A stretch of 39,866 bases of DNA from an uncultured Marinoscillum sp. (GTDB lineage: Bacteria; Bacteroidota; Bacteroidia; Cytophagales; MED-G16): positions 1-39,866 of the forward strand of contig CACOMW010000011.1 in NCBI GenBank assembly GCA_902628365.1, written 5' to 3'. This document shows positions 1 to 39,866 of the stretch, one piece after another (within the stretch, counting starts at the first letter, position 1; each line of letters opens with the position of its first letter). Under the pieces are notes generated by a model, which ran no database searches, was not told the origin of the DNA, and worked only from the letters and a program-made list of their open reading frames with translations. The position numbers and the translations under genes are program-made.

Positions 1-603
1 TTTTTTTACCTCTGAAAACATTTTCAATGAAATTCTGTTATGTACTAAAGGGTCTTTTATGTATTTTTTCACTATTTCAATATTTTTAGATAAATCATAA
101 GGATTTAATCTATTATTTAAAGTTAGACTAGGAAAAAACCCTACTAATATTTTTTGAATGAAAAGTAAAAATTTAGGTGGTTCTATAACTGCTTTCAACC
201 AAGGGCTAGATATGATTGCAAGACTAATTTCTTTGCTTTGATTTTCGCATAAATAATTTAAAGCGATGCATCCACCTAAACTATGGCCAAACATAACTAT
301 TGGAACATCTAAATTTTCTTTTCTAATATTAATAAACATTTCTTCTGAATCATTTAATAATTTTTTAAAATTATTGATGTGACCTCTTTTCCCTTCAGAG
401 TTTCCGTGGCCTCGTAAGTCTATTGAATATACTCCATATCCTCTTTTACAGAAATATTCAGCAAAATCATCATATCTACTTGAATATTCTCCTAAGCCAT
501 GTATTATTCCGATAGCTAACTTAATTTTTTTATTCGGAAGCCAACTATAACACACCAATTTTGAACCATCTTTTGATTTGATGGTGTAGAGTTTTTTTTT
601 CAT
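1..603 (-). CDS. monoacylglycerol lipase-like alpha/beta hydrolase, 3' part missing
   Basis: This frame is open from the ATG at 603 to the window edge, giving 201 residues with the C-terminus outside the window. It contains the lipase-type segment HGLGEYSSRY near residues 35-44, then DLRGHGNSEGKRG near 63-75, and the nucleophile elbow GHSLGG with Ser108. These three segments together are characteristic of the serine aminopeptidase S33 / monoacylglycerol lipase group, which release fatty acid from monoacylglycerols or related esters. The catalytic Asp and His would lie beyond the window edge, so completeness cannot be judged. No signal peptide is visible, so it is probably cytoplasmic. The start follows the stop of the upstream glutaryl-CoA dehydrogenase gene after only two bases, so the two are almost certainly co-transcribed. 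The family call is firm; the exact substrate is inferred. Confidence 0.85.
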   Translation of the reverse strand, partial: MKKKLYTIKSKDGSKLVCYSWLPNKKIKLAIGIIHGLGEYSSRYDDFAEYFCKRGYGVYSIDLRGHGNSEGKRGHINNFKKLLNDSEEMFINIRKENLDVPIVMFGHSLGGCIALNYLCENQSKEISLAIISSPWLKAVIEPPKFLLFIQKILVGFFPSLTLNNRLNPYDLSKNIEIVKKYIKDPLVHNRISLKMFSEVKK

Positions 604-605
604 CT

Positions 606-1811
606 TTATTCAAAAGAAGGTATACCTGTTATTTCGTTGCCTAATATTAGTAAATGAATTTCATGCGTTCCCTCATATGTTAAAACGGATTCTAAATTCA
701 TCATATGCCTCATCATTGGATACTCATTTGTAATACCCATTCCCCCATGAATTTGTCTAGCTTCTCTTATAATATTTGAAGCAATTTCAACATTATTTCT
801 TTTAGCCATAGATATTTGAGCAGTAGTTGCTTTTCCTTCATCCATTAATTTGCCTAATTTCCAACTTAATAATTGAGCCTTTGTAATTTCTGTAAGCATT
901 TCAGCAAGTTTTTTTTGAACTAATTGAAAAGATCCAATTGGTTTATTGAATTGCTTTCTTTCAAGGGAATATCTTTTTGAAGCTTCATAACAGTCCATAG
1001 CAACTCCTATTGCTCCCCATGATATTCCATATCTGGCTTTATCTAAACAACCTAAAGGTGCACCTAATCCATCTTTTTTTGGCAATACATTTGATTTTGG
1101 AACTTTCACGTTATCAAAAACTAATTCACCAGTAATACTTGCTCTGAGTGACCATTTCCCTTTTGTTTTAGGAGTTGAAAAACCCGACATGCCCCTTTCA
1201 ACTATTAGACCTTTTATTCTTTCATTTTCATCTTTAGCCCAAACTATTGCAATATCTGCTTCTGGAGAATTTGATATCCACATTTTTGATCCATTTAATA
1301 AATAATAATCTCCCTTATCTTCACATTTTGTCTTCATGCCAGAAGGATTTGATCCATGATCTGGTTCAGTCAATCCAAAACAACCTAAAATTTTTCCGGA
1401 AGCTAGTTTTGGTAAAAATTTATTTTTTTGTTCTTCAGATCCATATTCTTCAATTGGGAACATCACAAGAGAACTTTGCACTGAAGCTGTAGACCTCATG
1501 CCAGAATCTCCTCTTTCTATTTCCTGCATTATTATTCCGTATGAAATATAGTCTAATCCTCCACCTCCGTACTTTTCAGATGTGGTTGGTCCAAAAATTC
1601 CAATTTCTCCCATTTTTCCAACTATTTCTGATGGAAAATAATTTTTTTCACTCCAATCTTCAATAAAAGGTGATATTTCTTTTTTTACAAAATCTCTAAT
1701 TGAATTTCTAATCATTATATGTTCTTGAGTTAATAGCTCATCAAGATTATAGAAATCTGGCGACTCAAAATTATCAATAGAGGACTTGGGTTTTTTATCT
1801 TTATTTTTCAT
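606..1811 (-). CDS. gcdH: glutaryl-CoA dehydrogenase
   Basis: This is a 401-residue, full-length acyl-CoA dehydrogenase. Within that large family, glutaryl-CoA dehydrogenase is indicated by the block around Arg106 (GMRSTASVQSS), which corresponds to the substrate carboxylate-binding arginine, by FGLTEPDHGSNP for the FAD/substrate region, and by the C-terminal TYEGTHEIH, whose Glu380 is the catalytic base. The enzyme oxidises and decarboxylates glutaryl-CoA to crotonyl-CoA in lysine and tryptophan breakdown and passes electrons to an electron-transfer flavoprotein. It acts in the cytoplasm. The gene is the first of a probable two-gene unit with the hydrolase at 603, and is divergent from gyrB across 143 bases. 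A TAAATTTG box lies 18 bases upstream of the ATG. The N-terminus is lysine-rich but otherwise ordinary. Confidence 0.92.
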   Translation of the reverse strand: MKNKDKKPKSSIDNFESPDFYNLDELLTQEHIMIRNSIRDFVKKEISPFIEDWSEKNYFPSEIVGKMGEIGIFGPTTSEKYGGGGLDYISYGIIMQEIERGDSGMRSTASVQSSLVMFPIEEYGSEEQKNKFLPKLASGKILGCFGLTEPDHGSNPSGMKTKCEDKGDYYLLNGSKMWISNSPEADIAIVWAKDENERIKGLIVERGMSGFSTPKTKGKWSLRASITGELVFDNVKVPKSNVLPKKDGLGAPLGCLDKARYGISWGAIGVAMDCYEASKRYSLERKQFNKPIGSFQLVQKKLAEMLTEITKAQLLSWKLGKLMDEGKATTAQISMAKRNNVEIASNIIREARQIHGGMGITNEYPMMRHMMNLESVLTYEGTHEIHLLILGNEITGIPSFE

Positions 1812-1828
1812 GTTTATTTATAGATTTC

Positions 1829-1836
1829 CAAATTTA
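1829..1836 (-). promoter_or_regulatory. possible Bacteroidota -7 box for gcdH
   Basis: Read on the minus strand this is TAAATTTG, an exact match to the Bacteroidota -7 consensus TAnnTTTG, 18 bases upstream of the gcdH start. I see no TTG-type -33 element at the usual distance. The sequence is AT-rich enough for chance matches, so this is only a candidate. Confidence 0.3.
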
Positions 1837-1897
1837 ATTATTAAATATTTTTTATCATTATTATTATAAAATAATGTAGTCAAGTATTCTTAAATAA

Positions 1898-5714
<3,817 letters not shown>

Positions 5715-5717
5715 AAA

Positions 5718-8054
5718 CTATTTTTTAAGAAAATTATTTATAATTTCTTCTACTTCTTTTTCTGATATTTCTTGAATATTATTCTTATATTTTTCTAAGG
5801 CTTCTTTAGGAATACCTACAAATGGTTTTTTTCTTTTTTCTTTAAATACATTGCCTATTTCAGTGCCTCTTACTGCAAGGAAATATGGAGGTTTACCGTA
5901 TTTTCCTAATCGTATTTGTAATCCATTATCAAATTCCTTTAATATGTCTTTAGATTTTTCAATGGGCGTATTCACAATGTTTATTGCTTCTTCTTTAGTG
6001 ATATTTTTTGGCTCAGGGTATTTTTCTTTATCAATTTTAAAATTTTTATTATTAAACCTAATATAAAATCCATATCTGCCATTTTTAAGTTCTATACTTC
6101 CATTTTGATATTCAAAGGATGGGAGAGAATTATTCTCTACTTTTTTATTAATTATTTCTAGAGCTTCATTTATTGAAATATGTCTTATCAACTTATCAGA
6201 TGAAATATTAAAATATTTAGGAAATCCATCATCTGTATCATCTTTTTCACCAATTTGAATTACCGGTCCAAACTTTGCAACCCTTGCAATCATTTTTTTT
6301 CCTTCAAAATCACCAAGATTTTTTTCTAATTGATATCTTTCATCAGGCACATTCTCAGATAACTGAGAAAAAATTGAATAAAACTCTTCAATCATATTAT
6401 TCCAATTTCTTCCTTTGTAAGCAATTTGATCAAGTTGAGATTCAGTTTTTGCAGTAAAAGAATAATCCATAAAGCTTGAATTGAAATTTTCATTTAGAAA
6501 TTCTGTTACAAACATTCCCATATTAGTAGGGTAAATTTTATTTTTTTCAAATCCAGTTTTTTCTTCTTTAATATTATGTGAAATTTTATTAGTTTCTAGT
6601 TTTATTTCATTACTATTTATAATTTTTCCATCTCTTTCTTCTTTGATTACATATTCTCTCTCTTTAATCTTTCTGATTGTTTCAGCGAAAGTAGATGGTC
6701 TTCCAATTCCTGAATCTTCCATTTTTTTAATTAGACTAGCTTCAGAATATCTAGGAGGATGCTTAGTAAATACTTGTTTGCATAATATTTCTTGTGTATT
6801 TAATAAAGAGTCTTTTTCAAGTTTTGGTAATAGTTTTTCATTATCGTTTTTTTCATTATATAATTTTAGAAACCCATCAAAAATCATAACTTCTCCAGAT
6901 GCTTTAAAATTATAACTTGTGTCATTGCAAATATTAACGACTGTTCTTTCAAACATTGAATCACTCATTTGAGATGCTAAGGTTCTTCTCCAAATAAGAT
7001 TATATAATTTTTTTTCACTTTCAGTTTTTCCTGCATTATCAATACTGAAATTAGTTGGTCTAATTGCTTCATGAGCTTCTTGAGCAGAGTTACTTTTAGT
7101 TTTGAAAATTCGTCTTTTAAAATAATTATTTCCATAATTTGATTCGATAACATTTTTTGAATTATCTAGAGCTTCCTCTGATAAATTAACTGAATCTGTT
7201 CTCATGTAAGTAATATGTCCTGCTTCATATAATCTTTGAGCTGTCGACATTGTTAAGGAAGGTGAAAATCCAATTTTTCTACTAGCTTCTTGTTGTAATG
7301 TTGAAGTAGTAAAAGGTGCAGATGGGGATCTTTTAGACGGCTTTTTTTCTATATTTTTAACTTTAAAAGTTGAATCAATACATTGATTTAAAAAACTTTC
7401 AGATTCATCTTTATTTTCAAATCTTGTATTTAATTCAGCTGGAAAACTATTATTATTTAATGAGAAAATAGCTGTGGTTTTATAAGAAGATTTTGGAATA
7501 AATGTACTTATTTCATTTTCTCTATCTACAACAAATTTGACAGCGACAGATTGTACTCTTCCTGCTGATAACCCTCTTTTTATTTTTTTCCAGAGTATTG
7601 GGGAAATTTCAAATCCAACTAATCTATCTAAGACTCTTCTTGCTTGTTGAGCATTGACTAAATCCATATCAATTTTTGTAGGATTTTGAATTGAATTTAA
7701 AACTGCTTTCTTTGTTATCTCTCTAAAAACAATTCTTTCATACTCTTCTTCATTTAATTTTAATAATTCTTTTAAATGCCAAGCTATGGCTTCTCCTTCT
7801 CTATCATTATCAGTTGCTAAATAAACTTTAGATGAATTTTTTTTTAAAGATTTGAGCTCTTTAATTACATTTTTCTTATCCGGAGAAGGAATGTAAGATG
7901 GTTTAAATCCATTTTCTTTGTCAATAGATTTATCATCTTTTGGTAAATCCCTTATATGTCCATAACAAGATGTGACTTTAAAATTTTTCCCAAGATATTT
8001 TTCTATTGTCTTAGCTTTAGCTGGTGACTCAACTATTACTAAATTTTCAATCAT
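5718..8054 (-). CDS. topA: DNA topoisomerase I (type IA)
   Basis: The 778-residue enzyme relaxes negative supercoils through a transient 5'-phosphotyrosine link. The Toprim domain begins with VESPAKAKTIEKYLG (Glu9) and includes the acidic triad DNDREGE (82-88). AGRVQSVAVKF follows near 164-174. The active-site motif is ITYMRTDS with Tyr283 and Arg285. The C-terminal third has repeated blocks of the GRYGFYIRF / LGKYGKPPYF kind, the cysteine-free topoisomerase C-terminal repeats, in place of the zinc ribbons of E. coli TopA; I see no CxxC pair. The gene faces the M1 peptidase tail to tail with no room for a terminator. It is close to gyrB, which has the opposing activity. Confidence 0.97.
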   Translation of the reverse strand: MIENLVIVESPAKAKTIEKYLGKNFKVTSCYGHIRDLPKDDKSIDKENGFKPSYIPSPDKKNVIKELKSLKKNSSKVYLATDNDREGEAIAWHLKELLKLNEEEYERIVFREITKKAVLNSIQNPTKIDMDLVNAQQARRVLDRLVGFEISPILWKKIKRGLSAGRVQSVAVKFVVDRENEISTFIPKSSYKTTAIFSLNNNSFPAELNTRFENKDESESFLNQCIDSTFKVKNIEKKPSKRSPSAPFTTSTLQQEASRKIGFSPSLTMSTAQRLYEAGHITYMRTDSVNLSEEALDNSKNVIESNYGNNYFKRRIFKTKSNSAQEAHEAIRPTNFSIDNAGKTESEKKLYNLIWRRTLASQMSDSMFERTVVNICNDTSYNFKASGEVMIFDGFLKLYNEKNDNEKLLPKLEKDSLLNTQEILCKQVFTKHPPRYSEASLIKKMEDSGIGRPSTFAETIRKIKEREYVIKEERDGKIINSNEIKLETNKISHNIKEEKTGFEKNKIYPTNMGMFVTEFLNENFNSSFMDYSFTAKTESQLDQIAYKGRNWNNMIEEFYSIFSQLSENVPDERYQLEKNLGDFEGKKMIARVAKFGPVIQIGEKDDTDDGFPKYFNISSDKLIRHISINEALEIINKKVENNSLPSFEYQNGSIELKNGRYGFYIRFNNKNFKIDKEKYPEPKNITKEEAINIVNTPIEKSKDILKEFDNGLQIRLGKYGKPPYFLAVRGTEIGNVFKEKRKKPFVGIPKEALEKYKNNIQEISEKEVEEIINNFLKK

Positions 8055-8169
8055 TTAATTAGTTTTTATTTTAGGATGCCAAATATGAGAAAAAAAATAT
8101 AATTAAATAAAAAGAAATTGTATTTAATTTATAAATTATCAATTTTAAATAGATATAGAAAAATTAATA

Positions 8170-9297
8170 ATGAAGATTATTGTATCTCCAAACTCATATA
8201 AAGAAAGCTTATCATCAATTGATGCTGCAAATATTATTATTTCAGTTTTGAAGAAGAATTTGAACAATTCTCAATTTATTGATTTACCTATTGCTGACGG
8301 GGGAGATGGATCATTTGATGTTTTTAGCAAATATGTAAATGGCATTACAATAACGAAGAAAACCTTATCACCTACAGGTGAAAAAATTAATTCTAAATAT
8401 TTACTTTTTGATAATGGAAAAGCTGCTTTTATAGAACTCTCAGATTCATCTGGTTTAAAATTAGTAAAAAAAGATTTTAGAAATCCTTTAATGTATAATT
8501 CTTACTCTACAGGAGAAATTATTTTATCAGCAATAAAAAAAGGTGTAAAAAAGATTATTTTAGCACTAGGAGGTTCAGCAACAGTAGATGGAGGGATAGG
8601 AATTTTGTCTGCATTGGGTGTAAAATTTTTAAATAAAGATGGAAATGTATTAAAAAGAAAAAATTTTATAAATGAAATTTCGAAAATTGAATATAAGAAA
8701 AATCTTTTTTCAAATATAGAATTTACCCTCCTAACTGATGTGAAAAATAAGTTGTTGGGAAAAAATGGAGCATCATATGTTTTTTCAAAACAAAAGGGAG
8801 CAACTAAACCTCAGATGGATGAGTTAGAAAATGGACTGCTAAATCTATCTAATATAACTAAACAAAAAACTAAATTAAATCCTGAAATGATTGTTGGGGG
8901 AGGATCGGCAGGTGGAATTGCAGCATTTCTTAAAGTTTTTTTGAATGCTAAAATTTATTCTGGTACTGATTTTTTTTTCAAAATAATGAATTTTGAAAAA
9001 CACATTAACAATGCTAATATTTTAATTACCGGTGAAGGAAGTTTAGACTTTCAAACTTTACAAGGTAAAGCTCCCTTCGAAGTTGCTAAAAAAGGCAAAA
9101 AGAAAGGTTTATTAACTATAGCTTTAGTTGCTTCAGTAGATTCTAATGCTTATCACGAGCTAAATAAATTTTTTGATATTATTATTCCATTCCGAAAAAA
9201 ATCTACAAAATATTCAATTCAAAATGCAAAGAAATTAATTAAAGAAGAATCAAAAAGATTAGCTGAAATTATTGATTTATCTGAAAAGATTATTTAA
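8170..9297 (+). CDS. glycerate kinase (GarK/GlxK family)
   Basis: The 375-residue protein matches the type I glycerate kinase family along its whole length. The N-terminus is VSPNSYKESLSS, followed by IADGGDGSFDVF near residue 41, the glycine-rich LALGGSATVDGG near 137, GGGSAGGIAAFL near 243, and LITGEGSLDFQTLQGK near 285. These enzymes phosphorylate D-glycerate with ATP, usually to 2-phosphoglycerate, and feed glycolate/glyoxylate, serine or glucarate breakdown into central metabolism. The gene has its own 115-base upstream region shared with divergent topA, and I see no clean promoter in it. No other glyoxylate-pathway gene is adjacent. A GntP-type permease at 36364-37683, a family that includes sugar-acid transporters, could supply glycerate, but the distance makes this only a guess. 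Confidence 0.92.
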   Translation: MKIIVSPNSYKESLSSIDAANIIISVLKKNLNNSQFIDLPIADGGDGSFDVFSKYVNGITITKKTLSPTGEKINSKYLLFDNGKAAFIELSDSSGLKLVKKDFRNPLMYNSYSTGEIILSAIKKGVKKIILALGGSATVDGGIGILSALGVKFLNKDGNVLKRKNFINEISKIEYKKNLFSNIEFTLLTDVKNKLLGKNGASYVFSKQKGATKPQMDELENGLLNLSNITKQKTKLNPEMIVGGGSAGGIAAFLKVFLNAKIYSGTDFFFKIMNFEKHINNANILITGEGSLDFQTLQGKAPFEVAKKGKKKGLLTIALVASVDSNAYHELNKFFDIIIPFRKKSTKYSIQNAKKLIKEESKRLAEIIDLSEKII

Positions 9298-9346
9298 TAA
9301 TTTCAATTTATATAATTTTCTTTTTAGATGATCGTTACAAAATATA

Positions 9347-10360
9347 ATGAGAGCAATAATAATTTTTTATTTCTTTTGTATTTGTTTTTCAAGCTATAAT
9401 TCTAAGTCTCAATATTTAGATTACTCTCAGTATTATGCATCTCCTTTAAGTTTAAATCCAGCTCTTACAGGTATTGGAGAGTATGGTAGGTTTGGTGTAA
9501 ATTATAGAAATCAGTGGCCGTCTATTTCTAAAGGATATCAAACATTTTCTTCTTGGATGGATTATAATTTTGAAGAAAATAATAATAATATTGGTCTAAT
9601 TTTATCAAGAAGTCAAGAAGGTTTTGCTGACTTAAATTCAAATTTTATTGGAGTTAATTTTGCAAATGAAATTTCCATAAATTATAATTTATTCATTCGG
9701 GGAGGCATACAATTATCCTATACAAATAAAAATATTTCTTTTAATAACTTAATTTTTGGAGATCAATTATCCGAAGCTGGTATTATTAATAATATCTCTC
9801 TAGAATCATTAAATTTTAAAGATAGGATAGGATTTTTAGATCTAGGAATTGGAATTTTAACTTATTCAAATAAGTTTTGGGCAGGGGCATCAGTTTTTAA
9901 TGTTTTAGAGCCAAACATCTCATTTTCTAATTCAGAAGAAAATATTGCAAAATTATTTTCTTTTCACGGTGGATATAGTTTAGTCCTAAAAAATTCTGAA
10001 AGGGGATTAAAAAATACTTTTATTTTTCCCTCAATTAATTATAGAAGAATAAAGAAATTTAATCAATTAGATATTGGGACAAATATATACTTTAATCCAA
10101 TGACTATTGGATTTTATTATAGAGGAATTCCACTTAAAAAGTTCAACGAAATAACATCTCATGAATCGATAATTCTTCTTATAGGATTGCAATATGATAA
10201 CTTTAATGTTTCTTACTCATATGATTATTCTATATCTAAGTTAAAAAATTTTTCAGGAGGATCGCATGAAATCTCATTACTTTTTAGATTTAATTTTTTA
10301 GGAAAAAAATTACCTCCAAGAGAAGTAAGAATACTTTCTTGTCCAGTACCTAATTTTTAA
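9347..10360 (+). CDS. PorP/SprF family outer-membrane protein (type IX secretion-associated)
   Basis: The 337-residue protein has an N-terminal signal peptide (about residues 1-21, ending near NSKS) and then the diagnostic PorP/SprF opening QYLDYSQYYASPLSLNPALTG, with asparagine-proline and YRNQWPS shortly after. The rest alternates short hydrophobic and polar stretches, as expected for a beta-barrel. PorP anchors PorK/PorN in the type IX secretion outer-membrane complex, and SprF-like paralogues each serve a particular secreted adhesin. Which of these applies here cannot be told, since neither the PorK-L-M-N genes nor a large secreted partner is adjacent. The C-terminus ends in CPVPNF rather than an aromatic-rich barrel end, so a short non-barrel tail may follow the last strand. 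It lies 49 bases after glycerate kinase and 25 before an M48 protease. Confidence 0.82.
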   Translation: MRAIIIFYFFCICFSSYNSKSQYLDYSQYYASPLSLNPALTGIGEYGRFGVNYRNQWPSISKGYQTFSSWMDYNFEENNNNIGLILSRSQEGFADLNSNFIGVNFANEISINYNLFIRGGIQLSYTNKNISFNNLIFGDQLSEAGIINNISLESLNFKDRIGFLDLGIGILTYSNKFWAGASVFNVLEPNISFSNSEENIAKLFSFHGGYSLVLKNSERGLKNTFIFPSINYRRIKKFNQLDIGTNIYFNPMTIGFYYRGIPLKKFNEITSHESIILLIGLQYDNFNVSYSYDYSISKLKNFSGGSHEISLLFRFNFLGKKLPPREVRILSCPVPNF

Positions 10361-10385
10361 TTTTTTAAGTAATTTTAATAATATA

Positions 10386-11618
10386 ATGGAGTCTAATACT
10401 ATACTATTTATTATAATTTTTATTTTATTTTTTGACTATTTGTTAAATTCTGTATTATCATTTCTTAACTACAAATCTCTTAGTGAACCAATACCCAAAG
10501 AATTATCTAGTATCTATAAGGAATCTGATTATCAAAAATCTCAAGATTATAATAAGTCTATTTATTGGTTCAGTTTGATAAGTTCTTCGTTCAGTTTTTT
10601 AATACTAATATTAATATTTAAATATGAATTATTAGGAAAATTAGATTATGCTTTAAGATCATTTTCTATTGAGAATGAAATTAGTCTATCTCTTTTATTT
10701 TTTGGATCTATTTATTTCATAAATGAGACTTTAACAACTCCTTTTCAATTATATAGAAATTTTGTTATTGAGGAAAAGTTTGGTTTTAATAAAATGAATT
10801 TAAAAACTTTTTTTTTAGATAAAATAAAATCATATTTTTTAGTTATTATAATTGGAGGTTTATTGATAACGATATTGCTCATTTCAATAATTTATTTTTC
10901 AAATAACTTTTGGATTTATTTTTGGATATTTATATCTCTGTTTACAGTTTTGATTAATCTTTTTTATACATCATTAATACTTCCAATTTTCAATAAATTA
11001 AAGCCATTAGAAGATGGTTCTTTGAAAGATAAAATTTATAATTATGCTAAAAGTGTAAAGTTTCCTTTGTCTAATATATTTGTTATTGATGGATCTAAAA
11101 GATCTTCAAAAGCTAATGCTTTTTTCTCTGGATTAGGTAAAAGTAAAAAAATAGTTTTATATGATACTTTAATAAAAAATTATAGTGATGAGGAATTAGT
11201 TTCAGTTTTAGCCCATGAGGTTGGTCATTATAAAAAAAAACATATTGTATCTAATTTAATTTTATCTATTCTTTTTACTGGCTTTATGTTATTTGTTTTG
11301 TCAAAGTTTTTGTTTAATAGTGAAATAAGTTTTGCTTTAGGAGGAGATGTTTCTTTTAGACATTTTGAACTTTTTGCATTCTCAATTTTATATTCTCCTA
11401 TAAGTTTTATTCTTGGTATTTTTATGAATATTAAAAGTAGAATAAATGAATATGAGGCAGATAATTATGCTGTTAAAACTTTTGATAAAACTCATTTAAT
11501 TAGTGCTTTAAAAAATTTATCTAAAGATAATTTAGTAAATCTTACTCCTAATCCTGTTTATGTATTTGTTAATTATTCTCACCCTACTTTACATCAAAGA
11601 ATTAAAGCAATGACCTAG
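10386..11618 (+). CDS. M48 family metalloprotease, Ste24/CAAX protease-like
   Basis: The 410-residue integral membrane protein has hydrophobic helices at about 7-27, 60-80, 100-115, 150-170, 175-200, 285-305 and 330-348. It carries the zinc site AHEVGH (His277, Glu278, His281) and the third ligand in NEYEAD (Glu355, with Asp359). The N-terminal portion, with TPFQLYRNFVIEEKFGFNK, is the Ste24-type N-terminal domain that distinguishes this group from shorter HtpX. In yeast the family removes CAAX tripeptides; bacterial members are thought to act in membrane protein quality control. The active site would lie inside the membrane chamber. The gene follows the PorP-like gene by 25 bases and is probably co-transcribed with it. 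An all-AT hairpin with a T-run follows its stop codon. Confidence 0.88.
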   Translation: MESNTILFIIIFILFFDYLLNSVLSFLNYKSLSEPIPKELSSIYKESDYQKSQDYNKSIYWFSLISSSFSFLILILIFKYELLGKLDYALRSFSIENEISLSLLFFGSIYFINETLTTPFQLYRNFVIEEKFGFNKMNLKTFFLDKIKSYFLVIIIGGLLITILLISIIYFSNNFWIYFWIFISLFTVLINLFYTSLILPIFNKLKPLEDGSLKDKIYNYAKSVKFPLSNIFVIDGSKRSSKANAFFSGLGKSKKIVLYDTLIKNYSDEELVSVLAHEVGHYKKKHIVSNLILSILFTGFMLFVLSKFLFNSEISFALGGDVSFRHFELFAFSILYSPISFILGIFMNIKSRINEYEADNYAVKTFDKTHLISALKNLSKDNLVNLTPNPVYVFVNYSHPTLHQRIKAMT

Positions 11619-11626
11619 ATATAATG

Positions 11627-11648
11627 AAATTATTTTATAATTTTTTTT
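11627..11648 (+). terminator. possible AT-only intrinsic terminator after the M48 gene
   Basis: AAATTAT at 11627-11633 and ATAATTT at 11637-11643 form a perfect seven-pair stem with a three-base loop, followed by five more T residues. It sits nine bases after the M48 stop codon and overlaps the last bases of the convergent acyltransferase gene. The stem has no G-C pairs, so termination would be weak. Confidence 0.35.
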
Positions 11649-13252
11649 AAGCCAAACCCTTTTAGTCTATTTCTGTAGTAGTATAATAGTTTCATATTTT
11701 GTACATGAATTTTATCATTTTTTATGATCACAGGTTTTTCGGCATGATACATTCCTAAATTATCCAAACCAGATTTAATTTGAGTTTCAATATTAATTTT
11801 TAGATCATTAAAAATTTTAATTTTATTTTTAGAGTTTAACTTTTTTATTTCATTTAATATCTTTTCATATGATATTTTGAATTTTTCTAAATCAATAAAT
11901 AAATCTTCTTGGGAAAGTCTAAGTATTGTAAAAAAATCAAGTTTTTTAAATTTTTTACAAATTTCTTCAAAAAGGGTAAAAGCAATTATATTACTAGGAA
12001 ACACTTGTGTTCCTTTATGGAATTCTTTGTTTATTCTTGAAGAGAGATCTTTCAAACTATTTTTTATCTCTTTATTTATTAATGATTTATTATTAATTTT
12101 TTTATGATTTGAATCAATGCTATCTCCATTTTTATTTACATAATTCCCATATACGTCTAATGGGTCACCTATAGAAAGGGATATGTTTGAGCCTTTTGTG
12201 AAAAACTTAATCAAAAATTTAAAAATTTTATATGAATTAGAATATCCTAAATTTTCTAAATAAAATTTTTCTTGACCTTTTGATATTAAATATTGATTAA
12301 TTAAAGCAGGCGCCTCAAGAACAAATTGATAATTAAATGTTATTGGTACAATAAAAATTTTTTTTGATTTTATTTTTTTTTTATCAATTATTTTTTGTGC
12401 TTCAAATGCTGAAGAAAGCAATCCTAATTTTAAATTTTGATTTATTGAACCAGACCTAGATCTAGTTCCTCCTGGATAGAACAATGAGTGACATCCTCTA
12501 ACTAAACTTTCTGTTGAATAAGTTTTTAATGTTTCTAGATATAGGAGATTTTTTTTTCTTCTATCTACCTTATATGCACCAAGACTATCCATGAAATATG
12601 AAAAAATGCTCATGTTAAATAATACCATTCCAGCACCATACATGAATGGTGGGAGTCCAAGATGAGAAATAGCCCAGCCTATTAAAGCAGAATCAAGGTG
12701 AGTAAAATGAGTTGGCACCATTACTATAGTCCCTATTTTAGCAAGTTCTCTTAATTGGTTTTTTTTTCCTAGAATATTTATTTTATTATCTAAGTCTAGA
12801 TTTCCAAAAGGATTTCTTAATCTAGCTGTATTTAATAATCTTGCAAAAAATGTTACAATTAATCTTCTTGCAAACTTATAATGTGTGCTTTTGAAGTTAC
12901 TAGATATTTCATTTGCATATCTTTTTACAATCTTTTTTAGTATTTCTTCTTCCTTTTCTTTTTTAATATTTGAAGGTACCGATCCAACATTAATCAAACT
13001 AGATTGAATCTTTTTCCAAAAATCTTCTTCATCTGGAGGGTCAGCTCTCCATGGGTTCTTTTGAATCCTTAATTTTTCTTTATAAACTGTTGTTTCTAGT
13101 TCTTCAAACAAATTTTTATTATTTAATTTATTTAATATGTTTTTGATTGAATTTTTAGATACATCATTTAAAAAGCTCTTTTTATTATTGGCTAATTTAA
13201 CAATTGGCCAAGTTTTGGGTTTAGTAAGAATTTGTTTGTAACTCTTTCTCAA
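11630..13252 (-). CDS. glycerol-3-phosphate / lysophospholipid acyltransferase, PlsB-like
   Basis: The 540-residue protein has a PlsC/PlsB acyltransferase core. Motif I is VPTHFTHLDSA, an HX4D motif with His182 and Asp187. A VDRRKKNLLYLETLK segment follows, and then LFYPGGTRSRSG, which corresponds to the PlsB-type EGGRSRTG substrate-binding motif but has proline where PlsB has glutamate. The long N- and C-terminal extensions and overall size resemble PlsB-like acyltransferases rather than 240-residue PlsC enzymes. The expected reaction is transfer of an acyl group to glycerol-3-phosphate or lysophosphatidate in membrane lipid synthesis; which acceptor is used cannot be read from sequence. No strong membrane helix is evident. 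The gene is convergent with M48 and divergent from the polyprenyl synthase gene across 83 bases. Confidence 0.8.
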   Translation of the reverse strand: MRKSYKQILTKPKTWPIVKLANNKKSFLNDVSKNSIKNILNKLNNKNLFEELETTVYKEKLRIQKNPWRADPPDEEDFWKKIQSSLINVGSVPSNIKKEKEEEILKKIVKRYANEISSNFKSTHYKFARRLIVTFFARLLNTARLRNPFGNLDLDNKINILGKKNQLRELAKIGTIVMVPTHFTHLDSALIGWAISHLGLPPFMYGAGMVLFNMSIFSYFMDSLGAYKVDRRKKNLLYLETLKTYSTESLVRGCHSLFYPGGTRSRSGSINQNLKLGLLSSAFEAQKIIDKKKIKSKKIFIVPITFNYQFVLEAPALINQYLISKGQEKFYLENLGYSNSYKIFKFLIKFFTKGSNISLSIGDPLDVYGNYVNKNGDSIDSNHKKINNKSLINKEIKNSLKDLSSRINKEFHKGTQVFPSNIIAFTLFEEICKKFKKLDFFTILRLSQEDLFIDLEKFKISYEKILNEIKKLNSKNKIKIFNDLKINIETQIKSGLDNLGMYHAEKPVIIKNDKIHVQNMKLLYYYRNRLKGFGLKKIIK

Positions 13253-13335
13253 AATTTCAGTTAGATTACATATTGAAATAAGCGTAAAAATAGAAATATG
13301 TTTATTAATATTAAAATTGTGCTTAGTTTATTCAT

Positions 13336-14292
13336 ATGAAATTAGAAAAAGTTATATCTCCAATAAAAAATGAAATGGAAAGTTTCAGAAAGTTATTAAA
13401 GAAATCTATTTCTAGTAATAATATTTTGATTGATGAAGTAATAAATTATATCCTTAAAAGAAAAGGAAAACAGATTAGACCGGTAATTGTTTTTCTAAGT
13501 TCTGGAATTTGTGGAAAAATTAATGATTCCACTCTCAGAGCTGCTGTTTTAATTGAGATTTTACATACTGCAACTTTAATACATGACGATGTTGTAGATG
13601 AATCCAACTACAGAAGAGGTTATTTCTCAATTAATGCGATATGGAAGAATAAATATTCTGTATTAATTGGCGATTACCTTTTATCAAGTGGATTAACTTT
13701 TTCTCTTGAAAATGATGATTTTAAATTTTTAAAGGTTTTATCTAATTCTGTTAAAGAAATGAGTGAAGGTGAAATAATTCAAATGAAAAAATCAAAATCG
13801 CTTGACTTAGATGAAGAATTATATTTTAAAATAATTGAAAAAAAGACTGCTAGTTTATTTATTGCTTGTTGTGAAATGGGTGCAATTTCGAGTTCAAAAA
13901 ATATTGAAGAGATAAGTAAATTAAAAGAATTAGGATTGAATTTAGGTTTAGCTTTTCAAATTAAAGATGATCTTTTTCCTTATATTGATTCAGATTCAGG
14001 AAAGCCTATTTCAAATGATATTGTACAAAAAAAATTAACGCTTCCTATAATTTATTCAATTAACAAATCTTCATATTCTGAAAAAAAAAGGGTTTTAAAT
14101 GCAATTAAAAAAAAAAGAGATGTTGAATATATATTGAATTTTGTTAAAAAAATGGGTGGTGTAGATTATTCTATTGAAAAAATCAATTTTTATATTCAAA
14201 ATTCAATAAAAATTATTGATAATTTTAAATCATCTAAGTATAAATCTGCATTTTATATTCTAATAGATTTCTTGTCAAACAGGAAAAAATAA
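13336..14292 (+). CDS. long-chain polyprenyl diphosphate synthase
   Basis: This 318-residue trans-prenyltransferase adds isopentenyl units to an allylic diphosphate, most likely to make the side chain of menaquinone. GKQIRPV near 44-50 binds diphosphate. The first aspartate-rich motif is HDDVVDE (Asp84, Asp85, Asp88). The residue five positions before it is Ala79, a small residue that usually goes with long-chain products. EGEIIQM follows near 144, and then the second motif, KDDLFP (Asp211, Asp212), where the last Asp of DDxxD is replaced by Pro215 with an Asp at 218. The pair of Asp residues most needed is kept, so activity is likely. Octaprenyl, heptaprenyl or solanesyl chain length cannot be decided. 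It is followed by the MraZ repeat region. Confidence 0.9.
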   Translation: MKLEKVISPIKNEMESFRKLLKKSISSNNILIDEVINYILKRKGKQIRPVIVFLSSGICGKINDSTLRAAVLIEILHTATLIHDDVVDESNYRRGYFSINAIWKNKYSVLIGDYLLSSGLTFSLENDDFKFLKVLSNSVKEMSEGEIIQMKKSKSLDLDEELYFKIIEKKTASLFIACCEMGAISSSKNIEEISKLKELGLNLGLAFQIKDDLFPYIDSDSGKPISNDIVQKKLTLPIIYSINKSSYSEKKRVLNAIKKKRDVEYILNFVKKMGGVDYSIEKINFYIQNSIKIIDNFKSSKYKSAFYILIDFLSNRKK

Positions 14293-14300
14293 TTTTTTAA

Positions 14301-14370
14301 AAAAAAGTGGTATAAAGTGGTATAAAGTGGTGTAAAATGTAAAACATTTACTAAATTTGTTATTAAGTGG
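14301..14370 (+). promoter_or_regulatory. probable MraZ operator: 10-bp-spaced AAGTGG repeats
   Basis: Exact AAGTGG units stand at 14305-14310, 14315-14320 and 14325-14330. The preceding bases are also alike, so AAAGTGGT repeats with a ten-base period. A degenerate fourth unit (TAAAATGT) continues in phase at 14333-14340, and a further exact AAGTGG at 14365-14370 keeps the same ten-base register. MraZ is known to bind short direct repeats upstream of its own operon, including AAAGTG-type repeats in Mycoplasma, so this is most likely the autoregulatory operator of the division cluster. TTTG at 14356-14359 and TATATTTTG at 14373-14381 loosely resemble promoter elements, but their spacing does not fit well. 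Confidence 0.75.
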
Positions 14371-14393
14371 TTTATATTTTGACACTCACAGTT

Positions 14394-14837
14394 ATGACTT
14401 TTTTTACAAGCGAATTTGAGTGCAAGTTAGATGCTAAAGGTAGATTGGTTTTGCCTTCTAAGTTAAAATCAAATCTACCTGCAGCTTCTATCAGGCAGAT
14501 TGTTATAAGGAAAGGGTTTGAGCCTAATCTTATTATTTATCCTTTAAATGAATATAAGAAACTTCATAATAAAATTTCATCTTTGAATGAATTCAATTCA
14601 GAACAAAGAAAACTAAAAAGAAACTTCTTTAGTAGTATTATTCAGGTTGATCTTGATAATAGTGGAAGATTTCTTATTCCAAAAAATATGTTAAGTCATG
14701 CTAAAATTAATAGAGAAGCAATCATTTGTGGTATGGGAAATGTTATTGAAATATGGAACAATAAAATGTATAAAAAATATTTGATAAATGATTCGGAAAC
14801 TTATTCTGAATTAGCTCAAAAATATCTTGATGATTAA
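14394..14837 (+). CDS. mraZ: transcriptional regulator MraZ
   Basis: I choose the ATG at 14394, giving 147 residues and the normal family beginning (MTFFTSEFECKLDAKGR). An in-frame GTG at 14367 would add nine residues, but it lies inside the last AAGTGG operator unit. MraZ has two tandem SpoVT/AbrB-like halves, seen here as DAKGRLVLPSKLK near residues 13-25 and DNSGRFLIPKNML near 87-99; the second DxxGR motif is typical. MraZ forms a ring-shaped oligomer, binds repeats upstream of the division and wall cluster, and regulates it, usually as a repressor. The gene heads the cluster and is followed by rsmH after five bases. The repeats at 14301-14340 fit its own binding site. Confidence 0.95.
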   Translation: MTFFTSEFECKLDAKGRLVLPSKLKSNLPAASIRQIVIRKGFEPNLIIYPLNEYKKLHNKISSLNEFNSEQRKLKRNFFSSIIQVDLDNSGRFLIPKNMLSHAKINREAIICGMGNVIEIWNNKMYKKYLINDSETYSELAQKYLDD

Positions 14838-14842
14838 AAAAT

Positions 14843-15748
14843 ATGGACTATCATATTCCAGTAATGCTAAAGGAAAGTATAAATGGACTAAATATTAAGC
14901 CCGATGGGATTTATGTAGATCTTACTTTTGGAGGTGGTGGACATTCTAAATTTATATTAAAAAAATTGTCTTCAAATGGTTCTCTTTTTGCTTTTGATAT
15001 TGATAACGATGTAATAAAAAATGTAGAAAAAATTAAAAATAAATCCTTTCATTTTATTAAATCTAATTTTAGATTTTTTAGAAATCATTTGAAAGAAAAT
15101 GGATTAAGCAAAGTGGATGGAATATTAGCTGATTTAGGTATTTCATCTCATCAAATTAACTCAAACCAAAGGGGTTTTTCATTTAAAGGAAATGAAAAAC
15201 TTGATATGAGAATGAATAATGATTTAGAATTTAATGCTATTGACTTATTAAATACTTATAATAAAGACCAATTAATAAACATATTTAGTATATATGGAGA
15301 GATAAAAAACTCAAAACAGTTAGCCAATTCTATTGTGAGATTAAGAAGGAAAAAGAAAATTGAAAAAACTATAGATTTGATTGGTATAATTAATCCTTTT
15401 TCAAAAAAAAACAGAGAAGAAAAGTATTATGCAAAAGTATTTCAAGCTATAAGAATTGAGATAAATGATGAAATAAATTCACTAAAAGATCTGCTTCTTC
15501 AGTCTAAAACAAGTTTAAATAAAAAAGGAAGATTAGTGGTTATATCTTATCATTCATTAGAAGATAGATTAGTTAAAAACTTTATAAATAAGGGTAATTT
15601 TATAGGTGAAGTAGAAAAAGATTTTTATGGCAATCAAATTAGGGTTTTTAAATCTATTTCAAAAAAACCTATCATACCTTCAAAAAAAGAAATAATTAAA
15701 AATCCAAGGTCAAGAAGTGCTAAACTTAGAATTGGAGAAATAATATGA
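14843..15748 (+). CDS. rsmH: 16S rRNA (cytosine-1402-N4)-methyltransferase
   Basis: The 301-residue protein begins DYHIPVMLKESINGL, the usual RsmH start, and has the S-adenosylmethionine loop VDLTFGGGGHSKFIL near residues 24-38. GILADLGISSHQI near 93-105 and the C-terminal VVISYHSLEDRLVKNFI are further RsmH signatures. It methylates N4 of C1402 in the ribosomal decoding site. The insertion between the SAM loop and the HSLEDR motif is the normal RsmH helical domain. It is the second gene of the cluster, as in most bacteria, and its TGA stop overlaps the ftsL start by four bases (ATGA). Nothing unusual is seen in the sequence. Confidence 0.97.
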   Translation: MDYHIPVMLKESINGLNIKPDGIYVDLTFGGGGHSKFILKKLSSNGSLFAFDIDNDVIKNVEKIKNKSFHFIKSNFRFFRNHLKENGLSKVDGILADLGISSHQINSNQRGFSFKGNEKLDMRMNNDLEFNAIDLLNTYNKDQLINIFSIYGEIKNSKQLANSIVRLRRKKKIEKTIDLIGIINPFSKKNREEKYYAKVFQAIRIEINDEINSLKDLLLQSKTSLNKKGRLVVISYHSLEDRLVKNFINKGNFIGEVEKDFYGNQIRVFKSISKKPIIPSKKEIIKNPRSRSAKLRIGEII

Positions 15749-16074
15749 GTTTCATAAAAAAAATATTACATAATTATTCTATAAACTCTTTTGGGAAGAA
15801 TTTAATTGATTCAATTTCAAATAATTATGTGTTTAAGATATTTTATGTTCTATTTTTTATTTTAATATATATTGGAAACCAACATTTTGTTGAAAAAAAA
15901 ATTAGAGAAATAAATACAATGGAAAAAGAAGTTGAAGAATTAAGAACATACTTTATTACAATAAAAAATAATTATATGTTTTCTAAAAAAGAGTCTGAAG
16001 TATTAAAAAGAGTAAAAAAATTAGGATTAGAATCATCAAAAGTACCTCCAGAAAAAATTATTTTAAATAAATGA
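15745..16074 (+). CDS. ftsL: FtsL-like cell division protein
   Basis: The 109-residue protein has a short cytoplasmic N-terminus, one membrane helix at about residues 30-48 (FKIFYVLFFILIYIG) and then a probable coiled coil to about residue 90, rich in Lys and Glu, ending with KRVKKLGLESSKVPPEKI. This layout and its place between rsmH and ftsI identify the Bacteroidota FtsL-like protein, which diverges strongly from E. coli FtsL in sequence. FtsL pairs with an FtsB-type partner and FtsQ to activate the FtsW-FtsI septal synthase. It overlaps both neighbours by four bases, so its translation is probably coupled to theirs. Identification rests more on topology and position than on residue identity. 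Confidence 0.85.
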   Translation: MSFIKKILHNYSINSFGKNLIDSISNNYVFKIFYVLFFILIYIGNQHFVEKKIREINTMEKEVEELRTYFITIKNNYMFSKKESEVLKRVKKLGLESSKVPPEKIILNK

Positions 16075-18167
16075 ATATAAAAAAATCAATATTATTTAAT
16101 GCAAAAATTAGTTTTTTAGTAATTGTTCTTTTTTCTTCATTAATAATTTATAGAATTTTTATTCTTCAATTTAAAGAAGGAAGTCATTGGGATAAAATTT
16201 CTGAAAATATGAATCTTTCTTTGATAGATATTAAAGCTAATAGAGGTAGTATATTGTCTGATGATGGAAGTATTTTAGCAACTTCATTACCTTTTTATAA
16301 AGTTGCGATTGATCCATCAATAGTAAATAATTCTATATTTAATGAAAAAATTGATTCTTTGAGTTTTCTTCTATCTAATTTTTTTAATGATAGAAGCAAG
16401 GAATTATATAAGTCATTAATTAAAAAAGCTAAAGATTCAGGAAAAAAATATTTAATACTTAATAGGAAAAGAATTAATCACGAAGAAAAAGAAATTTTAT
16501 CAAAATGGCCAATTTTTAATGAAGGGAGATTAAAGGGAGGAGTCATTTTTGAGAAAATTGAAAAAAGATATAGACCCTTTTCTAAATTAGGTTATAGGAC
16601 CATTGGTTCGGTAGATGAAAATTATAATGGCACAGTAGGTTTGGAATATAGTTTTAATAATTATTTAATTGGAAAAGATGGAAAAGCTTTATATCAAAAA
16701 ATTGCTGGAAATAATTGGAAACCAGTATTTGATGGAAATGAAGTAAATCCTGAAAATGGATATGATATATTGACAACAATAAATATAAATATGCAAGATA
16801 TTGCCGAAACGGCATTATTAAATGGTTTAATAAGTAATAATGCTGAATATGGTTGTGCAATAATTATGGATGTAAAATCAGGAGATATCAAAGCTATTTC
16901 AAATTTAAGTAGGAATTCAAAGGGAGAATATATTGAATTATACAATTATGCAATCGGATCACAAGGATCAAGAGAACCAGGATCGACTTTTAAGCTTGCT
17001 AGTATGTTAGCGTTATTTGAGGATTCAAGATTAGAATTAATGGATACTATCGACACTGGAAATGGACAATATAAATTTTATACTGAAATCATGAAGGATC
17101 ATAAAGAAGGAGGTTATGGCAAAATTACTGTTAAAGATGTTTTTGAACAAAGTTCTAATATTGGCGTTGCAAAACTTATTGAAGATCAGTTTAAAGATTC
17201 TCCAAGTAAGTTTTTAAACTATATTAATAAATTTGGATTAAGTAGAGATTTAAATTTTCAAATGATTGGATACGGTAAGCCATTTATTAAAAATTCAAAT
17301 GACTCTTCTTGGAGTAAAGTATCATTACCATGGATGGCACATGGTTATGAATTAAAAGTAACCCCATTACAAACACTTAGCTTTTACAATGCAATTGCAA
17401 ATAATGGAAAATTTGTAAAACCTTTAATTGTTAAAAAAATAATTAAAGCAAACAATGTAATTAAAGAATTCAATACTGAAATATTTGAAGAGAAAATTGC
17501 TTCAAATAGATCAATTCAAAAAGCTAAAGTATTATTAGAGGGTGTAGTTGAAAGAGGAACTGCTAAAAATATTAATAATAGCTATTATAAAATTGCTGGT
17601 AAAACTGGTACTGCAAAAAAAGTAATTAATGGTAGATATGTAAATAAATATTATACTTCCTTTGTTGGTTTTTTCCCTTCGGAAAAACCTCAGTATAGTT
17701 GTATAGTAATTATTGATGAACCAAAAAATTATAGAATTTATGGTAGTGATGTAGCTGCCCCAGTTTTTCGAGAAATTTCTGATAGATTATTATTAACAGA
17801 TCATAATGTTTTTAATGAGTTCCAAAAAACTGAAATTACAAATAATAATTTTCCATTAATTAGATCTGGATTTAGAAATGATTTAATTGATATATCTAAT
17901 TATTTTGGTATTTCAAATCATTCAAATACCAGTGATGATTGGGTAAAAACAAAAGTAATTGACAATTCGATATCTTGGGAAAGTAATACTTCAGCTATTA
18001 ATTTGATACCAAATGTTATTGGAATGACATATAAAGACGCTTTATATCTATTAGAAAAAAGAGGATTAAATGTTAATTTTTCGGGATCAGGAAGAGTTAA
18101 AAAACAATCTGTATCACCTGGAAAAAATATAAAAAATTATTCAACTATTCACTTGAGTTTAAGATGA
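16071..18167 (+). CDS. ftsI: septal peptidoglycan transpeptidase FtsI (PBP3) with PASTA domain
   Basis: The 698-residue protein has an N-terminal membrane anchor (about residues 12-30), a dimerisation region containing NRGSILSDDGSILATS, and a transpeptidase domain with the three penicillin-binding motifs: PGSTFK with nucleophile Ser305, SSN in EQSSNIGVAK, and KTGT in IAGKTGTAKK. The C-terminal stretch IPNVIGMTYKDALYLLEKRG is one PASTA domain, which most Gram-negative FtsI proteins lack but which is usual in Bacteroidota. The enzyme cross-links septal peptidoglycan in the periplasm as partner of FtsW, encoded downstream. It overlaps ftsL and murE by four bases each. The catalytic residues are all present, so it should be active and sensitive to beta-lactams. 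Confidence 0.96.
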   Translation: MNIKKSILFNAKISFLVIVLFSSLIIYRIFILQFKEGSHWDKISENMNLSLIDIKANRGSILSDDGSILATSLPFYKVAIDPSIVNNSIFNEKIDSLSFLLSNFFNDRSKELYKSLIKKAKDSGKKYLILNRKRINHEEKEILSKWPIFNEGRLKGGVIFEKIEKRYRPFSKLGYRTIGSVDENYNGTVGLEYSFNNYLIGKDGKALYQKIAGNNWKPVFDGNEVNPENGYDILTTININMQDIAETALLNGLISNNAEYGCAIIMDVKSGDIKAISNLSRNSKGEYIELYNYAIGSQGSREPGSTFKLASMLALFEDSRLELMDTIDTGNGQYKFYTEIMKDHKEGGYGKITVKDVFEQSSNIGVAKLIEDQFKDSPSKFLNYINKFGLSRDLNFQMIGYGKPFIKNSNDSSWSKVSLPWMAHGYELKVTPLQTLSFYNAIANNGKFVKPLIVKKIIKANNVIKEFNTEIFEEKIASNRSIQKAKVLLEGVVERGTAKNINNSYYKIAGKTGTAKKVINGRYVNKYYTSFVGFFPSEKPQYSCIVIIDEPKNYRIYGSDVAAPVFREISDRLLLTDHNVFNEFQKTEITNNNFPLIRSGFRNDLIDISNYFGISNHSNTSDDWVKTKVIDNSISWESNTSAINLIPNVIGMTYKDALYLLEKRGLNVNFSGSGRVKKQSVSPGKNIKNYSTIHLSLR

Positions 18168-19621
18168 AAAAAAAAATGAATCAAATTCTATCTGGTTTAA
18201 ATGAAGTTAATATTTATGGTAACAAAGATATTCTAATAGATGGAATAGCAAATGACTCTAGAAAAGTTAAACAAAACTTTATTTATATAGCTATTATCGG
18301 TAATGATTTAGATGGACATAGTTTTATTAATCAATCAATAATGAATGGAGCCGTAGTTATTATTTGTTCAAAAATTCCAAATAAATTGAATAGAAATGTT
18401 ACATATGTTATAGTAAAAAATACTAGAAAGGCACAGGGAATAATTGCTTCTAATTTTTATAATAATCCATCAAAAAAAATAAATGTAATAATGGTTACAG
18501 GAACAAATGGTAAAACAACAGTTGTTAGCTTATTTTATTCACTATTTATGAGTATGAAGATTAAAGTAGGGATGTTAACAACTATAGAAAATAAAATTAA
18601 TAATAAAACTTATTCATCAGAATTGACAACTCCAGATTCAATTCAGTTAAATAATTATTTGAGTAAAATGGTTGATAAAAAATGTGAGTATTGTTTCATG
18701 GAAGCAAGTTCACATGCAATTGATCAATTAAGAATATATGGTATAAGAATTAAAGCTGGTATTTTTACTAATATTTCTCATGATCACTTAGATTATCATT
18801 TAAACTTTAAGAATTATATAGACTCGAAGAAGAAATTATTTGATTCATTAGACAAAAAGTCAATTGCTCTAGTAAATAATGATGATAAAAGATCAAATTA
18901 TATTTTGCAAAACTGTTTTGCAAAAAAATATAATTATGGAATAAAAAAGGATTCTGAGTTTTCAGGAAAAATTATTAATAATTCAATAGATGGATTAAAA
19001 CTCAGAATAAATAATCAGGATATATTTCTTAAACTAAAGGGTAAGTTTAATGCTTATAATATTTTATGCGTTTATGCAGGCTCAATTACTCTTGGTATTA
19101 AAAAATCCAATCTTTTAGAACATATTTCTGAATTAGAAAGCCCAAAAGGAAGGTTTCAATTTATAAAAAATAGTAAAGGGCCATCAATTCTTATTGATTA
19201 TGCACATACTCCTGATGCTTTAGAAAATGTTTTAAAAACCATAAAAGAATTTAAAGTTAAAGGTAAAATAATATCATTATTTGGCGCTGGTGGTAATAGG
19301 GATAAGAAAAAAAGATTTCTTATGGGTGAAATAGCATCAAAATATAGTGATCAAATTATACTTACATCTGATAATCCAAGAAATGAAGACCCACTTGATA
19401 TAATTAATGATATTAAATTAGGTATAAAAAATAGCAAAAAAATAGTTATTAATGTTGATAGAAAATCTGCTATAAAATCTGCTATACATAATGCAGATTC
19501 AAAAGATATAATTTTAATTGCTGGAAAAGGGCATGAGGATTATCAAGAAATAAATGAAAAAAAATATCCGTTTGATGATAAATCGGTTGTTAATAGAATA
19601 TTAAATTTAATGAAGATATAA
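18164..19621 (+). CDS. murE: UDP-MurNAc-L-Ala-D-Glu:meso-diaminopimelate ligase
   Basis: The 485-residue Mur ligase has the ATP-binding loop VTGTNGKTT (113-119) and the central-domain segment [13 protein letters not shown], which contains the substrate-loop histidine. Near residue 400 it has DNPR in [11 protein letters not shown], the motif that goes with meso-diaminopimelate rather than lysine. It adds the third residue of the peptidoglycan stem peptide in the cytoplasm. [14 protein letters not shown] and the C-terminal AGKGHEDYQ are further MurE signatures. It is the only Mur ligase in the cluster; the ligases for the two earlier steps, MurC and MurD, are not encoded here. The start overlaps the ftsI stop by four bases, and mraY follows after two bases. 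Confidence 0.96.
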
Positions 19622-19623
19622 TT

Positions 19624-20823
19624 ATGCTTTATCATTTATTTGATTATTTAGATAAGACTTTTGATTTTTATGGAGCCGGTGTATTCCAATACATTTCATT
19701 TAGAGCTGGAATGGCTTCTTTTATTTCTCTTTTAATTAGTATGGTTTTTGGTAAATATATAATTTCTTTTTTAAAGAAAAATCAATTTTCAGAATCAATA
19801 AGAGACCTCGGTCTTTCAGGTGAAAAAGTAAAAAAAGGAACACCCACAATGGGTGGAATTATAATTATTTTGTCTATAGTCATACCTACATTTTTATTTT
19901 CCAAACTAAGTAATATTTATGTAATTATAATGTTGATTGTAACTATTTGGATGGGGATAATTGGTTTTTTGGATGATTATTTAAAAATTTCTAAAAAAAA
20001 TAAAGACGGATTAAAACCGAAATTTAAGATTTTTGGACAAGTTTCTTTAGGAGTTATTATAGGTTTAATTATTGTATTTCATGATGATATTGTAGTAAGA
20101 CAATTTAATAATGAAAGTATAAATACTATTGAACACAATCACTTAGATACCAAAGAGTTAATAACCACTATTCCTTTTGTAAAAAATAATGAGTTTAACT
20201 ATAAATGGTTACTACCAGTTGAATTAAATAAATTTGATTGGATCCTTTATATCATTATTGTAATTTTTATAATTACTGCAGTTTCTAATGGATCTAATTT
20301 AACTGATGGTCTTGATGGTTTAGCAGCAGGTACTTCTGCAATTATTGGAATTACATTAGCTATATTTTCCTACCTTTCTGGAAATATTATTTTTTCAGAT
20401 TATTTGAATATTCTCTACATTCCAAATATTGGTGAAATAGTTATTTTTTGTTTTGCTTTTGTAGGGGCTTGTATAGGATTTATTTGGTATAACTCGTATC
20501 CTGCACAAGTATTTATGGGAGATACAGGTAGTTTATCTATTGGAGCTATAATTGCTGTATTATCCATAATAATTAAAAAAGAATTGTTGATTCCTATTCT
20601 TTGTGGAGTTTTTTTCATCGAAAGTTTATCAGTAATAATTCAAGTAACTTATTTTAAGTATACAAAAAGAAAATTAGGAAAAGGTAAAAGAGTTTTTCTT
20701 ATGGCTCCCCTACATCATCACTACCAATTAAAAGGAATTCATGAAACAAAAATTGTATCTAGATTTTGGATGATTGGTATTTTACTTGCGATTTTAACTT
20801 TAACTACATTAAAATTGAGATAA
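19624..20823 (+). CDS. mraY: phospho-N-acetylmuramoyl-pentapeptide transferase
   Basis: The 399-residue multi-span membrane enzyme moves phospho-MurNAc-pentapeptide from UDP to undecaprenyl phosphate, forming lipid I. Recognisable MraY motifs are [10 protein letters not shown] near residue 77, FLDDYLKI near 115 with the conserved Asp pair, [15 protein letters not shown] near 222, [11 protein letters not shown] near 298, and the histidine cluster [11 protein letters not shown] near 362. About ten hydrophobic segments are visible. The periplasmic loop around residues 160-195 is long and hydrophilic ([16 protein letters not shown] onwards), as in other Bacteroidota MraY. The stop codon is directly followed by the ftsW ATG with no base between. 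In related genomes murD usually stands at this junction. Confidence 0.97.
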
Positions 20824-21966
20824 ATGATTTATAAATGGATATTAAATAATATTAAAGGAGATAGATGGATTTGGTTTATAGCTTTATCATTATCAATTTT
20901 AAGTTTGTTAGTAGTTTATAGTGCAACTGGTTCTTTAGCATATCAAAAAATGCAAGGAAATACTGAGTATTATCTTTTCAAGCATTTCTTTTTAATACTA
21001 TTAAGTTTTGTAGCAATGTGGTTTACTCATAAAATTGACTATAAGTATTTTTCTAAATTATCTAAAATTAGTTTATATGCATGTATACCTTTATTATTAT
21101 TCACATGGAAATTTGGTCTAAACATAAATGATGCATCTAGATGGATAAATATTCCAATTTTAAATCAAGCTTTCCAGCCATCAGATTTAGCCAAACTTTC
21201 TTTAATTGTCTATTTATCAAGTTATTTATCAAAGCATCAAATGGATATTAAAAATATTAAAGAGACACTTATTTTTCCTTTAATTTGGATTTCTGTAATA
21301 TGTTTATTGATTGCCTTAACAAATTTTTCAAGTTCGGTTTTATTATTTGTTACTAGTATTATTTTACTTTTTATTTCAAGAGTACCAATTAAATATTTAA
21401 CACTATTACTTGTAAGTTTTATTATTGCAGGCTCAATTGCTATTTTTATTGGACAAAGGGGACAAACAGTAATTAGTAGATTTGAAAATTTTATTGAAAA
21501 TAAAGAAATTCCTTTTCAGTTAAAACAAGCATATATCGCTGTTTCAACAGGTGGACTATTTGGTAAAGGTCCAGGGAAAAGTAATCAAAAAAACTTTTTA
21601 CCTCAATCATATTCTGATTTTATTTATGCAATTATTATTGAAGAATATGGTTTAGTAACCGGTTTATTTGTTTTAATTCTATATTTACTTCTTCTATACA
21701 GAGGTTTAGTGACATTAATGAGAAGTGAAAGAGCTTTTGGTGGTCTTTTGAGTGCAGGTTTAAGTTTTGCCTTGGTTATTCAAGCTATAATTAATATGTG
21801 TGTTGTCGTTGGTCTTTTGCCTGTAACAGGATTAACTCTACCACTTATAAGTATGGGTGGCACATCTCAACTTTTTACAGGAATTACATTAGGAATAATA
21901 TTAAGTGTTAGTAGGTATAATGAAGATGAAAACAATAATAATTTAGTTTATGACAAAATCATTTAA
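20824..21966 (+). CDS. ftsW: septal peptidoglycan glycosyltransferase FtsW (SEDS family)
   Basis: The 380-residue SEDS protein has about ten membrane helices. Family signatures are RWINIPILNQAFQPSDLAKL near residues 104-125, the loop GGLFGKGPGKSNQKNFLPQ near 238-256 and YSDFIYAIIIEEYG just after, which together form the conserved extracellular region. The C-terminal GLTLPLISMGGTSQL is also typical. FtsW polymerises lipid II into septal glycan strands with FtsI. RodA is the close alternative, but the position inside the division cluster supports FtsW. The gene begins on the base after the mraY stop and overlaps murG by 17 bases, the longest overlap in the cluster. Confidence 0.95.
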   Translation: MIYKWILNNIKGDRWIWFIALSLSILSLLVVYSATGSLAYQKMQGNTEYYLFKHFFLILLSFVAMWFTHKIDYKYFSKLSKISLYACIPLLLFTWKFGLNINDASRWINIPILNQAFQPSDLAKLSLIVYLSSYLSKHQMDIKNIKETLIFPLIWISVICLLIALTNFSSSVLLFVTSIILLFISRVPIKYLTLLLVSFIIAGSIAIFIGQRGQTVISRFENFIENKEIPFQLKQAYIAVSTGGLFGKGPGKSNQKNFLPQSYSDFIYAIIIEEYGLVTGLFVLILYLLLLYRGLVTLMRSERAFGGLLSAGLSFALVIQAIINMCVVVGLLPVTGLTLPLISMGGTSQLFTGITLGIILSVSRYNEDENNNNLVYDKII

Positions 21967-23098
21967 AGAAAAAATAAAAGTAATAATTTCTTGTGGAGGA
22001 ACCGGAGGTCATATATATCCTGCTATTGCAGTTGCAAATGAAATAAAAAAAAGAAATAAAATGAATGAAATACTTTTTATAGGTTCAAATGAAAGAATGG
22101 AAATGAAAATAATACCAAATCATAATTTTAAAATAATAGGTTTATGGATTAGTGGGATTAAAAGAAGTAGTTTATGGAAAAATATTATTTTTTTTGGAAT
22201 TCCTTTTGTTTTAAAAAACTTTCTTTTGCCTATTAAACTGGTTTATTCTATTATTAGATCACTATTTATAATAAATTCGTTTAAACCAGATATAGTTATT
22301 GGTTTCGGAGGATATACAACTGGTCCTTCTTTGATTGCTTCAATATTAACCGGAACATCTTCTGCAATTCAAGAACAAAACTCTTATCCTGGCATTACCA
22401 ATAGAATTCTTGGTAAAAAAGTAAATTTAGTATTTGTTGCATTTGAAAATTTAGAACGATTTTTTTCAAAAAAATTATTCTGTTTTGGAAACCCAGTAAG
22501 ATCTAATTTACTGAATATAAGCAAATTAAAATCAGATGCTATTAAATTTTTTGGACTTAACAAAAATAAAAAAACCTTATTACTAATGGGTGGAAGTCTT
22601 GGATCAAAAACAATTAATGATAGTGTGATGAATAATTTATCAATAATTAAAAATAGTCCCTTTCAAATTTTATGGCAAACTGGTAAAAACTATTATGATC
22701 AAATTTTATCAAAAAAAGATCTTATTCCTTCAAATATTATTTTTCTTCCATTTATAAGAGAGATGAATTATGCATATGCATCTTCTGATATTATTATTTC
22801 AAGAGCAGGTGCTTTAGCAATTTCAGAATTATGTGTGATAGGTAAACCTGTAGTATTAGTTCCTTCTCCCAATGTTGTAGAAGATCATCAAACAAAAAAT
22901 GCTTTATATTTAAAATCTGCAGGTGCTTGTGAAATAATCAAAGATCAAAATGCAAGAAAAGATTTAATTAAAAAATCTTTTCAATTATTAAATGATAAAA
23001 ACAAAATTAAGAAATTAAAAAAAAATATTTTATTACTTTCAAAACCTGATGCAACAAAAAAAATCGTTGATAAATTATTAGATAAAATTAAAAGATGA
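21950..23098 (+). CDS. murG: UDP-GlcNAc:lipid I N-acetylglucosaminyltransferase
   Basis: The 382-residue GT-B glycosyltransferase converts lipid I to lipid II at the inner face of the cytoplasmic membrane. The first glycine-rich loop is ISCGGTGGHIYPAIAVANE near residues 13-31, the second is GFGGYTTGPSLIAS near 117-130, and AIQEQNSYPG follows. The C-terminal UDP-binding domain has MGGSLGSKTIN near 213, SRAGALAISEL near 283 and VLVPSPNVVEDHQTKNA near 303. The start used overlaps ftsW by 17 bases; the next internal methionine would lose the beginning of the family match, so I keep it. The last four bases overlap ftsQ, where a murC gene would usually stand. Confidence 0.97.
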   Translation: MTKSFKEKIKVIISCGGTGGHIYPAIAVANEIKKRNKMNEILFIGSNERMEMKIIPNHNFKIIGLWISGIKRSSLWKNIIFFGIPFVLKNFLLPIKLVYSIIRSLFIINSFKPDIVIGFGGYTTGPSLIASILTGTSSAIQEQNSYPGITNRILGKKVNLVFVAFENLERFFSKKLFCFGNPVRSNLLNISKLKSDAIKFFGLNKNKKTLLLMGGSLGSKTINDSVMNNLSIIKNSPFQILWQTGKNYYDQILSKKDLIPSNIIFLPFIREMNYAYASSDIIISRAGALAISELCVIGKPVVLVPSPNVVEDHQTKNALYLKSAGACEIIKDQNARKDLIKKSFQLLNDKNKIKKLKKNILLLSKPDATKKIVDKLLDKIKR

Positions 23099-23835
23099 CA
23101 AACTTTATTTTAAAAATCAAATATTTATTTTTCTTCCTATTAACATTTGGATTAATATTTGTTTCATTTGTTTATAAAAAAGAAAATAATATAATATTTG
23201 ATATATCAAGTGAGAATAGATTTTTAAATAGTGAAGAAATTTTTGATTTGACTAATGATATAATTAATGATTCTTCAATTATTGATTTAAATTATCTTGA
23301 AGAAAAAATAAAGTCAAACAAATTTATAAAAGATATTGAGATATATAATAATTTAAATAATGTTGTAAATATTAATATTAATCAATTTAAACCATACGCA
23401 AGATTAATAAATAATATTGGAGATGATTATTATATTGATAAAAATGGAGAAATTTTTCCAGTTTCCAATAAGTATTCAGAGAGGGTTTTATTGATTTTTT
23501 TTAAAAATTATAAAAATATTGATAAGGAAAAAAATATCAATTTTTTTCAAAACGGCAATGAAATTTTTAAACTTATAAATTATATTAATAGAAATGATTT
23601 TTATAAAAAACAAATTTCACAAATAAATGTTCTAAAAGATGGCGAGATAATTATGATACCTCAAATTACTAAACAAAAAATTTATTTTGGAAATACTGAT
23701 AATATGGAAATTAAATTCAAAAAATTAGAGTTATTTTATAAAAATATTCTACCAACTAAAGGATGGAATTATTATGAATCTGTAAACTTAAAATTTAAAA
23801 ATCAAATTGTTTGTAATAAAAGTAGCAATGTATGA
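23095..23835 (+). CDS. ftsQ: cell division protein FtsQ
   Basis: The 246-residue protein has one N-terminal membrane helix (about residues 10-26, LFFFLLTFGLIFVSFV) and a periplasmic domain. LEEKIKSNKFIKDIEIYNNLNNVVNININQFKPYAR fits the conserved centre of FtsQ, where a POTRA-like fold leads into a beta domain (xFIKxxEIY, then QFKPxAR and a YYIDKNGEIFPVS segment). Sequence conservation of FtsQ is low in general, and the name also depends on the position between murG and ftsA. FtsQ links the FtsL/FtsB-type proteins to the septal synthase. It shares four bases with the gene on each side. Confidence 0.88.
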   Translation: MTNFILKIKYLFFFLLTFGLIFVSFVYKKENNIIFDISSENRFLNSEEIFDLTNDIINDSSIIDLNYLEEKIKSNKFIKDIEIYNNLNNVVNININQFKPYARLINNIGDDYYIDKNGEIFPVSNKYSERVLLIFFKNYKNIDKEKNINFFQNGNEIFKLINYINRNDFYKKQISQINVLKDGEIIMIPQITKQKIYFGNTDNMEIKFKKLELFYKNILPTKGWNYYESVNLKFKNQIVCNKSSNV

Positions 23836-25100
23836 GAGATGAATATATAGTTGGACTAGATATTGGTACAACCAAAATATGTATAGCTGTTGGTAAAAAA
23901 GATGATCATGGGAATATTAAAATAATTTCCTTTGCAGAAACTAGATCTTTTGGAGTTGCTGTTGGTATGGTCCAAAATATTCAAAAAGCTACAGAGCAAA
24001 TTAGTCAAGTAGTTAAAGAAGCATCAAAAAATTCAAATATTGAAATTAAAAAGGCAAATGTTGGAATTGCTGGAAAACATATTAAAAGTTTTACTAGACA
24101 CAATTCTATTTATATAAATAATAATAAAGAGGATAATGAAATAAATTCTGAACATTTAATTAAATTATTATATGAAGCAAAAAATACTATAATACCTCCT
24201 GGAGATGAAATTATTGCTGTAACGGCTCAAAACTACTTAGTTGATGAAGAAATCATGACAATGGAACCAATTGGTACCCCTGGAAAAAAGTTAGAAGCAG
24301 ACTTTCATATTGTTACAGCTAGAAAAACAGATATAAAAAATATAATATCATGTGTAGAAAAGGCTAATATTTTTAGAGAATTATTAGTTTTAGAACCTCA
24401 GGCTTCTTCTTTAGCAATTTTAACTGAAGGAGAATTAGAATCAGGTGTTTGTTTAGTAGATATTGGTGGTGGTACAACTGATATTGCAATATTTCATGAA
24501 AATGTTATGAGACATACTGCAATTATACCTTATGGAGGTGAGATAATTACCCAAGATATTAAAGATGGATTACAAGTTTTAACAAAGCAAGCTGAAATTC
24601 TTAAGATAAAATTTGGTAGGGCTATTGCTAGTCATGCTTCAAAAAATGAACATGTAAAAATTCCGGGAATAGGTCAGCGAGAAGATAGATTAATATCAAC
24701 ATATAATCTTTGTAAAATTATTGAAGCTAGAATGGAAGAAATTATTCAAGATATTCATAAGGAAATAATCCTAAGTGGTTATAATGGTAAGTTATCAGGT
24801 GGTATTGTTCTAACGGGTGGGGGTTCTCAATTGTTAAGTTTGAAACAATTAGTTAAATATATGACTGGGATGATTCCGAGAATTGGATTTCCTGATTCAC
24901 AACTATCTAATTCTGAATTTAATTTAAAGTCACCGAAGTATTCAACCTTAGTTGGTTTATTAATTTCAGGTTATAAATCTAGTAGAATTAATAAAAGTAA
25001 AAATACAACTAGATCCGAGTCAAAAGATGTCATAAAAGAATTTAGTGATAAGTTTAAATCTTTTTTTACCGACACTGATTTAGATGAATTTAAAAAATAA
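23832..25100 (+). CDS. ftsA: cell division protein FtsA
   Basis: The 422-residue actin-like ATPase tethers FtsZ filaments to the membrane. The phosphate-1 motif is VGLDIGTTKICIAVGKK near residues 7-23, phosphate-2 is LVDIGGGTTDIAIF near 209-222, and the adenosine motif is VLTGGGSQLLSL near 330. The C-terminal stretch KDVIKEFSDKFKSFF is a plausible amphipathic membrane-targeting helix. The FtsA-specific 1C subdomain lies between the first two motifs, which separates it from MreB and DnaK relatives. The start overlaps ftsQ by four bases and ftsZ follows after eleven bases, the standard order. Confidence 0.97.
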   Translation: MRDEYIVGLDIGTTKICIAVGKKDDHGNIKIISFAETRSFGVAVGMVQNIQKATEQISQVVKEASKNSNIEIKKANVGIAGKHIKSFTRHNSIYINNNKEDNEINSEHLIKLLYEAKNTIIPPGDEIIAVTAQNYLVDEEIMTMEPIGTPGKKLEADFHIVTARKTDIKNIISCVEKANIFRELLVLEPQASSLAILTEGELESGVCLVDIGGGTTDIAIFHENVMRHTAIIPYGGEIITQDIKDGLQVLTKQAEILKIKFGRAIASHASKNEHVKIPGIGQREDRLISTYNLCKIIEARMEEIIQDIHKEIILSGYNGKLSGGIVLTGGGSQLLSLKQLVKYMTGMIPRIGFPDSQLSNSEFNLKSPKYSTLVGLLISGYKSSRINKSKNTTRSESKDVIKEFSDKFKSFFTDTDLDEFKK

Positions 25101-25111
25101 ACTGTTTTAAT

Positions 25112-26572
25112 ATGTACACTTTTGATTTGCCCTCACATCATAGATCTATAATAAAAGTAATAGGAGTGGGTGGTGGTGGTAGTAATGCTGTAAACTATAT
25201 GCATTCATTGGGGATTAAAGATGTAGAATTCATCGTTTGTAATACAGATATCCAAGCTCTTCATTCTAGTAGTGTTAAAAATAAGCTTCAAATAGGCATC
25301 AATTTAACAGAAGGTTTAGGGGCTGGTGCTGATCCAGAAAAGGGAAAAAATGCTGCTAAAGAAAGTAGTCATGAAATTCGAGAAATTTTGAAGAATGACA
25401 CAAAAATGTTATTTATAACAGCAGGGATGGGCGGAGGAACAGGTACGGGGGCTGCACCAATTATTGCGAAGTTAGCTAAAGAATTAGACATATTAACAAT
25501 TGGTATTGTTACTGTTCCATTTCTTTTTGAAGGAAAAGAGAAAATGGATATAGCTAATGAAGGTATTAAATTTTTGAAAGAAGATTGTGATAGTGTAATT
25601 GTTATTATGAACGAAAAATTATCAGAGATATATGGTAATCTTACTCAAAGAGACGCTTTTTCAAAAGCGGACGATGTTTTATCAACTGCTGCTAGAAGTA
25701 TTGCTGAAATAATTACTTCTACTGGAAATATTAATGTAGATTTTGAGGATGTTAATACTGTAATGAGAAATGCAGGAACAGCTGTAATAGGTTCAGCTAC
25801 AGCATCTGGTGAAAATAGAGCTAATAGAGCTGCTGAAATGGCCATTAACTCTCCTTTATTAAATAATCATCAAATATATGGTGCAAAAAAAATACTTTTA
25901 AATATTGTTTCTGGTGAAGATGATGAAATTAATATGAATGAATTAAAAAGTATTACTCAATATATTGAAAATTCGGTTGGAAATGATGCAAAAATTATTT
26001 TTGGGACAAGTATAGATCAAACTTTGGCTAAAAAGATTAAAGTAACTGTAATTGCTTCAGGATTTGATAGCTCCTTTAAAAATTCTAATACTAATGATAG
26101 TATTGAAAATGAAAAAACAGATAGTCAAATCAATATTTTTGAGGAAAATGATCAACTTAGTGAAGTTAAATCTTATGCTTTCGAAAAACCATCTTTAGAG
26201 AATAAATCTGATGAACAAGATGATCAGAAAATTATTTTTGGTATTGAAGATGAATATAATGAAATAGATGAATATGAAAAAATGGAGGTTGAAAATACTA
26301 ATGATAAATCTTTAGATTATAAAGAAGAATTAATCAATGATGAAACACCTGAAATTTTATATGAAAAATATAAAAGTGAAAGAGAGGATAGAATAAAAAA
26401 ATATGATTCCTCAAATAAAATCCATAGTGAAATAAAAGAATCTGAAAATAAATTAATTCCAGCTTTTAAAAGAAAAAAAATAAATCTCATTGATGAAAAT
26501 ATCGATAATATTTCAGAAAAAACCAAAACTTTAGAAATTGAAAGTGATACAGAAAGTTTGGATGAAGATTAG
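25112..26572 (+). CDS. ftsZ: cell division protein FtsZ
   Basis: The 486-residue tubulin-like GTPase forms the division ring. The first glycine-rich loop is GVGGGGSNAVNYMH (18-31), the GTP signature GGGTGTGA is at 107-114, and the T7-loop region with NVDFEDVNTVMRNAG follows near 205-219. After about residue 320 the globular domain ends and an acidic, charged linker begins. The FtsA-binding peptide is LIPAFKRKKINL (448-459), and another 27 mostly acidic residues follow it, so the peptide is not at the extreme end. There is no obvious terminator after the stop; gldA begins 34 bases later. Confidence 0.97.
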   Translation: MYTFDLPSHHRSIIKVIGVGGGGSNAVNYMHSLGIKDVEFIVCNTDIQALHSSSVKNKLQIGINLTEGLGAGADPEKGKNAAKESSHEIREILKNDTKMLFITAGMGGGTGTGAAPIIAKLAKELDILTIGIVTVPFLFEGKEKMDIANEGIKFLKEDCDSVIVIMNEKLSEIYGNLTQRDAFSKADDVLSTAARSIAEIITSTGNINVDFEDVNTVMRNAGTAVIGSATASGENRANRAAEMAINSPLLNNHQIYGAKKILLNIVSGEDDEINMNELKSITQYIENSVGNDAKIIFGTSIDQTLAKKIKVTVIASGFDSSFKNSNTNDSIENEKTDSQINIFEENDQLSEVKSYAFEKPSLENKSDEQDDQKIIFGIEDEYNEIDEYEKMEVENTNDKSLDYKEELINDETPEILYEKYKSEREDRIKKYDSSNKIHSEIKESENKLIPAFKRKKINLIDENIDNISEKTKTLEIESDTESLDED

Positions 26573-26606
26573 TTACATCATAGTTGATTTAATCTATTAA
26601 TATTTT

Positions 26607-27326
26607 ATGTCGATACATTTAAAAGCAAAGTTTTTATCAAAAAGTTATAAAACAAAAAAAGTTCTAAATAATATTTCTTTTGACGTATTTAAAGGAAATA
26701 TTTTAGGTTTAGTTGGAAAAAATGGTGCCGGAAAGTCAACAATTTTAAAAATTTTAAGTTCTTTGATTGATTTTGGAGGAGATGTTTTTATTAATAAGAA
26801 AAGTATAAAAAATACTGATAGTGAATATAAAAAAAATGTAGGTTATTTATCTGAAAATAACCCCTTGTATATGGATTTTTATATTCAGGAATATTTGACT
26901 TTTATTGGTAATCTAAATGGATTATTTAAAGATGATTTAGAGAAAAGAAAAAAACTTGTAATTGAATTATGTGGGTTAAATAGTTTTCAAAATGAAAAAA
27001 TTAGTAATCTTAGTAAAGGATATAGACAAAGAGTTGGAATAGCTTCTGCATTTATTCATGATCCAGATATATTAATTTTAGATGAACCTACTACAGGTTT
27101 GGATCCTTCACAGATATTAGAAATAAGAGAATTAATTAAAAATTTAGCTAAGAATAAAATAGTTATTTTTTCTTCACATTTATTGAATGAAATAAATGAA
27201 ATCTGTGATAAGGTAATTTTTTTAGATAAAGGAAATATAATTCTTGATTCTAATCTTAAAGATTTAAAAAATAAGCATAATAATATTTCATTAGACAAAA
27301 TTTTCAATAAGATAATAGTAGATTAA
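26607..27326 (+). CDS. gldA: gliding motility-type ABC transporter ATP-binding protein GldA
   Basis: The 239-residue ABC ATPase has Walker A GKNGAGKST (37-45), signature LSKGYRQRVG near 132-141, Walker B ILILDEPTTGLDP near 151-163 and the switch histidine in FSSHLL near 188. The LSKGYRQRVG signature and the gldF-gldG pair directly downstream identify GldA. GldA, GldF and GldG together form an ABC transporter required for gliding in Flavobacterium johnsoniae, although many gliders lack it; its substrate is unknown. The protein is shorter than the roughly 300-residue GldA known from Flavobacterium and stops soon after the nucleotide-binding domain. Its stop and the gldF start share one base (TAATG). 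A general ABC-2 ATPase is the alternative if gldF and gldG were ignored. Confidence 0.85.
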   Translation: MSIHLKAKFLSKSYKTKKVLNNISFDVFKGNILGLVGKNGAGKSTILKILSSLIDFGGDVFINKKSIKNTDSEYKKNVGYLSENNPLYMDFYIQEYLTFIGNLNGLFKDDLEKRKKLVIELCGLNSFQNEKISNLSKGYRQRVGIASAFIHDPDILILDEPTTGLDPSQILEIRELIKNLAKNKIVIFSSHLLNEINEICDKVIFLDKGNIILDSNLKDLKNKHNNISLDKIFNKIIVD

Positions 27327-28054
27327 TGTATACAATATTTAAAAAGGAAATAAATGTATTTTTTGACTCTTTATATGGCATAATAATTTTTTCTATTTTT
27401 TTTTTAATAAATGGACTTTTTATTTGGATATTTCCTTCATCTAATATTTTTCAATACGGCATATCATCTTTAGAAATATTTTTTGATCTTGTTCCATATA
27501 TTTTTATTTTATTTATTTCATCAATAACAATGAAAATTATTTCAGAAGAAAGAAGTTTGGGTACACTTGAAATTTTATTATCACAACCAATTTCGTACAA
27601 AGAGATAATTTTAGGTAAATTTTTATCTTGTTGGTTTTTATCAATTTTTTTAATTTTTCTTACTTTCCCCTATTGGTTAACAATTTATTACTTATCAAAT
27701 CCATTAGGTAACATTGATAATATAATTATTTTAAACTCATATATAGGTTTAATACTATTAGTTGGGGCGATGAATTCAATTGGAATATTTTTTTCTTCTA
27801 TTTTTCAAAATCAAATAATTTCTTTCCTTTCTTCTTGTTTTATTTTTTATTTATTGTATGAGGGAATTGATATGATTAATTTTTATGATTCAATAAATTT
27901 AATAGATTCATTCATTGATCATTTTACATTTTCATATCACTATTCAAATTTCACAAAAGGTATATTTCAAATAAGTAGCTTCATATATTTTATAATTGTA
28001 ATGATTACTTTTTTTTATTTTTCTTTAGTTAATCTTAGAATTGATTTGAAATGA
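27326..28054 (+). CDS. gldF: gliding motility-type ABC transporter permease GldF
   Basis: The 242-residue membrane protein has about six hydrophobic segments (near 15-35, 50-70, 95-118, 135-158, 165-180 and 215-237). It has the ABC-2 permease loop MKIISEERSLGTLEILLSQP near residues 71-90, which couples to the ATPase. Length and topology match GldF. It should sit in the inner membrane with GldA on the cytoplasmic side and GldG as third subunit. Start and stop overlap neighbouring genes by one and four bases, so the three gld genes are evidently one translational unit. Confidence 0.87.
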   Translation: MYTIFKKEINVFFDSLYGIIIFSIFFLINGLFIWIFPSSNIFQYGISSLEIFFDLVPYIFILFISSITMKIISEERSLGTLEILLSQPISYKEIILGKFLSCWFLSIFLIFLTFPYWLTIYYLSNPLGNIDNIIILNSYIGLILLVGAMNSIGIFFSSIFQNQIISFLSSCFIFYLLYEGIDMINFYDSINLIDSFIDHFTFSYHYSNFTKGIFQISSFIYFIIVMITFFYFSLVNLRIDLK

Positions 28055-29745
28055 AAAAAAAAATTATTTCTATAATAATTAATGATTTAACTCAATTTTT
28101 TAGTTTATCAACCATTTTCTCTTTATTAATTATATACATATATATTAGTTATAATAATATAAGATTTGATCTTACCAGTGATAAAAGATATACACTTTCA
28201 TCATCAAGTATAAAAACAATTAAAAGTATAAATGATCCAGTCAATTTTAAAATTTTTTTGTCTGGTGAGCTTCCTCCTGGAATGAAATATTTAAAATCAG
28301 AAATTAACAGGATTATGATTGATATTAAAAATTATAATAAAAAAAATATAAAATATGAATTTGTTGATTTGGATAATTTAAGTGATAATGAAAAAAACTT
28401 ATATATTGATAAATTAATATCAAAAAATATTAATCCTACTGATTTGGTATATAATACTGATAAAGGAAGGATTATAAAGAGAATATTTCCAGGTATTTTA
28501 ATAAATAGTGGTGATAAAGAAGAGTCTATATTATTATTAACAGGAGACAAAAACTTTTCTCCATCCGAAATAATAAATCAATCAATTGAAAATTTAGAAT
28601 TTGAAATTGTTTCTAGTTTGTTTTTTCTATCTCAGTCAGTTAATAAAAGAATAGGTTACATTACAGGTCACAATGAATTAAATAATATCGAAATTAGTAG
28701 TATAAGATCTATTTTGGAAAAAAAATATCATTTTGAAATTATAAATATTGAAAATTCATTTGATAGAATTGATGATTTTAATTTACTAATTGTTGCTAAA
28801 CCTAAATCTTCATTTTCAATGAAACATAAATATTTTTTGGATCAATTTTTGATGAACGGGGGTAGAATTCTTTTTCTAGTTGATGCTTTAGGTGTTAATC
28901 TTAACGATTCATCTATCTATGAAAACCTAGCTTATGAATATGATCATAAATTGGATGATTTATTTTATAAATATGGAATTAGAATAAATAAAAACTATAT
29001 AAAAGATTTTAATTCAGCACTATTTCCAATTGTAATTGGTAATTTTGGAAATAATCCTAATATTGTTCCATTGCCTTTTCCTTTTTTTCCTGAAATATCA
29101 AATTTTAGTAATCATTCAATAGTAAAAAATTTAGGATCCATAATAACAAAATTTGTTTCAAGTATTGATACAGTAAATAATAATAATTTAATTAAAAAAA
29201 CACCTCTTTTATTTACTTCTGATTTCTCATATGTAGATAATTTTCCAGTAGTAATTAATTTAAATGATTTAGCAAAAAATTTAGATCAATCTGATTTTTA
29301 TGATAAATCTAAACTAATTGGTATTTTACTTGAAGGTAAATTTTCTTCTTATTTTAACAATCGTTTATTTGATTTCAAAATAAAAGATAAAAGTTTTCTT
29401 TCTAATAGTTCTGAAACCAAAATAGTAGTGATATCGGATGGGGATATTATCAGAAATGATATTGTAAATGGTAACGCTATTGAATTGGGAAATGATATAT
29501 ATCAAAAAAAGAAGTATGCCAATAAAGAGTTAATTGAAAATATTATTTTTTATTTACTTGAAGATGATGACTTAATTGATACCAAAATGAAAGATTTAAA
29601 TTATTATCAATTAGATAAAAATAAAGTAAATAAATATAAATTGACATTTCAATATTTTAACTTATTAATACCAATTATATTTTGTCTTATTATTTTTATA
29701 TTAAGATATTTTTATAGAAAAAATAAATATATCTTTAACAAGTAG
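28051..29745 (+). CDS. gldG: gliding motility-associated ABC transporter substrate-binding protein GldG
   Basis: The 564-residue protein has an N-terminal membrane helix (about residues 18-33) followed by RFDLTSDKRYTLSSSS, the characteristic start of the GldG/auxiliary ABC domain, and NDPVNFKIFLSGELPPGMKYLK. A large extracytoplasmic part follows, with IGYITGHNELN near 204 and a GGRILFLVDALG segment near 270. A second membrane helix lies near the C-terminus (about residues 531-553). This two-anchor layout with a periplasmic body is the GldG arrangement. The substrate is unknown in the whole family. The gene ends the gld cassette; dnaN begins 66 bases later after a small AT-rich inverted repeat at 29762-29775. 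Confidence 0.88.
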   Translation: MKKKIISIIINDLTQFFSLSTIFSLLIIYIYISYNNIRFDLTSDKRYTLSSSSIKTIKSINDPVNFKIFLSGELPPGMKYLKSEINRIMIDIKNYNKKNIKYEFVDLDNLSDNEKNLYIDKLISKNINPTDLVYNTDKGRIIKRIFPGILINSGDKEESILLLTGDKNFSPSEIINQSIENLEFEIVSSLFFLSQSVNKRIGYITGHNELNNIEISSIRSILEKKYHFEIINIENSFDRIDDFNLLIVAKPKSSFSMKHKYFLDQFLMNGGRILFLVDALGVNLNDSSIYENLAYEYDHKLDDLFYKYGIRINKNYIKDFNSALFPIVIGNFGNNPNIVPLPFPFFPEISNFSNHSIVKNLGSIITKFVSSIDTVNNNNLIKKTPLLFTSDFSYVDNFPVVINLNDLAKNLDQSDFYDKSKLIGILLEGKFSSYFNNRLFDFKIKDKSFLSNSSETKIVVISDGDIIRNDIVNGNAIELGNDIYQKKKYANKELIENIIFYLLEDDDLIDTKMKDLNYYQLDKNKVNKYKLTFQYFNLLIPIIFCLIIFILRYFYRKNKYIFNK

Positions 29746-29811
29746 TTTTAATTATTTTTTCAAATTGTAAAATTTATTTTTTTAATTTGTAAATTCTGTT
29801 ATGTTTTTATT

Positions 29812-30942
29812 ATGAAATTTATAGTATCTTCTTCTTATCTTTTAAAACATCTTTCAGTTGTTAGTGGTATCATAACATCTAATCCTGTTGTTCCTATACT
29901 CGAAAATATTTTATTTGAAATAGATAATGGTAATTTATTAATTACTGCTTCTGATTTACAAACTACAATAATGGTTGAGGTTCAAGTTGAATCTAAAGAG
30001 GATGGAAGTATAGCGATTCCTTCAAAAACTTTAATTGAAACTTTAAAAAACTTACCAGAACAACCTGTAACTTTTTCGATAGATAAGGAATCATATAATA
30101 TTGAGATTAATTCAGATAATGGTAGATATAAATTAGTAGGTGAGAATTCTACTGACTTTCCTAAGATACCTGAAGTTTCTGATGGATATTCTACAGATAT
30201 AAATTCTAAAAATTTAATTGATGCTATAAACTATACAATTTTTGCTGCAAGTAATGATGAGTTAAGACCTGCAATGACTGGAATATATTTTAGTTTATCA
30301 AAAGACTCTTGTACTTTTGTTTCTACAGATGGTCATAGATTAGTAAAATATAACCGGACTGATATTAAGGGGGATGATTTAAATCATATGATGATATTAC
30401 CGAAGAAGTCAATGAGTTTAATACGGGCTTCTTTATTAAATCAAAAAGCATCAAATATTAAACTTGAATTCAATGCATCCAACGCCTTTTTTAGCATTGA
30501 AAATATTAAAATAACATGTAGGCTTATAGATGAAAAATATCCAGATTATGAAAATGTAATACCTTTAGATAATAATAATAAAATTTCTATTGATAGAATT
30601 GAATTATTAAATTCTCTTAAAAGAATTTCAATTTATGCCAATAAAACAACAAATCAAGTAAGATTTAAAGTTAGTGGTAGTGAGCTTTTAGTTTCATCTG
30701 AAGATCTTGATTTTTCTAATGAAGCAAATGAAAGACTTTCCTGTGATCATGATGGTAATGATATTGAAATTGGGTTTAATGCTAAATTTTTAATTGAAAT
30801 TTTATCAAATCTTAATTCTAAAAATGTCTTCTTAAATTTATCAGAACCTAATAAAGCAGGTTTAATATTACCTGATAATATTGATGAAAATGAAGACATT
30901 ACTATGCTGGTAATGCCGGTAATGTTGAATGATTATGATTAA
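29812..30942 (+). CDS. dnaN: DNA polymerase III beta subunit (sliding clamp)
   Basis: The 376-residue protein has the three repeated clamp domains of DnaN. Recognisable segments are MKFIVSSSYLLKHLSVVSG at the start, NPVVPILENILFEI, FAASNDELRPAMTGIYF near residue 143, FVSTDGHRLVKYNR near 172, and the C-terminal MLVMPVML, which fits the end of the protein-binding pocket. As a dimeric ring it holds polymerase III on DNA and serves as a hub for repair proteins. The ATG at 29812 gives the standard N-terminus. dnaA is not nearby, so dnaN is detached from the classical dnaA-dnaN pair. The end overlaps the next gene by 14 bases. Confidence 0.97.
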   Translation: MKFIVSSSYLLKHLSVVSGIITSNPVVPILENILFEIDNGNLLITASDLQTTIMVEVQVESKEDGSIAIPSKTLIETLKNLPEQPVTFSIDKESYNIEINSDNGRYKLVGENSTDFPKIPEVSDGYSTDINSKNLIDAINYTIFAASNDELRPAMTGIYFSLSKDSCTFVSTDGHRLVKYNRTDIKGDDLNHMMILPKKSMSLIRASLLNQKASNIKLEFNASNAFFSIENIKITCRLIDEKYPDYENVIPLDNNNKISIDRIELLNSLKRISIYANKTTNQVRFKVSGSELLVSSEDLDFSNEANERLSCDHDGNDIEIGFNAKFLIEILSNLNSKNVFLNLSEPNKAGLILPDNIDENEDITMLVMPVMLNDYD

Positions 30943-31651
30943 TTTTTTATTTCATATACTAATATCTTTATCCTACTTATTCAATCCTATTGAAAGAACA
31001 TCTTGGATTTATGAATCTAATGGCATCAACGAAGTCAGAATCTATTCTGATAATTATTTTGTAGTATCAAATTATAATATTAATAATAAAAAGTTTATTA
31101 GTACGAAAGGTGGTTTTTATTCTTTTAAGAATAGTAAATATTATGAAGTATTAGAGTTTAATTCCTTAGATTCTTCTTTGGTTGGAGATACTATATTTTA
31201 TTCTGATATTAAAATTGATCTTGATGAAGAAAATAATTTAATAACAGGCATAAGGATCGGAGAAGTAGAATACATTCCTAATCAACCTAATCATGTTCAT
31301 GAATATGATCTTCACGGATCTTGGTTAATGAGTGGTATTGAAAGGAGAGGGGAGATGAGAATGAGAGATGTAAATAGACCAAGAAAGACTATGAAAATGA
31401 TTGCAGGAGGTAGGTTTCAGTGGATAGCATATGATATATCAAAAAAAGGTTTTTACGGAACTGGTGGAGGTACTTTTACTGCAAAAGATGGAAAATATAT
31501 TGAAAATATTGAATTTTTCTCAAGGGATTCTAATACAGTTGGGAATTCATTAGAGTTTGATTTTGAGATTAAAGATAAAGATTGGCATCATAGGGGATTC
31601 AGTTCAAAAGGTGATCCAAAATATGAAATTTGGACACAAAGAAAACAATAG
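30929..31651 (+). CDS. secreted protein of unknown function with a duplicated lipocalin-like domain
   Basis: The 240-residue protein starts with a short hydrophobic segment (about residues 3-17) that should direct export. The mature part has two copies of one domain. In the first, YFVVSNYNINNKKFISTKGG is followed by YEVLEFNSLDSSLVG (about residues 43-90). In the second, RFQWIAYDISKKGFYGTGGG is followed by IENIEFFSRDSNTVG (about residues 158-206) and then WHHRGFSSKGDP. I recall this type of sequence from Bacteroidota proteins labelled membrane or secreted protein and thought to be lipocalin-like, but I cannot assign a function. Starts at 30929 or 30935 are both possible; both overlap dnaN and give the same mature protein. 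Confidence 0.75.
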   Translation: MIMINFLFHILISLSYLFNPIERTSWIYESNGINEVRIYSDNYFVVSNYNINNKKFISTKGGFYSFKNSKYYEVLEFNSLDSSLVGDTIFYSDIKIDLDEENNLITGIRIGEVEYIPNQPNHVHEYDLHGSWLMSGIERRGEMRMRDVNRPRKTMKMIAGGRFQWIAYDISKKGFYGTGGGTFTAKDGKYIENIEFFSRDSNTVGNSLEFDFEIKDKDWHHRGFSSKGDPKYEIWTQRKQ

Positions 31652-31665
31652 TTTATTAAGCTAAT

Positions 31666-31751
31666 GCGCATGTGGCGGAATTGGTAGACGCGCTAGGTTG
31701 AGGGCCTAGTGACCTTAATTGGTCGTGGAAGTTCGAGTCTTCTCATGTGCA
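31666..31751 (+). tRNA. tRNA-Leu(GAG)
   Basis: The acceptor stem GCGCATG (31666-31672) pairs with CATGTGC (31744-31750) with one G-U pair, and A31751 is the discriminator. The D-arm contains TTGGTAGACGCG. The anticodon stem CTAGG/CCTAG encloses the loop TTGAGGG, with anticodon GAG at 31700-31702, which reads CUC and CUU leucine codons. A long variable arm (GACC, six-base loop, GGTC) marks a class II tRNA, and the T-loop is TTCGAGT. The 3' CCA is not encoded. It starts 14 bases after the secreted-protein gene. Confidence 0.96.
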
Positions 31752-31764
31752 CTTTAAATAAAAT

Positions 31765-31789
31765 AATTATCCAAATATTGAGGATAATT
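31765..31789 (-). terminator. hairpin terminator between SCP2 gene and tRNA-Leu
   Basis: AATTATCC (31765-31772) and GGATAATT (31782-31789) form a perfect eight-pair stem with a nine-base loop. On the minus strand the stop codon of the SCP2 gene lies in the distal arm and the stem is followed by ATTTTATTT, a T-rich tail. It is well placed to end the minus-strand unit and could also act on transcripts leaving the tRNA gene. Confidence 0.5.
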
Positions 31790-32066
31790 TCATTGCTAAA
31801 TGCATTTCACCACTGATTTTCATTTTTCCAGACATGAAAGCATTCATGGAACTCATCTCTTTGTTAAGTATTTTCTCAAAATCTTCATTTGATACAGTAA
31901 TAGTACAATCAGCATCTTCATTATTATTTGATACATCTGGTGGTGATACTGTATCATTAATTAATACACAACCATCACTAAAATCAAATTTAATTTTAGC
32001 CTCTATTGATCCGGAATTTTCATTTGACAATTTTCTAATTTTTTCTGTTATATCGTTTAAATTCAT
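31767..32066 (-). CDS. SCP2 sterol-carrier-domain protein
   Basis: The 99-residue protein is a single SCP2 domain. Typical features are the central DADCTITVSNEDFEKIL (about residues 52-68) and the C-terminal FMSGKMKISGEMHLAMKLSSIF (about residues 78-98), the usual fit to the family. SCP2 domains bind hydrophobic ligands such as fatty acids or fatty acyl-CoA; bacteria generally do not make sterols, so lipid binding is the safer expectation. No signal peptide is present, so it should be cytoplasmic. It follows the glutaminyl cyclase-like gene by five bases and is the last gene of the minus-strand run, before the hairpin at 31765-31789. Confidence 0.85.
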   Translation of the reverse strand: MNLNDITEKIRKLSNENSGSIEAKIKFDFSDGCVLINDTVSPPDVSNNNEDADCTITVSNEDFEKILNKEMSSMNAFMSGKMKISGEMHLAMKLSSIFG

Positions 32067-32071
32067 ATTAT

Positions 32072-33151
32072 TTAATTTATAATTTCAATTTCAAAAAGAC
32101 TGGGCCATAATTTACCAGTTACAAATAATTGATTTGTTATACTATTATAGGCTACACCATTTAAAACATCAAATTTTTTATTATAATTTTTTTTATTAAA
32201 TATACCATTTAAATCAAGTATAGATTCAACAATTCCTGTTTCAGGATTAAATATTATTATTTCTTCCTTTCCATAGATATTCGCAAAAATCTTACCTTTT
32301 ACATTTTCTAATTCATTTATCAGTTTGATGGGTCCATTTTTATTGTAAATTTGAATTTTTTTTATAAGTTTATAAGATTCTGGATCAATAAAATATATAG
32401 TTTCTGTGCCATCACTTATTAATAATTTATTATCATATGTAGTAATACCCCATCCTTCATGATTATATTTAAACTCATCAATTTTTTCAAAAGAATTTTT
32501 ATCATATACAAACCCTAAATTTGCTTCCCAAGTTAATTGATATATTTTATTATTAAACACAGTAATTCCTTCTCCAAAATACTTGTTGTCTAAATCTATT
32601 TTTTTTATAGTTTTTCCTGATTTTAATTCTACTTCTTTAAGGCTTGAGAATCCTCTTCTTCCAGTACTTTCAAAAAATCTATTTTTATCAAAAGTTAATC
32701 CTTGCGTATATGCATCTGTATCATGAGGAAAAATATTTTTAATTTTAAATTTTAATTTATTCGGATTATTATTTGGAAATAGATTTATTGATGAATAGTA
32801 TGTTTCTTTTTTATCATTATTAATATGACAAATTAGTTTTATTCTATGTTTACCAACAGAATTAAATTTAGATGAACTAATTCTTCCTGATTCATTTTCA
32901 AAATAGTCGATTGTGTCATTTTTATAAATAACGTAGAACTTTTTAATTATAGATGAATTATCCTTAGCAGCAAATTCTATATCTATTGAATCATTAAAAT
33001 AAATTATATCATTTGAATTTGGTTTTATTAGATTTACTAATGATTTAATTCTTGGACTCTTCTTTATGATATTTTTCTTTTCATTAAAACAAGAAACTAA
33101 AAAAAATATCAAAAAAAGTATTTTATAATTTTTTTGCCAAATCATTTCCAT
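32072..33151 (-). CDS. glutaminyl-peptide cyclotransferase-like lipoprotein
   Basis: The 359-residue protein has a lipoprotein signal: a hydrophobic segment ending in LVSC, with Cys21 as the lipidated residue, so it should be in the envelope. Residues of about 40-130 form a separate N-terminal region with an IKFFYVIYKND-like segment. The C-terminal two thirds match the glutamine cyclotransferase beta-propeller: FPHDTDAYTQGLTF near 138, FESTGRRGFSSL, YFGEGITVFNNKIYQLTW near 187, and LLISDGTETIYFIDP. Enzymes of this group turn an N-terminal glutamine into pyroglutamate, which protects exported proteins from aminopeptidases. The start overlaps the preceding gene by 29 bases; Met3 is an equally possible start. 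Confidence 0.85.
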   Translation of the reverse strand: MEMIWQKNYKILFLIFFLVSCFNEKKNIIKKSPRIKSLVNLIKPNSNDIIYFNDSIDIEFAAKDNSSIIKKFYVIYKNDTIDYFENESGRISSSKFNSVGKHRIKLICHINNDKKETYYSSINLFPNNNPNKLKFKIKNIFPHDTDAYTQGLTFDKNRFFESTGRRGFSSLKEVELKSGKTIKKIDLDNKYFGEGITVFNNKIYQLTWEANLGFVYDKNSFEKIDEFKYNHEGWGITTYDNKLLISDGTETIYFIDPESYKLIKKIQIYNKNGPIKLINELENVKGKIFANIYGKEEIIIFNPETGIVESILDLNGIFNKKNYNKKFDVLNGVAYNSITNQLFVTGKLWPSLFEIEIIN

Positions 33152-33734
33152 TTTTTGTTAAATTAAAACCTATACCTATTTTTAAGTTCTCATAATCTAG
33201 AATATCAATCTTTCTAAGATATTTTTTCTGAACTAAAGTTTTAAAAGTTCTACTAATTGATGCTTTTGCCGCTTTTAATTTTTTACATTCTCCTCTTATG
33301 ATTCCTTTTTTATGATTTCCGTCCGATCTAATAAATTTTCTTCTACAAATTTCAATAAATTTTCTAGAATTTTTTTTATATATACTATTTTTAGAAAATT
33401 TATTAAGATACCCATCTCTTTTAAGTTTCAAATTAAAAAAAGACACAAGTGGTTCATAAAAACATATATGAGCTGACCCATTGGAATTTGGTTCTATATT
33501 TGATAGTTGAGTAAATGGATATTTTACTTTTAATTTATCAAGTTTTGTTTTTAAACTTATATAATCTTTGATCGATCCATTTTCCATTTTCTTAATAATG
33601 GATTTTGCTTTTTTTAGATTTGAATAAGTTATTATTGAATTTTCAAAAGCATCAGAATTCAAAGATAAATTTTCATCTATCATATTTTTTTTAGCTAAGA
33701 TAAGGATATGTTTTTGTAGTGTAGAAAGATACAT
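33123..33734 (-). CDS. unrecognised protein with a winged-helix-like C-terminus
   Basis: I do not recognise this 203-residue protein. It is strongly basic. The start LSTLQKHILILAKKN resembles the first helix of a winged-helix domain, and the end, KAAKASISRTFKTLVQKKYLR followed by IGFNLTKNGNDLAKKL (about residues 155-203), resembles the recognition helix and wing of MarR- or ArsR-like regulators. The middle (about residues 70-135) has no pattern I know. A DNA-binding role is thus possible but unproven. The 29-base overlap with the glutaminyl cyclase-like gene indicates co-expression. A promoter could lie in the nested inverted-repeat region at 33744-33805, whose nearest edge is ten bases upstream of its start. 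Confidence 0.6.
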   Translation of the reverse strand: MYLSTLQKHILILAKKNMIDENLSLNSDAFENSIITYSNLKKAKSIIKKMENGSIKDYISLKTKLDKLKVKYPFTQLSNIEPNSNGSAHICFYEPLVSFFNLKLKRDGYLNKFSKNSIYKKNSRKFIEICRRKFIRSDGNHKKGIIRGECKKLKAAKASISRTFKTLVQKKYLRKIDILDYENLKIGIGFNLTKNGNDLAKKL

Positions 33735-33743
33735 TTATCAAAA

Positions 33744-33805
33744 GATGCTATCGTATAAATATACGAAAAAAATTTTAGAAAATTAATTTTCTAAAAAATA
33801 GCATC
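33744..33805. repeat. nested inverted-repeat element containing a terminator-like palindrome
   Basis: An outer inverted repeat, GATGCTAT (33744-33751) and ATAGCATC (33798-33805), encloses two internal palindromes. One is TCGTATAAATATACGA at 33751-33766, two seven-base arms around AA. The other is a perfect 24-base palindrome at 33773-33796 that includes the stop codon of the beta-barrel gene. On the minus strand the 24-base palindrome is followed by a run of seven T residues, as in an intrinsic terminator. Folded as a whole the element would make a three-way junction. A TATATTTA sequence in the smaller palindrome is one base off a -7 box. Confidence 0.65.
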
Positions 33806-36331
33806 GGATCCTTCATAATCTGCTGTTCCACCTCTTTGAAAAGATCTTCTTTTGTTTTGATTTATTCTGTATTGAAATGATACTCTAAATTCTTGAGTTC
33901 TTCTCCAAGCAAATTCTCCAATTGTCTTAAAATTATCTCCTTCTCTTTCATATCTTCTTAATCTTGTTTTAAGTAAATCTCTAACATTTAAACTAATAGT
34001 TCCTTTCTTATTTTTAAAAATATCTTTAGATAATCCCAAATCTATTGCATAAGAAGATAAATTTTTTCCTTGTGGATCTTCAGAAGGACCTCTATAATCA
34101 AATGTTATTTGACCATCAAGACTTTTGTTAAACATTTTTATATTATTATTTAGTCTTGTTCTCCAACTATATGACTTAGCATAAAAATTTTGATCTAGAT
34201 ATTGTCCTTTAGTTTCTGATTGAAAAAAATTAAATGAACCTGTAGTGCTGAGCCAATCGGTGTAATCAATATTCCCATTTAATTCAATACCATAAGCATT
34301 CGTATAACCTAAGTTAACTGGTTTGTATATAGAATATCCTTTATCGTTAACATCTAAAATTCTTTCAATTTCGTCGTTTGTATATCTATAATAAGAACCT
34401 ATATAAAAGTTTCCTGATTTAAATTCTTTGAGAAATCCTATTTCATATGAATCTGTTAGTTCTGGCTCTAAAAAAGGGTTACCAGTAAATGTAGATCTTG
34501 AATCTCCTAAACCATAAAAGGGATTCAAATCCCAAAATCTTGGTCTTCTTAATCTTTTACTATAACTAACTTGTAATGATTCTTTATCACTAAATTTATA
34601 AGTCGCAAATGCAGATGGAAAAAAGTTAGAATATTTTAATTTAGTAGTTTCATTAGTTTCAATTAAATTAGCAAAGAAATCAGTATTTTCATATCTTAAA
34701 CCCAATTGGTATGAAAAACTTCCATGTTGGTTTGCAAACTGTGTATATAATGAGTTTACATCTTGATAATAATCATATTTGTTAGATGGTGGTATTCTTC
34801 TCCATTCAGAACTTGGAGATAACTGTTCAGCAAAAAAATCACTTTTCATTTTATCATAATCTCTTTTATAACCAAATTCTATTTTGCCCATTTCCTTATT
34901 AAATGGATATACATAATCTAATCTGATACTTTGATCATAACGATCACTTGTTTGTGTTGATCTTTGATTAATTACTCTTGAAGTATTATAATTTGTTTCT
35001 TCGTATAAATTATTACTATCACTAGTATTATCACTCCACGAAAAGTTAATCTTTAAATTGTGTCCTCTTTTTTTAAAATTTTTAGTATAGGAAAAACTGT
35101 AACTAACATTATCATAATCACTTTCTGAGTTTTCATTTCTTAAACTTTTTGCAATTTCTACGTTAGATGAATTATAATCGACATAGTTATTGACGCTTGT
35201 TCCGTCTCTGCTACCAAATCGGCTACTAAAAGAAAAATTAAAAATATTATTTTTGTTTGGATAAAATGAAAATCCAGCTCTGGTTCCAAAGGAGAGGCTA
35301 TTACTTGTTCTGTCTCTGTTTGTAAGTGAAGTATATGTTGTATCAGGTAGAAAAAAATCAGAGTCTGTATATCCACCACCTTTAGTTTCTCTCAAACTTG
35401 TATTAATACTAGCAAAAACTGAAAATTTACTTTTTCTATAATTAAAACTTGACGATATTCCATATTGACTTGGATATCCTCCATTCACATTTACTGAACC
35501 ACTTAATCCTTTCATCCTTTCCTTTTTTAAAATAATATTTATAATTCCAGCAGAACCTTCAGCACTGTATCTAGCAGAGGGATTTGTTATTATTTCAACT
35601 TTGTCAATTTCATTTCCTTGTAATTGTTTGAATGCATTTGCACCATCTAAACCCATCATACTTGCAGGTTTTCCATCCACTAATATTCTAACACTTTCTG
35701 ATCCTCTTAGACTTATATTTCCTTCAATATCTAAATCAATAGATGGTATATTTTCCAAAATTTCTTCTGCAGTTCCTCCTTTGTTACTTAAATCTTTTCC
35801 AACATTAAATACTCTTTTATCAAGCTTTAATTCAAGGCTACTCTTTTCAGCTCTTACAGTTACTTCATCTAGACTAGTAGCGTCTGATGATAAATAGATA
35901 TCTTTTAAATCTATATCTGTATTTTGAAAAGAGAATGATAAATCTATATTTTTATTTTCATATCCAACATATGACACATTAGCATATAGGTTAAATCCTC
36001 TATTTGGAATAGTCATTTGAGAAGTTCTATTTTCTCTAATTTTTTTCATTACGTCTCTCGGATTGAACTCTATTTTAAATTTTCCATTTTCATCTGATAT
36101 ACCTCCTGAAACTAAAATTGAGTCTTTAGTGAAAATACTGATCGAGGCGAAAGATAATCCTTCATTTGATTCAGAATCTAGTAATTTACCTTTAAGAGAC
36201 ATAGTTGACATTTGAAAATTTTGATAAGAACCTTGTGACCACTGTGGTCTTCCTTGTGAAAGCAATTCTAAAGAAATAAGTAAAAGGAATGTTAGAAGGT
36301 AGTGTTTCAACATAAACTTACAACGAAACAT
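33791..36331 (-). CDS. outer-membrane beta-barrel receptor with carboxypeptidase-like regulatory domain
   Basis: The 846-residue protein has a signal peptide (best start Met7 at 36313, MLKHYLLTFLLLISLELLSQG). A carboxypeptidase regulatory-like domain lies at about residues 48-135, and a TonB-dependent plug domain at about 155-270, with EEILENIPSIDLDIEGNISL, VRILVDGKPASM and NPSARYSAEGSAGIINIILKK. The rest is a large barrel rich in aromatic and polar residues, with SYSKRLRRPRFWDLNPFYG near 580. This is the Bacteroidota outer-membrane beta-barrel group related to TonB-dependent receptors. The ligand is unknown, and no SusD-like lipoprotein or degradative enzyme is adjacent to suggest a glycan. 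A TAGCTTTG box lies upstream, and the stop codon sits in the palindrome at 33773-33796. Confidence 0.87.
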   Translation of the reverse strand: MFRCKFMLKHYLLTFLLLISLELLSQGRPQWSQGSYQNFQMSTMSLKGKLLDSESNEGLSFASISIFTKDSILVSGGISDENGKFKIEFNPRDVMKKIRENRTSQMTIPNRGFNLYANVSYVGYENKNIDLSFSFQNTDIDLKDIYLSSDATSLDEVTVRAEKSSLELKLDKRVFNVGKDLSNKGGTAEEILENIPSIDLDIEGNISLRGSESVRILVDGKPASMMGLDGANAFKQLQGNEIDKVEIITNPSARYSAEGSAGIINIILKKERMKGLSGSVNVNGGYPSQYGISSSFNYRKSKFSVFASINTSLRETKGGGYTDSDFFLPDTTYTSLTNRDRTSNSLSFGTRAGFSFYPNKNNIFNFSFSSRFGSRDGTSVNNYVDYNSSNVEIAKSLRNENSESDYDNVSYSFSYTKNFKKRGHNLKINFSWSDNTSDSNNLYEETNYNTSRVINQRSTQTSDRYDQSIRLDYVYPFNKEMGKIEFGYKRDYDKMKSDFFAEQLSPSSEWRRIPPSNKYDYYQDVNSLYTQFANQHGSFSYQLGLRYENTDFFANLIETNETTKLKYSNFFPSAFATYKFSDKESLQVSYSKRLRRPRFWDLNPFYGLGDSRSTFTGNPFLEPELTDSYEIGFLKEFKSGNFYIGSYYRYTNDEIERILDVNDKGYSIYKPVNLGYTNAYGIELNGNIDYTDWLSTTGSFNFFQSETKGQYLDQNFYAKSYSWRTRLNNNIKMFNKSLDGQITFDYRGPSEDPQGKNLSSYAIDLGLSKDIFKNKKGTISLNVRDLLKTRLRRYEREGDNFKTIGEFAWRRTQEFRVSFQYRINQNKRRSFQRGGTADYEGSDAIF

Positions 36332-36358
36332 TTGTTAAAAAGGTTTTTTAATTAAAGG

Positions 36359-36366
36359 CAAAGCTA
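36359..36366 (-). promoter_or_regulatory. possible Bacteroidota -7 box for the beta-barrel receptor gene
   Basis: On the minus strand this reads TAGCTTTG followed by C, an exact match to the extended -7 consensus TAnnTTTGC. It overlaps the stop codon of the GntP gene and lies 28 bases upstream of the receptor ATG at 36331. No clear -33 element is seen. It suggests the receptor can be transcribed separately from the pyrR-pyrB-gntP unit. Confidence 0.4.
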
Positions 36367-37683
36367 TGTAATTATTATATATATAACTATTATGGTAATA
36401 AAGCTAGCAATTCCTTGAAATAATGTCATTAATGTAAATTTTTTATACCCTTCTGATATATTCAATGATGTACTTTGTGTAACTATCCAAAAATACGAAT
36501 CATTAGCGTGAGATACAGTCATAGCTCCAGAACCCAATGAGGCTACAATTAATGCAATCATCCAAGGGTCTGAAATATTCATACTTTGTAAAATTGGAAA
36601 TAAAATAGAGCTTCCTATAATTAAAGATGAAGTACTTGAGCCTTGACTGGTTTTTAATAAAGCGCAAACAATAAAAGATAAAAATAAAATATAAATAGGA
36701 CTAAGTGATAAATTTATGGCTGATTGATTTATAATATTAGAAAGATCACTATTCTTAAGAACCTCACCAAAAGCTCCTCCTAATGAAGTTAAGATTAGTA
36801 TTGGACCACTAATTTTTAGTGAATTTTGTATCCATTTTTTTTTATTATTTTGACTTTTGCTTGGTAATAAGAAACAAATAATTGTTCCAATGGAGATTGC
36901 TATTAATGGATTTCCTAATATTTTTAAAATTTGAAAAATAGAGTTTGAATTTTCGTTAAGTTCTATAATATTTAAGAAAGTACTTGAGCCAATAAGAAGC
37001 GTAGGAGTTAAGATAACCAAGAAGGGTAGAATAAGTTTTTTGTTATTTATTTTTTTAATTTTATTTAAATCTATTTGAATGTTTTTACTAAACTTTTTTG
37101 CATAGAAAAAAGATATAAGTGATGAAGGAATAGATACTATGGATCCAATTATTATGGCATATCCTATATATTGATTAGCATTTAAGTTACTAATAGCCGC
37201 AAGCGGGCCTGGAGTAGGAGGTATCAAAGTGTGGGAAGTATATAATCCTCCTGATAAAGAAAGATTGAGACTTGCTAATGAAATATTTGAACTAGATACA
37301 ATTGATTTTGAAATACTATTTAAAATTAAAAAACCAGAATCACAAAATACTACAATTCCTAAAAACAGTCCTAAAAAATTCAATGATAATATTGAATTAT
37401 TTTTAAATTTTGAAAGTATAAGGTTTCCAAACATTTTAATTGATCCAGTTTCTTTTAAAAATTCTCCCATTATTATACTAAAAACAATAATTAATCCAAT
37501 AGATTTTAAGGTATTACCAAATCCATTTTTGATGGAGTCTATTATTTCAAATAATGGTAAACCCATAAGTATTCCACATAAAAAACAAGCAAAAAAAAGA
37601 CTAAAAATAGGGTGCCAATTAAATTTTGATGTTGTAATAATTATAAATAAAATAGATAATGCTAAGTATAAAAATATTATCAT
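36364..37683 (-). CDS. GntP family permease
   Basis: The 439-residue protein is hydrophobic throughout, with around twelve membrane segments. It matches the GntP gluconate/H+ symporter family in SHTLIPPTPGPLAAISNL (about residues 151-168), GAFGEVLK near 305 and the C-terminal LGSGAMTVSHANDSYFWIVTQ (about residues 385-405). Family members import gluconate, fructuronate, glycerate or related sugar acids. The substrate cannot be read from sequence. The gene begins two bases after the pyrB stop, so it is almost certainly co-transcribed with pyrR and pyrB, although no known pyrimidine link exists for this family. Glycerate is one candidate because a glycerate kinase gene is at 8170-9297. Confidence 0.88.
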   Translation of the reverse strand: MIIFLYLALSILFIIITTSKFNWHPIFSLFFACFLCGILMGLPLFEIIDSIKNGFGNTLKSIGLIIVFSIIMGEFLKETGSIKMFGNLILSKFKNNSILSLNFLGLFLGIVVFCDSGFLILNSISKSIVSSSNISLASLNLSLSGGLYTSHTLIPPTPGPLAAISNLNANQYIGYAIIIGSIVSIPSSLISFFYAKKFSKNIQIDLNKIKKINNKKLILPFLVILTPTLLIGSSTFLNIIELNENSNSIFQILKILGNPLIAISIGTIICFLLPSKSQNNKKKWIQNSLKISGPILILTSLGGAFGEVLKNSDLSNIINQSAINLSLSPIYILFLSFIVCALLKTSQGSSTSSLIIGSSILFPILQSMNISDPWMIALIVASLGSGAMTVSHANDSYFWIVTQSTSLNISEGYKKFTLMTLFQGIASFITIIVIYIIIT

Positions 37684-37685
37684 TC

Positions 37686-38612
37686 TTATTTTATATTAAG
37701 TGATAATAAATATAGGATTGCCATTCTAATAGCAACACCGTTTTCTACTTGATTTAAAATTATAGATCTTGATGAATCAGCAACGTCACTACTGATTTCA
37801 ATACCTCTATTTATTGGACCAGGATGCATTATTATTAGATCTTTATTTATGGATTTCAGTAATTTATTATTAATTCCAAAATATAAGCTATATTCTCTCA
37901 AAGATGGAAAATATTTTACTTCTTGCCTTTCAAGTTGAATCCTTAGAACGTTAGCTACATCCGCCCATTCTAATGCTTTTTTAATATTATTTTCAACAAT
38001 TATATCAAGATCAGATATATGTTTGGGAATTAATGTTTTTGGTCCACATACCATAACTTTAGCTCCTAATTTTTTTAATAGAAAAATATTTGAAATTGCA
38101 ACTCTAGAATGAATAATATCACCAATGATTGCAATTTTTTTATTATTGATATTTCCTAATTTTTCTTTAATAGAGTAAGCATCTAATAATGCCTGAGTAG
38201 GGTGTTCATGTGATCCATCACCTGCATTTACTACACTTGCATCAACATTATTTGCAATAAATTGAGGTACTCCTGGACTTGAATGACGAATGACCATAAT
38301 ATCAACCTTCATTACTAAAATATTTTTAATTGTATCAAGTAAACTTTCACCCTTTTTTACAGAACTTCCAGAAGAAGAAAAATTTAAAATTTCTGCTGAT
38401 AATCTTTTTTCTGCTAGTTCAAATGAAAGTTTTGTTCTAGTACTATTTTCAAAAAATACATTTGCAATTGTTATATGCCTTAATGAGGGTACTTTTTTTA
38501 TAGGTCTAGTTAGAACTTCTTTGAATCTATCAGCTGTATTAAAAATTAAATCAATTTCATTAAGGTCCAAATTTTTAATACCTAAAAGATGCTTATTATT
38601 GAGTAAATTCAT
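37686..38612 (-). CDS. pyrB: aspartate carbamoyltransferase catalytic chain
   Basis: The 308-residue enzyme joins carbamoyl phosphate and aspartate in the first committed step of pyrimidine synthesis. Carbamoyl-phosphate binding is by ENSTRTKLSFE (Ser57-Thr60). The mobile-loop lysine is in SVKKGESLLDT near residue 87, VIRHSSPG is near 108, and GSHEHPTQALLDAY is near 134. The aspartate-binding RIQLER is near 219, and HPGPINRGIEI near the C-terminus separates it from ornithine carbamoyltransferase. No regulatory chain gene (pyrI) is nearby, as expected for the Bacillus-like type. It begins on the base directly after the pyrR stop. Confidence 0.96.
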   Translation of the reverse strand: MNLLNNKHLLGIKNLDLNEIDLIFNTADRFKEVLTRPIKKVPSLRHITIANVFFENSTRTKLSFELAEKRLSAEILNFSSSGSSVKKGESLLDTIKNILVMKVDIMVIRHSSPGVPQFIANNVDASVVNAGDGSHEHPTQALLDAYSIKEKLGNINNKKIAIIGDIIHSRVAISNIFLLKKLGAKVMVCGPKTLIPKHISDLDIIVENNIKKALEWADVANVLRIQLERQEVKYFPSLREYSLYFGINNKLLKSINKDLIIMHPGPINRGIEISSDVADSSRSIILNQVENGVAIRMAILYLLSLNIK

Positions 38613-39155
38613 TCAATTAGTTTTTACAATCCATATTTTATCATTTTTATATCCTTGTTCTTTTAGATTAACTAAAACTTTTTGTGATTCAATTGTGTTT
38701 ACGCTTTTACCAATATATGTTGCTTCAATTGGAATTTCTCTATTAAACTTTCTATCAATTAGAACTAATAATTCAATTTTATTTGGTCTACCAAAATTAA
38801 TTATTCCTTCCATTGCAGACCTTACTGTTCTTCCAGTAAACAAAACATCATCAACTATTATTACATTTTTTTCATCCAAAGAAAATGGTATTGAAGTTTC
38901 TTTAGCATCCAATTCTTTTCTGTTATTTTTATAATCATCTCTATAAAAAGTAGTATCTAGATATCCTTTTTGTATTTTTTTTGCAATCTGTTTTTCAATT
39001 TCATTAATTATTCTTTGAGCAAAAAAAATTCCTCTTGGTTGTAAACCAATAATAACTGAGTTTTGAAAGTGGTTATGATTTTCTAAAAGTTGATTACAAA
39101 GACGACTTACAGTTACATTTAGATTTTTACTGTCAAATAGAAGTCTTTTTAACAT
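38613..39155 (-). CDS. pyrR: pyrimidine regulator / uracil phosphoribosyltransferase PyrR
   Basis: The 180-residue protein has the PRPP-binding loop VIIVDDVLFTGRTVRSAM near residues 94-111, the N-terminal ISRL-like segment TVSRLCNQLLENH near 15-27 and SVIIGLQPRGIFFAQRI near 33-49, all typical of PyrR. In Bacillus it binds pyr mRNA leaders and also makes UMP from uracil and PRPP. Here the leader upstream of the operon is at most 53 bases and shows no attenuator-like hairpins or binding loop, so attenuation at this site is doubtful and the enzymatic or another role may dominate. pyrB follows with no gap and gntP follows pyrB. A TATATTTG box lies eleven bases upstream of the start. Confidence 0.93.
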   Translation of the reverse strand: MLKRLLFDSKNLNVTVSRLCNQLLENHNHFQNSVIIGLQPRGIFFAQRIINEIEKQIAKKIQKGYLDTTFYRDDYKNNRKELDAKETSIPFSLDEKNVIIVDDVLFTGRTVRSAMEGIINFGRPNKIELLVLIDRKFNREIPIEATYIGKSVNTIESQKVLVNLKEQGYKNDKIWIVKTN

Positions 39156-39166
39156 AATTATACCTG

Positions 39167-39174
39167 CAAATATA
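39167..39174 (-). promoter_or_regulatory. possible Bacteroidota -7 box for pyrR-pyrB-gntP
   Basis: On the minus strand this reads TATATTTG followed by C, an exact match to the -7 consensus TAnnTTTGC, in the 53-base gap before pyrR. Transcription would begin a few bases before the ATG, leaving almost no leader. A TTG at 39186-39188 is too close to be a normal -33 element. Confidence 0.4.
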
Positions 39175-39208
39175 ATTTTCTATTTCAATAGATGAAAAAA
39201 AGTAATAA

Positions 39209-39866
39209 TTAATTTATTAGTTCAATTTTATTAATATAAAAAACTCTTCTATTTAGTTTAGTATCACTATCCTTTGAGTTTTTGATTTTTTGAATCCCAT
39301 ATGCTAAATAAAAATTATCATACCAATGTTCGAATCCTTCCATTATTTTTTCACTATCCCAGATAACATCAGATTCATTTTTTGAAAGTATGTTGTAAGA
39401 TTTTTTTTCAATTATATTTTTATCTCTATTAATTAATTTAACATTTAATACTCCCTTATGAAAATAAATTAAAGCTAAATTATCATTATTATAATTTAAA
39501 TCAATATTAGTATATTTTTTTTCTTCAATACTATTAACATCATTTATTTCAATCTGATTATCCCATAATAAATCACCATCAATATTGAATCCGACTATTA
39601 TTGAATGAGTATGATTGAATCCGGCAAAATTTGGATCTAAAGCCAAGTCATAATTTCCTGAATATGAATTATAAAATGTTATTGTCGAATTAAATCCTCT
39701 ATCATTATATTCTTCAAAATACGATTCCCCGGAAATTAAAAATTCAGATTTGTTTTTAATTATATCATCTAAGATCAAATTATAACTCAATTTAATTTTT
39801 TTATTAGAGACTGACTTTTTATTTATTTTTTCTTTTATTTTTCTTTCTTTCTTATCTTTTAGATAA
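39209..39866 (-). CDS. C-terminal part of an unrecognised protein, N-terminus beyond the window
   Basis: The frame is open from the right window edge to the stop at 39209, giving 219 visible residues; there is no need to start at the TTG at 39790. The first 25 residues or so are very lysine-rich (DKKERKIKEKINKK), like a linker. Then come GESYFEEYN, FNHTHSIIVGFNIDGDLLWDNQIEIND (two adjoining blocks), IMEGFEHWYDNFYLAYGIQKIK and a C-terminal RRVFYINKIELIN. The GFNIDGDLLWDNQIEI segment resembles beta-propeller or beta-sandwich blades in uncharacterised Bacteroidota proteins. I cannot name a family. It precedes pyrR by 53 bases. Confidence 0.75.
   Translation of the reverse strand, partial: YLKDKKERKIKEKINKKSVSNKKIKLSYNLILDDIIKNKSEFLISGESYFEEYNDRGFNSTITFYNSYSGNYDLALDPNFAGFNHTHSIIVGFNIDGDLLWDNQIEINDVNSIEEKKYTNIDLNYNNDNLALIYFHKGVLNVKLINRDKNIIEKKSYNILSKNESDVIWDSEKIMEGFEHWYDNFYLAYGIQKIKNSKDSDTKLNRRVFYINKIELIN

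Follow-up and report, generated by a model that had tools for sequence, protein, structure and literature searches.

The sigma-28 (FliA) -10 box reads GCCGATAA. Intrinsic (rho-independent) terminators are recognised as a stem-loop with a G+C-rich stem that is followed, on the gene strand, by a T-rich tract. Structured RNAs are recognised by base pairs that compensatory changes keep, shared cis-regulatory sites by an identical sequence in the same orientation before unrelated conserved genes, and REP-like repeats by their presence in several copies. For the Bacteroidota, the available part of PMC9723704 gives TAnnTTTG as the -7 box of the sigma-A promoter and also describes alternative-sigma motifs of Flavobacterium psychrophilum.

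The window analysed here is a stretch of 39,866 nucleotides from an uncultured Marinoscillum sp. It contains a junction between two minus-strand genes, a receptor gene and the P0001 gene, with 56 bases between the receptor stop (33791) and the P0001 start (33734). An earlier note had described a 62-base nest of inverted repeats at this junction, spanning 33744-33805, and both its coordinates and its arms were recovered (Table 1). The nest is most likely an overlap of a regulatory site with a terminator-like hairpin particular to this species and with the 3' end of a reading frame. With rather more confidence than doubt, the locus is taken to be an ordinary minus-strand gene junction, in which a weak terminator lies beside a lineage-specific cis-regulatory site as two independent signals nested by chance.

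Table 1. Features at the junction between the receptor gene and the P0001 gene, in window positions.
Feature	Position	Strand	Remark
Outer left arm GATGCTAT	33744-33751	.	6 of 8 bases (33746-33751) inside the conserved element
Outer right arm ATAGCATC (+ strand reading)	33798-33805	-	Within the receptor's last codons, D-A-I
CGTATA-AA-TATACG dyad	33752-33765	.	Minus-strand TATACG half is part of the conserved element
Perfect 24-base palindrome TTTTAGAAAATTAATTTTCTAAAA	33773-33796	-	Includes the receptor stop codon; terminator-like
T7 tract	33766-33772	-	Follows the hairpin (gene strand)
Conserved element TTTATACGATAGCA	33746-33759	-	End lies 11 bases before the P0001 start codon
TonB-dependent-receptor-like / OMP_b-brl_3 beta-barrel gene P0002, 846 aa	33791..36331	-	Stop codon 33791-33793
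P0001 gene, 203 aa	33123..33734	-	Possibly a winged-helix DNA-binding protein

On the plus strand, the 62 bases fold to -16.3 kcal/mol, against -3.25 +/- 1.87 kcal/mol in 200 shuffles (z -7.0). The minus (gene) strand also folds to -16.3 kcal/mol (z -5.6 against shuffles), and the nest is thus far more stable than shuffled sequence on either strand. A genomic background was drawn from a 300 kb sample together with the window, folded as 62-nucleotide segments every 15 bases on both strands. In this background, 298 of 45,148 segments reached -16.3 kcal/mol or better, as did 7 of the 13,772 segments with equal or lower G+C; six of these seven represent three terminator-like places, a hairpin plus a T-run, each counted on both strands. 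Perfect palindromes of at least 24 bases occur twice in 340 kb and in none of three shuffles. The outer arms had been thought unlikely to arise by chance, a claim that fails when they are taken alone, because comparable pairs (8-base arms with at least 3 G+C, spaced 30-60 bases apart) are common: 36 were counted in 300 kb, and the window has 10, the arms of the nest among them.

The palindrome at the end of the receptor gene folds into a 10-bp stem with a 4-nt loop, and the T-rich tract follows on the gene strand. It resembles an intrinsic terminator in that the hairpin stands at the stop codon and seven T come after it. It differs in its single G-C pair, in its folding energy of -5.8 kcal/mol and in not being retained in the 13 other family junctions, where the longest perfect palindrome has 12 bases. 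Among 265 sampled ORF ends, two carry a stem of at least 10 with a T tail, the receptor end being one of them, and none was found at shuffled ends or in ORF-internal control stretches. A consensus terminator scan did not list the hairpin, because the scan demands at least three G-C pairs and the hairpin has one; it is therefore called terminator-like only. The earlier assignment of a terminator to the beta-barrel gene is plausible for the palindrome itself, given the stop codon inside it, the T7 behind it and the rarity of such ORF ends, and finds no counterpart in the 13 other family junctions. The palindrome and T7 are plausibly a predicted weak, AT-rich intrinsic terminator. In RNA form, the end of the receptor gene makes a 10-bp hairpin, nearly all A-U, followed by seven U, and would act as a weak terminator of the receptor transcript in the window's species.

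The left part of the nest overlaps a 14-base minus-strand element, TTTATACGATARCA, which is kept in 14 of 14 aligned junctions (with one base altered in one of them) while the flanking sequence drifts. These junctions comprise the 14 P0001 loci, less a second, N-containing copy in G007, plus the junction of G006, whose contig stops just within the P0001 gene. Mean column identity across the alignment is 49%, gapped columns counted. By comparison, the gene-strand consensus of the element, TTTAT[A/G]CGATA[A/G]CA, is invariant in 12 of its 14 columns, and the form TTTATACGATAACA is found in 12 of the 14 junctions. The two variable columns differ solely in g1, the genus of the window (G001 in one column, G000 and G001 in the other), and the other half of the CGTATA-AA-TATACG dyad is not retained outside this genus. 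The end of the element lies 8, 9, 11 or 12 bases before the P0001 start codon, which is TTG at 12 of the 14 loci and ATG at 2. As this distance varies modulo three, it is the nucleic acid that is conserved and not a protein.

Searches of the family genomes showed where else the element occurs. The exact 12-mer core, TATACGATARCA, has 21 matches in 15 family genomes, against 6 for the reversed pattern; sorted by eye, 13 of these lie before P0001, 7 lie between gldJ and rsbW/ybeY, and 1 is coding. When one mismatch was allowed in the 14-mer, 68 matches were found in 13 family genomes against 50 for the control, a count not clearly higher, so only near-exact copies stand out. Some of the 68 were sorted, with gene names read from translations, and the inspected copies (folD-like, methyltransferase-like, phosphatidylserine-synthase-like and in a 579-aa gene downstream of mnmG) were dropped as they lie inside reading frames. 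The string TTTATACGATA was also observed in both g1 genomes, at G000:C31:5660-5670 and G001:C4:73014-73024, close to the 5' end of a further reading frame that appears to be conserved; no obvious ATG was seen near either copy.

At the second locus, the same element lies in the same orientation 2, 4 or 5 bases before the ATG of an RsbW-like gene behind gldJ. The copy between gldJ and rsbW/ybeY was located at L092:3549-3562 (G006:C6), with equivalents in G001 (one base changed), G002, G004, G009, G011, G012 and G013. The genes there encode GldJ, an RsbW-like ATPase (HATPase_c_2), YbeY and MnmG; G002 gave no rsbW match, yet the element is present before its ybeY. Identical sequence in identical orientation is thus found before unrelated conserved genes, P0001 and rsbW/ybeY, as in a shared cis-regulatory site, at two loci only. 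The suggestion that the nest serves the next gene as a promoter or as a site for a regulator to bind is supported in part, as the conserved element overlaps its left half and stands before P0001 and before a second gene. Separately, CGTATA, the reverse complement of the TATACG core of the element, occurs 38-41 bases upstream in 6 of the 8 gldJ-locus copies, the exceptions being G001 and G002.

Like the sigma-A and F. psychrophilum alternative-sigma motifs described in the available part of PMC9723704, the element is short and directional, and has a TA step just before genes. Measured against the -7 box given there, it reads TATACGAT, with CGAT where TTTG would be expected. A further difference from the motifs in that part of PMC9723704 is that k-mers of the element are not consistently enriched between genes. 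The TATACGA k-mer occurs 4 times in intergenic and 19 times in coding sequence in a G000 sample (a raised intergenic density, on small counts), and 0 and 13 times, respectively, in G003. No consistent -33 box was seen by eye near the element. The sigma-28 (FliA) -10 box has the CGATAA core in common with the element, which is a resemblance and not an assignment; the element differs in having no identified -35 box and in lying very close to the start codon at rsbW. A survey of sigma factors with a general sigma-70 model singled out no candidate reader of the element. A TATACGATAACA string found in two versions of one E. coli CRP paper was taken for chance.

As it departs from the Bacteroidota -7 box and its k-mers show no consistent intergenic enrichment, the element is regarded as a narrow site. 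From its direction and its placement before two unrelated conserved genes, it is best read as a putative transcription-control site, either a promoter core or an operator. At the receptor junction, it would start or control a P0001 transcript with a short leader.

P0001 itself may be the reader of the element. Matches to this protein were found in 13 of the 59 genomes searched (its own included), all within the window's family, and a search of named genomes returned two loci, both in uncultured Marinoscillum sp. Of the 13 genomes that gave P0001 matches, 12 have the receptor gene next to a P0001 homolog, an arrangement also seen at the G006 junction; G002 gave only a weak receptor match, though a receptor-like end is visible at its junction. 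In G007, two contigs (C43 and C44) each carry the receptor and a P0001 homolog, with closely similar junctions, one of which has ambiguous bases; this is perhaps assembly redundancy. The P0001 members have in common a conserved C-terminal stretch with the consensus DGNHKRGIIRGECK. Searches placed P0001 in no Pfam or NCBIfam family and gave no PHROGs match above noise and no PDB relative. The description of this neighbour as winged-helix-like draws on weak hints, namely HTH_Crp_2 (E 0.13), MarR_2 in one other member (E 0.27) and a low-confidence helix-strand-strand-helix C-terminus in an otherwise poor AlphaFold model (3 sequences, mean pLDDT 45.7); it did not gain a confident domain.

These same helix-turn-helix hints are consistent with autoregulation, in which the element would be the binding site of P0001 itself, at its own gene and also at the rsbW locus. 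The site abuts the start of P0001, and protein and site were both seen only in the window's family, the element being absent by eye from the 120 bases before rsbW in 5 of 5 order-level relatives. Set against this reading are the lack of a confident P0001 domain, the non-palindromic nature of the 14-base element, and G013, which carries the rsbW site without a P0001 match in an assembly that is 74% complete. Autoregulation is therefore a tentative proposal and, on balance, rather unlikely.

It is also conceivable that the element works as RNA, with possible control of translation. In most g3 junctions, a dyad, TTTTATAC-GATAACA-GTATAAAA, stands directly before the start codon, and 83.8% of its cells pair, compared with at most 61.4% when the dyad is slid along the alignment. 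Its covariation score, however, equals the shuffled mean (267/500), with no covariation beyond that in shuffles, and by eye the dyad is missing from the rsbW copies and from G000. A role for the element as RNA is decidedly unlikely.

The earlier note had also raised a three-way-junction RNA. In this explanation, positions 33744-33805 would work as a unit within genus g1, for instance as a regulatory or processing structure, and the strong fold on both strands is in its favour. Across the 14 aligned rows, 62.6% of 273 cells pair in the proposed structure, a small excess over shuffled alignments (61.5%, with 6 of 500 as high), and sliding the structure along the alignment gives no more than 56.0%. 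Changes on both sides of a pair were found in 3 of the 273 cells, against 1.1 in shuffles (13/500). In G001, the sole relative from the same genus, helix 1 pairs at 8 of 8 positions with one G-U and helix 3, the CGTATA helix, at 5 of 5 with two G-U, so that three changes are tolerated. The minimum-energy fold of the homologous 63-nt stretch (-7.1) also closes an outer stem.

Outside the genus, most of the pairs are gone. Pairs 32-92 and 35-89 of the outer stem are present in 2 of 13 sequences, helix 3 has its two outermost pairs in 2 of 14, and helix 2, the palindrome, retains 2-5 pairs in the 12 rows outside g1. Even in G001, helix 2 pairs at only 7 of 10 positions and the full proposed structure scores +2.3 on the 63-nt stretch. 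The fold of the 84-nt G001 junction is hardly more stable than that of shuffled sequence (z -0.98, equalled or surpassed by 31 of 200 shuffles), and the same holds for another G001 stretch (z -0.84). An Rfam search of 33500-34100 gave no meaningful match (best E 3.6). Apart from the 3 both-sided cells, pairs kept by compensatory changes, as in a structured RNA, were not found in the 14 rows; within the genus, the changes are one-sided G-U changes in helices 1 and 3 of one relative. Furthermore, the persistence of the outer arms can be explained without RNA structure, since one of them codes for the end of the receptor and the other belongs to the conserved element. The closing outer stem, which pairs receptor codons with the end of the element, has most likely arisen by coincidence. 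The three-way junction is accordingly very unlikely, with the pairing of helices 1 and 3 in G001 the part of it that stands and conservation beyond the genus the part that does not. A REP-like or mobile repeat, to which the nest is alike in palindromic anatomy only, can be set aside almost entirely, as the copy search of this 61%-complete assembly returned the nest itself and the other strand of the palindrome as a single copy.

The favoured account therefore remains a weak terminator and a lineage-specific cis-regulatory site that overlap by chance. In a more far-reaching and quite unlikely extension, the element would be read by an orphan DNA-binding P0001 or by a dedicated sigma factor, coupling the TonB-receptor locus to the gldJ-rsbW-ybeY-mnmG locus in uncultured Marinoscillum-like bacteria. 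A strikingly stable fold can come from ordinary signals that overlap, and what the nest leads to here is a conserved element together with an orphan protein family of uncultured bacteria. Should the element prove to be a true two-locus regulatory site, it would be the first regulatory handle in this family.
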